From contig JAFIGS010000035.1 of assembly GCA_017849615.1 (NCBI GenBank), positions 1-64,000 of the forward strand: 64,000 nucleotides of DNA, given 5' to 3'. Of the stretch, positions 1 to 64,000 are shown piece by piece. The stretch is from Pseudolabrys sp. (GTDB lineage: Bacteria > Pseudomonadota > Alphaproteobacteria > Rhizobiales > Xanthobacteraceae). The position numbers were made by a program, and so were the translations under genes. Each line of letters opens with the position of its first letter. Within the stretch, counting starts at the first letter, position 1. A model generated the notes under the pieces. That model was not told the DNA's origin. It made no database searches and saw only the letters and a list, made by a program, of their open reading frames with translations.

Positions 1-147
1 GGACATCGACCTCCGGCAGGCTTTCGCCCGCCTTCACCGAACCCCCGTCCAGCCATTGAAGGCAGAGCCCCGTAGTGGGCCCGGACGGCTACCCGCGGCC
101 TCCCGGGAGCAGGGTTACGAGCCCCGCCCGCAGGCGCCACATCCTGC
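1..147 (+). ncRNA. ssrS: Probable 6S RNA, 3' portion (5' end outside the window)
   Basis: A GC-rich non-coding stretch with a 3' section (GGGTTACGAGCCCCGCC, then GCAGGCGCCACATC) that resembles the conserved 3' arm of proteobacterial 6S RNA, where GGGTTAC is followed by a GC-rich strand closing the long stem. 6S RNA mimics an open promoter and binds sigma-70 RNA polymerase. Family length is about 160 nt, so the 5' arm would begin just before base 1. The assignment comes from remembered consensus, not from a covariance-model search. The usual neighbours zapA and the formyl-THF cyclo-ligase gene are not seen, and the 3' end is approximate. Confidence 0.45.
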
Positions 148-192
148 TCCGTCATCAAGACGTCTCTAGATGACGTCCCCGGCCGAGCAGGA
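142..192. other. Long imperfect hairpin after the putative 6S RNA
   Basis: TCCTGCTC (142-149) pairs with GAGCAGGA (185-192), and inside it CGTCATC (150-156) pairs perfectly with GATGACG (169-175), leaving a 12-nt loop and a 9-nt 3' bulge. There is no T-run after it. It may be a processing or termination structure of the upstream RNA, or simply an intergenic palindrome. Confidence 0.5.
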
Positions 193-227
193 CGAATGAA
201 CCCTATCCTATGTTAGGAATAACAGTC

Positions 228-248
228 AAGGACTATTTTCTAGTCCTT
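228..248 (+). terminator. Terminator-like hairpin
   Basis: AAGGACTA (228-235) and TAGTCCTT (241-248) form a perfect 8-bp stem around a 5-nt loop, followed by a single extra T. The stem is weak in GC and the T-tract short, so rho-independent termination of the upstream RNA is possible but not certain. Confidence 0.3.
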
Positions 249-249
249 T

Positions 250-357
250 GTCGTCCCGGGCGACTGAGCGCAGCGAAGGAGGCCCGGGACCCATAGCCAC
301 CGCGTCATCCGCATCGCGAACACCGGGGTTATGGGTCCCCGCCTGCGCGGGGACGAC
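250..357. repeat. Intergenic palindromic repeat (GTCGTCCC type)
   Basis: An imperfect inverted repeat: GTCGTCCC at 250-257 matches GGGACGAC at 350-357, and GGGACCCATA at 286-295 matches TATGGGTCCC at 330-339. The middle carries GAGCGCAGCGAAGGAGG and a short unpaired part. Elements of this look are scattered between genes in Bradyrhizobium-related genomes. This one lies past the 3' end of the leftward NUDIX gene. Confidence 0.7.
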
Positions 358-396
358 GCCGAGTCTCCATTCGGGCTACAGGCCACAGGGCCGAGC

Positions 397-903
397 TCAC
401 CACACCTCACTCACCGCGCGGCCCTCGAACACCTCGGCGATGCGGGCGCGGGTGGCGCGGCCGGTATCTTCCGGCAGTTCGTCGATGGCGAAGAAGCCGT
501 GGGCGACGATCTCCCGGTCCGGCACCGGCGGGCTCTCCTGCACGAAATCGCGCACCACATAGAGCATCACGTGGTCGCGCCTCGAGACGCGGTGATTGTG
601 AAACACGCCGTGCAGCGCCGGCTCGCCGGTCAGCTTGATGTTGCCCTCCTCGACCAGTTCGCGGGCCAGCGCCGTCTTGACCGTCTCGCCGGTTTCGACG
701 CCGCCGCCGGGCAGATGCCAGCCGCTGACATAGGAGTGCTTGATCAGGAACACCCGGCCCTGGCCGTCGATGACCATGCCAAAGGCGCCCAGCGTCGCGC
801 CGCGGGCGAAGCGCCAGTAGACGTGAAAAACACGCCGCAACAGCGGCTCGAGGCGGCGGCGCAAGGCGGACAAGCGGCGGTTTCCTTCCCGATTGGCCGC
901 CAA
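397..903 (-). CDS. NUDIX hydrolase
   Basis: 168-residue protein with a Nudix fold from about residue 36 on. The Nudix box spans about residues 67-89 (GG, then E73, then RELVEEGNI). It matches G-x5-E-x7-R-E-U-x-E-E-x-G-U, except that the last consensus glycine is asparagine (N88). The catalytic R81-E82 and E85-E86 remain. Such enzymes hydrolyse a nucleoside diphosphate linked to another moiety, using Mg2+; the substrate here cannot be told. The start is TTG, the first start after an in-frame TAG (909-907). The first 35 residues are Arg-rich and may be an extension. It diverges from mbfA. Confidence 0.85.
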   Translation of the reverse strand: MAANREGNRRLSALRRRLEPLLRRVFHVYWRFARGATLGAFGMVIDGQGRVFLIKHSYVSGWHLPGGGVETGETVKTALARELVEEGNIKLTGEPALHGVFHNHRVSRRDHVMLYVVRDFVQESPPVPDREIVAHGFFAIDELPEDTGRATRARIAEVFEGRAVSEVW

Positions 904-951
904 GTCCTACCAGCGGACCCGCCAAAAGTGAGGCCGTCCGGCCCCTTTATT

Positions 952-968
952 CTTTAGAATTATTCCAA
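952..968. promoter_or_regulatory. Irr box / iron-control-element-like site upstream of mbfA
   Basis: CTTTAGAATTATTCCAA resembles the alphaproteobacterial ICE (TTTAGAA, short spacer, TTCTAAA), the operator of the haem-responsive regulator Irr. The left half TTTAGAA (953-959) is intact and the right half (TTCCAAT) diverges. It lies about 40 bp before the mbfA start, the place expected for Irr repression of mbfA. Confidence 0.45.
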
Positions 969-1006
969 TATATGGGGGCCAGCCACTCCCCCGAAGGACG
1001 CCTCCC

Positions 1007-1966
1007 GTGAAGCAATTTTCCGACCTGACCGAGCAGGAAGTGCTCGCCCTCGCCATTACCAACGAGGAGGAGGACAGCCGCATCTACCGGGGCTTCGCCG
1101 AGGGCCTGCGCGAGCAGTTTCCGGCCTCCGCCAAGGTGTTCGACGAGATGGCCGAGGAGGAAGTGCATCACCGGGCGATGCTCTACGACCTCTACCGCCA
1201 GCGCTTCGGGGAATACCTGCCGCTGATCCGCCGCCAGGACGTGAAGGGCTTCATGCACCCGAAGAAGCCACTGTGGCTGATGCGGCCGCTCGGCCTCGAC
1301 GAAGTGCGCAAGTTCGCCGAGAACATGGAGTTCGAGGCCGAGCGCTTCTACCGCAAGGCCGCCGAGAACGCGCGCGACGCGTCGGTGCGCGAACTGCTGA
1401 TCACGCTCGCCGAAGCCGAGGCCGGCCACGAATCGCTGGCGCACAAGCTCACCGCGAAGATCCTCACCGAGGACGCGCGCGCCGAAGAGCATGAAACCGC
1501 GCGGCGCATGTTCCTGCTGCAATATGTGCAACCGGGTCTCGTCGGGCTGATGGACGGCTCGGTGTCGACGCTGGCGCCGTTGTTCGCGGCCGCCTTCGCC
1601 ACGCACAACACCTGGGAGACGTTTCTGGTCGGCATGGCCGCTTCCGTCGGCGCCGGCATCTCGATGGGCTTTGCCGAGGCCTTGTCCGACGACGGCTCGC
1701 TCACCGGGCGCGGCGCGCCGTGGCTGCGCGGCCTCGTCTCCGGCCTGATGACCACCATCGGCGGCGTCGGCCACGCACTGCCTTATCTCATTCCCGATTT
1801 CTATATAGCGACCGTCGTCTCCGTGATCGTGGTCGCCATCGAACTCGCGGTGATCTCGTGGATCCGCTACAAATACATGGACACGCCGTTTCTCAAGGCC
1901 GCGTTCCAGATCGTGGTCGGCGGCGTCCTGGTGTTCCTCTCAGGCATCTTGATCGGGAGTTCGTGA
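1007..1966 (+). CDS. mbfA: Membrane-bound ferritin MbfA (ferritin-like domain fused to VIT1/CCC1 domain)
   Basis: 319-residue protein that couples iron binding to iron export across the inner membrane. The N-terminal ferritin-like domain (about residues 1-165) has acidic and His clusters suited to a di-iron site: EEED at 20-23, EEEVHH at 50-55, EAEAGHE at 136-142. The C-terminal part (about 175-319) is a VIT1/CCC1-type membrane domain with a TM segment starting near 181 and three or four more after it. The start is GTG with GAAGGA (993-998) ahead of it. In Bradyrhizobium and Agrobacterium, MbfA protects against iron and peroxide stress and is controlled by Irr; the upstream ICE-like site fits that. 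Confidence 0.9.
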   Translation: MKQFSDLTEQEVLALAITNEEEDSRIYRGFAEGLREQFPASAKVFDEMAEEEVHHRAMLYDLYRQRFGEYLPLIRRQDVKGFMHPKKPLWLMRPLGLDEVRKFAENMEFEAERFYRKAAENARDASVRELLITLAEAEAGHESLAHKLTAKILTEDARAEEHETARRMFLLQYVQPGLVGLMDGSVSTLAPLFAAAFATHNTWETFLVGMAASVGAGISMGFAEALSDDGSLTGRGAPWLRGLVSGLMTTIGGVGHALPYLIPDFYIATVVSVIVVAIELAVISWIRYKYMDTPFLKAAFQIVVGGVLVFLSGILIGSS

Positions 1967-1999
1967 CGGCGGGCCGGCCGGCGTGCTTTACAGGGCGGC

Positions 2000-2875
2000 A
2001 TGCCCTTCACTCTCGCCCACCTCTCCGACATACACCTTGCGCCGTTGCCGCCGGCGCATGTGCTCGACCTCGGCTCCAAGCGCATCACCGGTTATCTGAA
2101 CTGGCAGCGCAAGCGCCGCTTCGTGCATGACCCGGCGGTGCTGGGCTCGATCGTCGCCGACCTCAAGGCGCAGGCGCCCGACCACGTCGCCGTCACGGGC
2201 GACATCGCCAATATCGGGCTGGAGGCGGAATATGCCGCTGGTCGCGGCTTTCTCGACGCGCTGGGCAAGCCCGAGGCCGTAAGCTTCGTGCCCGGCAATC
2301 ACGACATCTATGTCACTGAGTGCGCGGGCTTTGCCGCGCGCGCCTGGGGCCCGTTCATGGCCGGCGACGACGGCGAGACCTTTCCCTATGTGCGGCGGCG
2401 CGGACCGCTGGCGATCATCGGGCTTTCCACCGGCGTGCCGACCGCACCGTTCCAGGCCACCGGCGAGCTCGGCAGCCAGATCGGCGCGCTCGGTGCCCTG
2501 CTCGATCGCGCACGGGCCGACAATCTGTTTCGCGTCGTTCTGATCCATCATCCGCCCGTGAGCGAGTCGCCGGCTTACAAGCGGCTGACCGATGCGGACG
2601 CCTTCATGCGCGTCGTCGCGCGGCACGGCGCCGACCTGATCCTGCACGGCCATGATCACCGCGACATGCTGAACTACATCGAAGGACCGGATGGCGCGCG
2701 CGTGCCCGCGGTCGGTGTGCCGTCGGCCTCGTCAAGGCCGGGCATGGACAAGGATGACCCGGCCTATCACCTCTATCGCATCGACGGCGCACCAGGCGCG
2801 TGGCGCTGCGAAATGGTGGTGCGGGGGATGGATGAGGATGGGGTGGTGAAGGAAGTGAAGCGAGCGGTGCTTTAA
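2000..2875 (+). CDS. Calcineurin-like metallophosphoesterase
   Basis: 291-residue phosphodiesterase-family protein with all the metal-binding blocks of the fold: D10-x-H12 (HLSDIH), GD at about 67-68, GNHD at about 99-102, a HH pair in IHHPP near residue 177, and HGHDH near residue 215. These bind two metal ions that activate water for phosphoester hydrolysis. The substrate is unknown; the architecture recalls cyclic-nucleotide phosphodiesterase (CpdA/Icc)-like enzymes. It follows mbfA by 33 bp on the same strand and may be cotranscribed. Its 3' end overlaps the convergent gene by 4 bp. Confidence 0.85.
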   Translation: MPFTLAHLSDIHLAPLPPAHVLDLGSKRITGYLNWQRKRRFVHDPAVLGSIVADLKAQAPDHVAVTGDIANIGLEAEYAAGRGFLDALGKPEAVSFVPGNHDIYVTECAGFAARAWGPFMAGDDGETFPYVRRRGPLAIIGLSTGVPTAPFQATGELGSQIGALGALLDRARADNLFRVVLIHHPPVSESPAYKRLTDADAFMRVVARHGADLILHGHDHRDMLNYIEGPDGARVPAVGVPSASSRPGMDKDDPAYHLYRIDGAPGAWRCEMVVRGMDEDGVVKEVKRAVL

Positions 2876-3447
2876 GGCACCGGCGCGGTGAGCAGCGCCC
2901 AGGTGAACAGCACGGCCACCGCGACCACTGCCCCGTACACGAACATGCGCAGGCCGCGCAGGCGGCCGCGGCGCTGTTCGTCGTCGATGGTCTTGAGCGT
3001 CGCCGCCTGACCGAACGGCACATCGTCGGTGAGCGCGCGCTCGCGCTCCAGGAGACGCCGCGCGACGTAGCGCGTCACCGCCGACACCATCTCCGCCAGG
3101 TCGTAGCTTTCGGCCAGCACGGCGCGGCCGTAGCGGGTATCCTGGACGAAACGGTACTGGCGCTTGTCGCGGCCCATTTCGACATGGGCGACGACGTCGA
3201 CCCAGAGCCGCGGCGTCTCGCCCTGGCTCACACCGCGGTCGAACAGTTCGACGTCTTTCGGAATCTCGGCGAACAGCGGGTCGAGCGCTTCGTTCAGCAG
3301 CTCCAGCCGCGCCACCTCGGCATCGCGCAAATCGACAATGACGGCGGAACGCTCGGCAGCCTCGATGCGCGCCTCGCGCATGGCCTCCTTGAGCGGCGTC
3401 GGCGGAACCGTCGGCTCGGACTCAGGCTTTTTGCGGCGTCCCCACAT
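2872..3447 (-). CDS. Conserved hypothetical protein with C-terminal membrane anchor
   Basis: 191 residues. The N-terminus is charged and Pro-rich (WGRRKKPE), followed by a long, probably helical soluble domain rich in Glu/Arg. There is one clear hydrophobic segment at about 170-188 (GAVVAVAVLFTWALL) just before the C-terminus, so it looks like a tail-anchored cytosolic protein. I recognise no catalytic motif and no named family. It is convergent with the metallophosphoesterase, overlapping it by 4 bp. Confidence 0.7.
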   Translation of the reverse strand: MWGRRKKPESEPTVPPTPLKEAMREARIEAAERSAVIVDLRDAEVARLELLNEALDPLFAEIPKDVELFDRGVSQGETPRLWVDVVAHVEMGRDKRQYRFVQDTRYGRAVLAESYDLAEMVSAVTRYVARRLLERERALTDDVPFGQAATLKTIDDEQRRGRLRGLRMFVYGAVVAVAVLFTWALLTAPVP

Positions 3448-3528
3448 CGCCCCCTTCTAGCAGGCCGCACGAAGCCGGCAAAGGGAGAAAGTTAAGCTTT
3501 TTCAACACCATTGATGGTTGGCCAAAGG

Positions 3529-4317
3529 TTAATTGCGGGGTTTCACCCCATATTGGCGCGCCCAGCCCAGGCTGTCCTCGGTCCGCGGCGTCGAAGGCAT
3601 GTATTCGCAGCCCACCCAGTGCGCGTAGCCGAGCCGGTCGATCTCGGCAAAAACGTAGGGGTAGTTGATCTCGCCATCCTCGTTCGGCTCGTGGCGCACC
3701 GGCACCTGCGAGCACTGGATGTGGCCGATCAGGGGCTGATATTTCCTGAAGCGCTCGATGATGTCGCCGCCGACGATCTGAACGTGGAAGAAATCGTACT
3801 GCATGAAGACATTGTCGCTGCCGACCCGCGCGATGATGTCGGCGGCGTGCTCGACCTCGTAGAGAAAATAGTTCGGCACGCTGCGGTGGTTGATCGGCTC
3901 GATATAGAGCCTGATGTTCCTCGCCGCGGCCTCATCGGCGGCGCGCTTGAGGTTGTCCACGAACACATCTTCCGCTTCGCGGCGCTGCGCCGGCGTCACC
4001 AGGCCGGCGAGACAGTGGATCGCGAGGCCATCCACCTTCGCGACATAATCGAGAGTCTGCGCAAAGGCCGCGCGCCACTCGTCCTGCCGCCCCGGCAGCG
4101 CGCCGAGGCCGAACTCACCCTCGCCGCCCTGCGGCGTGTTGATGCCGAGCACCTTGAGATTGTTGCGCGTCGCGGCGCGACGATAGTCGGCGGCGCTGAC
4201 GCCATCGGGGAAGCGGCCCTCGATCGCGGTGAAGCCGGCCGCCGCCGCCGCGTCGATGCGCTCGATCAGCGGGCGCTCCTTGAACAGGTAGTCGATGTGA
4301 GCGGAAAACCGCGGCAT
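3529..4317 (-). CDS. hyi: Hydroxypyruvate isomerase (TIM-barrel, xylose-isomerase-like)
   Basis: 262-residue protein of the Hyi family, which interconverts hydroxypyruvate and tartronate semialdehyde. It shows the family pattern: N-terminal FSAHIDYLF, IEGRFPDG, LYIEPINHRSVPNYFL with a metal-binding Glu, MQYDFFHVQI, and a C-terminal WVGCEYMPS. The reading frame stays open far upstream, but the homologous part begins at ATG 4317, preceded by GGGGAGAGG. It diverges from the dehydrogenase at 4426; together they suggest C3/C4 hydroxy-acid metabolism (hydroxypyruvate, tartrate). Confidence 0.88.
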   Translation of the reverse strand: MPRFSAHIDYLFKERPLIERIDAAAAAGFTAIEGRFPDGVSAADYRRAATRNNLKVLGINTPQGGEGEFGLGALPGRQDEWRAAFAQTLDYVAKVDGLAIHCLAGLVTPAQRREAEDVFVDNLKRAADEAAARNIRLYIEPINHRSVPNYFLYEVEHAADIIARVGSDNVFMQYDFFHVQIVGGDIIERFRKYQPLIGHIQCSQVPVRHEPNEDGEINYPYVFAEIDRLGYAHWVGCEYMPSTPRTEDSLGWARQYGVKPRN

Positions 4318-4425
4318 GCCTCTCCCCTTATCCTCGCCTCTTGCGCCCGTCCCTTGAGCCGTATTCATTAGCGGGCAAACTACCGTCCAAGCGCCGCAAA
4401 GGCCACCCGTATCGAGGAACGCCGC

Positions 4426-5511
4426 ATGTCCGCCAATTCCGCCTTCCATGTCTGCGTGCTGCCGGGCGACGGCATCGGCCACGAGGTGATGAAGCCGGCG
4501 CTCGATGTGCTGCGCCGTGTCGAGGAGACGACGCCGAGCCTCAAATTTCGTTTTTCGGAAGCGCCGGCCGGAGCCGAGGAATACAAGGCGACCGGCAAGT
4601 CGATGTCGGACGCCACGGTGAAGCTCGCCGGCGAGGCCGACGCCATTCTGCTCGGGGCCTGCGGCATGCCGAGCATCCGCTATCCCGACGGCACCGAGAT
4701 CATGCCGCAGGTCGAACTGCGCTTCATTTACGACCTCTATGCCGGCGTGCGACCGGCACGGCTGGTGCCGGGCGTGCCCTCGCCGATCGTCGGCGCACAT
4801 GAGCATGGCATCGACTTCGTGCTGGTCCGGGAATCGACCGAGGGTCTGTTCGCATCGATGGGCAAGGGCGTCACCACCAACGATGAAGCGCGCGAGACGC
4901 TCGTCGTCACGCGCAAGACCACCGAGCGATTGTTCGATTTCTGCCTGCGCCTTGCGCAGCGCCGCAAGATGCGCGGCAAGCCCGGCCGGCTGACGCTCGT
5001 GGACAAGGCCAATGTCTTCAAGGCGTTCAACTGGCAGCGTACGATCTTCGACGAACGCAAGGCCAAGTTTCCCGATGTCGCGACCGACAAGCTTTATGTC
5101 GACGCCTGTGCCGCCATAATGGTGAAGAAGCCGTGGGACTTCGACGTCATGGTGATGGAGAACATGTTCGGCGACATTCTCTCCGATCTCGCCGCCGGCC
5201 TGATCGGCGGCCTCGGCATGGCGCCGTCGGCGGATATCGGCGACACCCATGCGGTGTTTCAGCCCTGCCACGGCACCGCGCCGGACATCATGGGACAGGG
5301 CAAGGCCAATCCAACCGCGATGATTTTGTCCGCCGCGATGATGCTCGACTGGCTCGCCGACAAGCACGACCACCAGCCGGCCGCCGAAGCGGCGCAGCGC
5401 ATCGAGCAGGCTGTCGACGATGCCTATCGCAGCGGGCTCAAGCCGATGGAGTATGGCGGCGGCGACGGAACCGCGGCGATATCGAAGGCGGTGATGACGG
5501 CGCTGGGGTAG
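4426..5511 (+). CDS. Isocitrate/isopropylmalate-type dehydrogenase (tartrate or D-malate dehydrogenase-like)
   Basis: 361-residue beta-decarboxylating dehydrogenase. Visible features are the N-terminal LPGDGIGHEV, the substrate Arg region VRPARLVPG, VRESTEGLFAS, DKANVFKA, DACAAIMVKKPW, ENMFGDILSDLAAGL (metal-binding Asp), and the C-terminal GTAPDIMGQGKANP that binds NAD(P). The family includes 3-isopropylmalate, isocitrate, tartrate and D-malate dehydrogenases. Lack of leu neighbours, the divergent hyi and the following TRAP transporter favour an organic-acid catabolic role such as tartrate, but the substrate is inference. Confidence 0.8.
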   Translation: MSANSAFHVCVLPGDGIGHEVMKPALDVLRRVEETTPSLKFRFSEAPAGAEEYKATGKSMSDATVKLAGEADAILLGACGMPSIRYPDGTEIMPQVELRFIYDLYAGVRPARLVPGVPSPIVGAHEHGIDFVLVRESTEGLFASMGKGVTTNDEARETLVVTRKTTERLFDFCLRLAQRRKMRGKPGRLTLVDKANVFKAFNWQRTIFDERKAKFPDVATDKLYVDACAAIMVKKPWDFDVMVMENMFGDILSDLAAGLIGGLGMAPSADIGDTHAVFQPCHGTAPDIMGQGKANPTAMILSAAMMLDWLADKHDHQPAAEAAQRIEQAVDDAYRSGLKPMEYGGGDGTAAISKAVMTALG

Positions 5512-5705
5512 CTGCCGCGCCGCGATGCACGCGACGATGGGCCGTCGCCCGCATTCGCCGTGCACGATTTCCGTTATCCGAAAAACGTTTGCACGAATGG
5601 CTTTGCACTGACGTCTGCCACCGCCTACGCTGCCCCACAGAGAACCAGATCCGGCGGCGCTTCCAGCCCGCGCGACAGACCGGATCGGCAGGGAGGAGAA
5701 AAACC

Positions 5706-6683
5706 ATGTCGATTGAAATGTCGATCTCGACACGTTCCGGTGTCGCCCGTTTTGCCCGCACAACACTCGGCGCCGTTGCCGCGCTGACGCTCACCGCGTC
5801 CGCGGCCTGGTCGCAGGCCTATGGCATCTACAGCATGCCGGCCGGCACGCTGAGCCACACCACCGCGTCCGCCATCGCCAAGGTGCTCAAGGAAAAAGGC
5901 GGCATGAACATGCTGGTGCAGCCGACCGCCGGCGAAACCACGCTGCTGCCGCTGCTCGCCCGCGGCGAAGGCGAACTCGGCATTGCCAACATCTTCGAGA
6001 CCGAAATCGCCGCCAAGGCCTATCCGGACCTGCGCGTCGTCGGCTCGCTGCATTCCCTGCGCGGCGCCTTCTGGGTGCGCAAGGATTCGCCGATGAAGAC
6101 CATCGCCGATCTCAAGGGCAAGCGCGTGGTGCTCGGCTTCTCGGCGATGCGGACGATCGACCCGCTGGTGAAAGCCATTCTCGCCACCGGCGGCCTGACC
6201 GAAGCCGACATCAAGCCGGTGCTGGTGCCGAACGTCGTACGCGGCGCCGAAGACTTCGCCAACGGCTCGGCCGACATGTTCTTCTTCGCCTTCGGCGGCG
6301 CCAAGGTGCGCGAAGTCGACGCCACCGTCGGCGGCATCCGCGCCCTGACCATCCCGAAGGAAGGCATGACCGCGGCGCAGAAGATCGTGCCCGAAGGCTA
6401 TCTCACCCCCGCCGCGCCCTCGCCGTTCTTCGTCGGCGTCGAGCAGCCGACGGAAGTCTACACCTGGGACAACATGCTGCTGACCAACGCCAAGGTGAAG
6501 GACGAGGTCGTCTACAAGATGATCGAGGTCATGGAAGCCAACAAGAGCGAACTCGTCGCGGTGCAGCCGGCGCTGCGCGATTTCGACGCCAAGAAGCTCT
6601 ACAAGACCTACAAGATTCCTTATCACCCCGGCGCCTTGAAGTATTTCAAGGATCACAAGATCGAGGCGACGAAGGTCGAGTGA
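5706..6683 (+). CDS. TAXI-family TRAP transporter solute-binding protein
   Basis: 325-residue periplasmic binding protein. A Sec signal peptide covers about residues 1-37 (Arg-rich start, hydrophobic core LGAVAALTLTASA, cleavage near AWS-QA). The mature part has the TAXI-type opening (YGIYSMPAGTLSH) and two-lobe PBP blocks such as LKGKRVVLGFSAMRT. The start is ATG 5706 behind GGGAGGAG; the frame is open further upstream but has no better start. It is separated by 7 bp from the permease. The ligand is unknown; TAXI systems commonly carry carboxylates. Confidence 0.9.
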   Translation: MSIEMSISTRSGVARFARTTLGAVAALTLTASAAWSQAYGIYSMPAGTLSHTTASAIAKVLKEKGGMNMLVQPTAGETTLLPLLARGEGELGIANIFETEIAAKAYPDLRVVGSLHSLRGAFWVRKDSPMKTIADLKGKRVVLGFSAMRTIDPLVKAILATGGLTEADIKPVLVPNVVRGAEDFANGSADMFFFAFGGAKVREVDATVGGIRALTIPKEGMTAAQKIVPEGYLTPAAPSPFFVGVEQPTEVYTWDNMLLTNAKVKDEVVYKMIEVMEANKSELVAVQPALRDFDAKKLYKTYKIPYHPGALKYFKDHKIEATKVE

Positions 6684-6690
6684 GCATCAG

Positions 6691-8646
6691 GTGAGCGATA
6701 ATCGCGCCATCGACGAAGCGGCCGGCCCAGCGCCGGCTGCCTCACCTTCCGCTCGCTGGGCCACCGATATCCTGCAAGCGCTGCTGCTCGCCTGCGTTGT
6801 TGGCTGGGTGCTCGACCTGCCGCGCAAATTCCTCGGTATGTCGTTCTATACCGAGCAACTGCTCGTCGTCTGCCTCGGCCTGGCCCTGGCGCTGTCGTTC
6901 ATCACCGCCCGCTACGAGCGCGCCGTCATCGGCTGGAGCGGCGCGGTACTGGCGCTGGTGATCTGCGGCTATATCGCCGTCCGCTACGAGGAACTGACGC
7001 TCTCGATCGCGCTGCTGCCGGCCGAAGGCATCATCGGCAGCGCCATCCTCGTTTTGCTGGTGCTGGAAGCGACGCGCCGCTCGGCCGGCGGCGTGCTGAT
7101 CGTCGTCATTCTCGTCATCTCGGCCTATGTGTTCATCGGCCCTCACATGCCGGGCGATTTCGCGACGCGCGCGGTCGCGCCGGAACGACTGCTGGTTTAT
7201 TACGGCCTCGACACCAATGCCATCATCGGCAACATCCTGTCGGTCGCGGTGCTGATCGTCGTGCCCTTCACGCTGATGGGCCAGGTGCTCGGCCGCACCG
7301 GTGGCGCGGCTTATTTCGCTGATCTCGCAATGTCCGGCATGGGCAGCTTCCGCGGTGGCGCCGCCAAGATCGCCGTGGTCGGCTCCGGCCTGTTCGGGCT
7401 GATCTCCGGCGCGGCGGTCTCGAACGTGATGGCCGTCGGCATCGTCACCATTCCGCTGATGTCGCGCTCGGGCTTCTCGCGCACCCGCGCCGCGGCGATC
7501 GAAGCCGTCGGCTCGACCGGCGGCCAGCTGATGCCGCCGGTGATGGGAGCGGCCGCCTTCCTGATGGCGGAATTTCTGCAGGTGCCTTATGGCGCCGTGG
7601 CGCTCGCCGCCTTCATTCCGGCGCTGCTCTATTACATCGCCTTGTTCGTGCACGTCGATCTCGAGGCGGCCAAGCACAAGATCGGCGCCGCGCAGGTCGA
7701 AGAAATACCAGCCTTCACCACGGTGCTGAAATCGGGCTGGCATTTCCCGATCCCGCTGATCTTCCTCATCGCCACTTTGGCCTGGCCGGAATTCTTCCAG
7801 ATCCCGATCGAGCGCGCCGCCGTCTATTCGACCGGCCTTCTCATCGTGCTGTCGCTCATGTTCGGCTATCGCGGCAAACGCGTCACTCCAGGCGAAATGC
7901 TGCGCGCCGTACTCGACACCGGACGCGCCGCGCTGGATATCATATTGATCGGCGCCGCCGCCGGCATGGTGGTCGGCGCGCTCAACATCTCCGGTATCTC
8001 CTTCGGCCTGACGCTGCAGCTCATCGCCATCGCCGGCGAGAACCTGTTCGTGCTGCTGCTCCTGACCGCGATCATCTCGATCATCCTCGGCATGGGCATG
8101 CCGACGGTCAGCGTCTATGTGCTCACGGCTTCGCTGCTGGCGCCGTCGATCATCAAGCTCGGCGTGTCGCCGATGGCGGCGCATATGTTCGTGATGTATT
8201 TCGGCATGTTGTCGATGATCACGCCGCCCGTGGCGATCGCCGCCTATGCCGCGGCCAACATCGCGCGGGTGCCGGGCTGGAACGCCGGCTGGATGGCCGT
8301 GGTTGTGGGATGGAGCACGTTCTTCATCCCGTTCCTGTTCGTCACCCAGCCATCGCTGCTGTTCGACGGCACCTGGCTGGAGATCGTCTGGAACCTGTCG
8401 CGCAACGTGCTCGGCATCGTGGTCGGCACAGCCGCCATTGTCGGCTTCATGTTCGCGCCGGTTACGGGCGCCCTGCGCCTCGGCTTCGGCGTGGCGGCCA
8501 TCGCCATCCTGCTGCCGCCGAATATCTTTGCCGGCTCGCAGTGGATCGACTTTGCCGGCCTCGGCGCGGCGGCTGCGTTGATGGCGCTCAACTGGACGCA
8601 GGCCCGCGCGCAAAAGCAAACGGCTCCGCAGACGGCGGCGCCGTAG
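6691..8646 (+). CDS. TRAP transporter fused permease (4TM + 12TM)
   Basis: 651-residue integral membrane protein, the fused small-plus-large permease type that pairs with TAXI binding proteins. Hydrophobic segments run almost throughout. Signature blocks include SGSGLFGLISGAAVSN-like text near residue 230, STGGQLMPPVMGAAAF near 273 and LGMGMPTVSVYVL near 468, then GMLSMITPPVAIAAYAAA near 508. It uses an ion gradient to import the substrate handed over by the upstream binding protein. The start is GTG 6691. It is followed by a palindromic repeat and then convergent genes. Confidence 0.92.
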   Translation: MSDNRAIDEAAGPAPAASPSARWATDILQALLLACVVGWVLDLPRKFLGMSFYTEQLLVVCLGLALALSFITARYERAVIGWSGAVLALVICGYIAVRYEELTLSIALLPAEGIIGSAILVLLVLEATRRSAGGVLIVVILVISAYVFIGPHMPGDFATRAVAPERLLVYYGLDTNAIIGNILSVAVLIVVPFTLMGQVLGRTGGAAYFADLAMSGMGSFRGGAAKIAVVGSGLFGLISGAAVSNVMAVGIVTIPLMSRSGFSRTRAAAIEAVGSTGGQLMPPVMGAAAFLMAEFLQVPYGAVALAAFIPALLYYIALFVHVDLEAAKHKIGAAQVEEIPAFTTVLKSGWHFPIPLIFLIATLAWPEFFQIPIERAAVYSTGLLIVLSLMFGYRGKRVTPGEMLRAVLDTGRAALDIILIGAAAGMVVGALNISGISFGLTLQLIAIAGENLFVLLLLTAIISIILGMGMPTVSVYVLTASLLAPSIIKLGVSPMAAHMFVMYFGMLSMITPPVAIAAYAAANIARVPGWNAGWMAVVVGWSTFFIPFLFVTQPSLLFDGTWLEIVWNLSRNVLGIVVGTAAIVGFMFAPVTGALRLGFGVAAIAILLPPNIFAGSQWIDFAGLGAAAALMALNWTQARAQKQTAPQTAAP

Positions 8647-8654
8647 GTTTCATC

Positions 8655-8790
8655 CGTCATTCCGCGGCGGGCCCAACAGCGCGTTTACGCGCGTCTTGCG
8701 CCGCCCTATGGGCCGAACCCGGAAGCCGCTCAGCATGAGGGCGTCTCTGGATTCCGGGTTCGCTTGCTACGCAAGCGCCCCGGAGTGACG
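8655..8790. repeat. Nested intergenic palindrome (CGTCATTCCG type)
   Basis: Outer arms CGTCATTCCG (8655-8664) and CGGAGTGACG (8781-8790) pair with one mismatch. Inner arms GAACCCGGAA (8714-8723) and TTCCGGGTTC (8752-8761) pair perfectly. Two small hairpins sit inside: GCGCG-TTTA-CGCGC at about 8680-8693 and CGCTTGC-TAC-GCAAGCG at 8761-8777. It fills the gap between two convergent transcription units, so it may also act as a bidirectional transcription barrier. The type differs from the repeat at 250-357. Confidence 0.75.
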
Positions 8791-8791
8791 G

Positions 8792-9862
8792 TTACTGGCC
8801 CTCGCGCCAGATGCCGAGCGCCTCCTGCGCCGGGCGATCCGAGATCGAGAACAGCACGGCGTCGCCGTCGCCCTTGACCTCGTGGCTGTAGCGCTTCCAC
8901 GGCGGGATCACGAAGACGTCGTTGACGCCCCAGTCGAGCGGCTTGCCGTCGACCATCGTCGTGCCGGAGCCTTCGGCGACGCAGAACACCGCGCCGTCGG
9001 TCGAGCGATAGGGCTCGCCCTTGAAGCCCTTGGGCAGCAGCGCCAGATGCGCGCCCATGGTCGGCAGCACCGGGCCGCCATTGATGGGGTTGGCGTAGCG
9101 CACGCGCGCGCCGAAGCGCTTGTCGATGTCGCCGGTCTTCTTCAGCCGGTCGAGGATCGGCTTCATCTTGCGATACGGATAGTTGATGACCGGCGAGCGG
9201 TTGGTCACCGCCGGCATGCCGTCCGGCAGCACGCCGGTGGCGTAGCGCTCGAACGAGTCGCCGTCCTCGTGATTGACGTTCTGCATCTTCTCGTCGAAGT
9301 GCTTGGCGAACGACGCCTGGAAGTGGTTGACGGTCGGCATGTCGAGCACGTCGAGCCACATCACCGGCTCCTTGCCGGTGTTGCCGTGGTCGTGCGGCGC
9401 CCAGTTGGCGGTGATGATGAAGTCGCCATGCTCCATGTTCGCCTTCTCGCCCTCGACCGCCGTATAGGCGCCCTCGCCCTTGAGGACGAAGCGGATGGCG
9501 GAGGCGACATGCTGATGCACGTCGGCGACCTCGCCGGGCATGATGAGCTGGATGCCGGCAAACAGCGAGTTGGTGATCTTGGACTTGCCGGGATCGCCGG
9601 GGTTCTCCAGCACGAGGACGCGGCGCTCGGCCTCCTCGGCCGTGATGACGTCACCGGCTTCGAGCATCAGCTTTTCGACCTGCGGAAACTTCCACAGCGC
9701 CGGCACCATCTGGGTTTTCGGCTCGGGCGTCACCAGGCCCTTGAGCACTTCCCACAGCGGCGCGAGATTGTAGCCGCTGATTTTCTCGTAGTAGGCCTGA
9801 CGCGAGGCCTGGATGTTATGCTTGGAGCCAGGGGAAGTCTGGCCGGCGGTCGCCGTGGACAT
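8792..9862 (-). CDS. Gentisate 1,2-dioxygenase
   Basis: 356-residue bicupin dioxygenase that opens the ring of gentisate to maleylpyruvate with Fe(II) and O2. The first cupin contains VHQHVASAIRFVLKGEG, followed by EHGDFIITANWAPHDHGN, which supplies the His ligands. The second cupin contains DWGVNDVFVIPPWKRYSHE. Length fits the family (about 345-370). The start chosen is ATG 9862 with AGGGAG upstream; an in-frame extension to 9985 reads as non-coding. It is the last gene of a leftward operon starting at 12327. Confidence 0.93.
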   Translation of the reverse strand: MSTATAGQTSPGSKHNIQASRQAYYEKISGYNLAPLWEVLKGLVTPEPKTQMVPALWKFPQVEKLMLEAGDVITAEEAERRVLVLENPGDPGKSKITNSLFAGIQLIMPGEVADVHQHVASAIRFVLKGEGAYTAVEGEKANMEHGDFIITANWAPHDHGNTGKEPVMWLDVLDMPTVNHFQASFAKHFDEKMQNVNHEDGDSFERYATGVLPDGMPAVTNRSPVINYPYRKMKPILDRLKKTGDIDKRFGARVRYANPINGGPVLPTMGAHLALLPKGFKGEPYRSTDGAVFCVAEGSGTTMVDGKPLDWGVNDVFVIPPWKRYSHEVKGDGDAVLFSISDRPAQEALGIWREGQ

Positions 9863-9985
9863 GAGCGCGCTCCCTGGGCGATTCCGCCCGATTGTTCCGT
9901 TTGTAACCATCTTATAGCGCAATTCGATGGCGCGAAACAACGTCGCGTCAGGCGGAGCCCCGCGCCGCACGGCGGGCAGGCCCAC

Positions 9986-10744
9986 TCAGTTATTCGCCGA
10001 GCCGCCGTCCACCACCAGCGACTGGCCGGAGACGAAATTGCTGTCGTCTGAGGCGAGGAACAGCAGCGCGCCGGTGAGATCCTCCGGATAGGCGTCGCGC
10101 TTGAGCGCGCGGCCGGCCCTCGCCTTCTCGCTCTCCTCCTCGACATGGACCGTGTTGGCGAGGCCGGTGTCGGACAAGGTGAAGCCGGGCGACAAGGTAT
10201 TGACGTTGATGTTGTGCACGCCGAGTTCGCGCGACAGCGCCCGCGTGAAGGCGATGATGGCGCCCTTCGAGGTTACGTAAGGCAACATGCGCGGAATGCC
10301 CTTGTAGGGCGCGCCGGAGGCGATGTTGATGATCTTGCCGGCCTTCTTCGCGATCATGTGCGGGGCGACATGGCGGCACGGCAGATACGTGCCCTTGATG
10401 TTCACCGCCATCACGTTGTCCCAGAGGTCGGTGTCCCACTCGTCGAACGGGCGCGGCTTGAGGGTGGCATAGAGCGCGGCGTTGTTGACCAGGATGTCGA
10501 TGCCGCCGAACTGCTTCAGCGTCTCGGCGACCATGGCCTTGACCGAGGCTTCATCCGCCACATCGCACACAACGCTGGCCGCCTGCCCGCCCGCCTTGCC
10601 GATCTCGGCGACGACATCCTTGCCGTCCGCGATGTCCGCGATCATCACCCGCGCGCCGCTCGCGGCGAGCGCCAGCGAATAGTGCCGACCGATACCTTTA
10701 GCGCCGCCAGTGACGATGGCGACCTTGCCCTGAAGCCGGGACAT
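9986..10744 (-). CDS. Short-chain dehydrogenase/reductase (SDR)
   Basis: 252-residue classical SDR. The cofactor motif TGGAKGIG lies near the N-terminus (about 12-19), NNAA follows at about 90-93, and the catalytic Ser, Tyr and Lys are seen in IASGAPYKG and YVTSKGA. The C-terminal VSGQSLVVDGGS is typical of the family. It oxidises or reduces an alcohol/ketone with NAD(P)(H). Its place between the FMN reductase and gentisate dioxygenase suggests a step feeding an aromatic compound into gentisate, but the substrate is not shown by sequence. Confidence 0.88.
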   Translation of the reverse strand: MSRLQGKVAIVTGGAKGIGRHYSLALAASGARVMIADIADGKDVVAEIGKAGGQAASVVCDVADEASVKAMVAETLKQFGGIDILVNNAALYATLKPRPFDEWDTDLWDNVMAVNIKGTYLPCRHVAPHMIAKKAGKIINIASGAPYKGIPRMLPYVTSKGAIIAFTRALSRELGVHNINVNTLSPGFTLSDTGLANTVHVEEESEKARAGRALKRDAYPEDLTGALLFLASDDSNFVSGQSLVVDGGSANN

Positions 10745-10762
10745 GGCTGCTCCTTTTTTTTC

Positions 10763-11332
10763 TTACTGAGCCTTCACGCGCCTGATGAAGCCACCGAAGG
10801 CGGCGAGCTGCGTCTTGACGATGTCGCGCGTCGGCTGATCGGTCAGCTCCAGCGTGTCCTTGTCGAACTTGTTCTGCGCGAAGGACACGAAAATCTCCGG
10901 CGTGCCGAACAGGAAGACGTTGAGATAGGTCAGCGACTGGCGCATGTGATACTGCATACGCGAGCCGCCGAGCGGGCCGCCGCTCGCCGATTGCAGCGCC
11001 ACCGGCTTTTCCTTGAAGGGCTGGTCCTTCATGCGCGACACCCAGTCGAACGCGTTCTTCAGCGCGCCGGGAATGGTCCAGTTGTACTCCGGCGTGACGA
11101 TGATGACGCCGTCGGCGGCGCGCACCGCGTCGGCAAACTTCACCACGGACTCCGGAAAGCCGGACGCGTCCTGGATGTCCTGATTGTAGAACGGCATGGC
11201 GTCGAAGGGCGGCGACTCGGTGAAGGTCATGCCTTCCGGCGCCAAGGCCGGCAGCGTGCGCACCAGCGCGTGGTTGTACGACTGTTTGCGCAGCGATCCG
11301 CAGATCGTCAGCACCTTGAGTTTTTCTGCCAT
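10763..11332 (-). CDS. NADPH-dependent FMN reductase-like flavoprotein
   Basis: 189-residue flavodoxin-like protein. ICGSLRKQSYN near the N-terminus binds the FMN phosphate, and TPEYNWTIPGALKNAFDW is the hallmark of the NAD(P)H-dependent FMN reductase/chromate-quinone reductase family. It lies 18 bp upstream of the SDR gene in the gentisate operon. It could supply reduced flavin to an oxygenase encoded elsewhere, or reduce a quinone derived from a hydroquinone intermediate. Confidence 0.87.
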   Translation of the reverse strand: MAEKLKVLTICGSLRKQSYNHALVRTLPALAPEGMTFTESPPFDAMPFYNQDIQDASGFPESVVKFADAVRAADGVIIVTPEYNWTIPGALKNAFDWVSRMKDQPFKEKPVALQSASGGPLGGSRMQYHMRQSLTYLNVFLFGTPEIFVSFAQNKFDKDTLELTDQPTRDIVKTQLAAFGGFIRRVKAQ

Positions 11333-11454
11333 GAACTGTCTCCGTCACGCCGGCGCCCCGCGCGCCTCACCCATGCGACAAAACGCGCCCCGCCGGTCTG
11401 GCGGGACGCGCAATCTGTCAAACCCGGACTAACAAAGCCAGAGCCGGCCCGACA

Positions 11455-12327
11455 TCACTTCTCGTCGGCGATGGTGTTCCTGAGCGTGCCGATGCCGCCG
11501 AGCTCGCACTCGATGGTGTCGCCGGCCTTCATCCAGACCGGCTCCGGCTTGCGCGCGTGGCCCACGCCCGACGGCGTGCCGGTGAACAGCACGTCGCCCG
11601 GCTCCAGCGTCATGCCTTCGGTCAGATAGACCAGCGATTCCGCGACCGGGAACATGAAGTGGTCGGTGTTCGACGACTGCATGACCTTGCCGTTGAGGCG
11701 CGTTTCGATCGTGAGGCCCTTGCCGCCGCGCGGCAGTTCATCCGCGGTGACGACCCACGGGCCGAAGCTGCCGGTCTGGTCGAAGTTCTTGCCCATGCCC
11801 CACTGCGTGGTGTGGCGCTGATACTCGCGAATGGAGCCTTCCATGCCGCAGGTATAGCCGGCGACGCAATCGGCGGCGTTCTCCAGCGTCAGGTGCTTGG
11901 CGCGCTTGCCGATGATGACGACAAGCTCGCCCTCGTAGTCGAACTGGATCGACTTCTTCGGCCGGATCAGCGGCGTGCCCGGCGCCGTGAAGGACGACAT
12001 CATGCGGAAGAAGATCGACTGGAATTTCGGGATGTTGTCCTTCTGCGGGCCTTCCTTGACATGGTCGAGGTAGTTGAGGCCGAGGCAGATGACCTTGCTC
12101 GGGCTCGTCACCGGCAGGGCGAACTTGATGCCGGCGAGCGGCACGCGCGCCGAGGCCGGCGCTTTCTTCACCACATCGGCCAGCGCCTTGACGTCGCCGC
12201 CGGCGCGCAGGAAGGCGCCATATTCGGTCGGCAGCTTGCTGTCGGCCGCATGCACGTCGACGACTATGTCGCCGTCGACGACACCCATCCGCACGCCGTT
12301 GCTCGATTGGAAATTGACGATCTTCAT
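11455..12327 (-). CDS. Fumarylacetoacetate hydrolase-family protein (probable fumaryl/maleylpyruvate hydrolase)
   Basis: 290-residue FAH-fold hydrolase. Key parts are ICLGLNYLDHVKE with its His, FDYEGELVVIIGKRAK (acidic metal ligands), DQTGSFGPWVV, and the C-terminal GDVLFTGTPSGVGHARKP. In gentisate catabolism this family cleaves fumarylpyruvate or maleylpyruvate into pyruvate and fumarate or maleate. The start chosen is ATG 12327 with GGTGAGG upstream; a GTG ten codons earlier is less likely. It is the first gene of the operon, and no maleylpyruvate isomerase gene is present in it. Confidence 0.87.
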   Translation of the reverse strand: MKIVNFQSSNGVRMGVVDGDIVVDVHAADSKLPTEYGAFLRAGGDVKALADVVKKAPASARVPLAGIKFALPVTSPSKVICLGLNYLDHVKEGPQKDNIPKFQSIFFRMMSSFTAPGTPLIRPKKSIQFDYEGELVVIIGKRAKHLTLENAADCVAGYTCGMEGSIREYQRHTTQWGMGKNFDQTGSFGPWVVTADELPRGGKGLTIETRLNGKVMQSSNTDHFMFPVAESLVYLTEGMTLEPGDVLFTGTPSGVGHARKPEPVWMKAGDTIECELGGIGTLRNTIADEK

Positions 12328-12473
12328 TGCGCGCCTCACCCGGACTTTCGTTGTCATGCTTCCGGCGCGGCCGCGCGCGGAATGTCGGGGAGAGGCTTAG
12401 CGCAGACCATGGCCGTCGTTCAACAGCCTGATGGTGCGGCTATTTTCGGATTGCGGAAGGGCGCTTGCCCACC

Positions 12474-13457
12474 TCAGACCTTCGCGGTCTTCGGCAGCGA
12501 AAACGCCTGGATCGAGAAACGGCGCTCCGCGTCCGTCCAGACGCCGGCCGGCTCCCAGCCGACGCCACGGGCGAGCGCCGCCAGCGAGTCCGGCGTGTGC
12601 TTGTAGCTGTTCTCGGTGTGGATGGTCTCGCCGGCGCGGAACTCGAAGGTCTCCCCCGCCGCCTTCACCTTCTGCCGCCGCGTGCTGGCCAGATGCATCT
12701 CGATGCGCTGGCGCTCGCGGTTGTAGAAAGCGTGATGCTCAAAAGTGGACAGATCGAAGGTGCCGCCCAGTTCACGATTGATGCGCGTCAGCAAATTGAG
12801 ATTGAACTTCTCGGTGAATCCCGCCGCATCGTTATAGGCGGCGTTGAGCGTCTCGGAGTCCTTCACGAGGTCGGCGCCGATAATCATTCTGGCGCCGCTG
12901 CCGAGCGTCTTGGCCGCGTTACGCAGGAAGCTCGCCGCCTCGTGCGGTTCGAGATTGCCGATGGTCGAGCCCGGAAAGAAACCGACGCGCGCCGGCGCAT
13001 CGGCGGCCTCCTGCGGCAGCGCGAATGTCTGGGTGAAATCCGCCGCGACCGGCAGCACCTTGAGCGCGGGAAAATCCGGCGCAAGCTCCGCTGCCTCCTG
13101 CTCGACCATGGGGCCGCAGATATCGACCGGAACGTACACGGCAAGCTGCGGCGCCGCCGCCAGAAGGATGCGCGCCTTCTGGTTCGAGCCGGAGCCGAAT
13201 TCGGTCAGCGCCGCGCCCGGCGCAATCAGTTTGGCGATGTCGGCGCCCTGCTCGCGCAGGATGCTCATCTCGCAGCGCGTCGGGTAATACTCCGGCTGCT
13301 CGGTGATGCGCTCGAAAAGCTCCGAGCCTTTCTCGTCGTAGAAGTATTTCGGCGGCACGCGCTTGCGCTGCGCGGAGAGGCCGGTGATGACGTCGGCCGC
13401 GAAAGCCGAGGTTTCGGCGTCATACGCAAACGACTGAGTTCGTGCCAACGCGACCAT
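12474..13457 (-). CDS. egtD: L-histidine N-alpha-methyltransferase EgtD (ergothioneine biosynthesis)
   Basis: 327-residue SAM-dependent enzyme that trimethylates histidine to hercynine. Family marks are PPKYFYDEKGSELFE near residue 37, TEFGSGSNQKAR near 89 (SAM-binding GSGS), PVDICGPM, FFPGSTIGNLEPHEA, the substrate-binding YNDAAGFTEKFN, and the C-terminal IHTENSYKH. Length is normal for EgtD. It lies 54 bp downstream of egtB on the same strand, giving a two-gene operon. egtC and egtE were not found here, and alphaproteobacterial pathways often lack clustered copies. Confidence 0.94.
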   Translation of the reverse strand: MVALARTQSFAYDAETSAFAADVITGLSAQRKRVPPKYFYDEKGSELFERITEQPEYYPTRCEMSILREQGADIAKLIAPGAALTEFGSGSNQKARILLAAAPQLAVYVPVDICGPMVEQEAAELAPDFPALKVLPVAADFTQTFALPQEAADAPARVGFFPGSTIGNLEPHEAASFLRNAAKTLGSGARMIIGADLVKDSETLNAAYNDAAGFTEKFNLNLLTRINRELGGTFDLSTFEHHAFYNRERQRIEMHLASTRRQKVKAAGETFEFRAGETIHTENSYKHTPDSLAALARGVGWEPAGVWTDAERRFSIQAFSLPKTAKV

Positions 13458-13511
13458 AAAGCCTCACGATCCGATCAGGTATTGCCGATCAAGTGTCTGC
13501 CGCCGTCCCGA

Positions 13512-14765
13512 TCAGGGAAACTCGGCCAGACGCAGGCCGGAGAATTGCCAGCGCGCCGCCGGCGGAAAGAAGTTGCGGTAGCTTAAACGCTCATGGCCCT
13601 GAGGAGTTGCCAGCGACGAGCCGCGCAACACCATCTGCCCGCTCATGAACTTGCCGTTGTATTCCCCCAGCGCTCCTTCGGCAGCGCGGTAGCCCGGATA
13701 GGATAGATAGGCGCTGCGCGTCCATTGCCAAGCCAGGCCGAAAGCATCGGCGAACAGCCCGGCGCGGGCCGCCACCTCCCATTCCTGCTCGCTCGGCAGG
13801 CATTTACCGGCGAAACGGGCGAAGGCGTCGGCTTCGTAATAGCTGACATGCAAAACCGGAGCGGCCGCATCCACCGGTTTCAGGCCGCTCAGGCCCACGA
13901 TCTGCCAGGTTCCATCGACCTCCCGCCAGTGGCCCGGCGCCTCCCAGCCCTCGGCCTGCACCGCCGCCCAGCCGTCCGACAGCCAAAGCGACGGGTTGCG
14001 GTAGCCGTCCGCCTCGATGAAGGCGAGCCATTGCGCATTGGTCACCAGATGGCGGGCTATGCGCATCTTCGGGATGAGCGTGTCGTGACGCGGCAGTTCG
14101 TTGTCGTAACAGAACGTCGTACTGTCATGGCCGATCGGATGAATGCCGGCAGGCACATCGACGAAGCCATCGACCTCGCGCGGCCCTGTTGCGCCGCGCG
14201 GCATCTGCCAGTCCGCATCATAGGCGGGATAGGTCGGATTCTGCGCGAAGGCGTGCAGGATGTCGGTGAGCAGCAACTCCTGATGCTGCTGCTCGTGATT
14301 GAGCCCGATCTCGAGCACCTCGAAGAAGCGCGGCGCATCCTCGTCGCGCACCGTTCCGATCAGTTTCTCGACCGCGGCGTCGACATGCGCGCGATAGCGC
14401 GTCACTTCGTCCTTGTTCGGCCGGGTGATCAGGCCACGCTGCGGCCGCGCGTGGCGCGGTCCGGCGGCGACGTAATAGGAGTTGAACAGAAACGGGAAAC
14501 GCTCGTCGAACAGCACGTAAGACTGATCGTATTCGCGCACGAGAAAGGTCTCGAAGAACCAGGTCACATGCGCGCGATGCCACTTTGTCGGCGAAGCATC
14601 CGGCATGGACTGCACGATTTGGTCTTCGGCGGACAGGAACGAGGCGCGCCGCTCGGTCTCGGCGCGCACCGCGCGATAGGCCGCAAGCCACTGGTCGCGC
14701 CGATCGCCGGCCGGCTGCGGATCAGCAAAAGCGCCGGACGCCGGCGACATCGCGGTATGGGCCAT
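13512..14765 (-). CDS. egtB: Ergothioneine sulfoxide synthase EgtB
   Basis: 417-residue non-haem iron enzyme joining hercynine to a thiol (gamma-glutamylcysteine or cysteine) with O2. The N-terminal DinB-like domain carries iron ligands: a His in KWHRAH near 63 and H157-xxx-H161 with E163 (LNHEQQHQE). The C-terminal FGE-sulfatase/C-type-lectin domain (about 195-415) has AQWLAFIEADGY, GKCLPSEQEWEVAAR and the final YRNFFPPAARWQFSGLRLA. It is the first gene of egtB-egtD, reading away from the gmhA promoter region. Confidence 0.94.
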   Translation of the reverse strand: MAHTAMSPASGAFADPQPAGDRRDQWLAAYRAVRAETERRASFLSAEDQIVQSMPDASPTKWHRAHVTWFFETFLVREYDQSYVLFDERFPFLFNSYYVAAGPRHARPQRGLITRPNKDEVTRYRAHVDAAVEKLIGTVRDEDAPRFFEVLEIGLNHEQQHQELLLTDILHAFAQNPTYPAYDADWQMPRGATGPREVDGFVDVPAGIHPIGHDSTTFCYDNELPRHDTLIPKMRIARHLVTNAQWLAFIEADGYRNPSLWLSDGWAAVQAEGWEAPGHWREVDGTWQIVGLSGLKPVDAAAPVLHVSYYEADAFARFAGKCLPSEQEWEVAARAGLFADAFGLAWQWTRSAYLSYPGYRAAEGALGEYNGKFMSGQMVLRGSSLATPQGHERLSYRNFFPPAARWQFSGLRLAEFP

Positions 14766-15069
14766 GAACGGCCTCCGTCACAATCCTGAGAACAAAACGC
14801 CCCACGAGGGCTGCCGCCCTAGGCTACCTACGATTGGCGCCAGCGATTGTTCCATTGTCCCCGAAGCCAGACAATCCGGCGGGCAGACACGCCGGCATGG
14901 CTACGGATGCGGCACGCGGTGGTCATCTAGAACCACTGCGGGGATGGATTTCCGTGTCCGGGCAAGATGATAGGGTCGATTGAAACGGCCGGAGCCGCCT
15001 TCTATAAGGGGCGCCGCGGGATCCAATGCGCTTTCGAGGGCACATCACGCCAAACGGGGACGCCGGATA
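14766..15069. other. Divergent intergenic region between egtB and gmhA
   Basis: 304 bp without a supported gene. It holds the promoter of the rightward gmhA-ligase pair (14980-15008) and presumably that of egtB. A weak dyad GTGGT...ACCAC is visible near 14920. No clear leftward promoter or RNA was recognised. Confidence 0.5.
14980..15008 (+). promoter_or_regulatory. Sigma-70-type promoter for gmhA
   Basis: TTGAAA (14980-14985) and TATAAG (15003-15008) are separated by exactly 17 bp, and the -10 lies about 62 bp before the ATG at 15070. Both hexamers are near consensus in an otherwise GC-rich stretch. Confidence 0.6.
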
Positions 15070-15660
15070 ATGACGTTCGATGTGGCCGCCTTCTACCGGG
15101 CCGAATTCGCCGAGCAGCGCAAGGTCGCCGAGGCGACCGAAGCTGCTTTGGGCGACGCTTTTGCCGGCCTGCTGGCAGCCTGCGCGGCCTCGATCCGGGG
15201 CGGCGGCAAGATCCTGCTGTTCGGCAATGGCGGCAGCGCCGCAGACGCCCAGCACCTCGCGACCGAACTCACCGTCCGCTACAAGAAGGACCGCAAGGCC
15301 ATCGCCGCCATCGCCCTGACCACGGATTCCTCGGCCCTGACCGCCGGCGGCAATGACCTCGGCTTCGACCATATTTTCGCGCGCCAGATCGAGGCGCTTG
15401 GCCGCCCCGGCGACATTGCCCTGGGCATTTCGACCTCGGGCAAGAGCCCCAACGTCGTGCTGGCCCTGAAGCAGGCTAAGTCGATGGGCCTTGTCACCGC
15501 CGCCTTCAGCGGCAGGAACGGCGGCGATCTACCCGGTCTTGCCCGGCATCTGCTGGTGGTGCCATCGGACACCACCGCCCGAATCCAGGAAATGCACATC
15601 ACGCTGGGACAAATGCTGTGCGGCGCGCTGGAGATCGAACTGGGGCTGGTTGCCCCGTGA
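15070..15660 (+). CDS. gmhA: Phosphoheptose (sedoheptulose-7-phosphate) isomerase, SIS domain
   Basis: 196-residue SIS-domain protein that converts sedoheptulose 7-phosphate into D-glycero-D-manno-heptose 7-phosphate, the first step to the heptose of LPS core or other glycans. Motifs are [18 protein letters not shown] near the phosphate site, [13 protein letters not shown], and the C-terminal [15 protein letters not shown] with a catalytic His. The start is ATG 15070 behind GGGGAC, matching normal GmhA length; an in-frame extension to 14980 would run through the promoter. It overlaps the ligase gene by GTGA. Confidence 0.9.
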
Positions 15661-16886
15661 CGCTCTGGCAGTCTTACCGCGCCAGTCTGCCGAGGCAGGC
15701 CGACTGGCTTGCCGTGGCCCTGGCGGCCTCGCTGCCATGGTCGACTTCCCTGACCTCGATCCTCGCTGTGCTGTGGCTCGTCGCGCTGCTGCCGACTTTG
15801 GCGGCCCATGACTTCCGGGGCGCTTACTGGCGGCCGGCCGGTTACACGATCCTCGCGCTGGTTGCCCTCGCGGCGCTCGGCATGCTGTGGGCGGATGTGA
15901 CGTGGCACGAGCGGTTCGACGGTTTTACCTCATATCTCCGCTTGCTGTGCATTCCACTGCTGTTTGCGCAGTTCAGCCGGTCGGAGAACGCCAACCGGGT
16001 CATGATCGGATTTGCGGTGTCATGCGCGGCGCTGCTCGCGGTGTCGTGGCTCAGCTTCTTCGGCATGTTGCCTCCACCGTCAGGCAACCCTGCCGGTCTA
16101 CCGGTCAAGGACTACATTTCGCAAAGCGCGATGCTGAGCGTGGCGCTGTTGTTTTTCGTACGGCTGGCCGTCGATGCCTGGGGCGCGGAGCGCCGCGTTC
16201 TGGCGCTCGCGCTGGCAGTCCTCACCGCTCTGTGCCTGCTCAATATCTTCTACGTCGCCACCAGCCGCACCGCGCTGGTGGTCACAACGATGCTGCTGGT
16301 CGTGTTCGGATTCCGTCAATTCGGATGGCGCGGCGCAGCGGCGATGGCGGCGGCATTCGTCATCCTGATAGCCGCCGCCTGGCCGACAGCGGACTATCTG
16401 CGGACCCGGGTGCTCGGGTTTTTCGAGGAGGTCCAGACTTTCAGCCCGGACGGTCACGCCACGCCGGCGGGCGAGCGGCTCGAGTTCTGGCGCAAGTCGG
16501 TATCGTTCATCGCGGCGGCTCCCGTCCTCGGCCATGGTACCGGATCGATCCGGGACCAATTCAGGAAAGCGGCCGAAGGACAGACCGGCATGGCGGCGAC
16601 GGTCGCGGCCAATCCGCACAATCAGATGTTCGCCGTCGGCATCCAGATCGGCTTCGTCGGCATCGCCACCCTGATCGCGATGTGGCTCTCGCATCTGGCT
16701 CTGTTCGGATCCCGCAGTATCGCGGGCTGGATGGGCCTCGCGATCGTGCTACAGAACATCGCCGGCTCGATGTTCAATTCCCATCTTTTCGACTTCACGC
16801 ATGGCTGGCTGTACATCGTCGGCGTCGGCGTCGCCGGCGGCGCCGCGATCCGCGAAGCGCGACGGACCAAAAAAGCTGAAGGCTAG
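15657..16886 (+). CDS. O-antigen ligase/polymerase-family membrane protein (WaaL-like)
   Basis: 409-residue protein with about 10-12 hydrophobic segments and one long periplasmic loop (about residues 255-335). TSRTAL gives an Arg, and [11 protein letters not shown] followed by NPHNQMF gives the conserved His of the WaaL/Wzy_C family, which transfers undecaprenyl-linked glycans to lipid A-core or polymerises O-units. Since the neighbouring locus encodes a Wzm/Wzt exporter, a ligase role is more likely than a polymerase. The GTG start at 15657 overlaps the gmhA stop (GTGA). Confidence 0.82.
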
Positions 16887-18085
16887 CAGCCGAGCAGCCC
16901 GGCCACCTGCCTCATGCGATGCGCATAAGTGTGGCCGGCAAGTATATGCTCGTAAGCCGACCTTGCAACCATATCGCGAAAATCTCTATCGCGAAACCTG
17001 CAGAGCACATCGTCAATATTCGAAAAATCGTCCGCCAGCGCGATGTAGTGCCGGTCCGCCTCAAGGATGTCGTTGAAACGCCCGCGAAACATGATCTGGC
17101 AGGTATGGGTGCCTATGGCATCGAAATGCCGGGAGCTGATGCACTTTCCATGCACCGCCGGCCGCGGCCGGTCAGCGAAGAACCGATCGTGGATGTCCTG
17201 ATAGGACAGGCGCTCGTTCACGAGGGCCTCGTGGCGCACCACGCCGAAGCTCAGCGCCTTGCGCATCGAGGCGCGCAGCCACCACGGCAGCCGGTGCCCC
17301 AATATGCGCAGCGGCGAGTCGTTGGAGATGATGATGCCGCCGGTCTGGCCCCGCACATAGTCGCGGATGGCGTTCACGGTGGCGTCGTCGCGCTCGATGA
17401 ACCAGCTTCCCGCCTCGGTGGCGACGGTGCCCTTGCAGTCGCCGAGAAAGGCGACCCAGCCGGCGCGGTCGAAACGCGCGTCCGAAATGTCGGTCGTTAG
17501 GCCGAACGCGGCGCCGTTGTCGCGGAAGAAATCGACGATGCGGTTGCGATCGTCGTCGCCGAGATGCGCCAGATAGCGCGCCACCCGCGTGCCGATGTCG
17601 ATCGGCCGCTCGTTCGACGGCTTGCTACCGCGATAGATGTCGGGATTGAGCGCGTGGGGAATGGCGACGACGCCCCGCGTCACGTCGCCGAACAGGAATT
17701 CGCCGGCTTCCTGCAGAAGCTGCGTCGCCACCCACTCCGGCCGGATGACGGAAAAGGTGGCGCGCTTGGCCGCGATCGGCGAGCCCGGCAGGTTCACCTC
17801 GTTGCCGACGAAGCTCAGAAGCGGAATGCGGCGTTCGGCGAGAACCCGCGCGTAGTTATCGAGATAGACGGTCGTGTCGCCGTTGGTCGAATGCAGCAGA
17901 ACGACGCCGTCGCTGGCGGCAAGCTTGTTCCTGAGTTCGTCCTGCCGGCCGTCCCTGACGATATCGAAGCCGTCTACGGCGAACGAGGGCCAGGCGCTGA
18001 AAGCGTCGAACCAGTCGTCATAATACGACAGCCGGTCGGTGTAGTTTGCATAGAGGAGAAGAAGCCGGAAGCGGTCACCGGGCAT
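16883..18085 (-). CDS. Glycosyltransferase, GT-B type (CgeB-like C-terminal domain)
   Basis: 400-residue protein with a GT-B-like layout. The N-terminal half opens with RLLLLYANYTDRLSYYD. The C-terminal half has the GT1 nucleotide-sugar-binding look: SRHFDAIGTHTCQIMFRG, then YIALADDFSNIDDVL and AYEHILAGHTYAHRMRQV, as in the CgeB/Glyco_trans_1_2 group. The donor and acceptor are unknown. It is the last gene of the 41-kb leftward run and its stop overlaps the ligase gene by 4 bp tail to tail. Its C-terminal region resembles the 27074-28402 protein. Confidence 0.72.
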   Translation of the reverse strand: MPGDRFRLLLLYANYTDRLSYYDDWFDAFSAWPSFAVDGFDIVRDGRQDELRNKLAASDGVVLLHSTNGDTTVYLDNYARVLAERRIPLLSFVGNEVNLPGSPIAAKRATFSVIRPEWVATQLLQEAGEFLFGDVTRGVVAIPHALNPDIYRGSKPSNERPIDIGTRVARYLAHLGDDDRNRIVDFFRDNGAAFGLTTDISDARFDRAGWVAFLGDCKGTVATEAGSWFIERDDATVNAIRDYVRGQTGGIIISNDSPLRILGHRLPWWLRASMRKALSFGVVRHEALVNERLSYQDIHDRFFADRPRPAVHGKCISSRHFDAIGTHTCQIMFRGRFNDILEADRHYIALADDFSNIDDVLCRFRDRDFRDMVARSAYEHILAGHTYAHRMRQVAGLLGC

Positions 18086-18129
18086 TGCCCTGTCTCGTCA
18101 TGACTGATCCACCGAACCCGGCGCGCGGC

Positions 18130-19416
<1,287 letters not shown>

Positions 19417-19442
19417 ACTATCCTCCCGATCGCGGCGCTCGA

Positions 19443-20480
19443 TCAGAGCTGCGCCGCCAGAATATCCGCGATTTTATCGGCCGCGTGGCCGTCGCCATAG
19501 GCGTCGATGTCCCGGCGCGGCCGGTAGTCCGGCCCCTTCCAGAGCCTGTTCCAGCCGGCATCCACCGTCTCGACCCATTCGGTGGCGTCGCGCAATGTCA
19601 CGCAGGGCTTGCGATGGAAATAGGCTTCCTTCTGCACGCCGCCGGAATCCGTGAGCACGGTGCTGCAATTGGCCAGCAACGCCGTCATGTCGAGATAGCC
19701 GACCGGATCGACGATGCGCAGGCCCGACAGGTCGATGCCGAAGCGGGCCGCGGCCTGACGCGTGCGGGGATGCAGCGGCAGCACGACCGGCAGCCCCTGA
19801 CCGGCGTTCCGGAGATAGGCGACGACTTCGGCCAGCGCCGGTGCGCTATCTGTATTCTCGGCGCGGTGTATGGTGGCGAGGTGATACTGCCCCGGCGCGA
19901 GGCCAAGCACGGACAGAATTGTCGATTGCGAATTGGCGCGATCGCGCATCATCAGCGTCGTGTCGTACATGACGTCGCCGACATTGTAGACGTCCTTGAC
20001 GATGCCTTCGGCCTTGAGATTGGCCACGGCAAGCTCGGTAGGGCAGAACAGCCAGCGGCTGACGCGGTCGGCGACCACGCGGTTGATCTCTTCCGGCATC
20101 GGCTTGAACGAACGAAGCCCTGCCTCGACATGGGCGATCGGGATGTAGAGCTTGGCCGCGACAATGGCGCCGGCGAGCGTCGAATTGGTGTCGCCGTAGA
20201 TCAGCACCGCATCGGGCTTGACCGAAAGCGCCAGCGCCTCGAGCGCCACCATCATGCGGCCGGTCATCTCGCCGTGGCCGCCGCCATTGATGCTGAGATG
20301 ATGATGCGGCTTGTCCATGCCGAACTCGTCGAAGAAGACGTCGGACATGGCGTGGTCGAAATGCTGGCCGGTGTGGACCACAACCTCGTCGAGGCTTGCC
20401 CTTGCGCGCAGCGCACGGCTCACCGGCGCCGCCTTGATGAATTGCGGACGCGCCCCGATAACGGACAGTATCTTCGCCAT
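19443..20480 (-). CDS. Non-hydrolysing UDP-sugar 2-epimerase (WecB/WbpI type)
   Basis: 345-residue GT-B-fold epimerase. VIGARPQFIKAAPVSRAL at the N-terminus, YGDTNSTLAGA, HVEAGLRSFKPMPEE, and LTDSGGVQKEAYF are the conserved blocks of UDP-GlcNAc 2-epimerases. WbpI works the same way on UDP-2,3-diacetamido-glucuronic acid to give the manno isomer. Because WlbA, WbpE and WbpD homologues are in the same locus, the WbpI reaction is the better guess here; a plain WecB role for UDP-ManNAc cannot be excluded from sequence. Confidence 0.88.
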   Translation of the reverse strand: MAKILSVIGARPQFIKAAPVSRALRARASLDEVVVHTGQHFDHAMSDVFFDEFGMDKPHHHLSINGGGHGEMTGRMMVALEALALSVKPDAVLIYGDTNSTLAGAIVAAKLYIPIAHVEAGLRSFKPMPEEINRVVADRVSRWLFCPTELAVANLKAEGIVKDVYNVGDVMYDTTLMMRDRANSQSTILSVLGLAPGQYHLATIHRAENTDSAPALAEVVAYLRNAGQGLPVVLPLHPRTRQAAARFGIDLSGLRIVDPVGYLDMTALLANCSTVLTDSGGVQKEAYFHRKPCVTLRDATEWVETVDAGWNRLWKGPDYRPRRDIDAYGDGHAADKIADILAAQL

Positions 20481-20489
20481 TGCCGTTGC

Positions 20490-21575
20490 TTACAGGTACT
20501 TCGCGACTTCGGGAAGCCGGTCGACGTGCTGCGCCATGGTCTTCTTGATCAGGTCGAGATTGGCCTTGGTCCAGGCCACCGTTTCCTCGAGGCCGCGCTG
20601 GTGCTCCGTATTCGCGACGAAGCCGATGGTCTGTCGTGACTTTGTCGGATCGCCGAAGCGGCGGCCTGAATTGTCCCAATCGCGCGCCGGCGCGATATCC
20701 GGCGGCGTCGCATTGCCGGTCAGCGCATTGACCGAGGTGGCAAGGTCGCGAATGCGCGTCTCGCGCCCGCTGCCGAGATTGTACGCTTCGCCGGCATTGC
20801 CATAAGCGGCAATGCGCATCAGGCCCTCGACCAGATCGCCGACGAAAATGAAATCGCGCCCGTCCAGCCCGCCATTGATGAGAGGCAGAGCTTCGCCATG
20901 CAGCGCCTTGAAGATGAAGGTCGGCGTCACGTTGCGCCATACGGTGTGCGGCGTGCCGCGCCAACGACCGGCGCCGAGAATCTCCCGCGGGCCATAGACG
21001 TTCTGGAACCGCGCCTTGGCGAATGGCATCTTGTAGCGGCGGAAATAGTAGTTGCCGTACATCTCGCCGACCAGCTTGGAGATGGAATACGGGCTGTCGT
21101 GGAACAGCTCGACATCGGCGTCCTCGGACGTCGCCGCCGGCTCGTCACGGGTCTTCTTGGCCACCGCGCACCCCGCCGCCGCATAGACGACCTTCTTCAG
21201 GGACTTGATGTCCTTGAGCCGCTCGAACAGCTTCAGTGAGGTGATCGTGTTGTTGTCGTGATCGGCGATGGGATCGGCGATCGACGACTGGTTGCCGTGA
21301 TAGCAGGCCAGATGAAACGCGATGTCGAGATTCTGCGGCAGGTCGCGCAGCACCTTGTCGTCGGTGATCGGCGCCTCGACGAATTTGATGCGCGGATCGT
21401 CCGGCACATTCACCTTGTCGGCCGACAGAAGGTTGTCGACGACCACGATTTGCTCCGGACCGTCGGCCAGCAGCCGGTGCACCAGATTCGAACCGACAAA
21501 TCCGGCCCCGCCGACGACGAGAATGCGGGCGCCTGAGAAACTGGGAAGTGCCTGGGTCGATGACGATGTGTTCAT
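20490..21575 (-). CDS. NAD-dependent sugar epimerase/dehydratase (extended SDR)
   Basis: 361-residue extended SDR. A short N-terminal tail precedes the cofactor motif VVGGAGFVGSNLVHR (about 20-34). The catalytic Tyr and Lys are in SPYSISKLVGE, and NVYGPRE plus GRDFIFVGDLVEG mark the substrate domain. It differs from typical GalE in having AAAGCAVAKK at the Ser/Thr region. The reaction is not assignable: epimerisation, dehydration or decarboxylation of a nucleotide sugar are all open. The ATGA overlap with the methyltransferase gene upstream indicates coupled translation. Confidence 0.85.
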   Translation of the reverse strand: MNTSSSTQALPSFSGARILVVGGAGFVGSNLVHRLLADGPEQIVVVDNLLSADKVNVPDDPRIKFVEAPITDDKVLRDLPQNLDIAFHLACYHGNQSSIADPIADHDNNTITSLKLFERLKDIKSLKKVVYAAAGCAVAKKTRDEPAATSEDADVELFHDSPYSISKLVGEMYGNYYFRRYKMPFAKARFQNVYGPREILGAGRWRGTPHTVWRNVTPTFIFKALHGEALPLINGGLDGRDFIFVGDLVEGLMRIAAYGNAGEAYNLGSGRETRIRDLATSVNALTGNATPPDIAPARDWDNSGRRFGDPTKSRQTIGFVANTEHQRGLEETVAWTKANLDLIKKTMAQHVDRLPEVAKYL

Positions 21576-22393
21576 TTCGGTTTGGTCGCCGTGATGTAGA
21601 GATTCCAGCCCATAGTGCGGGCCAGGATGTTGCGGTTGGCGGCCGGCAGTATCGGCCGCAGGATGCGATCCAGGCCCGGCACCAGCAGGAACTGCCGCCA
21701 GCTCAGTTGATTGAGCTCGAAGCGGTGATCGGTGAACCGGTCGAGCAGCCGACGGGCTTCTTCCCGGCTGTAAACCAGCGCCAGCGGGCAGTTCGGGCCG
21801 TCGTTCATATTCAGCGCCTCCGCCTGGCTCTTGCCGCGGTAACGCGGGTCTATCAGTCGCTTGAGGCGCAGGACGACGTGATACTTCCAGCTACCCCTGT
21901 AGTAGAGCATCAGGATAATTCGACCGCCCGGCTTCAGCACGCGATGCATCTCCGCGATCATCGGCCGCGGATCCTCGATGTGATGCAGCACGCCCATCGA
22001 GCAGGCGATATCGAAGCTCGCATCGTCGAAGGGCAGACGTTCCCCGTCGGTGACCCGGAAGTCACCGGCGAGTCCCGCCTGCTCGAACCTCGCCTTGCAT
22101 AGATCGACCGCCGTCTGCGTCAGATCGACTCCGGCAACGGAGGCGCCGAAGCGCGCATATTGCTTCAGTACATAACCGTTGCCACAGCCGACATCGAGCA
22201 CGCGTAGGCCGGCCGACGTCGAGTAGCCGTGGATGTAGTCGGAGAACGCGAAGGGCTCGCAGTCGTCGGCCTCGCGCAGTGCATCGAACGCCTGGAAGAA
22301 CGCGGGCGTACCGGGCTCTGCCGCAATGCCTTCGGCGGCGACCGGGTTGTCTTCCCAGAACGCTTTGACCTCGGCATTGCTGACGCCGTTCAT
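21572..22393 (-). CDS. Class I SAM-dependent methyltransferase
   Basis: 273-residue methyltransferase of the UbiE/Methyltransf_11 type. SAM motif I is VLDVGCGNGYVLKQY (about 67-81), followed by GVDLTQTAV, and the post-motif region SMGVLHHIEDPRPMIAEM and LKPGGRIILMLYY. The C-terminal third is specific and probably binds the sugar or glycan. The start is ATG 22393, overlapping the upstream SDR stop as ATGA; an ORF extension to 22510 lies wholly in that gene. It is one of seven methyltransferases in the locus. Confidence 0.85.
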   Translation of the reverse strand: MNGVSNAEVKAFWEDNPVAAEGIAAEPGTPAFFQAFDALREADDCEPFAFSDYIHGYSTSAGLRVLDVGCGNGYVLKQYARFGASVAGVDLTQTAVDLCKARFEQAGLAGDFRVTDGERLPFDDASFDIACSMGVLHHIEDPRPMIAEMHRVLKPGGRIILMLYYRGSWKYHVVLRLKRLIDPRYRGKSQAEALNMNDGPNCPLALVYSREEARRLLDRFTDHRFELNQLSWRQFLLVPGLDRILRPILPAANRNILARTMGWNLYITATKPK

Positions 22394-23337
22394 GACCTCG
22401 CGCTCCCCGCCGGCGCCTTCAAATGGGTGTGGATCGCCGAAATGCCGTGGGCGTCGTACCAGCGCACCATGTCGGCGATGGCCTTCTCGAACGAGACCTG
22501 CGCCTTCCACCCGAAAGCCCTGGTGGTTTCGGCCGGATCGAGAACGACGGTTTCGACGTCATCGGCGCCGACCGGGCGGATGTCGATCGGATCGGGCACG
22601 GCCGCATCGATGGCCCCGGCAACCGCAACCAGCACATCCTTGATCGAGTGGCCCTTCCCCGGCCCCAGATTGAAGATGCCGGTCGGCGCGCCGGTCTTCA
22701 TCGCCAGATCCATGAAGGCAAGGAAGTCCGACATGGCGAGGAAGTCCCGCACCGCCGTGGTGCAGAACACGGATTTTCCGGCCTTGAGGCGTTGATAGAA
22801 AGTCGGGATGGCGCCGATGGTCAGCCGAGGACCGATGATGCTCGCAAGCCGCAGCGATACGAACGGCAGGCCGCTCGCCGCGACATAGGCTTCGCCCGCA
22901 GTCTTGGATATGCCGTAGCTCGCAACTGGCCGGCACGGATGATCCACCGGTATCGGCACCTGCTCCGGCGCGCCATAGCACAGCGCCGTCTGGAAATTGA
23001 CGAAGCGCTCGACCTTCGCCGTGCGCGCGGCCGCGACGACATTGACCGAGCCGAGCACGTTGCTGGCAACATCCTCACGCCAGTCGTCGGGATCCTTGTA
23101 GGCGGCGGCGGAGTGGACGACATGCGTCGGCGCGAAGTCGGCGAACACGCGCTCGACCAGCGCACGATCGGCGACGCTTCCCTCGACCATCGCCAGTTTC
23201 GGCAGACCGGACGGCAGCGTTTCGCGATTGCCGGTTGCGAAGTTGTCGATCACGAGGATGTCGTGGCCCTGCGGCAGCCAGTGCTCGATCAGGTTCGAGC
23301 CCAGGCAGCCGGCGCCGCCGGTGACGAGAATGCGCAT
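22390..23337 (-). CDS. NAD-dependent sugar epimerase/dehydratase, tandem paralogue A
   Basis: 315-residue extended SDR: VTGGAGCLGSNLIEH at 5-19, VIDNFATGNRE, AAAYKDPDDWRED, FQTALCYGAPE with the catalytic Thr, and SYGISKTAGEAY with Tyr/Lys. It clearly shares an ancestor with the adjacent 23337-24278 gene, since the YKDP-DDW and FQTALCYG blocks recur. I recall this style of sequence from Bordetella O-antigen SDRs acting on UDP-uronic acid sugars (WbmG/WbmH group), so the substrate may be a uronate; that is a weak inference. The start directly abuts the stop of the paralogue. Confidence 0.85.
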   Translation of the reverse strand: MRILVTGGAGCLGSNLIEHWLPQGHDILVIDNFATGNRETLPSGLPKLAMVEGSVADRALVERVFADFAPTHVVHSAAAYKDPDDWREDVASNVLGSVNVVAAARTAKVERFVNFQTALCYGAPEQVPIPVDHPCRPVASYGISKTAGEAYVAASGLPFVSLRLASIIGPRLTIGAIPTFYQRLKAGKSVFCTTAVRDFLAMSDFLAFMDLAMKTGAPTGIFNLGPGKGHSIKDVLVAVAGAIDAAVPDPIDIRPVGADDVETVVLDPAETTRAFGWKAQVSFEKAIADMVRWYDAHGISAIHTHLKAPAGSARS

Positions 23338-24278
23338 CAGCGCTCGTTCTTCTCGAGCTTGAGGTGGGTGTAGCCGCCCTGCACGCCGTGCTGGCGCCAG
23401 TGCGACACGGCGAGCCGCGCAATCTCGGACAGCGGCGTGAACTCGATCGCGCCGTAGTCGGCAAAGGTGCGCGAGGGATCGAGCAGGATCGACGGCGCGT
23501 CATCCGGGCCCAGCGGCTTCACTTCCGGCTCTGGCCGGTCGTTCAGCTGCATCGCATCCACCACCGCGTCGTACAATTCGCGGATGGCGACATCCTTGCC
23601 GGACGAGAAGTGATAGGTGCCATGCCCCTTGCCATCGACGGCGTTGACCACCGTGCGCGCCAGATCGCCGGCGAAGCAGAAATCGCGGCGCGCGGGGGTG
23701 ACGAAGCACTTCTTTCCTTCGGACAGACGCTGAAAGAAGATCGGCAGCGGCCCGGAGACATTGCGCGGGCCGATGACATTGGCGAGACGGAAGGTCACCC
23801 AGTCGGTGCCCGAGAATTGCACATAGTGCTCGCCTGCGGTTTTGGAGATCGCGTAGCTCGAGTTCACCGGGTTGATCGGATGATCGAGGCGGATCGGCGA
23901 CTGCGTCGGCTTGGTGCCGTAGCAGAGCGCGGTCTGGAAATAGACCAGCCGGCCGACCTTGTGATTTTTGCAGGCCCTCGCGACGTTGGCGGTGCCCGCC
24001 GCGTTGACCAGCGCGTCCGTGCCCCAATCCTCCGGGTCCTTGTAGGACGCGGCGGTGTGGACGACGACATCCGGCTTGAACTCCTCGAACAGCCGGTCAA
24101 CCACCGCGCCGTCGACGATCGTATCCTCGACCAGCTTAACCTTGGCGTGCGCCGCCAGATTGTCGCGGCGGCCGGTGGCGAAATTATCGATCGCCAGCAC
24201 GTCATCGCCGCGCGCGGCCAGCATGTCGATCAGGGTGGAGCCAACCTGCCCCGCCCCGCCGGTTACGAATACTTTCAT
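23337..24278 (-). CDS. NAD-dependent sugar epimerase/dehydratase, tandem paralogue B
   Basis: 313-residue extended SDR beginning KVFVTGGAGQVGSTLID, with AIDNFATGRRDNL, TAASYKDPEDWGTD, FQTALCYGTKP and SYAISKTAGEHY. Cofactor glycines and the Thr-Tyr-Lys catalytic set are complete. It is a tandem duplicate of 22390-23337 that has diverged mainly in the C-terminal substrate domain, so the two probably act on related nucleotide sugars or do successive steps. The stop shares its last base with the start of the downstream paralogue. Confidence 0.85.
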   Translation of the reverse strand: MKVFVTGGAGQVGSTLIDMLAARGDDVLAIDNFATGRRDNLAAHAKVKLVEDTIVDGAVVDRLFEEFKPDVVVHTAASYKDPEDWGTDALVNAAGTANVARACKNHKVGRLVYFQTALCYGTKPTQSPIRLDHPINPVNSSYAISKTAGEHYVQFSGTDWVTFRLANVIGPRNVSGPLPIFFQRLSEGKKCFVTPARRDFCFAGDLARTVVNAVDGKGHGTYHFSSGKDVAIRELYDAVVDAMQLNDRPEPEVKPLGPDDAPSILLDPSRTFADYGAIEFTPLSEIARLAVSHWRQHGVQGGYTHLKLEKNER

Positions 24279-24299
24279 GAATCCCTCACTTGCGGCGCG

Positions 24300-25109
24300 T
24301 CATTTAGCGCAATTGATATAAAGGTCCAAGCCCAGCCGCCGCTCGAATAGCCGCCGCCCCAGAGCGCGCGGCAGCAGGCGGGCGGGCAGGAAATCGTCGC
24401 CGACATTGCGCGGCGTCACCGTCACCGAGCCGTAAAGCCGGCGCAGGAAGCTCTCGGCCTCCGCGGGGGAGATGAACGTCGTCGAGGGCGCGGCGTCGCC
24501 CTCCAGATTGGCGTCGTAAGCGCGCCGGGAGCGATCATCGGCATTGGTCCAATCGAACTCCGGCCGCGCGTTGCGCTGCCACGTGGCCATAGGCGCGCGC
24601 ATCCACTGGCGGTACGACACAGCGCTGTAGACCATGATGCTGGCGCTGCCGCCGGGCCTGGTGACGCGGGCAACCTCTGTGAGAGCCCGCGCCAGATCGC
24701 CGGTGTGATGCAGGCAGCCGATCGTGATGACGTCGTCGAAGGTTGCATCGGCAAAAGGGATCGCGAGCGCGCTACCCGTCTGGATATTGGCGCTCTTGCC
24801 AAGCAATGCCGCACGGTGCCGCGCCATGGCCACCGGGCCCTCGGCAATATCGAGGCCGTGATAGTCCGCACCGGCCTGCATCAGCCTGCCTGAAACCGTG
24901 CCGTAGCCGAGGCCGATCTCCAGCACCGTCCGCCCCGCCATCCTGTCGAAGGCGATATGGTCGAACAGATAGGGATAGAAGTCGAAGTACCAGTCGTCGA
25001 ACTTCCGCAGGCTTTCCGCGCTGTCGTCGGCGATACCGAGGCGCCGCGCCAGCGTGCTGCCGCAGAGCTCGTTCCAGAAGGCCTTGTTCCGGTCGTCGAT
25101 GCTGGCCAT
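24300..25109 (-). CDS. Class I SAM-dependent methyltransferase
   Basis: 269-residue methyltransferase. Motif I is TVLEIGLGYGTVSGRLM (about 61-77) with an extra Leu where GCG is usual, then GLDIAEGPVAMARHR and TIGCLHHTGDLARALTEVA. The first 50 residues (RNKAFWNELCGSTLARRLG) resemble methyltransferases of glycan loci that act on large acceptors. The start is ATG 25109, four bases after the AsnB stop; the ORF extension to 25259 lies inside that gene. Methylated position unknown. Confidence 0.85.
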   Translation of the reverse strand: MASIDDRNKAFWNELCGSTLARRLGIADDSAESLRKFDDWYFDFYPYLFDHIAFDRMAGRTVLEIGLGYGTVSGRLMQAGADYHGLDIAEGPVAMARHRAALLGKSANIQTGSALAIPFADATFDDVITIGCLHHTGDLARALTEVARVTRPGGSASIMVYSAVSYRQWMRAPMATWQRNARPEFDWTNADDRSRRAYDANLEGDAAPSTTFISPAEAESFLRRLYGSVTVTPRNVGDDFLPARLLPRALGRRLFERRLGLDLYINCAK

Positions 25110-25113
25110 CGTC

Positions 25114-27039
25114 TCAGCCCCCCGCCGCCGCACTGGCCGCTCTGATCTCGGCCGCCTGGTCGTGGAACGTCCGGTGCCAGACCTCGAGGGACAGCAAGCC
25201 CCAGGTCTTGCGCGAGAACTGTCCGGCCTTGTCGAAATTCGCCAGCACGGCATCGGCATTCATGAACGGCCGGTGGCGCGCGGCGTTCGAGCCGAACATG
25301 TCGCCGACGAAGTCCCGCAATTCGTTCTGGAACCACTCCTTGAGCGGCACCGGGAAGCCCATCTTGTCGCGCCGGTTGACGATCTCCTCGGGAAGATCGG
25401 CCGCGAACGCCTTCTTCAGCAGGTGCTTGCTATTGCCGCCGCCGAACTTGACGTCGGCGGGAATCGTGGCCGCAAATTCGACCAGCGGGTGATCGAGAAA
25501 CGGCACCCGGCTTTCCAGGCCGTGAGCCATACTCATGCGGTCCTCAACCTGCAGCAGAGCCGGCAGCAGGCACTTGAAGTCGAAATGGGTCATCTTGTCG
25601 AAATACGCTTCGTGCGCCACATTCTCGCGATTGTTGAAAATGGCTTTGAAAGCCGAGAACACGCGCTCCTTGTCGAGCGAATTCCAGTCGACCTCCTGGG
25701 CCATATCGCTCGAACGATCGATCAGCCGGAAATATCGGGCATCGAGGCTGTCGAACAGCCCTTCGCGCCAGAACTCCCGCATCATCGGCTTGTATTCGCG
25801 AAGCAGTCCCAGATTGGGAACGATCGACTCGATCGTCACGACATAGTTGCCGGACTTGTAGGTGCCTTCGATCGCCGCCTTGATGCACTGCTCGAAATAC
25901 GCGATCAGGTACCTGGCATAGCCGCCGAATTCCTCGTCGCCGCCCTGCCCGCCGAGCACGACCTTGACACTCTGCGCGGCCAGTTCCGACACCATGAACT
26001 GCGGAAACGACCCTGGACCCGCCACCGGAAAATCGAGGTGCCAGATCACGTCTTGCAATTTGTCGCGGAAGTCGCGCGCCGTAATATCGCGGACATGAAG
26101 ATCGATCCCCGACTGCGCCGCCGCCAGTTCGGCGTAGCGCGACTCGTCGTAGCCCGAATAGTCCGTGAAGCGGCCGTGGAAGCCGTGGCGATTCTGGGCG
26201 TCGGCGCCGGCGGCAAGACGCGCCATCAGGCTCGAATCGACGCCGCCGGAAATATAGGCGCCAACAGGCACGTCGGAGCGCAGGTGAACGGCCACGCTGT
26301 CATTCACCAGCTCCCTCAGGCGCGTCTCGAAATAGGCCGGCGTGTGGCTGTAATCGATCTCGTACCGGACATCCCAGTAGCGGCGAACGTTGAACCCGCC
26401 GCGCTCCGCAACCAGCAGATGACCCGGCGCGAGCTGGTAGACGTGCTTGAAAAGTGTCTTGTCGCCGATCGTGTACTGGAAGGTCAGATACTCCGCGAGC
26501 GCCTCGGAATCGGTTGCGATGTCCGGCAGGAAGGGCAGCAGCACCTTGGCTTCCGAGGCGAAGTACAGCCTCCCGCCCAGATCGGCGTAGTAGAAAGGTT
26601 TGATGCCGAAGCGGTCCCGCGCACAGAACAGGCGCTGGCGCTTTTCATCCCAGATGGCGAAGGCGAACATGCCGCGCAGATGATCGACGCAGGTATCGCC
26701 CCAACGCTCATAGGCGGCGAGGATCACCTCGGTGTCCGACGTCGAACGGAAATCCCAATGCGCCTTCAGTTCGTCGCGGAGCTCGATGTAGTTATAGATC
26801 TCGCCGTTGTAGGTAATCACGGTTCCGTTCGGCGCGGTCATCGGCTGGTGGCCGGACTCGGTCAGGTCGATGATCGCCAGGCGGCGATGAAGGAGCCCGA
26901 CGCATTGCCGCTCGTTGATCCAGAGCCCATGACCGTCGGGGCCGCGATGCGCGATCATGCGATCGGCCGCGCGCAGGCATTGCTCGAGCCGTGGGACCGG
27001 CCGGCCGTCCAGACCGACGATGCCTGCTATGCCGCACAT
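25114..27039 (-). CDS. AsnB-type glutamine-dependent amidotransferase 1
   Basis: 641-residue class II (Ntn) amidotransferase. Cys2 (MCGIAG) is the glutaminase nucleophile, with HRGPDG at 31-36 and YNGEIYNY at 77-84. The C-terminal ATP-pyrophosphatase domain has SGGVDSS at 264-270. It resembles asparagine synthetase B, but in polysaccharide loci such proteins amidate the carboxyl of uronic acids (WbpS type) using glutamine and ATP. The sugar acids made by the 18130 enzyme are plausible substrates. It is the first of three paralogues in the locus and lies between a glycosyltransferase and a methyltransferase. Confidence 0.85.
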   Translation of the reverse strand: MCGIAGIVGLDGRPVPRLEQCLRAADRMIAHRGPDGHGLWINERQCVGLLHRRLAIIDLTESGHQPMTAPNGTVITYNGEIYNYIELRDELKAHWDFRSTSDTEVILAAYERWGDTCVDHLRGMFAFAIWDEKRQRLFCARDRFGIKPFYYADLGGRLYFASEAKVLLPFLPDIATDSEALAEYLTFQYTIGDKTLFKHVYQLAPGHLLVAERGGFNVRRYWDVRYEIDYSHTPAYFETRLRELVNDSVAVHLRSDVPVGAYISGGVDSSLMARLAAGADAQNRHGFHGRFTDYSGYDESRYAELAAAQSGIDLHVRDITARDFRDKLQDVIWHLDFPVAGPGSFPQFMVSELAAQSVKVVLGGQGGDEEFGGYARYLIAYFEQCIKAAIEGTYKSGNYVVTIESIVPNLGLLREYKPMMREFWREGLFDSLDARYFRLIDRSSDMAQEVDWNSLDKERVFSAFKAIFNNRENVAHEAYFDKMTHFDFKCLLPALLQVEDRMSMAHGLESRVPFLDHPLVEFAATIPADVKFGGGNSKHLLKKAFAADLPEEIVNRRDKMGFPVPLKEWFQNELRDFVGDMFGSNAARHRPFMNADAVLANFDKAGQFSRKTWGLLSLEVWHRTFHDQAAEIRAASAAAGG

Positions 27040-27073
27040 TGCTTGGTTACCAGAATTGAGGGGCTCGGCGGCT

Positions 27074-28402
27074 TCACTGGCCGCGACGCCACCGGTAGAG
27101 CGTCACGGTGTTGTACACTTTGCGCAACGTGCCGTGCACTTTGGTACGCGCGACCGGATCGAGTCCGCTGAGCAGGAACCCGAACAGGAATTGGTATAGC
27201 CCCGACAAAATATGCCGCTGGGCTCGGCGGCGCAGCGTCGACAGGCTGACGCCCGTCAGCGACTGAAGTTCAGCATCGGTATAGGCAGCGGCCTTGCTGC
27301 GCATGTCCGGCCGGAACGCTTCATCGAGAACGGCCTCGACGTCCTTCGTGGCCTGCTCGAACGACCATCGCGGATTGCGCGCGATCTCTTCATAGGCGCA
27401 AGACACGATTTCGTCGATCCGCGCCGGATCGCGCAGAATGCGAACCACCTCGTCGAAATTGGAATGGTCCTTCTTGAGCGGCACGTAATGCCGCCACGGC
27501 TGCAAAACTCCGGAATAGCTGCCCTCGTACAACACCATCAGGGTGCGCAACGCGGCCGACTCGAAGCACCGCGGCGATATCTGGGCGAAGCTGATCTTGC
27601 CTTCCTCGTCGGCGAAGTACAGGTCGCGCAGTTCCGCGAACGGCGTGTGCGGACTGACGGAAACGTGAGCCTCTACCTTGCGCTGTATCTCGCCGCTGAA
27701 GTCGACGACCGAAGCGCCGCTCTCGACGCCGAGCATGGCCTTGCAGCGCGACACGAAATCGATCCACGCCTCGCCGTAGAGCCGGTCTTCTTCGCGGAAC
27801 GAGATGTCGACCTTCAGGTCATGCGCCGGCGCTTCGTCCTTGACCCTGATGCCGATCCGGACCTTCTCCTGCCCGAGTTCACCGAGCCAGGCAGGCACAT
27901 TGCGCCCGCGATAGCCGATATCGATCGGCCGCTCGGCCGGCGGCGGCACGGGACGGTCGAGCAATTCGGCCGGCACGTAGCCGGTGAGGCAATTGACCAC
28001 GGTCACGCCCGGCAGCTTCTCCGGCGGGTACACCCGGCTCATCTCGGCCGGCGGCGCGCAGGTGAACAGCACATGCACGCCGATCTCTCGCATCGCCGCC
28101 GTGCTTTTGTCGACGAAGCGATACTCGTCCTGGATGAAAATCGCTTTCAGCCCCGTGAAGTCGGCAAGGCGCTGGCGTGCCGCCGGCGTCAAATAAAATT
28201 CCGAGCAGGCCACGAGCGTGTAGTGAATGACGATGGCGTCGAAACGTGACAGGTCGAGCGCCGGCGGAATATCGCCGAGCATAGACAACCGGCGCCAGTT
28301 GTGGCGCGAATGACGCTCGAGCGACTCGATATGGTCGCGTACCGTCGCTGCGATGTTCTTCTGCGTATCGCAAAGAAGCAGAATGTTCAGAGGCCGTTCC
28401 AA
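27074..28402 (-). CDS. Glycosyltransferase-like protein (CgeB/GT-B type)
   Basis: 442 residues. It begins NILLLCDTQKNIAATVRDH, typical of CgeB-like GT-B enzymes, and the C-terminal half has ISPRCFESAALRTLMVLYEG, the spot where GT1 enzymes hold the nucleotide sugar (E-x-A/S-A-L pattern). The final 60 residues are basic with a hydrophobic stretch (ILSGLYQFLFGFLLSGL) that may attach it to the membrane. Donor and linkage unknown. It is 34 bp before AsnB1. Confidence 0.7.
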   Translation of the reverse strand: MERPLNILLLCDTQKNIAATVRDHIESLERHSRHNWRRLSMLGDIPPALDLSRFDAIVIHYTLVACSEFYLTPAARQRLADFTGLKAIFIQDEYRFVDKSTAAMREIGVHVLFTCAPPAEMSRVYPPEKLPGVTVVNCLTGYVPAELLDRPVPPPAERPIDIGYRGRNVPAWLGELGQEKVRIGIRVKDEAPAHDLKVDISFREEDRLYGEAWIDFVSRCKAMLGVESGASVVDFSGEIQRKVEAHVSVSPHTPFAELRDLYFADEEGKISFAQISPRCFESAALRTLMVLYEGSYSGVLQPWRHYVPLKKDHSNFDEVVRILRDPARIDEIVSCAYEEIARNPRWSFEQATKDVEAVLDEAFRPDMRSKAAAYTDAELQSLTGVSLSTLRRRAQRHILSGLYQFLFGFLLSGLDPVARTKVHGTLRKVYNTVTLYRWRRGQ

Positions 28403-28420
28403 GGTCGTTAGCCGCTCCCG

Positions 28421-29827
28421 TCACAGCATTGAGTGAGGCGCGGCCTTGCCGCCTTCCGGCGGCAACCCCTGCATCAACCGGTCGTAAACGATTTCGAATC
28501 GCTCGGCGCAAGCATCAGCCGAATGCCATTTGATGGCAAACGCGCGACTGGCCTCGCCGACCGCGCGACGAAGCTCCGCGTCCTGAAGCAGGTCTTTGAG
28601 CTGCGTATAAACAGTGTCTTCGTTCGCCGATACAAGCGGGCAGGTCTCGATCGATTCGAGCCGCTCGGCTCCCGTCGGTTCTTCCTTGTTGATGTAGCAA
28701 ATGGTCGGCTTGCCGAGCATCAGGGCTTCGCGCGCCGTCGCGCCGTAACGCCCGTAATTGAGCTGGTCGATGATGACGTCGGCCTGAACCTGGATGAAAC
28801 GCACATCCTTGCTAGGAACGTTGGTCACAAACTCGATACGCACATTAAAGCCTTCCGCCTTCAGGCGTTCGATCGCGGCCAGCACCGCATCCGTGCCCTT
28901 GATGTTGCGGCCACCGCGAGCGCGCGTCTCGATGTTCCCCACGGCGTGGTACACGATCAACTCACCCGGAGCGCGGTTCAACTTATACTTTTCCGGAACA
29001 ACGAGGTCGGGGCGCCAAAGTTCCGGATCGAGGGCCGTTGTAAGAGGTTCGCGATAGGCCTTTTCAGTCGCCTGCCAGTCGAGAGCCGGGAAGCCCTCCG
29101 TTGCGATCAGGTCGGCGACCATATGCAGTTTATGTCCCCAGGCCAAGTTGCCGACATCGGAGCATATATTGGGGACCGTTTGCCACACGCAGCGGTCGCA
29201 AGCACCGCCACTCCACTTGTGTACGCTCGACTGCGCCACGCCATCGAGGCATCCACATACCGAGTAGCCGATCTTGACGCCCAGTTGACGCAGCCGAAGG
29301 AAGTCCGACGGCAAGGTGTCGTAACGCGGTGTGCGGTCGAAGAACGACGGGAAGAACGACATCCGTCCGCGTCCATAGAAATGGACCATCCGGAATCGCG
29401 GCGCTATCGCGTCGAAGAACTGGTCGAGGTTGGCCTGACATTTCTGCGGATCGGCGTCGAACAGGCTGAGATCCTCGCCGTGGAAGTATTTCTGGTCCGG
29501 CCCGTCGGGGTCGTCGATGTTGATGCACATCGCATCCCAGCCACGCTTGCGCAGCGCCGCCGCCAGATAGAGATAGTTGTAATAGGCATGGTGCAGGAAG
29601 ACGACGCTGCGCTTCCCGCCGCTGCCGTCGCCATCGCGTGCATAGTCTTCGCGCGCCGGCAATATCGTCGCATTGCGCGCCAGTTCACGCTCGGCGCGGC
29701 GAAGGCGGCTGAGCAGGTTGGTGAAGTGCATGGTGCGGACGAGCGAAATCTCGCCCAGACGCAGGGCATGACCGCGGCGCAGATAATCGTACTGGACGGC
29801 AAGCCAGGCTTTGATCTTCTCAAGCAT
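28421..29827 (-). CDS. Glycosyltransferase (GT-B type) with CxxC motif
   Basis: 468 residues. The C-terminal half is GT1-like: LIVYHAVGNIETRARGG, VRIEFVTNVPSKDV, and then DQLNYGRYGATAREALMLGKP, where the E-A-L-M-x-G-K-P pattern is the donor-binding block. The N-terminal half has VVFLHHAYYNYLYLAAAL. An unusual Cys-rich part lies in the middle: VCGCLDG followed by CDRCVWQ, then another Cys. Similar CxxC pairs occur in the glycosyltransferases at 33232 and 36227. Function beyond glycosyl transfer is not readable. Confidence 0.75.
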   Translation of the reverse strand: MLEKIKAWLAVQYDYLRRGHALRLGEISLVRTMHFTNLLSRLRRAERELARNATILPAREDYARDGDGSGGKRSVVFLHHAYYNYLYLAAALRKRGWDAMCINIDDPDGPDQKYFHGEDLSLFDADPQKCQANLDQFFDAIAPRFRMVHFYGRGRMSFFPSFFDRTPRYDTLPSDFLRLRQLGVKIGYSVCGCLDGVAQSSVHKWSGGACDRCVWQTVPNICSDVGNLAWGHKLHMVADLIATEGFPALDWQATEKAYREPLTTALDPELWRPDLVVPEKYKLNRAPGELIVYHAVGNIETRARGGRNIKGTDAVLAAIERLKAEGFNVRIEFVTNVPSKDVRFIQVQADVIIDQLNYGRYGATAREALMLGKPTICYINKEEPTGAERLESIETCPLVSANEDTVYTQLKDLLQDAELRRAVGEASRAFAIKWHSADACAERFEIVYDRLMQGLPPEGGKAAPHSML

Positions 29828-30587
29828 CGCTGGAGTTCACCGGCGGCTCGATGGTGACGACGTGCTTGTCGTTGTAGGTCTTTTCACGTTCAAGAAGACT
29901 TTTCTGCATGAGATCGACGTTGTTTTTCAGCATCAGCGCCCACTTGTCCATCAGCGGCATGGGCGACGCGGTCCACCATTCGGGATGCGTGAGCACCTGG
30001 ATATCGCGATGCTCGGCACGCTCGAACAGTTGGCGCGGATCGCCGCCCCTGAAGGTGAGGTTGCTGTCGGAGGTGTAATATACGCCGGCCATGTCCCGCG
30101 CATCGTAGGTGTTGATGCAGGCAACCTTGACGCGGCCTTCGAGGATCGACTGGTCGGGTTGGTGGAACGACACGGCTTCGACCGCTGCGCCGATTTCGCT
30201 CGACAGGAGCGCGCGCTGTCGCTCCACTTCCTCTGCGACATCCGAGCCCGGCCGCCGCGCGCCTTCCGACGCGTCGAAATGCAGGCCGATCTTCTGGCCG
30301 CAGGCGACGATGCGCCGGGCGAGGCGAAGATTTTCAGGCGCCAGCAGATTGTACATCGCCGACTGAAGCATGAGGAAATGGGTGGTCGAGACGCCTTCTT
30401 CCGCCTCGATTTCCGCCATGCTCGCGGCCGCCATGAGATCGTTATCGCAATCATGGCGCATGAAGCAGCGCTTCGACGGCGGCGCTTGCTGGCGCAATTC
30501 GGCAAAGCCGGCGAAGCGGTACCCCGCGGCAAGGCCGCGCCGCACAATGTCCCGATAATCGTCGTGCGTGAATGCAGGCAATGTCAC
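29820..30587 (-). CDS. Polysaccharide deacetylase-like protein
   Basis: 255-residue protein of NodB-homology type. FMRHDCDNDL near residue 43 corresponds to the metal-binding RHD-D motif, THFLMLQSAMYNL to the following strand and helix, and IGLHFDAS to the third block; SFHQPDQS could supply another His. These enzymes remove N- or O-acetyl groups from glycans. The motif is not the classic TFDDG, so the substrate may be a sugar intermediate rather than polymer. The start is GTG 30587. The stop overlaps the next gene by 8 bp. Confidence 0.7.
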   Translation of the reverse strand: MTLPAFTHDDYRDIVRRGLAAGYRFAGFAELRQQAPPSKRCFMRHDCDNDLMAAASMAEIEAEEGVSTTHFLMLQSAMYNLLAPENLRLARRIVACGQKIGLHFDASEGARRPGSDVAEEVERQRALLSSEIGAAVEAVSFHQPDQSILEGRVKVACINTYDARDMAGVYYTSDSNLTFRGGDPRQLFERAEHRDIQVLTHPEWWTASPMPLMDKWALMLKNNVDLMQKSLLEREKTYNDKHVVTIEPPVNSSDA

Positions 30588-30589
30588 GT

Positions 30590-31468
30590 TCAGACCTTGC
30601 CGAGCAATTCCGCGATGCCGGCCTTGATGCCGGCTTCCGGCGCGCCGAGCGCGCGTGACATCCGCTCGATATCGGCGACCAGATGATTGGGCCGCGCGAT
30701 CATGTCGACATCGAACACCGGGCGTCGGTCGAGCAGCCGTCCCATTTCCTCGCAGATTTCGCGAAGCGTCGTCACCTGGGGACCGGCGATATTGAGCAGC
30801 CGGCTGTCCTTGAGGTTCATGACCCGGATGATGGCGTTGACGGCGTCGTCGACGTGCACGGGGTTGAGGTGAATGCCGTCATCGCCGTGCAGCATGATCG
30901 GCTTGCCGTCACGGACGTTGGCCGCCAGCCGCGGCATCAGCATGGACGAAGACTGCCCTGCCCCATAGATGAAGAAGAAGCGCAACGTGGCGACGGTGAG
31001 CTGGCCGGCATATTGCTGGGCGAGCAGTTCCGCGGCGCGCTTGGTGGCAAAATAGAATCCGAGCTGGCTGCGTTCGTGCGGCAGTGGCGCGCTTTCGGCG
31101 ATCGGCTCCTTGCTCGAGCCGTACAGGCCGCCGGTCGATCCAAGCACGAAATGTTGCGCGCCGGCCTTGAGCGCCCAGTCCAGCAGCTTCACCGTCGTAC
31201 CGACCGATACGCCGTAGATATCGTCGGCCTGCGCGGGGAAATTGCGGAAGTGCGGCGACTGGGCCAGATGCACGACCGCATCGACCTTGTCCGGGAGTTG
31301 AACCGTCCACGTCGGCTGAGCCAGGTCCTGAATGAGCCAGGTTGCTCCGCCCTCCGCGCCGGACTCCGGCATGCGCCTCGACAACGCGAAAACCTCATGG
31401 TCGCCGGCCAGCTTGCGCAGCAGACGTCCACCCAGAAAGCCGGTCGCGCCGGTCAGCAAAATTCGCAT
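30590..31468 (-). CDS. NAD-dependent epimerase/dehydratase
   Basis: 292-residue extended SDR: LLTGATGFLGGRLLRK (4-19), LGSTGGLYGSS with the catalytic Ser/Thr, and FYFATKRAAELLAQ with Tyr/Lys. NPVHVDDAVNAIIR marks the C-terminal domain. Probably reduces, epimerises or dehydrates a nucleotide sugar. Its neighbours are WbqC-like and deacetylase genes, suggesting a small unit making a modified amino sugar, but no reaction can be assigned. Confidence 0.82.
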   Translation of the reverse strand: MRILLTGATGFLGGRLLRKLAGDHEVFALSRRMPESGAEGGATWLIQDLAQPTWTVQLPDKVDAVVHLAQSPHFRNFPAQADDIYGVSVGTTVKLLDWALKAGAQHFVLGSTGGLYGSSKEPIAESAPLPHERSQLGFYFATKRAAELLAQQYAGQLTVATLRFFFIYGAGQSSSMLMPRLAANVRDGKPIMLHGDDGIHLNPVHVDDAVNAIIRVMNLKDSRLLNIAGPQVTTLREICEEMGRLLDRRPVFDVDMIARPNHLVADIERMSRALGAPEAGIKAGIAELLGKV

Positions 31469-31472
31469 TCGA

Positions 31473-32174
31473 TCAATTCCGTTTTGAGCCGATCATTGAC
31501 GCGGCCTCGGGGCCGCAATTCATCAGGGCATCGATCGCCGAGAGGCCCGGCACGAATTCATCGACACTGCCCTGCCGATAAACCGGGTGGGCATAACCCT
31601 GATAGCTCACCGTCACGCCGTTGGCGGCGAATATACTATCGTCCTGATATCCGCCGGCGCCCTGCCCCGCCAGATATGTCTGTCCGCCCGCCGCGCGAAC
31701 AATCTGCGCAAGAAGCTCGTTGCTGTGTCCCTCGACCGCCATCGCGCTCGAGCGGACAATATGATCCGTGCGCAGACCGAGGGCTTCGGCAACAGCATAA
31801 ATGCCCGCGAGGTTGAACTCGACCAGCGACGCCGTTTCCCGGCCCATCACTCGCTCGACGAGCGGCATGACCGAGGAAAAGAACGGCGCCTTGGCGTAGG
31901 ACTGCGCGATCGACCGAACGATCTTGCGCCGCGTTCCCGCATCGCCGACATACTCGGCCTGATCGATCCGATTCCTCGCTTCATGTCCCCGGCGCAGCGG
32001 CATCGTGATCCAGGCCGGTTTGCCGCTTACGATCATCTTGACGCGGTTGGTGTAGTTGCCGCCGGTCAGCTGGAGCGGGACAGAATCGAGGATGACGAAA
32101 CGATCCGCCCGCGCGATCTTGTCGAAATAGCCGAGCCACGGCAGAAAATTCGGCTGGTGGATGGCGACCAGCAT
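31473..32174 (-). CDS. WbqC-family protein
   Basis: 233 residues. The start VAIHQPNFLPWLGYFDKI and VILDSVPLQLTGGNYTNRVK are the hallmark of the WbqC-like family, found in O-antigen and capsule loci and of uncertain biochemistry. The ATG at 32174 overlaps the formyltransferase stop as ATGA and is preferred over a GTG two codons earlier. The pairing with the formyltransferase suggests they work on the same amino sugar. Confidence 0.85.
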   Translation of the reverse strand: MLVAIHQPNFLPWLGYFDKIARADRFVILDSVPLQLTGGNYTNRVKMIVSGKPAWITMPLRRGHEARNRIDQAEYVGDAGTRRKIVRSIAQSYAKAPFFSSVMPLVERVMGRETASLVEFNLAGIYAVAEALGLRTDHIVRSSAMAVEGHSNELLAQIVRAAGGQTYLAGQGAGGYQDDSIFAANGVTVSYQGYAHPVYRQGSVDEFVPGLSAIDALMNCGPEAASMIGSKRN

Positions 32175-33235
32175 CAGCACGCGGTTTCGACGCGATCGAG
32201 ATTGGAAATCCGCAATTCATCGCGCAGGAACGACCCGAGCGCCGACGCGGCACGATCCGCCGCTTCTCCGCAGCCTCGCAGCGTCGCGCCGGCCGATCCG
32301 CCGTAGCAGTCGATGCCGGTCAGCGCCGCGCCGCCGATCGTCGTGCCCCCCGCATCGAGAACGTCGAATTCGATGCCGGCATTGGCGACATCCCGGCGCG
32401 GCCCCGGAGAGGCCGCCCGAGGCGACAGCGCCAAACCGTTATAGCGCCATGGCCCAAGCTGATCGGCCTTCAGGGCCGCCAGTTCGGCCAGCGACATCCA
32501 GCGATCGAGCGTTGCCGCTGCGCCGTCCGGCCTGCGCCAGAATGCCCCCGGGTGCGGCGCGACCAGCGCGCGAACGAGATTGTAGATTTGCCGCAGCGGC
32601 AGGCTCCATTCGAACTGCCCATCCTTTGTCGACCGGCGCGGCCAATGCCGGCCTTCGCCCTGCGGCGTCGCCTCATAGCCGCCGGCCAGCACCGCCGGCA
32701 TCTTGTCCGCCAGCAGTCCGCGCGTCGCCTCGTTGATACGCTGCCGCACGTCGAACCAGGTATCCGTGAAGTCGAGCGGCACGGTCGCCTGCGCCACGAT
32801 GGGGCCGGTGTCGATTCCGGCATCCACGACATGCATCGTGACGCCGCTGGTGCGCTCCTCGTTGATGAGCGCCCATTCCGTGACATTGGCGCCGCGGTAG
32901 TGCGGCAGCAAGGCCCCGTGAATATTGACGGCGCCGCGCCGGGGAACGCCGAGGAGATCGGGGCGCAGGATCATCGCGTAGGAATTGATCACGAAAAGGT
33001 CCGGTTCGAGCGTCTTCAGACCGGCGACGAAGCCGGCATAGGCCCCGTCGCGCCAGGACGGCTGTACCAGCAAGGGCGCCTGCGCCTCGGTCGCCAAAGC
33101 CTGTAATTCGGCGTTTTGCCCGGGCCGGATCGACGCCTGCACGATCGCCAGGACGTCGGCATGCCCGCCCAGGCTGGCCAGCAGCTGCGGAATGCCTTGC
33201 GGATCGCCGAACAGGACGACACGGCACCGGGTCAT
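32174..33235 (-). CDS. Formyl-tetrahydrofolate-dependent sugar N-formyltransferase
   Basis: 353-residue protein with the formyltransferase catalytic triad: N104 and H106 in VNIHGALLPHYRGAN and D142 in DAGIDTGPIV. This places it with methionyl-tRNA formyltransferase, ArnA N-domain and VioF/WlaRD-type sugar formyltransferases. Its context rules out fmt. It probably puts a formyl group on an amino group of a nucleotide sugar. The C-terminal 120 residues differ from Fmt. It overlaps both neighbours by 4 bp or less, except for the uncertain glycosyltransferase start. Confidence 0.82.
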   Translation of the reverse strand: MTRCRVVLFGDPQGIPQLLASLGGHADVLAIVQASIRPGQNAELQALATEAQAPLLVQPSWRDGAYAGFVAGLKTLEPDLFVINSYAMILRPDLLGVPRRGAVNIHGALLPHYRGANVTEWALINEERTSGVTMHVVDAGIDTGPIVAQATVPLDFTDTWFDVRQRINEATRGLLADKMPAVLAGGYEATPQGEGRHWPRRSTKDGQFEWSLPLRQIYNLVRALVAPHPGAFWRRPDGAAATLDRWMSLAELAALKADQLGPWRYNGLALSPRAASPGPRRDVANAGIEFDVLDAGGTTIGGAALTGIDCYGGSAGATLRGCGEAADRAASALGSFLRDELRISNLDRVETAC

Positions 33236-34374
33236 GCGCAGGCCCGCAGGGCGCGGTACGTTTCTACCAGTTTCTTCGCCAGCCGGTCGTTGTCGTGAAT
33301 CCGCAGGATCGAGGCCCGCGCGATCTTGCGCTTGGCGGCGAGCGCTTCCGGATTCCGGATGTACCAGTCGAGGGTTTCGGTCAGTTTCGGCAGCGTCGTC
33401 AGAATCAGCCCGGATTCCCGCAATTCGTCGGTGATGAACTCCTCCCGGACATAGGTCACGGTGGGGACACCGGACGCCATCGTCTCGATTTGGGCGTTGG
33501 CGTAATAGCCCATTTTCATCTTGCCGATCGCCAGATCGGCGTCGGCCATCTGCGCCAGGACCTCGTCATGGGTCTGGTTCCGCAGCCAGCGGAATTCGAT
33601 GTCATGACGGAGGGTCATGAGTTCGGCAATCGACCGTTCAATCTCCGCCGTCCCCTCAATCCCCGGCTGGTTGCTGATGTGAACGATGACGAACGGCTGC
33701 CGGCCCGCCGGCGCCGGTCGCGGCACTGGCTCCGGAAGATCCGGCGCGAAAAACGGGAAGTGCACCGCCGAGGGCATGAAGTCTTTCATGTCCGGCGTCG
33801 TCACGAGCGTTGCATCGGCAAACCGCTGGGCCAATCCGCGGCGTCGCGCGGCGCTGGCCGTCTCGCAGATATAGGGACGATGGTCGCATGTCTGGCAGAT
33901 ATTAACGTCCGGGTGCAGGCGCATATTCAGCGTCCGGTCTCGCGCCTCGCAGCCGCGAAAATGCGCCACGAGTTTGCGGCCCATGCGTCTGAGCAAAGGC
34001 AGCTCCCAGCCTGACTCCGAGATCGCGTACATGAAGTGCGCGTGCACCACCTCGTAGCGCGCTACCACTCTCCAGAACAGCACGAACTCCTGCCAGGCGC
34101 GAACCGGCGGAAAGCGTGACGGCAGAAATTTGAAGTCGCTCTTGTCCCAGTACGGACTCGCGCCGATCGCCAGATAATCGGCGGTCATGCCCTGCCGGCG
34201 CAAATGGCCGACGGTCTCGTAGGGGATGTGCACCATGTACGAAATGTGCAGCACGGAATTTGGCTTCACCCGGCCGCGAAGCAAATTCGCCAGCACGGAA
34301 TTGACCGGGGTGAGAACAATACGAACCCCTTGCGCCGCCGGCGCCAACGCCGCTTTGACCAGTCGCCGGATCAA
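33232..34374 (-). CDS. Glycosyltransferase (GT1/GT4-like) with CxxC motif
   Basis: About 380 residues. GT-B features are VVHAHFMYAISESGWELP and KLVAHFRGCEARD in the N-domain, and in the C-domain FVIVHISNQPGIEG, ADADLAIGKMKMGYYANAQ, and ETMASGVPTVTY, the donor site. A CQTC pair plus a third Cys lies between the domains. The start is unclear: ATG 34431 would overlap asnB2 by 61 bp, while TTG 34374 gives the TTGA coupling common in this locus and is used here. Confidence 0.78.
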   Translation of the reverse strand: MIRRLVKAALAPAAQGVRIVLTPVNSVLANLLRGRVKPNSVLHISYMVHIPYETVGHLRRQGMTADYLAIGASPYWDKSDFKFLPSRFPPVRAWQEFVLFWRVVARYEVVHAHFMYAISESGWELPLLRRMGRKLVAHFRGCEARDRTLNMRLHPDVNICQTCDHRPYICETASAARRRGLAQRFADATLVTTPDMKDFMPSAVHFPFFAPDLPEPVPRPAPAGRQPFVIVHISNQPGIEGTAEIERSIAELMTLRHDIEFRWLRNQTHDEVLAQMADADLAIGKMKMGYYANAQIETMASGVPTVTYVREEFITDELRESGLILTTLPKLTETLDWYIRNPEALAAKRKIARASILRIHDNDRLAKKLVETYRALRACA

Positions 34375-36227
34375 TGGCTGACACGCTGCCGCTTGTCGAA
34401 GGCTTGCCGTGACCCGGACGCCGCGCGCCATAGCTCGAAGCTCAGCAAGGTCCAGATCTCGCCCGGCCCAACGGGACCACCCGCATAGAATTGTTCGACC
34501 AGCTTGTGCGCTGCATCCCGATCGATGTGACCCGAGCCGCCCGCGGATGATGCGCCCAGCAGGTCACGAACGATCGGTTGCAACGGCCCGCGTAACCAAC
34601 GCTCCAGCGGAATGCCGAAGCCCCATTTTGGACGATCGAGGAAATCGCGCGGAAAGAACCGTTCCGCCGCCCGCTTAAGCAGGTATTTTCCGGTGAACTG
34701 ATCGTTGTCTCGGTGAAGACGCAGCGCGAGCGGAAGCCGCAACGCAAACTCGATCAGTTTGTGATCGAGCAGCGGTACGCGCACCTCGAGCGAATGCGCC
34801 ATGCTCATGCGATCGACCTTCGTCAGGATATCGTCCGGCAAATAAGTGACGAGATCGCGCTCCTGGCACCAGGTCACCGGGTCCACGCCTCTGACCGGGA
34901 CGTCCTCAAGCCGGTTCTCCGGTGTATCGATGCCGGTCAACCTGCGCCGCGCGACCTCGTCGAAGGTATTGCGCTGGCGGTGATGTTCGTCCGGCCAGTC
35001 GATTGCACGCGCCGCGGCGAAGGCACCGACTCGGCCGCCCACGCCCAAGCGCGAAACGGCCTTGTAGAGCGGAAGCAGCCGGTCGCCACGACGGCGTTCA
35101 ACCGCCGTGTAACTGTGATAGCCGGCGAACAGTTCGTCGCCTCCGTCACCGGACAGAACCATTTTCACGTCGCGAGACGCCAGTTCGGAGACCAACCCGG
35201 TTGGCAAAGCCGAAGAGTCTGCGAATGGTTCGCCAAAATGCGCGGCAATCCCTTCGAGGTGGTCAAGACTGAGGTCAGGCTGCATGACCTCGGCACGATG
35301 CGCCGTGTGCAGTCGTTCCGCAGCGGCGACGGCATAAGGCAGTTCGGAGTACTCCTGATCGTCGAAGCCGATCGAGTAGCTGCGGACGCCGTCGCCCAGC
35401 ACCTCGCCCATAAGCGCGGTGACAAGGCTCGAATCGACACCGCCGGATAAAAAGGCGCCGAAGGGCACATCGCTGCGCACATAGAGCCTGGTCGTTTCCT
35501 TCAGCAACTCGTGGAGTTCGTCCAGCGCCTCCGCTTCGCCAACAGGCCGGATATCGCTTTTGACACTCCAGTAGCGAGACTTCTCGACGCGCGCGCCTGC
35601 AACGTCGATGGCCAGGATGTGACCCGGCTCGAGTTTGAATACATCGCGATAGATCGTTCGCGGCGTCGGCACATAACCGTAGCGAAGATAAAGCGACACG
35701 GCTTGCGGCTCGACTTCGAGATCGCTCTCGACGGCAGCAGCGATGGCGGTGATCTCGGACGCGAAAATCACCCCCTCGCCGGTGAGCCGGTAGTAAAGCG
35801 GCTTGATCCCGACCCGATCGCGAACGAGGAATACCTTATTGGCAGCCACGTCATGCAGGGCGAAGGCAAACATACCGCGGAAGCGCTCCAGCGCATTGAC
35901 GCCCCAGCGCTGCCAGGCCCGCAGCACGACTTCGGTATCGCATTCGGACTCGAACTCGCCGCCGATCTCGCGGCGGGTTTCGATATAGTTATACACCTCG
36001 CCGTTATAGGTAATCACCGCCTTGCTTTGGCGATCAACCAGCGGCTGCTGCCCGCCGCGCGGATCGATGATCGCCAGCCGACGATGGGCGAAGCCGACCT
36101 GGCCGGAGACATGAATGCCATCGCCGTCCGGGCCGCGGTGAGCCATGGCGTCGCCCATGGCTCGCAGGCGGGCCGGCTCAACCGCGCGACCGCGCGCGAA
36201 GTTAACGATGCCGGCGATGCCGCACAT
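34371..36227 (-). CDS. AsnB-type glutamine-dependent amidotransferase 2
   Basis: 618-residue Ntn/ATP-pyrophosphatase protein with Cys2 (MCGIAG), HRGPDG at 30-35, YNGEVYNY near 74-81 and SGGVDSS at 261-267. It keeps both active sites and probably transfers glutamine-derived ammonia to a sugar carboxylate or glycan. It is clearly divergent from the copies at 25114 and 50462, so recent duplication is unlikely. Flanked on both sides by CxxC glycosyltransferases; its start shares one base with the upstream stop (TGATG). Confidence 0.85.
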   Translation of the reverse strand: MCGIAGIVNFARGRAVEPARLRAMGDAMAHRGPDGDGIHVSGQVGFAHRRLAIIDPRGGQQPLVDRQSKAVITYNGEVYNYIETRREIGGEFESECDTEVVLRAWQRWGVNALERFRGMFAFALHDVAANKVFLVRDRVGIKPLYYRLTGEGVIFASEITAIAAAVESDLEVEPQAVSLYLRYGYVPTPRTIYRDVFKLEPGHILAIDVAGARVEKSRYWSVKSDIRPVGEAEALDELHELLKETTRLYVRSDVPFGAFLSGGVDSSLVTALMGEVLGDGVRSYSIGFDDQEYSELPYAVAAAERLHTAHRAEVMQPDLSLDHLEGIAAHFGEPFADSSALPTGLVSELASRDVKMVLSGDGGDELFAGYHSYTAVERRRGDRLLPLYKAVSRLGVGGRVGAFAAARAIDWPDEHHRQRNTFDEVARRRLTGIDTPENRLEDVPVRGVDPVTWCQERDLVTYLPDDILTKVDRMSMAHSLEVRVPLLDHKLIEFALRLPLALRLHRDNDQFTGKYLLKRAAERFFPRDFLDRPKWGFGIPLERWLRGPLQPIVRDLLGASSAGGSGHIDRDAAHKLVEQFYAGGPVGPGEIWTLLSFELWRAASGSRQAFDKRQRVSH

Positions 36228-37372
36228 CAGGACAAGGCTTTCACGGAGACGCCCGACCTTACCGTACGGCGAACAATGGCCGCGAACTCAGCGACCCGGC
36301 CATCGAGATCGTGGCGGCGGCGCACATAGTCGTGCCACCGGCGTCCGGCCAGCCGCGCCTTGTCAGGGTCATTAGCATAGTCGACGACGGCATCGATCAG
36401 GCGATCGATCTTGCCATCCGCGATACAACCGCCCTGCTCCCGAGTCACAAGATCATCGGGATCGACCGTCAGCGACAGGACCGGGACGCCAAAGCGGCCC
36501 GCATCCAGGAATGTATTGGGAAAGCCCTCGAAATCGGAGGTGCAGAGCAAAGCTCTTGCCCGGGCGAAATAGGCGCCGAGATCGTCCGGCGCGACACTGC
36601 GAATGATCTCGACATTGGCCCCCTTGTCGCGAGAAATTTTTTCGAACAGACCATTGCCGACATCGTTCAGGATCATGACGAACATATGTTCGGGACAGGC
36701 GCGTGCAATCTCGAGGACCAGATCCGGTCTCTTGTTCGGCACTGCCTTGCCGATCCAAAGAAACGCTCCCGCATCGGCCCTGTCCGCCAGCTCGGCGACG
36801 GGAATCGGGTTGACGACGACGTCCGCGTCACGACCATATCGCTCCAGCGCCGAGCGCCGCTGAAACTCGGTTTGAACAACGATAGCGGTTGCCCCCACAA
36901 CCGAGTCGAAGCAGCGATCGCAGCGACTACCCCACACATTTCGGGCGCTATTACCGGGCCTGTAGTCGACACTGAAATCGGCATCGCTCCCGGCAAACAG
37001 AAGCAATGGGCGTTCGTTCGCTTTGCACCAGTCGGCGAGGTCAGCGTTGTACTCGGCCGCACCGAAGGCAACATAGATGTCGGCGTTCGCCGCGGACCAC
37101 AACGCCCCGTCTCCGCTATGGCGATGTCTCAGCGGCGTTACCAGGCGAGACAGCCAGCCGCGTTTTGCAGCGGAGCTGGGAGCACGCACAGGCCCGAGTT
37201 CATCCGTCGGTACAAGGCCGCCATCGGCCGCGGCGATGCTGACATCGAAATCGAGGCCGGCCAGGCCACGGGCGAAGCGCCACGCTCGCAGTTCAGACCC
37301 CCCATAAACGGTGCCCGCCGCTTTTCTCAGCATTGGCAGCACGCCGGGAGTTGCGAAGCAGACGCGTATCAA
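36227..37372 (-). CDS. Glycosyltransferase family 4-like protein with CxxC motif
   Basis: 381 residues of GT-B type. The N-domain has TVYGGSELRAWRFARGL (the loop GGSE is typical of GT4). The C-domain has AFLWIGKAVPNKRPDLVLEI, IRSVAPDDLGAYFARARA and CTSDFEGFPNTFLDAG, where E-G-F-P-N is the donor-binding E-x7-E region. CDRC near residue 149 is a CxxC pair as in two other glycosyltransferases here. Sugar specificity unknown. Three bases separate it from the methyltransferase upstream. Confidence 0.82.
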   Translation of the reverse strand: MIRVCFATPGVLPMLRKAAGTVYGGSELRAWRFARGLAGLDFDVSIAAADGGLVPTDELGPVRAPSSAAKRGWLSRLVTPLRHRHSGDGALWSAANADIYVAFGAAEYNADLADWCKANERPLLLFAGSDADFSVDYRPGNSARNVWGSRCDRCFDSVVGATAIVVQTEFQRRSALERYGRDADVVVNPIPVAELADRADAGAFLWIGKAVPNKRPDLVLEIARACPEHMFVMILNDVGNGLFEKISRDKGANVEIIRSVAPDDLGAYFARARALLCTSDFEGFPNTFLDAGRFGVPVLSLTVDPDDLVTREQGGCIADGKIDRLIDAVVDYANDPDKARLAGRRWHDYVRRRHDLDGRVAEFAAIVRRTVRSGVSVKALS

Positions 37373-37375
37373 GAC

Positions 37376-38392
37376 CTAACGCTCTTTGACGCCCAGAATC
37401 TGGAATCCCCAGTTTGCGCTCCGATACGCGTTGGGCTGGAGAATTTTGCGTAACCAATAATTTGCTACTACGTACCCGCTGCCTAGGGCACGCTTGGCGC
37501 CGCTCCAATCGATACGCGGCGCGAACTCGACCTGATGGGCGCGCATGCCATACATTCCGAGCAGCATCTCGACCTGTTGCGGATAGAAGCCATACTCCAT
37601 AACGACCCCCCCATCCCCGGGATTCGTCGGACAATCGCCGCGTCGATACCGGCGCTCGATGAACTCGCCGCCAGACAGGTAGCGCTCGATCACGGTCTTG
37701 AGATAATCGCCGAACAAACCGGATGTATTGAGGGCGAGATAATCGACCTTGTCGGCGCCAAGGTCGGGAAACCATCCACGGATGCGCTGTTTGCGGAGCT
37801 CAAGGAAGGACCCCTCGACAACGTCGCGCCCGGTGTTGCGCCCCTCGGGGCCATTCTCCCAGGCATCATAGACATTAACCAGATCCTGCCGGCAGGCATC
37901 GTTGGCGATGTTGTTGCCATCGGAGATGATGACCCGGCCGCCCACGCGGAGGATCCTGCCAATCTCGGAGAACATCGTCGGCAAATAGCCCGGATTAACG
38001 TGCGATATGACCTCGTTGACGATAATAAGGTCTGCACTGTCCGATTTGATGGGGAGGAAACCCCACTCGGATTTCACAAACGAGGCCTGCGGCCAATTGG
38101 CTGCGATAACGTCCTTGGCCGGCTGAAGATACAGATCATCCACATCGACGCCGATCGTCGACTGAGCGCCCTTGGCAATCAGAAGCGGCATCAGATGACC
38201 GTACTTGCAGCCGATATCGACCACAGTGGCGCCTTTCAGCGGCTTGTCGGCGATGTCCAGCAGCCAGATATAGCTCTTCCACAACTGCTGATCGGCAAAA
38301 AGATTGCTGAACTGCCTGAAGTGATCGCTCACCACCGGCCCGGCGCTGACAGCCTTCAGGCGATCGTACTCGACTTGGATAGAGTCGCTCAT
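37376..38392 (-). CDS. Class I SAM-dependent methyltransferase
   Basis: 338-residue protein. SAM motif I is VVDIGCKYGHLMPLLI (about 57-72), then GVDVDDLYLQPAK and LIIVNEVISHVNPGYLPTMF, with RVGGRVIISDGN. The C-terminal 140 residues are large for a simple O-methyltransferase and end in a basic region, suggesting a specific acceptor. It follows wzt after 70 bp. Codon use and GC are lower than in the flanking housekeeping genes. Confidence 0.82.
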   Translation of the reverse strand: MSDSIQVEYDRLKAVSAGPVVSDHFRQFSNLFADQQLWKSYIWLLDIADKPLKGATVVDIGCKYGHLMPLLIAKGAQSTIGVDVDDLYLQPAKDVIAANWPQASFVKSEWGFLPIKSDSADLIIVNEVISHVNPGYLPTMFSEIGRILRVGGRVIISDGNNIANDACRQDLVNVYDAWENGPEGRNTGRDVVEGSFLELRKQRIRGWFPDLGADKVDYLALNTSGLFGDYLKTVIERYLSGGEFIERRYRRGDCPTNPGDGGVVMEYGFYPQQVEMLLGMYGMRAHQVEFAPRIDWSGAKRALGSGYVVANYWLRKILQPNAYRSANWGFQILGVKER

Positions 38393-38462
38393 CTCAATAA
38401 GCCCAATTGGTTAAGGCCACAATCGAAACATCGAATATCGAAACTCTTCGGCACAAGCGCCA

Positions 38463-39800
38463 CTATTGGGCAACGTCGCCCACGCCGAATGCCTTGAGCG
38501 GCTTCACTGTGAGGCCGGCGTCGGCTTCGATGCTGCGCACGGGCTGCACGAAATAGGAATCGGCGTCGAACGGATAATGTCCTTTCGCAATCCTGAAGTT
38601 ACCGACGCCGCGATACTCACCGACAACTTCGCGCGTCTCGGCATCCTGAAACAATATCCATAGCGAAAAGACGCCGTTGAGCATCACAACCTGATCAATG
38701 CGTACCGTGATGACTTCGCTCTCGTGAATCTCGGCCGAGGCATGGCCATCGGCAGTCACCAGATTCTCGCCGTCGATATAGCCGACATACTGCGAGCCCA
38801 TCAGAATACCGACGAAAAGATGACATTTACGCGCCGGCCGCCGCCACTTCAGCTTGAGAACAACATTCATCGCCTCGCCGGTATAGAAGGCATTGCTGGC
38901 GACGCCGTCTTTGTCCGTGAACGTCACTTCCTCGAGAACGACTTCGCCATTGCCGGCCGTCGGCACGAATTTTTCGTCGCGCGCCTTGACCGCAAGGCGC
39001 TCCGCTTCCGACTGAACATAAAGCTCGCGGTACTTGTCGAACACCTCGAGCGGCGAGCCGTCGCTGACGACCTTTCCCCGCATGAGCAGCAGCGACCTGT
39101 CGCAGAGGCTGTTGATCTGGGTCATGTTGTGCGAAACGAACAAGATGGTCGCGCCGCTGTCGCAAAGTTCTCGGATGCGCCGCTCGCACTTGCGGACGAA
39201 AGCGATGTCCCCGGTCGCCAGCGCCTCGTCGACGATCATCACATCCGGATCGATGCTCATAGAAATCGAAAACAACAGACGCGCCTTCATCCCGGACGAA
39301 TAGGTGCGGAATGGCTGATCGATGAAGCGGCCAATCTCCGCGAACTCGATGATCGACTCGGTCTTTGCCCTGATCTCCTCAGCCGACATGCCGAGCAACA
39401 GGCCGTTAAAGAAGATGTTCTCGCGACCAGAAAATTCCGGATGCACGCCGACGCCGAGCGCGAGCAGCGCCGTGATTTTGCCCTTGACGGAAATCGACCC
39501 TTCGCGAACCGGAAGAAGCCCGGCGATCATTTTCAGCAGCGTGGTCTTGCCCGCGCCGTTAGGACCGATGATCCCGACAATCTCGCCGCGCTTGATGCTG
39601 AACGAAACGTCGTCCACCGCAAGGTATTCGCGGTAAAAACTGTCCGCCCGCCAATAGTACAGCAACTCCTTCAACGGTCCCAGGACCGGATTGTCATAAA
39701 GCTTGAATCGCTTCGAGACGTTGCGAACGTCGATGACGATATCCTCAGCGCCGGCAACAGCGCCGCCCGTATTATTCATCACAATGACCGGTGTGCCCAT
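38463..39800 (-). CDS. wzt: Polysaccharide ABC exporter ATP-binding protein with C-terminal Wzt domain
   Basis: 445 residues. The ATPase domain (about 20-265) has GPNGAGKTT at 79-87, the signature YSSGMKARL at 167-175 and VMIVDEAL at 187-194. A C-terminal beta-rich domain follows (about 285-445), as in Wzt proteins that recognise the capped non-reducing end of O-antigen before export. With Wzm (41282) it moves the finished lipid-linked glycan across the inner membrane. The start is ATG 39800, overlapping the upstream methyltransferase stop (TAATG). Confidence 0.92.
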   Translation of the reverse strand: MGTPVIVMNNTGGAVAGAEDIVIDVRNVSKRFKLYDNPVLGPLKELLYYWRADSFYREYLAVDDVSFSIKRGEIVGIIGPNGAGKTTLLKMIAGLLPVREGSISVKGKITALLALGVGVHPEFSGRENIFFNGLLLGMSAEEIRAKTESIIEFAEIGRFIDQPFRTYSSGMKARLLFSISMSIDPDVMIVDEALATGDIAFVRKCERRIRELCDSGATILFVSHNMTQINSLCDRSLLLMRGKVVSDGSPLEVFDKYRELYVQSEAERLAVKARDEKFVPTAGNGEVVLEEVTFTDKDGVASNAFYTGEAMNVVLKLKWRRPARKCHLFVGILMGSQYVGYIDGENLVTADGHASAEIHESEVITVRIDQVVMLNGVFSLWILFQDAETREVVGEYRGVGNFRIAKGHYPFDADSYFVQPVRSIEADAGLTVKPLKAFGVGDVAQ

Positions 39801-40432
39801 TAGAAATTGAACAACGCGACCTGCTGGCCGGTGATGTGCCTGATCTCTACAGGCTCGAAACGAGCGCCATGCCGCGCGGCCAGAGTTGCAAAGAACTGCG
39901 GATCGTTCATCGCGAAGCGCTGCATCGGCTGCGCGCCCAGATAGAGCATGCCGCGCGTCATCGGCGCGCCGATCAGGTAGGTGAAAAAAAACTTGCCGCC
40001 GGGAACCATGGCCTGCTTCAGCGCAGCCATACATCGGTCGCACTCGTCGCCGGACATGTGCGTGAAGACCGACTGCGCATTCCCGAAGTCGAAACGGGCT
40101 CCGAACCTGTCGAACTCGAAGTCTTTCGAGGCCAGAACAGAATAGTTCTTCGTGATGCCGGCCGCCTGAACCAGCTTCTTGCCGATCTCGATGTAAGGAC
40201 GATAGGCGTCAATGCCGTAATAGTTGCCATCGTCCAGGTACTCGATGGCCGGCAGGCCGAGGCGCAACGCGCCACAGCCGAAGTCCAGCAGTTTGTGTTG
40301 CGGTAGCAACCCAACCTGTCTTAGTGCCGATAGTTGCCAGTCCGAAACCTCGTCCCAAATCGAGAAGTATTCGTCCGGTGCGACGTTGCACTCAACCGCA
40401 GCGTCAATTCGGGTCTGGAGATCAACCTTCAC
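39800..40432 (-). CDS. Class I SAM-dependent methyltransferase (between wzm and wzt)
   Basis: 210-residue protein. Motif I is LLDFGCGALRLGLPAIEYL (about 48-66), followed by YYGIDAYRPYIEIGK and SVFTHMSGDECDRCMAALK. It is compact with no extra domain. Coupling on both sides (ATGA with the oxygenase, TAATG with wzt) places it in the export unit. Methylation of the chain's non-reducing end is a known stop-and-export signal for Wzm/Wzt systems, so a capping role is a reasonable but untested idea. Confidence 0.82.
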   Translation of the reverse strand: MKVDLQTRIDAAVECNVAPDEYFSIWDEVSDWQLSALRQVGLLPQHKLLDFGCGALRLGLPAIEYLDDGNYYGIDAYRPYIEIGKKLVQAAGITKNYSVLASKDFEFDRFGARFDFGNAQSVFTHMSGDECDRCMAALKQAMVPGGKFFFTYLIGAPMTRGMLYLGAQPMQRFAMNDPQFFATLAARHGARFEPVEIRHITGQQVALFNF

Positions 40433-41295
40433 GCAAACCTCCTCTTCAACCCGCCCAGCACGCTGCGGCCGCGCCCGATCAAATGTTTGACGCGAGCAAG
40501 TGCACGAGTCCGGATGGATGGCGGCCTCGGCGGCTTGTCCACGAGATCATGGACAGGGAAAATGATGCGCATGAACCCAAACTGGTCGTCGTTGCATTTG
40601 ACATTCTCGACCGAGTGCAGATTTCCATAACGCCAGATCAGCAAGTCGCCGGATCTTATCGGAACCTGCTTGCCTAGCGTGATATCGCGGCCATCATTGG
40701 TCTGAAAGAAAAAGCCGTTTCCGGAGTAATCCGTACCGCTGTCCGATAAGAATAAGGTGGCCTGCAGTCGCGAAGGGTCGAATTGGCCCTTCTCCCAGCG
40801 ACGATCCCAATCCATGAAATCGCGATGCGGCGCGATCCACTCTTCGAAATTCCGATTGAGCGTCACGCGATAGGACAAAGCGTGACGACCAGCCAAATCC
40901 TGGAAGGCATTACGACCAGAGAGACGGTTGCGTAGCATATGAACGGCCACCGACACTTCCTGCGTCGTTTCGTCGAGCGGCGGCGCGTGAAGGAAGTTGA
41001 AGAAGATCAGGCTGTTGTCCGGGTAACGCACGTAGTAGTTCGGACACCCGGGATAATAGGCGTCGGACGCCGGCAATACCTGAAATCCCGGCGGCAATTC
41101 CGCCTTAGGCCAGACCGACCGCATGTGCTCGACAAGCGCCGGCGGCACGAACTGCCGGAATATGTGAAATCCCGACCCCTTCGAATGATACAGGTCCATC
41201 CTGATCGGGTGCAGTTCTGCTTCAGACAGGTGGAGCCGTTCAAAAGTGAACTGGCCTTTTGTTTCCGTCGTCGGCAGTGCGCTAGATATATTCAT
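40429..41295 (-). CDS. 2-oxoglutarate/Fe(II)-dependent oxygenase-like protein
   Basis: 288 residues with a double-stranded beta-helix core: H157-x-D159 in APHRDFMDW, H227 in WRYGNLHSVEN and R243 in GFMRIIFP give the 2-His-1-carboxylate iron site and the 2OG-binding Arg. Related enzymes hydroxylate or otherwise oxidise small molecules and glycan parts. The C-terminal 40 residues are very basic. It is encoded inside the wzm-wzt unit, so the substrate is probably the glycan or its precursor. Confidence 0.75.
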   Translation of the reverse strand: MNISSALPTTETKGQFTFERLHLSEAELHPIRMDLYHSKGSGFHIFRQFVPPALVEHMRSVWPKAELPPGFQVLPASDAYYPGCPNYYVRYPDNSLIFFNFLHAPPLDETTQEVSVAVHMLRNRLSGRNAFQDLAGRHALSYRVTLNRNFEEWIAPHRDFMDWDRRWEKGQFDPSRLQATLFLSDSGTDYSGNGFFFQTNDGRDITLGKQVPIRSGDLLIWRYGNLHSVENVKCNDDQFGFMRIIFPVHDLVDKPPRPPSIRTRALARVKHLIGRGRSVLGGLKRRFA

Positions 41296-42067
41296 TGATT
41301 GCCACCCTCGCGCGCGTGATCACGAAAGCTCCAAGTCCGAGTGAAATCAGCATGCCGGTCGCGAATATCACCCAACTGAGGGGATGGAAGGTTCCATCGA
41401 ACACATCCCGAAACGTAATGATAACATGCGATATCGGATTGAGGAGGATCAAATTCCATATCCTCGGCGATACCATTGCCGGGCTGATGAGAACCGGCGA
41501 AAGATAGATGGTCAACCCGAGTAGAACCGAGATGATTTCCTTGAGATCTTTCAAGATGACACCGATCACCATGAAAATCCAGGAAAGTCCAAGGTTCAGC
41601 AGCAGCAACATCGCCAGCGGGATCGGCAGAAGCACGATCGAAACCCTCAGCTTGCCGCCGAGCACCGCCAGACACAGGTAGACGATGAGGATAACCGCCG
41701 GACCGATTGACGAGATTAGAAATGTCGTGATCGGCAACGTCTCAATTGGATAAACGACCTGCTTGAGGATCTCCATCCGGTCGCGGATCAGCGACGTTGA
41801 CTCTTCTAGCGCGCGCTGCAGAACCTGCCACGCGAAGAGGCCCGAAAGCACGAACAGCGCATAGTCATAAGGACCCGCCGCAGGGCCGAGTCTGGCGCCA
41901 AAGACGTAAGTCACGATGGTAACGTAAGCCGCGACCTGCACGAACGGCCGAAACACAAGCCATGCGACACCGAGTACGGAGCCCTTTGTTATGCCCTTCA
42001 TTTCGCGGGCAGCCATGGCCCGCGCGAACGGCCATCGCCGAACGATCGATTGTAACAACTCAATCAT
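41282..42067 (-). CDS. wzm: Polysaccharide ABC exporter permease
   Basis: 261-residue ABC-2-type permease with six hydrophobic segments. The amphipathic start (VRRWPFARAMAAREMKG) and the stretch LVFRPFVQVAAYVTIVTYVFGAR are typical of Wzm/TagG/KpsM. It dimerises with Wzt to export O-antigen. The start is placed at ATG 42067, after the upstream stop at 42075; ATG 42100 in the same frame is the alternative. The 3' end overlaps the oxygenase gene by 14 bp. Confidence 0.92.
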   Translation of the reverse strand: MIELLQSIVRRWPFARAMAAREMKGITKGSVLGVAWLVFRPFVQVAAYVTIVTYVFGARLGPAAGPYDYALFVLSGLFAWQVLQRALEESTSLIRDRMEILKQVVYPIETLPITTFLISSIGPAVILIVYLCLAVLGGKLRVSIVLLPIPLAMLLLLNLGLSWIFMVIGVILKDLKEIISVLLGLTIYLSPVLISPAMVSPRIWNLILLNPISHVIITFRDVFDGTFHPLSWVIFATGMLISLGLGAFVITRARVAINEYI

Positions 42068-42074
42068 GCTAAAC

Positions 42075-43646
42075 TCATGCTGGATTGTCCGGACGGGCAT
42101 AGACGACGAATACTTCGTCTTCAGCTACTTTGATCAGACCGTCGAACGAATACTCCCACCCCACGAGATTTCGGGTGAGACTCAGGATCGAATTGAGCGC
42201 GACGACATGCGTCACACCGAACTGATCAAATAGTCCAGACCAATCCCGCTTCAGAAGCGGCGTTTCTTCGCAGTATCTCTCATACAGATCCGGTGTAATG
42301 GCCGCGCCTTGACACATGATGGCGCTGGCGCCAGCAGTCCGAATGACAGCACTCGAGCCAAGCGTGAACGGTATTGGAAAAAAGACGTGCTTTGGGCCAA
42401 GATCGAGCGGCGCAAGGAGTTTGAGCAACTTGTCTTCGGCCGGGACGGGAAAGCGCGACCACAGCAATGCCAGCCGAACCATCATGGCAAAACAGAAGAC
42501 GAAATAGCCCGCAAGGAGAACATCCATTGAGGCATCGTGCGGCTTGACCAAGCACAGTGCAAGCTGGAACGGCACAACCATCCAGAGACAGTAGTCGAGA
42601 TAGCGCGCGGCTTCGCCGAATTGCCGCAGCACCGGCGTCGCAGTCAAGCCGTAAACGACAAGCACCGCCGCAATCAGCGGGATCAAAGGCGAAAGCACCC
42701 CGCTCCGATCCATGAAAATGAAAATGCCGAGCAGGAAAATCTCCGGAAACCGGAAAATCAGCTGAGTCGGCTCATATGCCTCCATCTCGGTGATCCTGGC
42801 GTTGAGTGGTGTCCATGGACTCAGGACCACACGCCAGTTCACATAGCGACTGAGCGAGGATTTTACGTAACGACTGTGTTTGCTAATACGGCTGTACGTG
42901 AGCCAGAAGGTGTACATGTGCCGAAGGCCTCGCAGATAATAGCCACGGTCAAGCAGAATCGACCCCACCATAGCGCCGGCCATGGCAAGCAGCGGACGTA
43001 AGTCCCAGGCAAAAAGTGCGAACAGAGGCACCACGAACCACAGCGTCTGGCGACCAAACATTGATGTGATGCCGATCACGGACCCAACGACGATGGCCAA
43101 CGCTAGTAGCAATCGATCGTCGAAAGCCATCGCGCAGACAAGCAACATAAAGAACAGCGAGGACAGCATCCGGGCCAACAACCGCTCCGATAAAGCCAAG
43201 TATAGAATCGCATTGCCGTTGTGAACCACAGTGCCCATCGCGGTAATGTACAACCCAACACTCAAGCCCGCGACGGCGAACCCGTTTTGACCAAGGTAGA
43301 TGCTGACGACATATGCCACGAGGACGACGAAGGCCGCGACCCCGGTAGCGAAGATGAGGAGGCTCGGAAGGTAAGACTGCCTTTTCAGCAGATCGTCGGG
43401 AAACAAGGCCGCAAAGCGGTGATACGCGATGGGATACGTGTCCGGCTCATTGTGCATGAGAAATTCAGGGACGCCGCTATAGCGCCCGTTGCGTCGCAGC
43501 GTGCCTATGATGGCGTAATGCAACGCGCTGTCCCCCATGAAGCCCTGCCGAAACCACTTTCCATAAAAGGCAATCACGGCAGCACGCGTCAGAAGTGCAA
43601 TTCCAAACGCAGGTATCGCAATCGCGATCATTTCAAGCGGCGACAT
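42075..43646 (-). CDS. Polytopic membrane protein, possible GT-C glycosyltransferase
   Basis: About 523 residues with roughly ten to eleven hydrophobic segments from the N-terminus to about residue 400 and a soluble C-terminal domain of about 110 residues. An acidic residue in the first outside loop (QGFMGDSALHY) recalls the catalytic Asp of GT-C enzymes, which use lipid-linked sugars in the periplasm. No firm family was recognised. The frame opens at 43754, but that would overlap the upstream gene by 88 bp; ATG 43646 or GTG 43658 is more likely. Confidence 0.65.
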   Translation of the reverse strand: MSPLEMIAIAIPAFGIALLTRAAVIAFYGKWFRQGFMGDSALHYAIIGTLRRNGRYSGVPEFLMHNEPDTYPIAYHRFAALFPDDLLKRQSYLPSLLIFATGVAAFVVLVAYVVSIYLGQNGFAVAGLSVGLYITAMGTVVHNGNAILYLALSERLLARMLSSLFFMLLVCAMAFDDRLLLALAIVVGSVIGITSMFGRQTLWFVVPLFALFAWDLRPLLAMAGAMVGSILLDRGYYLRGLRHMYTFWLTYSRISKHSRYVKSSLSRYVNWRVVLSPWTPLNARITEMEAYEPTQLIFRFPEIFLLGIFIFMDRSGVLSPLIPLIAAVLVVYGLTATPVLRQFGEAARYLDYCLWMVVPFQLALCLVKPHDASMDVLLAGYFVFCFAMMVRLALLWSRFPVPAEDKLLKLLAPLDLGPKHVFFPIPFTLGSSAVIRTAGASAIMCQGAAITPDLYERYCEETPLLKRDWSGLFDQFGVTHVVALNSILSLTRNLVGWEYSFDGLIKVAEDEVFVVYARPDNPA

Positions 43647-43666
43647 CGATGCAGCCACGCATGTCT

Positions 43667-44824
43667 TTAGGAAACCTTCAATTTTCGGTTGGCGTATTTC
43701 ATGTAGAAGCTCTTCGGCACGCGATTGAACTTGTACAAGATCCAGAACAGCCAACTGAGGCGCTCGAACGTTTTTTTGTAGGTCTTGTATTCGGTGTAGT
43801 CGTGATGCGACATAGTCATGACACGCTCGAACTCCTCGTCCGAGAAGCCGAGACGCTGCTTGACCATGTCGAGAATTTCCGGCTCAAGCTGCGGCGGCTT
43901 CGTCATCAATGCAGCGCCCTCCTCGCGCTTCATCTGTCCAGACCGGATCAACGCCGAGTAGCCCAGCGTGCGCATGTCTACGCCAAAGCGGTTCGGATAG
44001 AGGTAAGCGTGGCAGAATGCCGCGAAGCGGTTCTCCAGATGGTGACCGCCGTACCATTGCCACCCGTAGTTCTGCGCCAGGAACTTTTTCGCTTCTTCCT
44101 TACGATAGTCGATGAAGTAGAGCGGTCGTACTTTCTTGATGTTGCTGACTGTGGTCCAGCGCAGGAAGTTGAAAAGCGACAAATTAGGAAATGTCTTGAG
44201 CGGCAGCTTACCGAACTTCTTGTGCACACTCGCGATGTATTTGCCGTCGACATAGGCCCACCCGAGCGGAGAAACGCCCTCGGTACGGAATGAGTGGCCT
44301 TCAATAATGTATTTGATGCCGTATTTCTCACATGCCCGGTAAAGTGTCGCGGCAAGACCGATGTCCGTCGCAGCATCCACCTCCTTCAATCCGGCGAGCA
44401 TGAACGAACGATAGATGTCGTCATATTCCTTGTTGTTGACTACGATCGTGAACAAATCGACATTAAGGCGCTCGAGCAGATTGTAGATGTTCTGCGTCGC
44501 GATCGGCGAATTCCAGGTGTTATCGAAATGCGCCGCGAGCGGCCGCAGGCCGAGTTCGATCATTTTGACGAGGAGATATGACGAGTCGCAGCCTCCGCTG
44601 ACCCCGACGACACAGTCGTACCTCTTGCCCTTACCCGAAGCTCGGATCTCCTCCGCCAGGGCTTTCAGCCGCACCCCGCCGTTGACACCGATTGGATACT
44701 CCCGGTCGAGGTTGTCATGCATGGCGCAATAGTTACACACGCCGGCCTCGTCGAACGAGATGCTGGGCGTGGTCTCGTCGTAGAGACAACGTGCACAGCT
44801 TACAATGTTAGGCTTTGTGGTCAT
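43667..44824 (-). CDS. N-acetyl-sugar amidotransferase (WbpG/PseA-like)
   Basis: 385-residue PP-loop enzyme. Two CxxC pairs (C10/C13 and C30/C33) look like a metal knuckle. SGGCDSS at 76-82 is the ATP-pyrophosphatase loop, and the C-terminal RTLGYSALIRSGQM belongs to the family. WbpG-type proteins use ammonia from HisH2/HisF2 to convert an acetamido into an acetamidino group on a sugar. The start is ATG 44824, coupled to hisF2 by ATGA. The frame extends to 45007 only through the hisF2 gene. Confidence 0.88.
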   Translation of the reverse strand: MTTKPNIVSCARCLYDETTPSISFDEAGVCNYCAMHDNLDREYPIGVNGGVRLKALAEEIRASGKGKRYDCVVGVSGGCDSSYLLVKMIELGLRPLAAHFDNTWNSPIATQNIYNLLERLNVDLFTIVVNNKEYDDIYRSFMLAGLKEVDAATDIGLAATLYRACEKYGIKYIIEGHSFRTEGVSPLGWAYVDGKYIASVHKKFGKLPLKTFPNLSLFNFLRWTTVSNIKKVRPLYFIDYRKEEAKKFLAQNYGWQWYGGHHLENRFAAFCHAYLYPNRFGVDMRTLGYSALIRSGQMKREEGAALMTKPPQLEPEILDMVKQRLGFSDEEFERVMTMSHHDYTEYKTYKKTFERLSWLFWILYKFNRVPKSFYMKYANRKLKVS

Positions 44825-45621
44825 TTCGAGATCGAAGCCGCCGGTTGAGATTTCATCAGAATGCTTCGCAACTGAGTTCGGGTCGGGAAATTGATGAGCA
44901 CACCCCGCTCCATCCCCTGATACACAAAAATGCTGCCAGCAGCCGCAGCCGAGGCACCCGCACCGACTGCCGCGGCGAGATCCTGCCGCTTGCTGGCTCC
45001 GCCACAAGCGATCACAGGAACGCTTACAACATCGGCTACCGAGCGAACGAGTTCGACGTCGAAACCGTTCATAACACCGTCCCTATCGATCGAATGGAGC
45101 AGAATTTCTCCCGCCCCTCTTTCGGCCACGCTCTGCGCATAGGCAACTGGATTCACGTGAAGTGCACGCCGGCCGTGTTCGGCATAAACGCCATACCGAC
45201 CAAGCCAGTTCTTCTTCACATCAATCGACACAATGATCGCCTGGCTGCCGTACCGGTCGGCAGCTTTTGTAACGAATGACGGGTCGCGCGCCGCAGCGCT
45301 GCCAATTACGACCTTCTCCACGCCGATCTCGAATATCCTTCCGATCTCGTCGACATCCCGAATGCCGCCTCCGTAAGTCAGGGGGGCGGTACAATGACCC
45401 GCGACCTCCTTGATGATGTCAAAACGCGGCGGCTGTCCCGATACCGAGGCATCGATGTCGAGCAAGATCAGTTCGTCGACGTCAAGCCGATTGAATATGT
45501 TGATGACATTGAGCGGATCGCCGACATAGTTCGGTTTGTCGAAACGAACGGTCTTCACCAGTCCGGTTTCGCTTAACAGCAGGCAGGGCATGACGCGGGG
45601 TCGTAGCAAATCCGTCCTCAA
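44821..45621 (-). CDS. HisF2-like cyclase-subunit paralogue of the amidine-forming complex
   Basis: 266-residue TIM barrel homologous to imidazole-glycerol-phosphate synthase subunit HisF. YGGGIRDVDEI, IGSAAARDP and ACGGASKRQDL bind phosphate in true HisF. The catalytic Asp of the IPCLD motif is replaced by Leu (L15 in MPCLLLS), while the second Asp (D134 in VSIDVKK) remains. That fits a role as an ammonia tunnel for the WbpG partner rather than in histidine synthesis. The start is TTG 45621 overlapping hisH2 (TTGA). Confidence 0.88.
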   Translation of the reverse strand: MRTDLLRPRVMPCLLLSETGLVKTVRFDKPNYVGDPLNVINIFNRLDVDELILLDIDASVSGQPPRFDIIKEVAGHCTAPLTYGGGIRDVDEIGRIFEIGVEKVVIGSAAARDPSFVTKAADRYGSQAIIVSIDVKKNWLGRYGVYAEHGRRALHVNPVAYAQSVAERGAGEILLHSIDRDGVMNGFDVELVRSVADVVSVPVIACGGASKRQDLAAAVGAGASAAAAGSIFVYQGMERGVLINFPTRTQLRSILMKSQPAASISK

Positions 45622-46235
45622 ACTATTGACAGAAAGTTCTTTACCAATCGCGCACCGAACTGGTGCGACTTCTCAGGATGGAACTGGGTGCCCATGATCG
45701 AACCTCGTTCGACTCCAGACACGAAATGGCCACCGTAATCTGTCGTGCCGGAAATCACATCGTCACTGGTGGTCACTAGCCGGTACGAGTGGACGAAATA
45801 GTACTCGGAGTCATCCTGCATGTCGGCAAAAAGACGCGACCCTGCCCGCGCTTCCACGGTATTCCATCCGATATGCGGCACCAGAAGCCGCTTGCCATCA
45901 TGTTGGGACGGAAAACGGCTGAAGTGGCCCGGCAACCAGCCAAGGCCCGCTTCCTGCCCCTCGTCGCTGCCTTCAAATAGCAACTGCATTCCGAGACAAA
46001 TCCCCAGAATAGGAATATTATCGTCGATAACTCGGCGCTGAAGCACAGCGTAGAGACCGCGCGAACGCATCGCCTTCATCGCAGAATCGAACGCCCCTAC
46101 CCCAGGCAGGATCAGCTTGTCTGCAACCGCAACCAGCGCCGGATCGGCGCTGACAACGGCCTGATAGCCTACTCGCGTGCAACAATTCGGTACCGAGCCA
46201 AGATTGCCCATGCCAAGATCGACGACGACGATCAT
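45618..46235 (-). CDS. HisH2-like class I glutamine amidotransferase
   Basis: 205-residue glutaminase with the Cys-His-Glu triad: C80 in LGICLGMQL, H186 and E188 in QFHPEKS, and the oxyanion region LPGVGAF at 43-49. It hydrolyses glutamine and passes ammonia to HisF2. No other his genes are present, and the order hisH2-hisF2-wbpG is that of LPS amidine loci. An 8-bp gap separates it from the methyltransferase upstream. Confidence 0.9.
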   Translation of the reverse strand: MIVVVDLGMGNLGSVPNCCTRVGYQAVVSADPALVAVADKLILPGVGAFDSAMKAMRSRGLYAVLQRRVIDDNIPILGICLGMQLLFEGSDEGQEAGLGWLPGHFSRFPSQHDGKRLLVPHIGWNTVEARAGSRLFADMQDDSEYYFVHSYRLVTTSDDVISGTTDYGGHFVSGVERGSIMGTQFHPEKSHQFGARLVKNFLSIV

Positions 46236-46243
46236 ACGAAAAG

Positions 46244-47374
46244 CTAGTCCTGAAATAGTTCGCGCAAGGTCGTGATTCTGATCGTGTCGCCGAAACGATC
46301 GCGGACTTTTGCTTTGATGCGATCAGCAAAAGCCAAGCTCGCGATGAACAGGTGTCTCGGAGGCGACGCGATAAAGTCATCGAAATTCTCGACCGCAGCG
46401 TCGTAGCCGGCAAAGTATTTTTGATGACAACCGGGGTCATCATCAAAGAAACGCAAGCCGCGCCGGCGATCGACGGCAGCAAGATACGGCACGGCACGCA
46501 GCGGAATGTAGACGCCGAGTTCCTCTCCTGCCGTGTCAGACACCTTGCGGAAAGCCGCGATCGACTGATCCACCCGATCCAAGAAACGGCAGTACTTGGC
46601 ATCGTTGGTGGAAGGCGAGGAAGTGATTACGTCGCTCCGTCGCGCCGCGCAAAATAGGACGCCACCGTGTTTGGCACGTTCGATGCGATCCACGGTAAAA
46701 GATGCCGCCTCAACCAATCGACGCAGTGACGACATATCAAAGTAGTTGATATGCTCATGGATCACCATGGACAGATCACCGTACTCGACGCTTTCCGTGC
46801 AATCCGGCACCGCGAAGGCGATCATGCCGTTCGGCAACAGCTGTCGATGATGCGCCTTCAGAAACGCCAGCGGATCGTAGACATGTTCGAGAACGTCATA
46901 GTGAATAACCGCGTCGCAGGAGGATTTAAGTCCGTCATAAGGATAGAAAGCTTCGACGATTGGGATGCCGTGCTCGCGCCCTTTATCTACTGCTACGGGA
47001 CTGGGGTCGACACCATGAACCGAGAACCCCAATTCTCTCAAACGCTGGAGTATGTAACCTCCGCCACAGCCGATCTCGAGCACCCGTCCACCGCTCGGCG
47101 CCGTTCCGGCGATGAATGCAAGAAAATCGCCACCGTAAGACGCCGCCAGCGCATGCCCATCCTGCAGATAACCGACATTTTCAGCCTGGAGATAAGCACG
47201 ATGCAGGGCGTCATCTACGGCAGGATTGTGCTTTTGCACCAATAGACCGAAAGCCGGATTGAAACCGAATTCGAACGGGAGAAAATGCGGAATACTATCG
47301 ACCGAAGCAGAGGGCTCCTTCGACATGCGCCAGTAAAAAGACATCGCATCGAGTTTGATAGGCGGCCGGCTCAT
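46244..47374 (-). CDS. Class I SAM-dependent methyltransferase
   Basis: 376-residue protein. Motif I is VLEIGCGGGYILQRLRELG (about 98-116), then VHGVDPSPVAVDKG, VIHYDVLEHVYDP and LLPNGMIAFAVPD. HEHINYFDMSSLRRLVEAA is a block seen in sugar C-methyltransferases of the TylC3 kind, but the N-terminal zinc-binding domain of those enzymes is absent. A last domain (about 270-376) contains FDDDPGCHQKYFAGY and resembles their C-terminal sugar-binding part. C- or O-methylation cannot be decided. Confidence 0.8.
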   Translation of the reverse strand: MSRPPIKLDAMSFYWRMSKEPSASVDSIPHFLPFEFGFNPAFGLLVQKHNPAVDDALHRAYLQAENVGYLQDGHALAASYGGDFLAFIAGTAPSGGRVLEIGCGGGYILQRLRELGFSVHGVDPSPVAVDKGREHGIPIVEAFYPYDGLKSSCDAVIHYDVLEHVYDPLAFLKAHHRQLLPNGMIAFAVPDCTESVEYGDLSMVIHEHINYFDMSSLRRLVEAASFTVDRIERAKHGGVLFCAARRSDVITSSPSTNDAKYCRFLDRVDQSIAAFRKVSDTAGEELGVYIPLRAVPYLAAVDRRRGLRFFDDDPGCHQKYFAGYDAAVENFDDFIASPPRHLFIASLAFADRIKAKVRDRFGDTIRITTLRELFQD

Positions 47375-47386
47375 GGAACGAATTCC

Positions 47387-48796
47387 TCAGGCAGTCCGCT
47401 CGAACGTGCGGTAGACATGTTTAAGAACATCGCCTTGAAAGAAGAGACCCGGCTCGGCGAGAATGCCAAGCAGGTGCAGGTTCTCGATGTCACAATCCTC
47501 GATTACCTGGCGCAACGCCGACAGCGACTTCATATTGGTTACGCTTGGCAACGGGAAGCCGGAAGCAAGCGTCTCAGCTCGACAGAACTTAATGGTCGCG
47601 CCGCGTGACAGAATGCCGAAGCGCTCGGCCTCGCTCCGAGCCTGAGCTTCGAGGGCCGGTCTGTCTTTCTGTTCATACGTCAGGAACTCAAGACTGACCG
47701 GAAATAAGCCGTTGCGCGGCGCACCGTCGCAATAGGCAGTGAAATTGGTCAGACGGAACGTATCGAAGCCGGGCTCGTAACAGTAGAAGTAGTAGAGCCC
47801 GTCCATCGCCGGCTGACGGTCGAGCAGCATATTGACCACGACCGTGCGCGCGCCGCGCTCGAAAGTAACCGGGGGTAGTTTGCCGGCCACGAGCGGCGCA
47901 AGGAATTGTGGGCCGGCCGACCAGTACAAATCGGTGATGCCTTCCAGTATCGTACGCTCACCTTTGCGTTCGATAGTAGCACCGGTCACACGACGATCAT
48001 CGCGATCGATAGTGACGACCTGCGCCCCGGTCATGATCGCGACGTTACGGCGCGCAAGCCGGGCCTTGAGTGCATCAATAACGTGGTGAATGCCGTAGTT
48101 CTTCGGATAGTACGTCCTGAGCGAGGGCACAAACTCGGCCGGCAGGCGTCGCTGTTCCGGATAAGCGACCCGGCCGCGTAGATAGGCAGAGCGCATCAAC
48201 TCAAGCGTGAGCGGCTCGCTAAACATCACGACACGGCCGAGGGCTGTTAGACGCAGCGCGAGCGGATCGAGATCTTCGGGATCGCGACGATAGAGCTTCT
48301 GTAAGACTGGCCGGATTAGGTTTTCGGCAATCGCCGCGCCGTATTTGGCCCTCGCCACATCGGCAGCGGACGTGGCGACGGCCGGCTCCGGAGCTAAATT
48401 GGACGCCGCATCGAGGAACCCGGTCACACATTCTTGTCGAAGTGTTGCCGGCAGCGTGCGTAGGTCGATATAGGGACTGTTGGTCTGTAGTCGGCCCCGG
48501 AAAAAGATGCCTGCGACGTCGCGCGCATTGCCCTTGGATATCTGCCACTCAGCGTCTGGTAGAAGTCCCGCGATTCGTTCGTCAAGCCCCGTAAGGCCCG
48601 TGTCGTAGACGTTATGCATGCCGTAGTCGAACCGACCGTGCTCACCGTAATCGAAGGCTCGCAGCAGGCCGCCGACCTCCGATTCGCGCTCAACAAGAAC
48701 GATACGCGTGCGAGAATCGCGCTCCGAAAGCATTAGAGCACCGAACAGGCCGGCGATGCCGCCGCCAACGAACAACGCCGTCTTGCCTTCAGCCAC
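47387..48796 (-). CDS. FAD-dependent oxidoreductase (amine oxidase/protoporphyrinogen oxidase-like)
   Basis: 469-residue flavoprotein. FVGGGIAGLFGALML (9-23) is the dinucleotide-binding fold, followed by the acidic end of strand 2 in VERESEVGGLLRAF. NYGIHHVIDALKARL and VTIDRDD form the middle, and HLLGILAEPGLFFQGDV the C-terminal FAD block. Similar proteins occur in glycan loci, some near UDP-galactopyranose mutase, but the mutase-specific motifs are not evident. Substrate unknown. Confidence 0.75.
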   Translation of the reverse strand: MAEGKTALFVGGGIAGLFGALMLSERDSRTRIVLVERESEVGGLLRAFDYGEHGRFDYGMHNVYDTGLTGLDERIAGLLPDAEWQISKGNARDVAGIFFRGRLQTNSPYIDLRTLPATLRQECVTGFLDAASNLAPEPAVATSAADVARAKYGAAIAENLIRPVLQKLYRRDPEDLDPLALRLTALGRVVMFSEPLTLELMRSAYLRGRVAYPEQRRLPAEFVPSLRTYYPKNYGIHHVIDALKARLARRNVAIMTGAQVVTIDRDDRRVTGATIERKGERTILEGITDLYWSAGPQFLAPLVAGKLPPVTFERGARTVVVNMLLDRQPAMDGLYYFYCYEPGFDTFRLTNFTAYCDGAPRNGLFPVSLEFLTYEQKDRPALEAQARSEAERFGILSRGATIKFCRAETLASGFPLPSVTNMKSLSALRQVIEDCDIENLHLLGILAEPGLFFQGDVLKHVYRTFERTA

Positions 48797-48800
48797 GCGC

Positions 48801-49838
48801 CTACTCCCCGTTATTCAACGCGCCGAATGGAACGACGTAAGTAAACGGATAGTCCCGCAACAGATCGTTCTGATGACTTGCCAGTACACTGCGGTCGGAC
48901 ACGCGGACGTAATATGTGTATGGTTTATCTTCCGTGCCCCACCGGCTCTTGAATTGGTAGACGCCCTGCTGGGTAGACCACGTACCGCCCCAGTTCCAGT
49001 ATCGGCAGCCGCGTTGCGCCGCCTTCATCATCGCCCGATGGACGAGAAGACTAAGCGCTTGACTGCTACGCGCCTCGGCACGTACAACCGGCGTATAGTA
49101 TTCCGCCACACCATTGAAATAAAAGACGAGGATCGCCGCCGCGCGAACTCCATCGACCTCCGCTATGAAGAGATCGAAATCGTCTCCAGCGCGGAAGCGT
49201 TTCGGCACCAAATCGAAGAAGGCGTCCGGCTTGGCGATCCCACCAAGCGCGCTCATGTTCTCACGATGGACTTCGTGCAGAAAATCGAAAGCAACATTGT
49301 CGATGAATACACGCGAGACCGTCTTGATTGCCTTGCGGATCATGTTGCGCGTCTTTTGATGGTACATCGCCATCAGCACATCGTTTAGCGTCGTTTCATC
49401 AAACGTCGCCACAGGTAGCGGCGTGAACTGGCCGATGCGGCTATCGGTCAGATCGTAGTCCAGCGCGTCGTAATCGACGTCATCCAACGGGTTTGCAATC
49501 AAAGTTGCGGCGGCAACACCCGGCCGTTTCGCTGCCAAGTTGAAATCGTCGACCAAGGCAGCTTTCGCTTCAACGGTGTCGGCAAGCACGCCGCCGTTGC
49601 TGCCGAAGAAGGGCAAGGAATTTAGCACTGCACCTTTCGGCCCATCCGTCGCCGTAATCGGTAGCACGCCGACCACGGCCTGCCGTTCGTCAATCGCCAT
49701 GCGATACAACGGCCGCACGCCAAGCAACTCAACGAGGAAATCCCTGAATTTAAGGCCATGGTAGAGCAAGGCGCCTCTGTGCGTCGCGACGTAGTTGCCG
49801 TACGCGCTATCGTCTGCATCGATGACGGTTAGTCTCAT
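48801..49838 (-). CDS. FemAB/GNAT-like acyl- or aminoacyltransferase
   Basis: 345-residue protein with a double GNAT layout of the FemAB/GNAT_acetyltransf_6 type. MYHQKTRNMIRKA in the middle is the conserved basic block, AEVDGVRAAAILVFYF and SSQALSLLVHRAMMKAA the core strand-helix, and YWNWGGTW-STQQGVYQFKSRWG the C-terminal signature. Such enzymes attach an amino acid or acyl group to glycans or lipids. Here it may acylate the amino sugar of the repeat unit. Confidence 0.75.
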   Translation of the reverse strand: MRLTVIDADDSAYGNYVATHRGALLYHGLKFRDFLVELLGVRPLYRMAIDERQAVVGVLPITATDGPKGAVLNSLPFFGSNGGVLADTVEAKAALVDDFNLAAKRPGVAAATLIANPLDDVDYDALDYDLTDSRIGQFTPLPVATFDETTLNDVLMAMYHQKTRNMIRKAIKTVSRVFIDNVAFDFLHEVHRENMSALGGIAKPDAFFDLVPKRFRAGDDFDLFIAEVDGVRAAAILVFYFNGVAEYYTPVVRAEARSSQALSLLVHRAMMKAAQRGCRYWNWGGTWSTQQGVYQFKSRWGTEDKPYTYYVRVSDRSVLASHQNDLLRDYPFTYVVPFGALNNGE

Positions 49839-49839
49839 G

Positions 49840-50475
49840 CTAGCCGGTAACGACGTCGTCTTTGAAAACCGTCAACGCGTATTCGTAAGGCAGATAGCTG
49901 TGATCGACGATCACACGGCGACTCAATTCGTGACGCGCGAATTGGTAAATTTCGTTGACGTTCTGGTGATACGAATTGGTCGCCTGATAGTCCACGTCGT
50001 CCGTCATGAAGTCGACTGCGATGCTTCGCTTGGCCCGCGCGAACAGGCCGCGGAGAGAGGACCGCACAATCGCCTTGTGATCATCGAGCGAACAATCGTA
50101 ACGAAAATTGAACACTCCGGACATCACGACATAATCGTAGTCCTCAACGATGTCCTGAACACTCTCGACAAGCAGGAAGCGTGCATCGGGGTATCTTGTA
50201 CGGCCCGACTGCACAAACTCCGGCGTGATATCGGCTGCATTATAGTGAACATTGGGAAACCTCTCACCCAAATACGGTTTGAGATCAGCAAGTCCACAGC
50301 CGTAATCCAGCACCGAAAAACCGCCCCTGCGATCGAAAAACCGTGTCAGCGCGGCAAATCGAAGCGGCTGACGCCCTTTCGGCCACATGACCGCGGCTGG
50401 CGTTTCGCCATGCTCACGGAACGCGGCCTGATATGCCTCGATCGCCCCTCGGAATACGGCTTTAGCCAATGCCAA
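49840..50475 (-). CDS. Class I SAM-dependent methyltransferase
   Basis: 211-residue protein. Motif I is VLDYGCGLADLKPYL (about 55-69), AADITPEFV follows, then DYVVMSGVFNFRYD. The C-terminal NSYHQNVNEIYQFARHELS is not shared with the other methyltransferases of the locus. The start is TTG 50475, overlapping the AsnB3 stop by 14 bp, with a second TTG two codons later as the alternative. Confidence 0.78.
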   Translation of the reverse strand: MALAKAVFRGAIEAYQAAFREHGETPAAVMWPKGRQPLRFAALTRFFDRRGGFSVLDYGCGLADLKPYLGERFPNVHYNAADITPEFVQSGRTRYPDARFLLVESVQDIVEDYDYVVMSGVFNFRYDCSLDDHKAIVRSSLRGLFARAKRSIAVDFMTDDVDYQATNSYHQNVNEIYQFARHELSRRVIVDHSYLPYEYALTVFKDDVVTG

Positions 50476-52360
50476 CGGACCTACTGTTTTCAGTGAGAAA
50501 CGTCCGGCACCAGTTCTCGAGGCTCAGGAGCGACCAGATGAACAGGCGGCGGTTTTCCCGTCCTTCGAGATGATCCGATACCAGGGCGTGGACGACCTTG
50601 GGATCGAAGAAGGCGAAGATCGCCGCGTCGTTGCCCATCAAGGTCGAACGCACATAGTCGATGCTTTCACCGCGGAACCAGCTCGCGTCCGGCGCCGAGA
50701 AGCCCTTCTTCTCGCCACCGGCGACCGACGCTGGCACGTAGCGTTCCATAACCTTGCGCATCAGGAGCTTGCCGTCGCGCGTCTTCTGAAAGAACTGCCG
50801 TGCCTTGTCGGGATCGTTCTCGTTGATCCGAACGACCTCGTTAAGATTGCCGAGCTTCATCGCGACCGGCAACCGCATCGAGAAATCGACGAGATCGTTA
50901 TCGAGGAACGGCACGCGAGTTTCAAGGCCGTGGGCCATGCTGAGTTTGTCCTCGACGACCAGAAGGCCGTGCAGGAACGTCTTGGCCTCGAAGTACAGCG
51001 AGTGGTTGACGTAATCCTCGGGCCGCGACAGTTCGGAGGCGTGGCGCCTGAAGACGTCGCGGAAAATGTCGCGCGTCCACACATGCTTGACGTCGTTCCA
51101 TATCGGCGCAAACAGCGCCTTGATCTCAGTATTGGGCAGCAGCCGCTGCCAGAACGAATAATAGCGATCGATGTAGTGCTCGAAGTCGTCGTTGACGACG
51201 GCGCGGTAGTAACGCCACGGATAGCCGCCGAGTAGTTCGTCGCCGCCGACGCCGGACAGAACGACAGGCCCGAACTTGCTGGCAAGCTGCGCCGCGTAGA
51301 AGTTTGGATAGCTCTGGCCAACGCGCGGCTCTTCTATATGCCAGGCCATGCGCGGCAGCGCTCGTTCCATGTCGCCGGCCTTGAGCACCATCTCGTAATG
51401 CTCCGTCTTGAACAAATAGGACATGTGCTCGGCGGCATCGCGCTCGTCCATGCTCAATTCTAGGCCAGATGCCGAGTGCAGATCGAAGCCAACCGTAAAG
51501 CTGCGGATGTTGGCGATCTGCCGCGCTGCCAGCGCCGATACCGCGCCGGAATCGATGCCACCACTCAGATAGGAGCCTACCGGCACATCCGAGATCAGGT
51601 TGCGGGTGACGGCCCGCGAGAACAGGCGGTCCAGCTCTTCGGCATATTCCTCGACCGGAAGCGCGCGTTCCGGCTCGTCGAACTTGAAATCCCAATAGGC
51701 CTCAATATGCGACGCGCCGGTCGCCGCCTTGACCTTCATATAGCAACCGGCCGGCAGCAGGCGCACGTCCTTGAACAAGGTACGGTCGGTGAAAAAGTTC
51801 TGGAATGTCATGTATTCCAGCAGCGCTTCGGGATCCGGCTCGGTCCTGGCAGCCGGATGCGCCAGCAGCGCTTTGATCTCCGAGCCGAACAGCAAAACGC
51901 CGTTCCTGCGCAAATAGTAGAGCGGTTTGATACCGTAGCGGTCACGGACCAGAACCAGTTCGCGGGTCTTCCGGTCCCAGATGGCGAAGGCAAACATGCC
52001 GTTGAAGCGCTCGAGCGCCTCTGCACCCCATTCCGCCCAGGCGTTGAGCAGCACTTCGGTGTCCGAACGCGAGCGGAACACTCGTCCCCTCGCCTCAAGC
52101 TCACCGCGCAATTCCTGGAAGTTGTAGAGCTCGCCGTTGTAAGTGATGACATAGCGATCGTCGGCGGTCGCCATCGGTTGGCTGGCCGCGTCCGAGAGAT
52201 CGATGATCGACAGGCGGCGATGACCGAGCCCGACACCTCGATCGAAAAAGACGCCCTCGCCGTCAGGGCCGCGATGGGCGACCGCCGCCATCATATCACG
52301 CACCAGCGCCGGCGCGACTGGCTCGCCGGAGAAATTCAGCACGCCAACGATTCCGCACAT
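50462..52360 (-). CDS. AsnB-type glutamine-dependent amidotransferase 3
   Basis: 632-residue protein with Cys2 (MCGIVG), HRGPDG at 29-34, YNGELYNF near 74-81 and SGGIDSG at 266-272 in the synthetase domain; the last Gly replaces the usual Ser/Ala of SGGxDS[SA]. Both half-reactions look intact. It is flanked by methyltransferases on both sides, as AsnB1 is on one side. Uronic-acid amidation is the most likely role, by analogy to WbpS-type proteins. Confidence 0.85.
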   Translation of the reverse strand: MCGIVGVLNFSGEPVAPALVRDMMAAVAHRGPDGEGVFFDRGVGLGHRRLSIIDLSDAASQPMATADDRYVITYNGELYNFQELRGELEARGRVFRSRSDTEVLLNAWAEWGAEALERFNGMFAFAIWDRKTRELVLVRDRYGIKPLYYLRRNGVLLFGSEIKALLAHPAARTEPDPEALLEYMTFQNFFTDRTLFKDVRLLPAGCYMKVKAATGASHIEAYWDFKFDEPERALPVEEYAEELDRLFSRAVTRNLISDVPVGSYLSGGIDSGAVSALAARQIANIRSFTVGFDLHSASGLELSMDERDAAEHMSYLFKTEHYEMVLKAGDMERALPRMAWHIEEPRVGQSYPNFYAAQLASKFGPVVLSGVGGDELLGGYPWRYYRAVVNDDFEHYIDRYYSFWQRLLPNTEIKALFAPIWNDVKHVWTRDIFRDVFRRHASELSRPEDYVNHSLYFEAKTFLHGLLVVEDKLSMAHGLETRVPFLDNDLVDFSMRLPVAMKLGNLNEVVRINENDPDKARQFFQKTRDGKLLMRKVMERYVPASVAGGEKKGFSAPDASWFRGESIDYVRSTLMGNDAAIFAFFDPKVVHALVSDHLEGRENRRLFIWSLLSLENWCRTFLTENSRSVGIG

Positions 52361-52363
52361 AAT

Positions 52364-53416
52364 CTAATTCGAGACTGTCTTGCGCGCGATGACGGTGATG
52401 CCAGATTCCTGTACGTGCTCACGTTCGACCGATAGGCCCGCGGCCGTGCACCAGTCACGGACTTCCTCCGGAGTCTGCCTATGCGAGTTCACCGGCGCGT
52501 ACCAATCAAGGTTGATATGGTTGAGCTCGTCCTCGTTCCACTTCTCGTGATGAAAAGCTTTAAAAATGTGCCAGTAGAAAAAACGCTGCAAATCGATCCT
52601 ACCTGCCGGAATATCGAGAACATTGATTGCTTCAGGAACGTCGATTTCGATCTTTAGATCACCAAGATACTTTCCAAATCTCGTCAGCGGCAGCATTGCG
52701 CGCCACGATTCTTCTTGCGTCATAGTCTGCAATTTGGCGCGCACATAATCGTCGGTGAACTCGCGGATCGGCCCCTTCTTCTTATACACATAGAACATGA
52801 AGCGACCGCCCTGTTTCAGCTTTCGGGCAAGGGCAAGAATTGCGCTTCGCGTTGAATCCGTGTGATGCAAAACCCCCTGCGAATAGATCACATCGACGCT
52901 TGCGTCGGGAACGGGCACCTCGAGCAGACTCGTCTGCAAAAAAACTGCGTCTTCAATGCCTTGCCCCGCAAAGCGACGGGCCGCCGCTTCCACCGCAGTT
53001 GATATATCAACGCCTAGGTAGCGCACGTCGTTGAGTTTCCTTCCAAATAGACCAAGTGCGGAAATCCCTGCGCCGCAACCTGCTTCGAGGAGGACTGGGC
53101 GCTCGCCGTAATCGGCCCACCACGGCTCATTCGCCACGTCGCCATACATCTGACGGTACCAGTCTCCCATCAACGCTAGGTCTTCGTCTTGCTGGAAGCG
53201 ATCCTGGCCGCTCCAGATGAAAGCGAAGGCATCCTTTGTCTGCGCTTGTGTAACGGAGAGGAGTTGTTCGGCTCGCAGAATACCTTCGCGCATGACCAAA
53301 CGTTGGCCGGCAACTTCGATTGCGGCGCCGTCAACGCATGGCAGCGTTGCGCCCATTAGGCGGTTAAGCCAGTCGGGCAAGCATGGCTTAGAGCTGGCGA
53401 ATGGCTTCGACGACAT
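52364..53416 (-). CDS. Class I SAM-dependent methyltransferase with N-terminal extension
   Basis: 350 residues. A 110-residue N-terminal part (Trm112-like beginning: LMGATLPCVDGAAIEV) precedes motif I VLLEAGCGAGISALGLF and GVDISTAVEAAA, then YSQGVLHHTDSTRSAIL and LKQGGRFMFYVYK. The C-terminal part INLDWYAPVNSHRQTPEEV resembles that of radical-free sugar O-methyltransferases in other glycan loci. It overlaps the upstream aminotransferase by 29 bp. Confidence 0.8.
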   Translation of the reverse strand: MSSKPFASSKPCLPDWLNRLMGATLPCVDGAAIEVAGQRLVMREGILRAEQLLSVTQAQTKDAFAFIWSGQDRFQQDEDLALMGDWYRQMYGDVANEPWWADYGERPVLLEAGCGAGISALGLFGRKLNDVRYLGVDISTAVEAAARRFAGQGIEDAVFLQTSLLEVPVPDASVDVIYSQGVLHHTDSTRSAILALARKLKQGGRFMFYVYKKKGPIREFTDDYVRAKLQTMTQEESWRAMLPLTRFGKYLGDLKIEIDVPEAINVLDIPAGRIDLQRFFYWHIFKAFHHEKWNEDELNHINLDWYAPVNSHRQTPEEVRDWCTAAGLSVEREHVQESGITVIARKTVSN

Positions 53417-54530
53417 ACTTGTAATCGTCCTCTGTCATGCGGTTATGCAGAGGGATCGCCATGGTGTGGCGATCGCAATCGCGCGAGGCCGGGAGCGCAT
53501 CAGCCGAAATGCCGTAAGTGTTGCGGTAATAACCAAGCATATGAACGGCGTGCGTGCCCGGCCGGGTCGAAATGCCCCGCTCCTGCAGGAACGCCATGAT
53601 GTCGTTGCGCGGCCGCGGCGCCTTTGCCGGATCAACGTAGGTGACGAAAGCCTGCCATGCGTGACGGCCTTGATTGGGTTCGGCCGGAAGCTTGAGCCAG
53701 GCAAGGTCCGACAATTCCCGGCGATAATAGCCGGCCCAATGCGATCGCTCGTCGATAAAGCGGTCGAGCTTGCCGAGCTGCACCACACCGACGGCTCCCT
53801 GCAGGTCGGTCATACGGTAGTTGAAGCCAACGACATCGAAGTCCGGCAGCAGATAAGGCTGCGGTCCGTTGTGACGTTCTTCTTCCGAGACAGAGGCGCC
53901 GTGGTTGCGAAGAATTCGGATGCACTCGGCGAGGGCGGCATCGCTGGTCGTCACCATGCCGCCCTCCCCCGTCGTTACCGACTTGCGTGGATGAAACGAA
54001 AATACGCCGACCGTGCCGAGGCTACCGGCCGGGTGATCGCCCAACGCACCGCCGGCCGCGCAGGCGGCGTCTTCGACAATTGCCACCGATGCGGGCAGCG
54101 CGGCGCGCAAGGTATCGATATCGGCGCAAAGCCCGAAAAGATGCACGGCGATCACCGCCTTGGTCTTCGGCGTCACGCGGCGCGCGACATCGGCGATATC
54201 CAGATTGAACGTCGTGCGATCGACGTCGGCAAGCACCGGCGTGCCGCCGCAATACAGAACGCAATTCGCGGTCGCCACCCAGGTAAACGAGGGAACAATG
54301 ACCTCATCGCCCGGTCCGATGCCGAGCGCGACCATCGCCAGATGCAGGCCGGTGGTCGCCGAACTGACTGCAATGGCATGTTGCACCTGATGGCGCGTCG
54401 CGAAGGCCTTTTCAAAGGCAGTCACGTTCGGACCGTGCGTCAGCCAGCCGCTTTCGAGCGGCCCGCGCAAGGCTAGCCACTCTTCTTCGCCGGTGCTGGG
54501 CTGCGATATCTGAATCCGACGCATGGTCAT
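53388..54530 (-). CDS. DegT/DnrJ/EryC1/StrS-family sugar aminotransferase
   Basis: 380-residue PLP enzyme. The N-terminal GPLESGWLTHGPNVTAFE, SSATTGLHLAMVALGIGPGD, VIVPSFTWVATAN and the PLP lysine in FSFHPRKSVTTGEGG place it with VioA/PseC/ArnB-type enzymes that aminate keto sugars using glutamate. Its partner is probably the SDR at 54541. The start used is ATG 54530, just after the upstream stop. It differs from the WbpE-like enzyme at 55549, so the locus makes two amino positions or two amino sugars. Confidence 0.88.
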   Translation of the reverse strand: MTMRRIQISQPSTGEEEWLALRGPLESGWLTHGPNVTAFEKAFATRHQVQHAIAVSSATTGLHLAMVALGIGPGDEVIVPSFTWVATANCVLYCGGTPVLADVDRTTFNLDIADVARRVTPKTKAVIAVHLFGLCADIDTLRAALPASVAIVEDAACAAGGALGDHPAGSLGTVGVFSFHPRKSVTTGEGGMVTTSDAALAECIRILRNHGASVSEEERHNGPQPYLLPDFDVVGFNYRMTDLQGAVGVVQLGKLDRFIDERSHWAGYYRRELSDLAWLKLPAEPNQGRHAWQAFVTYVDPAKAPRPRNDIMAFLQERGISTRPGTHAVHMLGYYRNTYGISADALPASRDCDRHTMAIPLHNRMTEDDYKYVVEAIRQL

Positions 54531-54540
54531 TTCGCGGAAC

Positions 54541-55536
54541 CTACTTCGCCACCTTGGCGCGGCGTGCCTCGACTTCGGCGATGTGGCTGCGCCGCCAGTC
54601 AATGAGACGGCGAAGGCCCTCGGTCAGGTCGATCTCGGCCTCATAGCCGATCTCTTCCTTAGCGCGCTTGGGCGAACCGATGCGATTGCGGACCAATGTC
54701 GCTTGGCTGCGCGGCGCGTACTGGATGGGCTGGTTGGATCCAGTGAGGTTCAGAAGCATTTCGGCGACCTCCTTGAGCGAGGTGCGCTTGCCGGTGCCGA
54801 CGTTATAGTAGCGGGCCGCTACGTCAGCCTTCATGGCGCAAACATTGGCCCGCGCACAATCCTCGACAGCGACGAAATCGAACGCTTCCGAGCCGTCGCC
54901 GAAGATGGTCGGCCCCTCTCCGCGGTCGATGGCGTCGAGCATCTTCATGATCACCGCGATATAGGCGCCGTGATAATCCTGCCGCGGGCCGTAGACATTC
55001 ATGTAGCGCAGGCCGACGACATTGAGGCCGTAGCGATAATGGAACGCCGTCGCCATCGCCTCGCCCGCGATCTTGGTCGCGCCGTAAAAGTTCTTGTTGT
55101 TGAACGGGTGGTCTTCGGTCATCGGCTCTTCGATCGCATCGCCATAGACGGACGCGGATGACGAGTAGACGAGCCGACCGACCTTCTTGGCGACCGCCGC
55201 CTCGAGAACGTTGAAGGTGCCGCGGATATTCACGTCGAACGCTGAGCGCGGATACTCATGACACTGCAGAAGCCACAAAGCGGCGAAATGGAAGACGCAG
55301 TCGATGCCGTCCATCGCTGACTGAAGAATATCAGATTGCGTGATGTCGCCGCCGACATCGTAGATCTTGACGCGAGGGTCCTTCAGCGCGTCCGCCAGAT
55401 TCTCCGGCGTGCCGCGTGCGAAGTTGTCATAAATGAGCACTGACCTGATGTCGTGCCTGAGAAGTTGGTCGACGGTGTGCGAACCGATCAAGCCGGCGCC
55501 GCCGATAACGAGATGCTTCTTGCCGGTGATATCCAC
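54541..55536 (-). CDS. NAD-dependent epimerase/dehydratase (GalE/WbpP-like)
   Basis: 331-residue extended SDR: LVIGGAGLIGSHTVDQLL (9-26), FHFAALWLLQCHE, YSSSASVYGDA with catalytic Ser, FYGATKIAGEAM with Tyr/Lys, and LRYMNVYGPRQDYHG. It is near the GalE/WbpP group, but substrate and product are not certain. GTG start at 55536. It probably supplies the keto or epimer sugar for the aminotransferase directly downstream. Confidence 0.85.
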   Translation of the reverse strand: MDITGKKHLVIGGAGLIGSHTVDQLLRHDIRSVLIYDNFARGTPENLADALKDPRVKIYDVGGDITQSDILQSAMDGIDCVFHFAALWLLQCHEYPRSAFDVNIRGTFNVLEAAVAKKVGRLVYSSSASVYGDAIEEPMTEDHPFNNKNFYGATKIAGEAMATAFHYRYGLNVVGLRYMNVYGPRQDYHGAYIAVIMKMLDAIDRGEGPTIFGDGSEAFDFVAVEDCARANVCAMKADVAARYYNVGTGKRTSLKEVAEMLLNLTGSNQPIQYAPRSQATLVRNRIGSPKRAKEEIGYEAEIDLTEGLRRLIDWRRSHIAEVEARRAKVAK

Positions 55537-55548
55537 GAGTGGGCCTTG

Positions 55549-56691
55549 TTACTGGAGTGAAGCACCGACGGCGGCGATCACTTCGCGGATGATCCGGTTC
55601 TGCGTCGCTTCGTCGAGATAGGGATGCATTGGCAGACTAAGCACACTCTGCGACAGCGTCTCGGAATTCTTCAAGCCGGACGGCGCCGCCGGGTAGTGGC
55701 GATAGGCTGTCTGCTGGTGAAGTGGCTTGGGGTAGTAAATCGCGGTCGGGATACCGGCCGCTTTCAGGCGCGCCGCGACCGCGTCGCGGTCCGGCACATT
55801 GATCGTGTACTGCGCCCAGACGGAGGTGCCGCCGGCCACGATTGTCGGGACACCCGCAACCGTCACCAGGGTATTGTTGTAGCGCTTGTAGACCCTGTCG
55901 CGCAGCTCGATCTCGTCGTCGAATATTTTGAGCTTCTCGATAAGGATCGCCGCCTGGATGGTGTCGAGCCGGCCGTTCATACCGATGCGGACATTGTCGT
56001 ACTTGTCCGAGCCCTTGCCATGCACGAGCAGCGAGCGAATGATCTCCGCAAGACTGTCATCGTCGGTGAAGATGGCGCCGCCGTCGCCATAACAGCCGAG
56101 CGGCTTGGCCGGAAAGAAGCTGGTGGTCGTCACCTTGGCAAGCGTGCCGACGCGGCGATTGCCATAGGACGCGCCGTAGCTCTGCGCCGCGTCGTCGATG
56201 ACCCAGAGGCCGTGCTTGGCGGCAATCGGATCGATCGCATTGAAGTCCGGCGCCTGGCCGAACATGCCGACCACGATCGCACCCACCGGCCGCAACTTCC
56301 CTTGCGCCGTAATCATGCTCACGGCCTCATCGAGGCTGGCCGGATCGACATTGTAGGTGCGCGGAAGGCAATCCACGAACACCGGCGTTGCGCCAACCAG
56401 CGCCACCGCTTCAGCCGTGGCGGCGAAGGTAAAGGACGGCACGAACACGGCATCGCCGGGGCCAATATTCATCGCCATCAGGGCGAGCACGATAGCATCG
56501 GTTCCGCTGGAGCAACCGATGGCATGTTTGGCGCCGCAATGCGCCGCGAGCATCTTCTCGAACTTGCCGACTTCCGGGCCTGAGACGTACTGGCCGTGCT
56601 TGAGCACGGCATCGATCGCCCCCTTGATGGGCGCCTCGATCCGGCGCCGCTGCGCGTCGAGATCGATGAAGGCGATCGGGGCTGCGCTCAT
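55549..56691 (-). CDS. UDP-2-acetamido-3-oxo-glucuronate aminotransferase-like (WbpE/WlbC)
   Basis: 380-residue DegT-family PLP enzyme. FIDLDAQRRRIEAPI at the start, GCSSGTDAIVLALMAMNIGPGD, DDAAQSYGASYGNR and the PLP lysine in SFFPAKPLGCYGDGGA are the pattern of WbpE/WlbC, which adds an amino group at C3 of the 3-keto uronate made by WlbA/WbpB. The neighbours WbpD and WlbA support this strongly. An 11-nt gap separates it from the acetyltransferase gene. Confidence 0.9.
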   Translation of the reverse strand: MSAAPIAFIDLDAQRRRIEAPIKGAIDAVLKHGQYVSGPEVGKFEKMLAAHCGAKHAIGCSSGTDAIVLALMAMNIGPGDAVFVPSFTFAATAEAVALVGATPVFVDCLPRTYNVDPASLDEAVSMITAQGKLRPVGAIVVGMFGQAPDFNAIDPIAAKHGLWVIDDAAQSYGASYGNRRVGTLAKVTTTSFFPAKPLGCYGDGGAIFTDDDSLAEIIRSLLVHGKGSDKYDNVRIGMNGRLDTIQAAILIEKLKIFDDEIELRDRVYKRYNNTLVTVAGVPTIVAGGTSVWAQYTINVPDRDAVAARLKAAGIPTAIYYPKPLHQQTAYRHYPAAPSGLKNSETLSQSVLSLPMHPYLDEATQNRIIREVIAAVGASLQ

Positions 56692-56701
56692 CGTCGAAAC
56701 C

Positions 56702-57298
56702 TCAGCCGATCATCTCGAGTTTGTCGGGCCCGGCTTCGCGATACTTCGAGCCATCCAGCGGACAGACGAGATCGGCACCGAGCTTCATACCGGCCTTGCT
56801 CATCCAGCCGACCCGCCGCGCCGGCGCACCGACCATCAGCGCGAAAGCCGGCACGTCTTTGGTCACCACCGCGCCAGCTCCGATCATGCAGTATTCGCCG
56901 AGAGTGTTGCCGCAGATGATGGTGGCATTGGCGCCGATGGTGGCGCCCCGCTTGACGAGCGTCGGACGGAACTCAGTCTTGCGCTCGATCTCGGCGCGCG
57001 GGTTGATGACATTCGTGAACACGCAGGACGGCCCGCAGAACACGCCGTCCTCCAGCGTAACACCCGGATAGACGCTGACATTATTCTGCAGCTTGCACTT
57101 GTCGCCAAGACTGACATCGGGGCCGATCACGACATTCTGGCCGATGATGCAGCCGCGGCCGATCTTGCTGCGAGGCAGGACATGGCTGAAATGCCAGATG
57201 CGCGTACCCTCGCCGATCTCGACCGGACCGTCGATATAGGCGCTCTCGTGATAGGTCACGCCCGGTAGCCGGGGATCCTGTCGCAACTGCGATGTCAT
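56702..57298 (-). CDS. UDP-2-acetamido-3-amino-glucuronate N-acetyltransferase-like (WbpD/WlbB)
   Basis: 198-residue left-handed beta-helix protein with hexapeptide repeats (IGRGCIIGQNVVIGPDVS and others) between about residues 15 and 155, including the loop FTNVINPRAEIERK and the typical WHFSHV start. WbpD/WlbB acetylates the 3-amino group with acetyl-CoA, making UDP-GlcNAc3NAcA. The C-terminal CPLDGSKYRE is characteristic of this group. Confidence 0.92.
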   Translation of the reverse strand: MTSQLRQDPRLPGVTYHESAYIDGPVEIGEGTRIWHFSHVLPRSKIGRGCIIGQNVVIGPDVSLGDKCKLQNNVSVYPGVTLEDGVFCGPSCVFTNVINPRAEIERKTEFRPTLVKRGATIGANATIICGNTLGEYCMIGAGAVVTKDVPAFALMVGAPARRVGWMSKAGMKLGADLVCPLDGSKYREAGPDKLEMIG

Positions 57299-57318
57299 TG
57301 TGCTGAGAGCGATCGAGG

Positions 57319-58260
57319 TCAGGCGACGTAGCGGCGAACCAGGGGATGCTGATCGCCGGCGCGCAGTTCGATGGGTTTGGTGCGGAAACCGGAAACGATG
57401 TCGATCGAGGGCCGCACTTCGTCAATACCAAAGCCCTTGCCGGCCAGTATCTCTTCGTAGCTGCGCGTGTGCAGGTCGGTGAAGCCTTCCGAGAACTCGA
57501 CTTCTTCACCGTCGATGGTGATCGAGCGATAGGTCGTCTTCTGGCCCCGCACGTTGTCCGGCAGATCGTTGCGATCGACCGACAGGAACCAGCGGATCTG
57601 CGCGCGGCCGCATTCGAGGTAACCGGCGGCGCGCTCGTCGTCGTGCAGATGCACGACGTTCTGAGTTACCGGTCCGAAGATATAGGACAGCATGTCGAAA
57701 AAATGGACGCCGATATTCGTCGCGACGCCGCCGGATTTCGATTCATCGCCTTTCCAGGAGGCGTGATACCAGCGGCCGCGCGACGTGATGTAGGTCAGAT
57801 CGACCACGAAGGTCTTGTTCGGCGAAGCATCGACCTTGCGCTTGAGCTCCTGGATCGCCGGATGCAGGCGAAGCTGCAGGATGGTCGATATCTTGCGGCC
57901 TGTTTCTTTCTCGATCTCGGCGAGGCCGTCGATATTCCACGGGTTCAGCACCAGCGGCTTCTCGCAAATGACGTCCGCGTCGGAGCGCAGCGCGAAACGG
58001 CAGTGCGCGTCGTGCAGATAGTTCGGCGAGCAGATGGAAACGTAATCGACCTTCTGGCCGCGGCGGCGCATCTTGTCGATGTGCCGGTCGAAACGTTCGA
58101 ATTCCACGAAGAAGTAGGCGTCGGGAAAATGGCTATCGATGATGCCGACGGAGTCCTTCGGATCGAAGGCCACGGCAAGATCGCCGCCGACCGCCTTAAT
58201 GGCCTTCATGTGGCGCGGCGCGATGTAGCCACCAACGCCGATCAACGCAAAAGTCGTCAC
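57319..58260 (-). CDS. UDP-N-acetylglucosaminuronate 3-dehydrogenase-like (WlbA/WbpB)
   Basis: 313-residue GFO/IDH/MocA-fold oxidoreductase: LIGVGGYIAPRHMKAIK at the start, VSICSPNYLHDAH, CEKPLVLNPWN with the catalytic Lys, and GGVATNIGVHFFDML with the substrate His/Asp. It oxidises C3 of UDP-GlcNAcA for the aminotransferase. The start is GTG 58260 with GGGGAAG just upstream. It is the first sugar gene of the operon, right after a 303-bp leader with regulatory features. Confidence 0.92.
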   Translation of the reverse strand: MTTFALIGVGGYIAPRHMKAIKAVGGDLAVAFDPKDSVGIIDSHFPDAYFFVEFERFDRHIDKMRRRGQKVDYVSICSPNYLHDAHCRFALRSDADVICEKPLVLNPWNIDGLAEIEKETGRKISTILQLRLHPAIQELKRKVDASPNKTFVVDLTYITSRGRWYHASWKGDESKSGGVATNIGVHFFDMLSYIFGPVTQNVVHLHDDERAAGYLECGRAQIRWFLSVDRNDLPDNVRGQKTTYRSITIDGEEVEFSEGFTDLHTRSYEEILAGKGFGIDEVRPSIDIVSGFRTKPIELRAGDQHPLVRRYVA

Positions 58261-58280
58261 GTGCTTCCCCGCCGTTTAGC

Positions 58281-58292
58281 CATGCTACCGCA
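58281..58292 (-). promoter_or_regulatory. ops-like element in the leader of the polysaccharide operon
   Basis: The leftward strand reads TGCGGTAGCATG, which agrees with the enterobacterial ops element GGCGGTAGCGTG at 10 of 12 positions, including the core GCGGTAG. ops pauses RNA polymerase and recruits RfaH. It lies 20 nt before the wlbA start and four bases downstream of a hairpin. The neighbouring gene encodes an RfaH-like NusG paralogue, which makes the resemblance worth attention; recognition of this sequence by that protein is not shown. Confidence 0.4.
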
Positions 58293-58295
58293 GTT

Positions 58296-58316
58296 CGGGT
58301 GAAATGCTGTCACCCG
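58296..58316 (-). promoter_or_regulatory. Leader hairpin directly upstream of the ops-like element
   Basis: CGGGTGA (58296-58302) and TCACCCG (58310-58316) form a perfect 7-bp stem with a 7-nt loop. No U-tract follows in the leftward transcript, so it is more like a pause or protein-binding hairpin than an intrinsic terminator. Confidence 0.5.
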
Positions 58317-58478
58317 AGCCTGCACTTCAACCGCGTCGGTACCGCGCCAGTTGGCGCCGCCAAAACCCCGCGAAAAATCAAAATCCCGGAGATCGCCCAG
58401 TCGCCGCTGCTCCTCGCCAACGTCCTGCGTTGTATGGAGAAAATGGCCCGTCAGCTTTCCCGGAACCCGACCTCGAGG

Positions 58479-58495
58479 CGTTCATGACATGAACG
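58479..58495. promoter_or_regulatory. Palindromic operator, copy 1 (leader of sugar genes)
   Basis: CGTTCATGACATGAACG is a perfect 17-bp palindrome around a central A. The 22-bp block that contains it matches copy 2 (59728-59742) at 20 positions. It lies 70 bp past the RfaH-like gene and 219 bp before wlbA. Probably bound by the dimeric winged-helix regulator encoded at 59070. Confidence 0.6.
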
Positions 58496-58563
58496 TCACC
58501 CCTTAGCAAGCCGAAGCCGGAACTTTGCGATCTCCTGACTTTCCCTTCTTGGAGGAGGCGTTA

Positions 58564-59073
58564 TTAGACGGCAGCAACCGACAATTCGTCGATCATGACG
58601 CGCACTTTGCGTCCCAAAAGATCGAGCAGGATCGAAACTCTTTCCTGATCGTTGCCTTCAAACATACCGAAGCAGTTCGAGAACACGCCGTCGATGACCC
58701 GCACCTTGTCGCCGGGTGCGAAGCGAGGCTTATCATCCATCTGGACGAAGCCCCGCTCATCCTCGCGCTGCCTGAGCGCCGCGATGATCTGCGGGGGGAC
58801 CGCTGCGAGCGCTTCGCCGTTGCGGACGAGACCGACGACTCCGACGGTCGACTGGATCGCGCGCCAGCGCTGGGTCGCGACATCGATGGCGACGAACAGA
58901 TAGCGCGGAAACAGCGGCGCAGCGACGGTCTCGATACGTCGCGCGTGACGGCGCCGTTTGAGATAACGCGGAAAATACGTCTTGAAGCCTTGCCGCTCGA
59001 GATGGGCGGCGGCCTTGTTCTCACCGTGAGCATGCGCGAGCACGGCGTACCATTGCGGCGCGGTTTCCGTCAT
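58564..59073 (-). CDS. RfaH-like specialised NusG paralogue (transcription antiterminator)
   Basis: 169-residue protein with a NusG N-terminal (NGN) domain at about 7-100 (QWYAVLAHAHGENKAAAHL, PLFPRYLFVAID, STVGVVGLVRNG) and a KOW-containing C-terminal domain (FAPGDKVRVIDGVFSNCFG at about 117-135). Specialised NusG paralogues (RfaH, UpxY, LoaP) bind elongating RNA polymerase at an operon leader and suppress pausing and Rho termination. Its position just before a 41-kb glycan operon fits. Its start overlaps the regulator stop by ATGA. Confidence 0.88.
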   Translation of the reverse strand: MTETAPQWYAVLAHAHGENKAAAHLERQGFKTYFPRYLKRRRHARRIETVAAPLFPRYLFVAIDVATQRWRAIQSTVGVVGLVRNGEALAAVPPQIIAALRQREDERGFVQMDDKPRFAPGDKVRVIDGVFSNCFGMFEGNDQERVSILLDLLGRKVRVMIDELSVAAV

Positions 59074-59708
59074 GACACCGGCCTCCGCGCCTGCTTTTCA
59101 AGACCGAGCAGCCGCGGCGCCAGCACGCGCTTGGCGCCAAAACGTTCGACTGCCGCAATGTACGTTTCATGCGCCGACCGCAGAGCGGTGATGACAACGC
59201 CGTCGAATTCCGCCGCCACACCATCGAAGTCCGCGAACACCATCAGTCCGACAAAACTCTCCGCCGATGCCTGACCATCAACAACTCCGACAACCGAAAC
59301 GTCGCTTTCAAGCGAGGCGATCCGGGCGATTTCCGCGAGATCGGAGATGCCAGCGAGCACAACGCTGTTCCAGCCGCGCTCGGTTGCGATGGCAAAGACG
59401 TCGGCGCAGTCGGTGCGCGCCTGACGAAAGAACGAGAACGAATGCGTGAAGTACTCGACAGTCAGGCGCGACTTCTCGGCGAAGCCCTGCGGCGTCAGGT
59501 AATAAGCATAACGCCGCGTCGGTGCCTCGCCGACCTTGACGAGACCCTTCTTGATGCAGCGTTTGACGTAAGCATTGACCAAGCCCAAAGCGATGCCGAG
59601 TTCGGTAGCAAGGCGCCGCTGCGTCTGACCGCCGTCCCTCTCGACGGACTGGAGCAGACTTAAAACTATCCGGTTTTCCGCTTCATCGTTTTGGGCAATT
59701 CTCGACAT
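59070..59708 (-). CDS. Winged-helix regulator fused to a C-terminal Rossmann-like domain
   Basis: About 212 residues. Residues 5-75 form a winged helix (RIVLSLLQSVERDGGQT, ELGIALGLVNAYVKRCIKKG, YYLTPQGFAEKSRL), as in MarR-type regulators of exopolysaccharide loci. After a linker, a second domain (about 105-205) alternates strand and helix: NSVVLAGISDLAEIARIA, VSVVGVVDG and FDGVVITALRS. This looks like the nucleotide-sugar-binding N-domain of PglD-type proteins or a CoA-binding fold. It may sense a sugar nucleotide. GTG 59723 is an alternative start, but it touches the operator. Confidence 0.75.
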   Translation of the reverse strand: MSRIAQNDEAENRIVLSLLQSVERDGGQTQRRLATELGIALGLVNAYVKRCIKKGLVKVGEAPTRRYAYYLTPQGFAEKSRLTVEYFTHSFSFFRQARTDCADVFAIATERGWNSVVLAGISDLAEIARIASLESDVSVVGVVDGQASAESFVGLMVFADFDGVAAEFDGVVITALRSAHETYIAAVERFGAKRVLAPRLLGLEKQARRPVS

Positions 59709-59727
59709 CAGTCGTTTGTTCACCGGC

Positions 59728-59742
59728 GTTCATGAGATGAAC
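59728..59742. promoter_or_regulatory. Palindromic operator, copy 2 (regulator's own promoter)
   Basis: GTTCATGAGATGAAC: 6-bp arms GTTCAT/ATGAAC around GAG. Flanks GGC before and TCA after also match copy 1. It lies between the candidate -10 box and the start codon of the regulator, so binding would block initiation or early elongation: probable autorepression. Confidence 0.6.
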
Positions 59743-59743
59743 A

Positions 59744-59773
59744 TCAATACCCCGTTTCGACCCTGAAGGTCAA
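59744..59773 (-). promoter_or_regulatory. Candidate promoter of the regulator-RfaH unit
   Basis: On the leftward strand TTGACC (59773-59768) and TATTGA (59749-59744) are 18 bp apart, and the transcript would start within the operator. The -10 box matches consensus only in part. Confidence 0.35.
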
Positions 59774-59859
59774 TCATCATCAGCAACCCTTGCGGGAATT
59801 CGTCCAGGACAACCTGTTATGTTGCAGCGACGCACAGTGCAAGCTTAGGCCATACAATC

Positions 59860-59880
59860 GCGCTTTATGTCAAAAAGCGC
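59860..59880. other. Small dyad upstream of the regulator promoter
   Basis: GCGCTTT (59860-59866) and AAAGCGC (59874-59880) form a 7-bp stem with a 7-nt loop. The loop and right arm carry TTGACA on the leftward strand. It could be an activator site or a second promoter's -35 region. Confidence 0.3.
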
Positions 59881-60032
59881 TGAATAATTGCGAATTGGAT
59901 AGGCCGTCGCGTAAGGCACCGATACGTGTCGTGTGTCGCGCCTCACATTCAGGTTGGCGACCCGTGCGAAGCCGGTATGTCAGACGTTTGCGCGAACCCG
60001 ACCGGCGTCGGCATCAGTAGTTTTCAGAGATT

Positions 60033-60109
60033 TGGTAGCTGGGGAGGGATTTGAACCCCCGACCTACGGATTATGATTCCGCCGCTCTAACCAACTGAGC
60101 TACCCAGCC
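60033..60109 (-). tRNA. tRNA-Met (anticodon CAT)
   Basis: A full 77-nt cloverleaf on the leftward strand. The acceptor stem GGCTGGG pairs with CCCAGCT, the D-arm is AGCTCAGTTGGTTAGAGC, the anticodon stem GCGGA/TCCGT closes the loop ATCATAA with anticodon CAT, and the T-arm is GGGGGTTCAAATCCCTC. CCA is encoded. G1 pairs as a wobble and the features are those of elongator rather than initiator Met; the tRNA-Ile2 (lysidine) type is less likely. It lies next to the glycan locus, a common integration point, though no integrase was seen. Confidence 0.95.
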
Positions 60110-60237
60110 AAGACCATCGCCGATCAGGGCGCGATATAGGGAAGCGCGGCGAAGCCTGTCAAGCAAGCTCCCGCCGAAATCCCTGATCCGCCTGTCAATT
60201 CGCCGGATTTTCCCGCCCGGCTCTATATCGGCGGGAC

Positions 60238-60612
60238 CTATTTCGGCTGGACCTGCGGATTGCCGCCCGGCGAACCCGGCGGCGGGATCACCGGCGTCCG
60301 CCCCGCTTCCGGCGTCGGCGCCTTGATCTCCGGATCGACGGCCGGCGGGCAGATCACCCCGCCCGACTGGGCAAGCTTGCTGCTCAGGCTTTCGTCATTG
60401 GGCTTGCGAACCACAACGTCCCCGCCCTCCCCGACCGTGGCATGGGTGCCGTCGGGCCCGCACGCCTTGCTGTCGGTAGACTGGGCTTTCGGCGGTTCCG
60501 CCGGCTTGGCGAGGGGCGGCGCCTGCGCCACCGCGACCCCGGCCGAGACGGCAAGCAACGCCGCCGCCAGGATGGCAAGGGTGGATTGTCCGACTATGCG
60601 CTGGATGGCCAT
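60238..60612 (-). CDS. Small secreted hypothetical protein
   Basis: 124 residues. A signal peptide is clear (residues 1-30: basic start, core LAILAAALLAVSAGVAVA, cleavage after AQA). The mature part is Pro-rich and low in complexity, with two Cys (ACGPDG and VICPPA) that could form a disulphide, and a GSPGG-type tail. RBS GGAGG lies just ahead of the ATG. No family recognised. Confidence 0.65.
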   Translation of the reverse strand: MAIQRIVGQSTLAILAAALLAVSAGVAVAQAPPLAKPAEPPKAQSTDSKACGPDGTHATVGEGGDVVVRKPNDESLSSKLAQSGGVICPPAVDPEIKAPTPEAGRTPVIPPPGSPGGNPQVQPK

Positions 60613-60672
60613 GGCATCCTCCGTTCGGAGGACAACCGACGGGCCCGCAGCCCAGTTCCGCGCCCTTCGGCC

Positions 60673-61341
60673 TCAGGCCGCCCTGGATTCCCGCTCAGTG
60701 CGGGCAAAGCGGATCAGCGCGAAATGCCCCATCGGCGGCAGCGGCCGCCGCTCGACAATGCGCATGCCGCCATGTTTGGCCGCCCAGTCGGCCAGCCGCG
60801 CGAACGGAAACTCCGGCCGCCAGCCGAGCCGGCGCGCGATCGGCGCAAAGCCGAGCTCGAACAGCCGCCGCAAGCCGCTCTCGGCGCCGATGTGGTTGAC
60901 GAGGATGATCTCGCCGCCCGGCTTGAGCACGCGCGCGAATTCGTCGAGCGTCGCTTCCGGATCCGGCACGGCGGTGATGACATATTGCGCCACCACCACA
61001 TCGACCGAATGGTCCGGCACCGCCATGCGCATCGCGTCCATCACCGCCAATGCTTCGACATGCACGAGCTTCTGCGTGACGACGCGCTCATGCGCCTTGC
61101 GCAGCATTGGCTCCGACAGGTCCATGCCGACGATGCTGATGTTGGAGGGATAGCCCGGCAGCGAAATGCCGGTGCCGACGCCGACCTCGAGCAGCCGCCC
61201 GCCCGGCGGACAGGCCTTGCTCGCCGCTTCAATCGAGGCGTTGCGCCCCGCCTCGAACACCTTGCCAAAAACGAAATCGTAGATCGGCGCCCAGCGCGCA
61301 TATGCTTTCTCGACGCCGTCCTTGCTGATGTCCCCGCCCAT
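60673..61341 (-). CDS. Phosphatidylethanolamine N-methyltransferase-like (PmtA type)
   Basis: 222-residue SAM-dependent methyltransferase. KAYARWAPIYDFVFG near the N-terminus and motif I LLEVGVGTGISLPGYP (about 50-65) are typical of the PmtA group of Rhizobiales, which methylates phosphatidylethanolamine to phosphatidylcholine at the inner membrane. LKPGGEIILVNHIG follows. Other UbiE-like roles are possible. It is separate from the glycan locus methyltransferases and lies 32 bp downstream of mnmA. Confidence 0.78.
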   Translation of the reverse strand: MGGDISKDGVEKAYARWAPIYDFVFGKVFEAGRNASIEAASKACPPGGRLLEVGVGTGISLPGYPSNISIVGMDLSEPMLRKAHERVVTQKLVHVEALAVMDAMRMAVPDHSVDVVVAQYVITAVPDPEATLDEFARVLKPGGEIILVNHIGAESGLRRLFELGFAPIARRLGWRPEFPFARLADWAAKHGGMRIVERRPLPPMGHFALIRFARTERESRAA

Positions 61342-61373
61342 GATCTCTTTTGTTTGTTGTTGTTTGTTGTTGC

Positions 61374-62558
61374 TTACGCGACCGAAGCCCGCGCGGCTTC
61401 GGCAAGCGGCGCGCGCTCACCGGCCGCCACCGCGCCGCGGATGAAACCCCCGCCCAGCACGCGCGCCTGGCCTTCGGCCGCATCGTAGAACACGCAGGCC
61501 TGCCCGGGGGAGACGCCATGCTCGCCATCGACGAGATCGACTTCGTAGCCGCCCGCGCCGCGGCGCAGCCACGCCGCCTGCGGTGGACGCGACGAGCGAA
61601 CCTTCACATGAACCTCGAGCCGGCCATTGCCGAGCACGTCGTCGATATCGCCCTCGCCGATCCAGTTGACGTCGCGCAAGGTGATGCTCTGCGTCTTGAG
61701 CGCCTCGCGCGGGCCGACGATGACACGGCGGTTGTCGGCATCGAGCCGCACCACATAGAGCGGCGCACCCGAGGCGATGCCGAGGCCGCGGCGCTGGCCG
61801 ACGGTGAAATGAATGATGCCGCCATGCTTGCCGAGGACGCGGCCATTGATGTCGACAATCTCGCCCGGCTCCGCTGCGCCGGGCTTGAGCCGCGCGATGA
61901 TGTCGGCGTAGCTGCCGGTCGGCACGAAACAGATATCCTGGCTGTCATGCTTCTCGGCGACCGCGAGCTCGAACTGGCGCGCAAGGTCGCGCGTTTCGGC
62001 CTTGGACTTGTCGCCGAGCGGAAAGCGCAGGATGTCGAGTTGATCGGACGTGGTGCCGAACAGGAAATAGCTCTGGTCTTTCTCGTCCTCGCGCGCGCGG
62101 AACAGGCCGCGGCGGCCGGACGGCAGCAGACGCGACGACACGTAATGACCCGTCGCCATCGCATCGGCGTTGAGATCGCGCGCGGTGTGCAGGAGGTCGT
62201 GAAACTTGATCGACATGTTGCAGGAGATGCACGGCACCGGCGTCTCGCCGGCGATGTAGCTCTCGGCGAAGCGGTCGATCACCGCTTCCTTGAAGCGGCT
62301 TTCGTAGTCGAGCACGTAATGCGGAATGCCGATGCGCTCGGCGACGGCGCGCGCGTCGTAGATGTCCTGCCCGGCGCAGCAGGCGCCCTTGCGATGCACC
62401 GCGGCGCCATGATCGTAGAGCTGCAGCGTGACGCCGACGACGTCGTAACCCTCGGCCTTGAGCAAGGCAGCCGTCACCGACGAGTCAACGCCGCCGGACA
62501 TGGCGACGACGACACGGGTATCTTCCGGCCGCTTGGGCAATTCGAGCGAGTTCATCAT
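61374..62558 (-). CDS. mnmA: tRNA-specific 2-thiouridylase MnmA
   Basis: 394-residue enzyme that thiolates U34 in tRNA-Lys, -Glu and -Gln. The PP-loop is [15 protein letters not shown] near residue 19. One catalytic Cys is in [14 protein letters not shown] near 108, and the second in [12 protein letters not shown] near 205. [14 protein letters not shown] and the C-terminal [14 protein letters not shown] complete the family pattern. Length is normal. ATG 62558 or 62555 are both possible starts. Confidence 0.94.
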
Positions 62559-63075
62559 GGCGTTGTCTTACACCATATGGCGGCGCGTGGGGCGAAATGG
62601 AAGGCAAAGCCCGGGGTGGCAGCGGGGGGCCGGGCTCGAGGAACCCGGTCTATCCCGTTCAATCGATTTGGCTATCTCGCCATGGCGCCTGTCGCCTGCA
62701 TCCAGGCGCGGTTATCCGCCGACGTCAGATAGATGCCCGGCGTCGCTATCCAGGCGGCGTGGAAGAAGATGTCCGTCAGCCGGATGTCTCGCACCGGCCG
62801 TGCCGCACCCGCCTCATCCCGCAGATCGGCAGCGTCCCGCTGCGTCAGGCAACACTCCCGGGTAAATGGCGAGATTTCTCGCGTTACGAGTGGAGACTCG
62901 GGCTCCGCCGAGGGAACCGGGCAAAACCTGCCGCCCGCGGGGCGGTTTTGGCCGGCCGCGCGAGGCCATCGCCCGGGCGACAAGGAGCCAACCAATTGAA
63001 AAAACTGGTTTTTATAGAAGACGAACACTGGCCTGCCGATTGCAATCCCCTGGGGGTCAATTGCGGAGGTTCGTC
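62559..63075. other. Intergenic region between mnmA and the fliK-like gene
   Basis: 517 bp with no firmly supported gene. A leftward frame ending at 62672 has about 60 residues of fairly protein-like text (ADLRDEAGAARPVRDIRL and on) but no good start. The hairpin at 62930-62948 and an AT-rich stretch at about 62995-63025, possibly promoter-related, are the other features. Confidence 0.5.
62930..62948 (+). terminator. GC-rich hairpin followed by TTTT
   Basis: CCGCCC (62930-62935) and GGGCGG (62939-62944) pair around GCG, and TTTT follows at 62945-62948. On the other strand TTTT also follows after a short gap, so it could stop transcription in both directions. No rightward gene ends here, so it may be a leader attenuator of the next gene. 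Confidence 0.35.
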
Positions 63076-64000
63076 TTGTCCCAGGTTGCGACCGATTTTC
63101 AGAGTCAGGCTTCGAGCGCGCTGCCGAAGGGCGGCCGGCAGACCTTTTCCGCGTCGAAAGCGCCGTCCGGCAGGTTCGACGATCTCCTAAGCGCCATCCC
63201 GGATGCGCCGCCGGAGCCGCGGGCCCGCGCCAAGGCCGACGCCCCTGAACGGGCCCAGCCCGCCCCGGCCGACAAGCGCGCCGACCGTTCCGACCGCACC
63301 AGCCGCGACGATCGCGCGGCCCGCACCGACCGCAGTGCCAAATCCGACAGCACGGCCGGCGACAACCGGCCGGCGGCCAACGCTCCGCCGGCGAAAAACG
63401 CCGCCGCGACCCAGACCGCCGCCGCCCCGACCGACACAAAGACGGCCGGCGCGGGCGACACCGGCAAGACCGACGATGCCGGTCAGACCGCCGAGACCAA
63501 GACCGCCGATACGGCACCGGTGACAAAGGACTCCGTCGCCGCCCTGGTGCAGCCGACGGTCGTGGCCGACCCCGCCGTCACCGCCGCGGTGCCGTCGCTC
63601 GCGGGCGACGCCGTCGCCAAGGCCGGCGACGAGAAGCCGGCGGATGCCAAGGCCGCAATTCCCACCGCCGCCGCACATCCCTCGATCAAGGCCGCCGAAC
63701 AGCAGGCCGCGGCGTTTGCCGATCAGTCGAGCGGCCTCACCGGCGACGACGCCGAAGTGCTGTCGGCGCTGGCCGCCAAGGCGCAGCAGGGCCTCAAGAA
63801 CGCCGAGGGCGACAAGGCCGAGGTGAAATCCGATAAGCCGGCGCATGCCGCGAAGCTGAATGGCGATGCCGTGCCGGCCGCCGACGCCGGAGCGCAGGCG
63901 AAGACGGATGGCGGCGACGCCAAGTCCGCGGACGCCCGGCCGGTGCAATCCGATCTCGCCAAGGTCGGCGTCGAACATCAGCGCAGCCAGGGCGACGGGA
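63076..64000 (+). CDS. Flagellar hook-length control protein FliK-like, N-terminal part (runs off the window)
   Basis: An open frame of at least 308 codons from TTG 63076, preceded by a strong GGAGG at 63065-63069 with a 6-nt spacer. There is no stop before the window end. The protein is low in complexity, rich in Ala, Asp, Lys, Thr and Pro (runs such as DRSDRTSRDDRAARTDRS), and starts SQVATDFQSQASSALPKGG. This composition and start resemble the disordered N-terminal ruler part of FliK. The conserved C-terminal domain lies outside, so the name is tentative. Confidence 0.6.
   Translation, partial: MSQVATDFQSQASSALPKGGRQTFSASKAPSGRFDDLLSAIPDAPPEPRARAKADAPERAQPAPADKRADRSDRTSRDDRAARTDRSAKSDSTAGDNRPAANAPPAKNAAATQTAAAPTDTKTAGAGDTGKTDDAGQTAETKTADTAPVTKDSVAALVQPTVVADPAVTAAVPSLAGDAVAKAGDEKPADAKAAIPTAAAHPSIKAAEQQAAAFADQSSGLTGDDAEVLSALAAKAQQGLKNAEGDKAEVKSDKPAHAAKLNGDAVPAADAGAQAKTDGGDAKSADARPVQSDLAKVGVEHQRSQGDG

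Follow-up and report, generated by a model that had tools for sequence, protein, structure and literature searches.

According to the excerpts of PMC7593976 used here, recruitment is known in detail only for RfaH of Escherichia coli, a protein in which E48, I93 and F130 are named for the autoinhibited alpha-helical KOW domain and in which E48 is needed for autoinhibition, its replacement permitting NusG-like recruitment. In the same excerpts, an association with an HTH transcriptional regulator is reported for the genes of RfaH cluster CL4 (Wang et al. 2020, PMC7593976), so that the pairing of a regulator gene with an RfaH gene may already have been noted. UpxY, LoaP and TaA are described, in the excerpts of PMC7819879 and PMC7593976, as specialised NusG paralogues encoded with the long operon that they serve. 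The locus described here resembles each of these systems in part: its RfaH-like protein falls in the same protein family as E. coli RfaH and, like UpxY, LoaP and TaA, is a specialised NusG paralogue whose gene accompanies the long operon that it would serve, and the winged-helix domain of the neighbouring regulator, which sits in a polysaccharide locus, matches the MarR_EPS model (TIGR04176). The window, by which we mean the whole 64,000-nt stretch of DNA that was analysed, was compared with related genomes, and the reading that we consider probable, drawn from sequence and comparison, is a two-level switch for a long polysaccharide cluster, in which the regulator would act at initiation and the RfaH-like protein at elongation.

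Layout of the locus and its two palindromes

On the minus strand, the features follow one another in this order:
59742 to 59747, minus strand: −35-like TTGATG, with a one-base overlap with operator 1 (sequence)
59728 to 59742, no strand assigned: operator 1, palindrome in the regulator's promoter, GTTCATCTCATGAAC on the coding strand
59070 to 59708, minus strand: regulator, 212 aa, winged helix (HTH_24 / MarR_EPS-like) plus Rossmann-like C-terminal domain (profile matches, predicted structure)
58564 to 59073, minus strand: RfaH-like specialised NusG paralogue, 169 aa (profile matches, alignment)
58494 to 58499, minus strand: −35-like GTGACG, with a one-base overlap with operator 2 (sequence)
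58480 to 58494, no strand assigned: operator 2, palindrome in the sugar-gene leader, GTTCATGTCATGAAC on the coding strand
58281 to 58301, minus strand: predicted ops-type RfaH loading element, CACCCG-AAC-TGCGGTAGC-ATG, 20 bp before the first sugar gene (sequence, conservation)
57319 to 58260, minus strand: first gene of the run, Gfo/Idh/MocA-type oxidoreductase (profile match)
16883 to 58260, minus strand: run of 37 predicted same-strand genes, presumed RfaH target, about 41 kb (codon-usage gene caller)

An earlier note on this DNA had placed one palindrome at the start of the regulator gene and a near-identical one in the leader of the sugar genes, and the coordinates bear this out: GTTCATGACATGAAC occupies 58480-58494, GTTCATGAGATGAAC occupies 59728-59742, and the flanked 22-mers GGCGTTCATGACATGAACGTCA and GGCGTTCATGAGATGAACATCA do agree at 20 of 22 bases. 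The half-site that it had reported near 22389 is present as ccGTTCATGAcctcg, unpaired, at the edge of a predicted gene. Operator 1 lies 19 bp from the regulator's ATG (59708, minus strand; an alternative start, GTG at 59723, is possible upstream), and operator 2 lies 69 bp from the stop codon of the RfaH-like gene and 219 bp from the first sugar gene. The ops element, which was absent from the earlier account, sits between operator 2 and the sugar genes and would explain the RfaH partner beside the regulator.

The 37-gene run was called with a simple purpose-written codon-usage gene caller and is interrupted by a single 814-bp gap, where the caller placed a weak frame on the plus strand. Family libraries were applied to its first five genes, which match an oxidoreductase, a hexapeptide transferase, two DegT-type aminotransferases and an NAD-dependent epimerase. 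The sugar locus starts next to a tRNA gene, tRNA-Met (anticodon cat) at 60033-60109 on the minus strand, just upstream of the regulator; such genes are frequent sites of integrated islands.

In the whole genome (4,396,131 bases), exact GTTCATGANATGAAC occurs in two copies only, operators 1 and 2, and the next-best match carries one mismatch and lies within a predicted gene; the many random copies against which the earlier note had suggested a motif scan did not turn up. This one-mismatch palindrome, at C13:86010, was rejected as a further operator, being inside a gene. Within the window there are 41 perfect 6-3-6 palindromes, and GTTCAT is the sole arm found twice. When up to three mismatches to GTTCATGANATGAAC were allowed, the window showed no enrichment (5 matches against 3.3 expected), four of the five being operators 1 and 2 counted on both strands; the signal is therefore the two near-perfect sites. 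A search for sigma-70-like promoters over 58200-60000 found none, and a −10 element is recognisable at neither window promoter.

The palindrome in the regulator promoters of relatives

Of 120 related genomes, that of the window among them, 35 have a homologue of the regulator, and we examined 37 loci, namely those of the 35 genomes, with G045 represented twice, plus one from a Rhodospirillales record (L033). The window's genome has one copy of the regulator, and a protein search of the genome_contigs collection found one locus. The promoter zone scored covers positions −150 to +75 relative to the first possible start, and expected counts come from stretches drawn at random from these loci. When no more than one mismatch was allowed, GTTCAYNNNRTGAAC was found in the regulator promoter at 29 of 37 loci against 0.11 expected, and exactly at 27 against 0.06 expected. 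The eight loci lacking it are L063-L069, seven that are divergent or distant, and that of G010, whose regulator is 66% identical and whose promoter holds a site with two mismatches at best. At 27 of the 29 site-bearing loci a site is immediately preceded by TTGA[CT], or by TTGAC lying one base more upstream; the palindrome there accordingly occupies the spacer of a promoter of the sigma-70 type. Judged by sequence and comparison, the conservation of the palindrome, its promoter position and its tie to the regulator within the family are features of these loci. Looser palindromes of the form GTTCA-N5-TGAAC occur in the regulator regions of L060, L065 and L069 (GTTCAAGCTTTGAAC, GTTCAATGATTGAAC and GTTCAACAGTTGAAC), which suggests that this form is the operator core.

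Since the palindrome fills the space between −35 and −10 of the promoter shared by the regulator and RfaH genes in the relatives, binding there should block RNA polymerase and result in autorepression. Alternatively, the regulator could activate, or do both, with an upstream site activating and the core site repressing at high dose. A second copy with at most two mismatches is present nearby at 23 of 37 loci and is spaced by 26-29 bp in 15 of these, which would put the upstream centre near −51, a usual position of an activator (with the start point inferred), and although the window has a single palindrome in its regulator promoter, its other site, 1.25 kb off, could act by looping. Nearly all site-bearing loci, however, have one site directly behind the −35 element, the usual place for repression, and we regard an activating or dual role as possible but less likely. 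The most likely reading is that both promoters are repressed by occupancy of the spacer and that a ligand relieves the repression.

Of the 72 genomes of family f1, 29 have the regulator, and the exact palindrome is present in 26 of these and in 7 of the 43 that lack it (Fisher p = 3.5e-10, an overstatement, since the genomes are related and not independent). The seven regulator-less genomes hold nine palindromes, six inside predicted genes and three intergenic, and no sugar genes were recognised among the listed neighbours of these three. In the other families of the order (48 genomes) no association was seen, the palindrome occurring in 2 of the 6 genomes that have a homologue of the regulator and in 13 of the 42 that do not, and none of the six regulator promoters there has a site at one mismatch or fewer. 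The expectation of the earlier note that orthologous loci should carry the palindrome thus holds in the family and does not hold for the six homologues in other families. This lack of association elsewhere, together with the fact that a palindrome near a regulator gene could serve a different factor, is what would favour the idea that another transcription factor binds the palindromes and that the neighbouring regulator is merely carried along. We judge this unlikely, because within the family the palindrome is nearly confined to genomes with the regulator because its exact copies number one to three in a genome, and because it sits at the promoter of the regulator itself, at that of a relocated RfaH gene and before sugar-type genes.

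Loci at which the regulator and the RfaH-like gene are separated bear on which of the two the operator accompanies. We examined 14 RfaH-like loci without an adjacent regulator, weaker or partial matches (e.g., G106, G107 and G115) being outside the set, and 13 of them have no palindrome within one mismatch. The exception is G006, in which TTGAC and a one-mismatch copy stand before a relocated RfaH gene. Conversely, G063 has the regulator and two exact operators and is without an RfaH-like gene, its sole match to the RfaH-like protein being 25% identical and presumably the housekeeping NusG. Within the family, then, the operator by its distribution follows the regulator rather than RfaH. In G006 some 8 kb separate the RfaH gene from the regulator (L047, G006:C9, about 2984-3255; L113, 4412-4995); the gene has a TTGAC-palindrome promoter of its own, and beside the regulator there are still an ops element and a short remnant resembling RfaH (query residues 28-64).

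Both palindromes in the window are inverted repeats beside an RfaH-like gene, and they could be imagined as signals for that protein, in the form of an RNA or non-template-DNA hairpin of the LoaP or ops type. We consider this very improbable, given that the symmetric arms around a free 3-base centre are as in a dimer site, that the sites overlap the −35 region and so lie ahead of any transcript start, that the unaccompanied RfaH-like loci and, conversely, G063 show the distribution described above, and that RfaH has a separate ops element. A role as RNA or RfaH signals was rejected on the promoter position and on the loci where regulator and RfaH separate. As for the proposal of the earlier note that the regulator acts on both candidate operators, the cross-genome comparison supports it.

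The ops element, its pairing with operators and the RfaH-like protein

Among the 29 loci that could be judged, the window included, 23 have TGCGGTAGC on the coding strand within 300 nt past the RfaH stop codon, against 0.14 expected. The distance from the stop to the ops core is 47-90 nt in 21 of the 23; it is 244 nt in G116 and 271 nt in the window, where operator 2 lies between the two and accounts for the greater length. Of the six loci without a core after RfaH, L041 has a core with one mismatch, L051 and L056 have ops behind a secondary operator instead, and no ops core was found at L059, L065 or L066. The aligned copies of the core number 24 (those 23 and L047), and 23 of them have CACC[CG]G three bases before it; the exception, L062, has one C more. 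An ops core with a CACC block nearby was also seen at L102, L106 and L115, that is, at 3 of 13 RfaH loci lacking both regulator and palindrome. A search of the 120 genomes with one mismatch allowed did not discriminate: 94 of 120 genomes gave a match, and hits were more numerous in the reversed control. The ops signal lies in the position after the RfaH gene. Sequence comparison across the relatives is the basis on which the ops element and its location, as well as the ops pairing of some secondary operators, are put forward here.

Exact palindromes number 79 in the 120 genomes, and the 70 examined in context comprise 40 in regulator promoters and 30 elsewhere, the latter divided into 4 paired with ops, 15 inside predicted genes and 11 intergenic. 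The four pairs, in which an exact palindrome is followed by GCGGTAGC within 30-212 nt, are the window's own operator 2 (G000) and sites in G021, G052 and G067; all are in regulator-bearing genomes and ahead of sugar-like genes (called by eye from translations at G052 and G067), and the G052 pair is on a different contig from the regulator. The other 26 of 30 have no ops within 30-212 nt, among them an intergenic site of G021 (C2:67469) inside a sugar cluster. With the loose core GTTCA-N5-TGAAC followed by ops, 6 pairs were obtained in the 120 genomes against 3 in a reversed-pattern control; all six are in genomes with a regulator match, and they comprise the four exact pairs, G116 and a weak one in G054. 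Because the reversed control gives three, the loose pairs alone prove little, and the argument rests on the four exact pairs. A wide regulon was rejected, as weak copies are not enriched in the window and most palindromes outside promoters are without ops.

These pairs bear on whether operator 2 has any function, since an operator at the junction of RfaH and sugar genes is not general among the relatives, most of which have none between RfaH and ops, and the −10 of the promoter at 58480 is unrecognisable, as might be expected of a chance copy or a decayed duplicate. Such an origin is nevertheless improbable: operator 2 is nearly identical to operator 1 over the flanked 22-mer, the 4.4-Mb genome has no exact copy besides these two, the same order of operator, ops and gene recurs at secondary places in three relatives, and G116 has a looser palindrome between RfaH and ops in the same arrangement as the window.

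The RfaH-like protein scored 120.2 bits with TIGR01955 (RfaH), below the cutoff of 144.5, and this was still its top model (nusG model, 57.7); its PDB match had an E value of 1.7e-13, and structure prediction was unsuccessful (pLDDT 35). In an alignment of 31 RfaH-like sequences, the window's included, against E. coli RfaH, the residues of the ops T6 pocket are largely kept (H20 in 23/31, R23 in 28/31 and Q24 in 31/31), and T72, G74 and F56 are kept in all 31. K10 and R73, on which ops contact by E. coli RfaH likewise depends, are each retained in 4 of 31, and E48 is replaced in every sequence. The window's protein keeps I93 and F130 and reads L-L-G at the position of the Rho-binding loop, which is I-F-G in NusG and L-I-N in E. 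coli RfaH (excerpts of PMC7593976). By these residues, the family may be of the E48-less sort with NusG-like recruitment, and yet its ops element is strongly conserved. An RfaH-like gene 81% identical to that of the window and carrying an internal stop lies at about 5574-6079 of L110 (G004:C1:3606000-3616000), in a genome with neither a regulator match nor any exact palindrome, and is perhaps a decaying remnant of the cassette.

A proposed switch and its relation to known systems

The regulator matches HTH_24 over residues 12-58 (42 bits, above the cutoff of 21.9), as did 26 of 26 aligned regulator sequences at E up to 1, and it matches MarR_2 with 25.6 bits, below the cutoff of 27. With MarR_EPS (NCBIfam TIGR04176) the match covers residues 12-94 (E 6.4e-17) and its 61.5 bits are below the cutoff of 88; by its profile scores the regulator is a relative of this family and not a member. 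Its structure, predicted from an alignment of two sequences, is alpha/beta and Rossmann-like over residues 101-200 (block-mean pLDDT 77-93), with pLDDT below 50 over residues 1-90. A Foldseek search with this model gave no match at E up to 0.001; the best, weak matches were WbaP (E 2.4e-3, TM-score 0.36), an uncharacterised protein and then UDP-glucose 6-dehydrogenases. A PDB profile search with the regulator found nothing below E 0.3. The Foldseek matches being weak, a nucleotide-sugar ligand is a guess.

On this basis we infer that the winged-helix regulator (59070-59708) binds the palindrome as a dimer and represses rather than activates at initiation. The palindrome at 58480 would place a second promoter, directly before the sugar genes, under the same control, and transcripts from either promoter would then pass the ops element. 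At elongation, the RfaH-like protein would load on RNA polymerase at ops (58281-58301) and sustain it through the approximately 41 kb of the run. The Rossmann-like C-terminal domain of the regulator probably senses a nucleotide or nucleotide sugar, by which repression would be relieved or enforced. With ops linked to a defined promoter operator, a single small locus may govern whether a transcript of about 41 kb is begun and whether it is completed, and the two motifs should allow one to predict which surface-polysaccharide clusters in these bacteria are switched in this way.

A bolder reading, which we hold tentatively, is that the operator, regulator, RfaH-like gene and ops form a self-contained cassette that moves between polysaccharide clusters, in which a nucleotide-sugar-sensing regulator gates initiation and an E48-less RfaH with an extended ops (CACCCG) gates elongation. 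If this were true, sequence-specific loading at ops would be possible without autoinhibition of the E. coli type, an intermediate in RfaH evolution, and the recruitment of one class of in-operon NusG paralogues would be explained. The element described here is a candidate for the site that recruits RfaH-like proteins whose genes adjoin the operons they target, a point left open in PMC7593976.

In a literature check limited to titles and the openings of abstracts, we found no description of this operator and no ops behind in-operon RfaH genes in these bacteria, and a search on the MarR_EPS family name returned, by title, other subjects only. Compared with MarR_EPS, the window's regulator is twice the length of the 105-position model and has the additional Rossmann-like C-terminal domain. 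For CL4, in which an HTH regulator is also associated, neither an operator nor an ops element is given in the excerpts of PMC7593976. In contrast to UpxY, LoaP and TaA, the gene here is preceded by a DNA-binding regulator and followed by an ops element as the presumed loading site. The window's gene differs from that of E. coli RfaH in its setting, with a regulator ahead of it and the operon presumed to be its target immediately after it, and its protein family differs in the loss of E48 and in the mostly replaced K10 and R73. The E. coli ops12 oligonucleotide GGCGGTAGCGTG (as given in the excerpts of PMC5995543) and the window's TGCGGTAGCATG agree at 10 of 12 bases, with bases 2 to 9 identical; C3, T6 and G8, which matter in E. 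coli according to the same excerpts, are all kept, and the conserved CACCCG block of the window (58296-58301) lies outside that oligonucleotide. The parts of this locus belong to known kinds, and what looks new is their combination and the extended ops.
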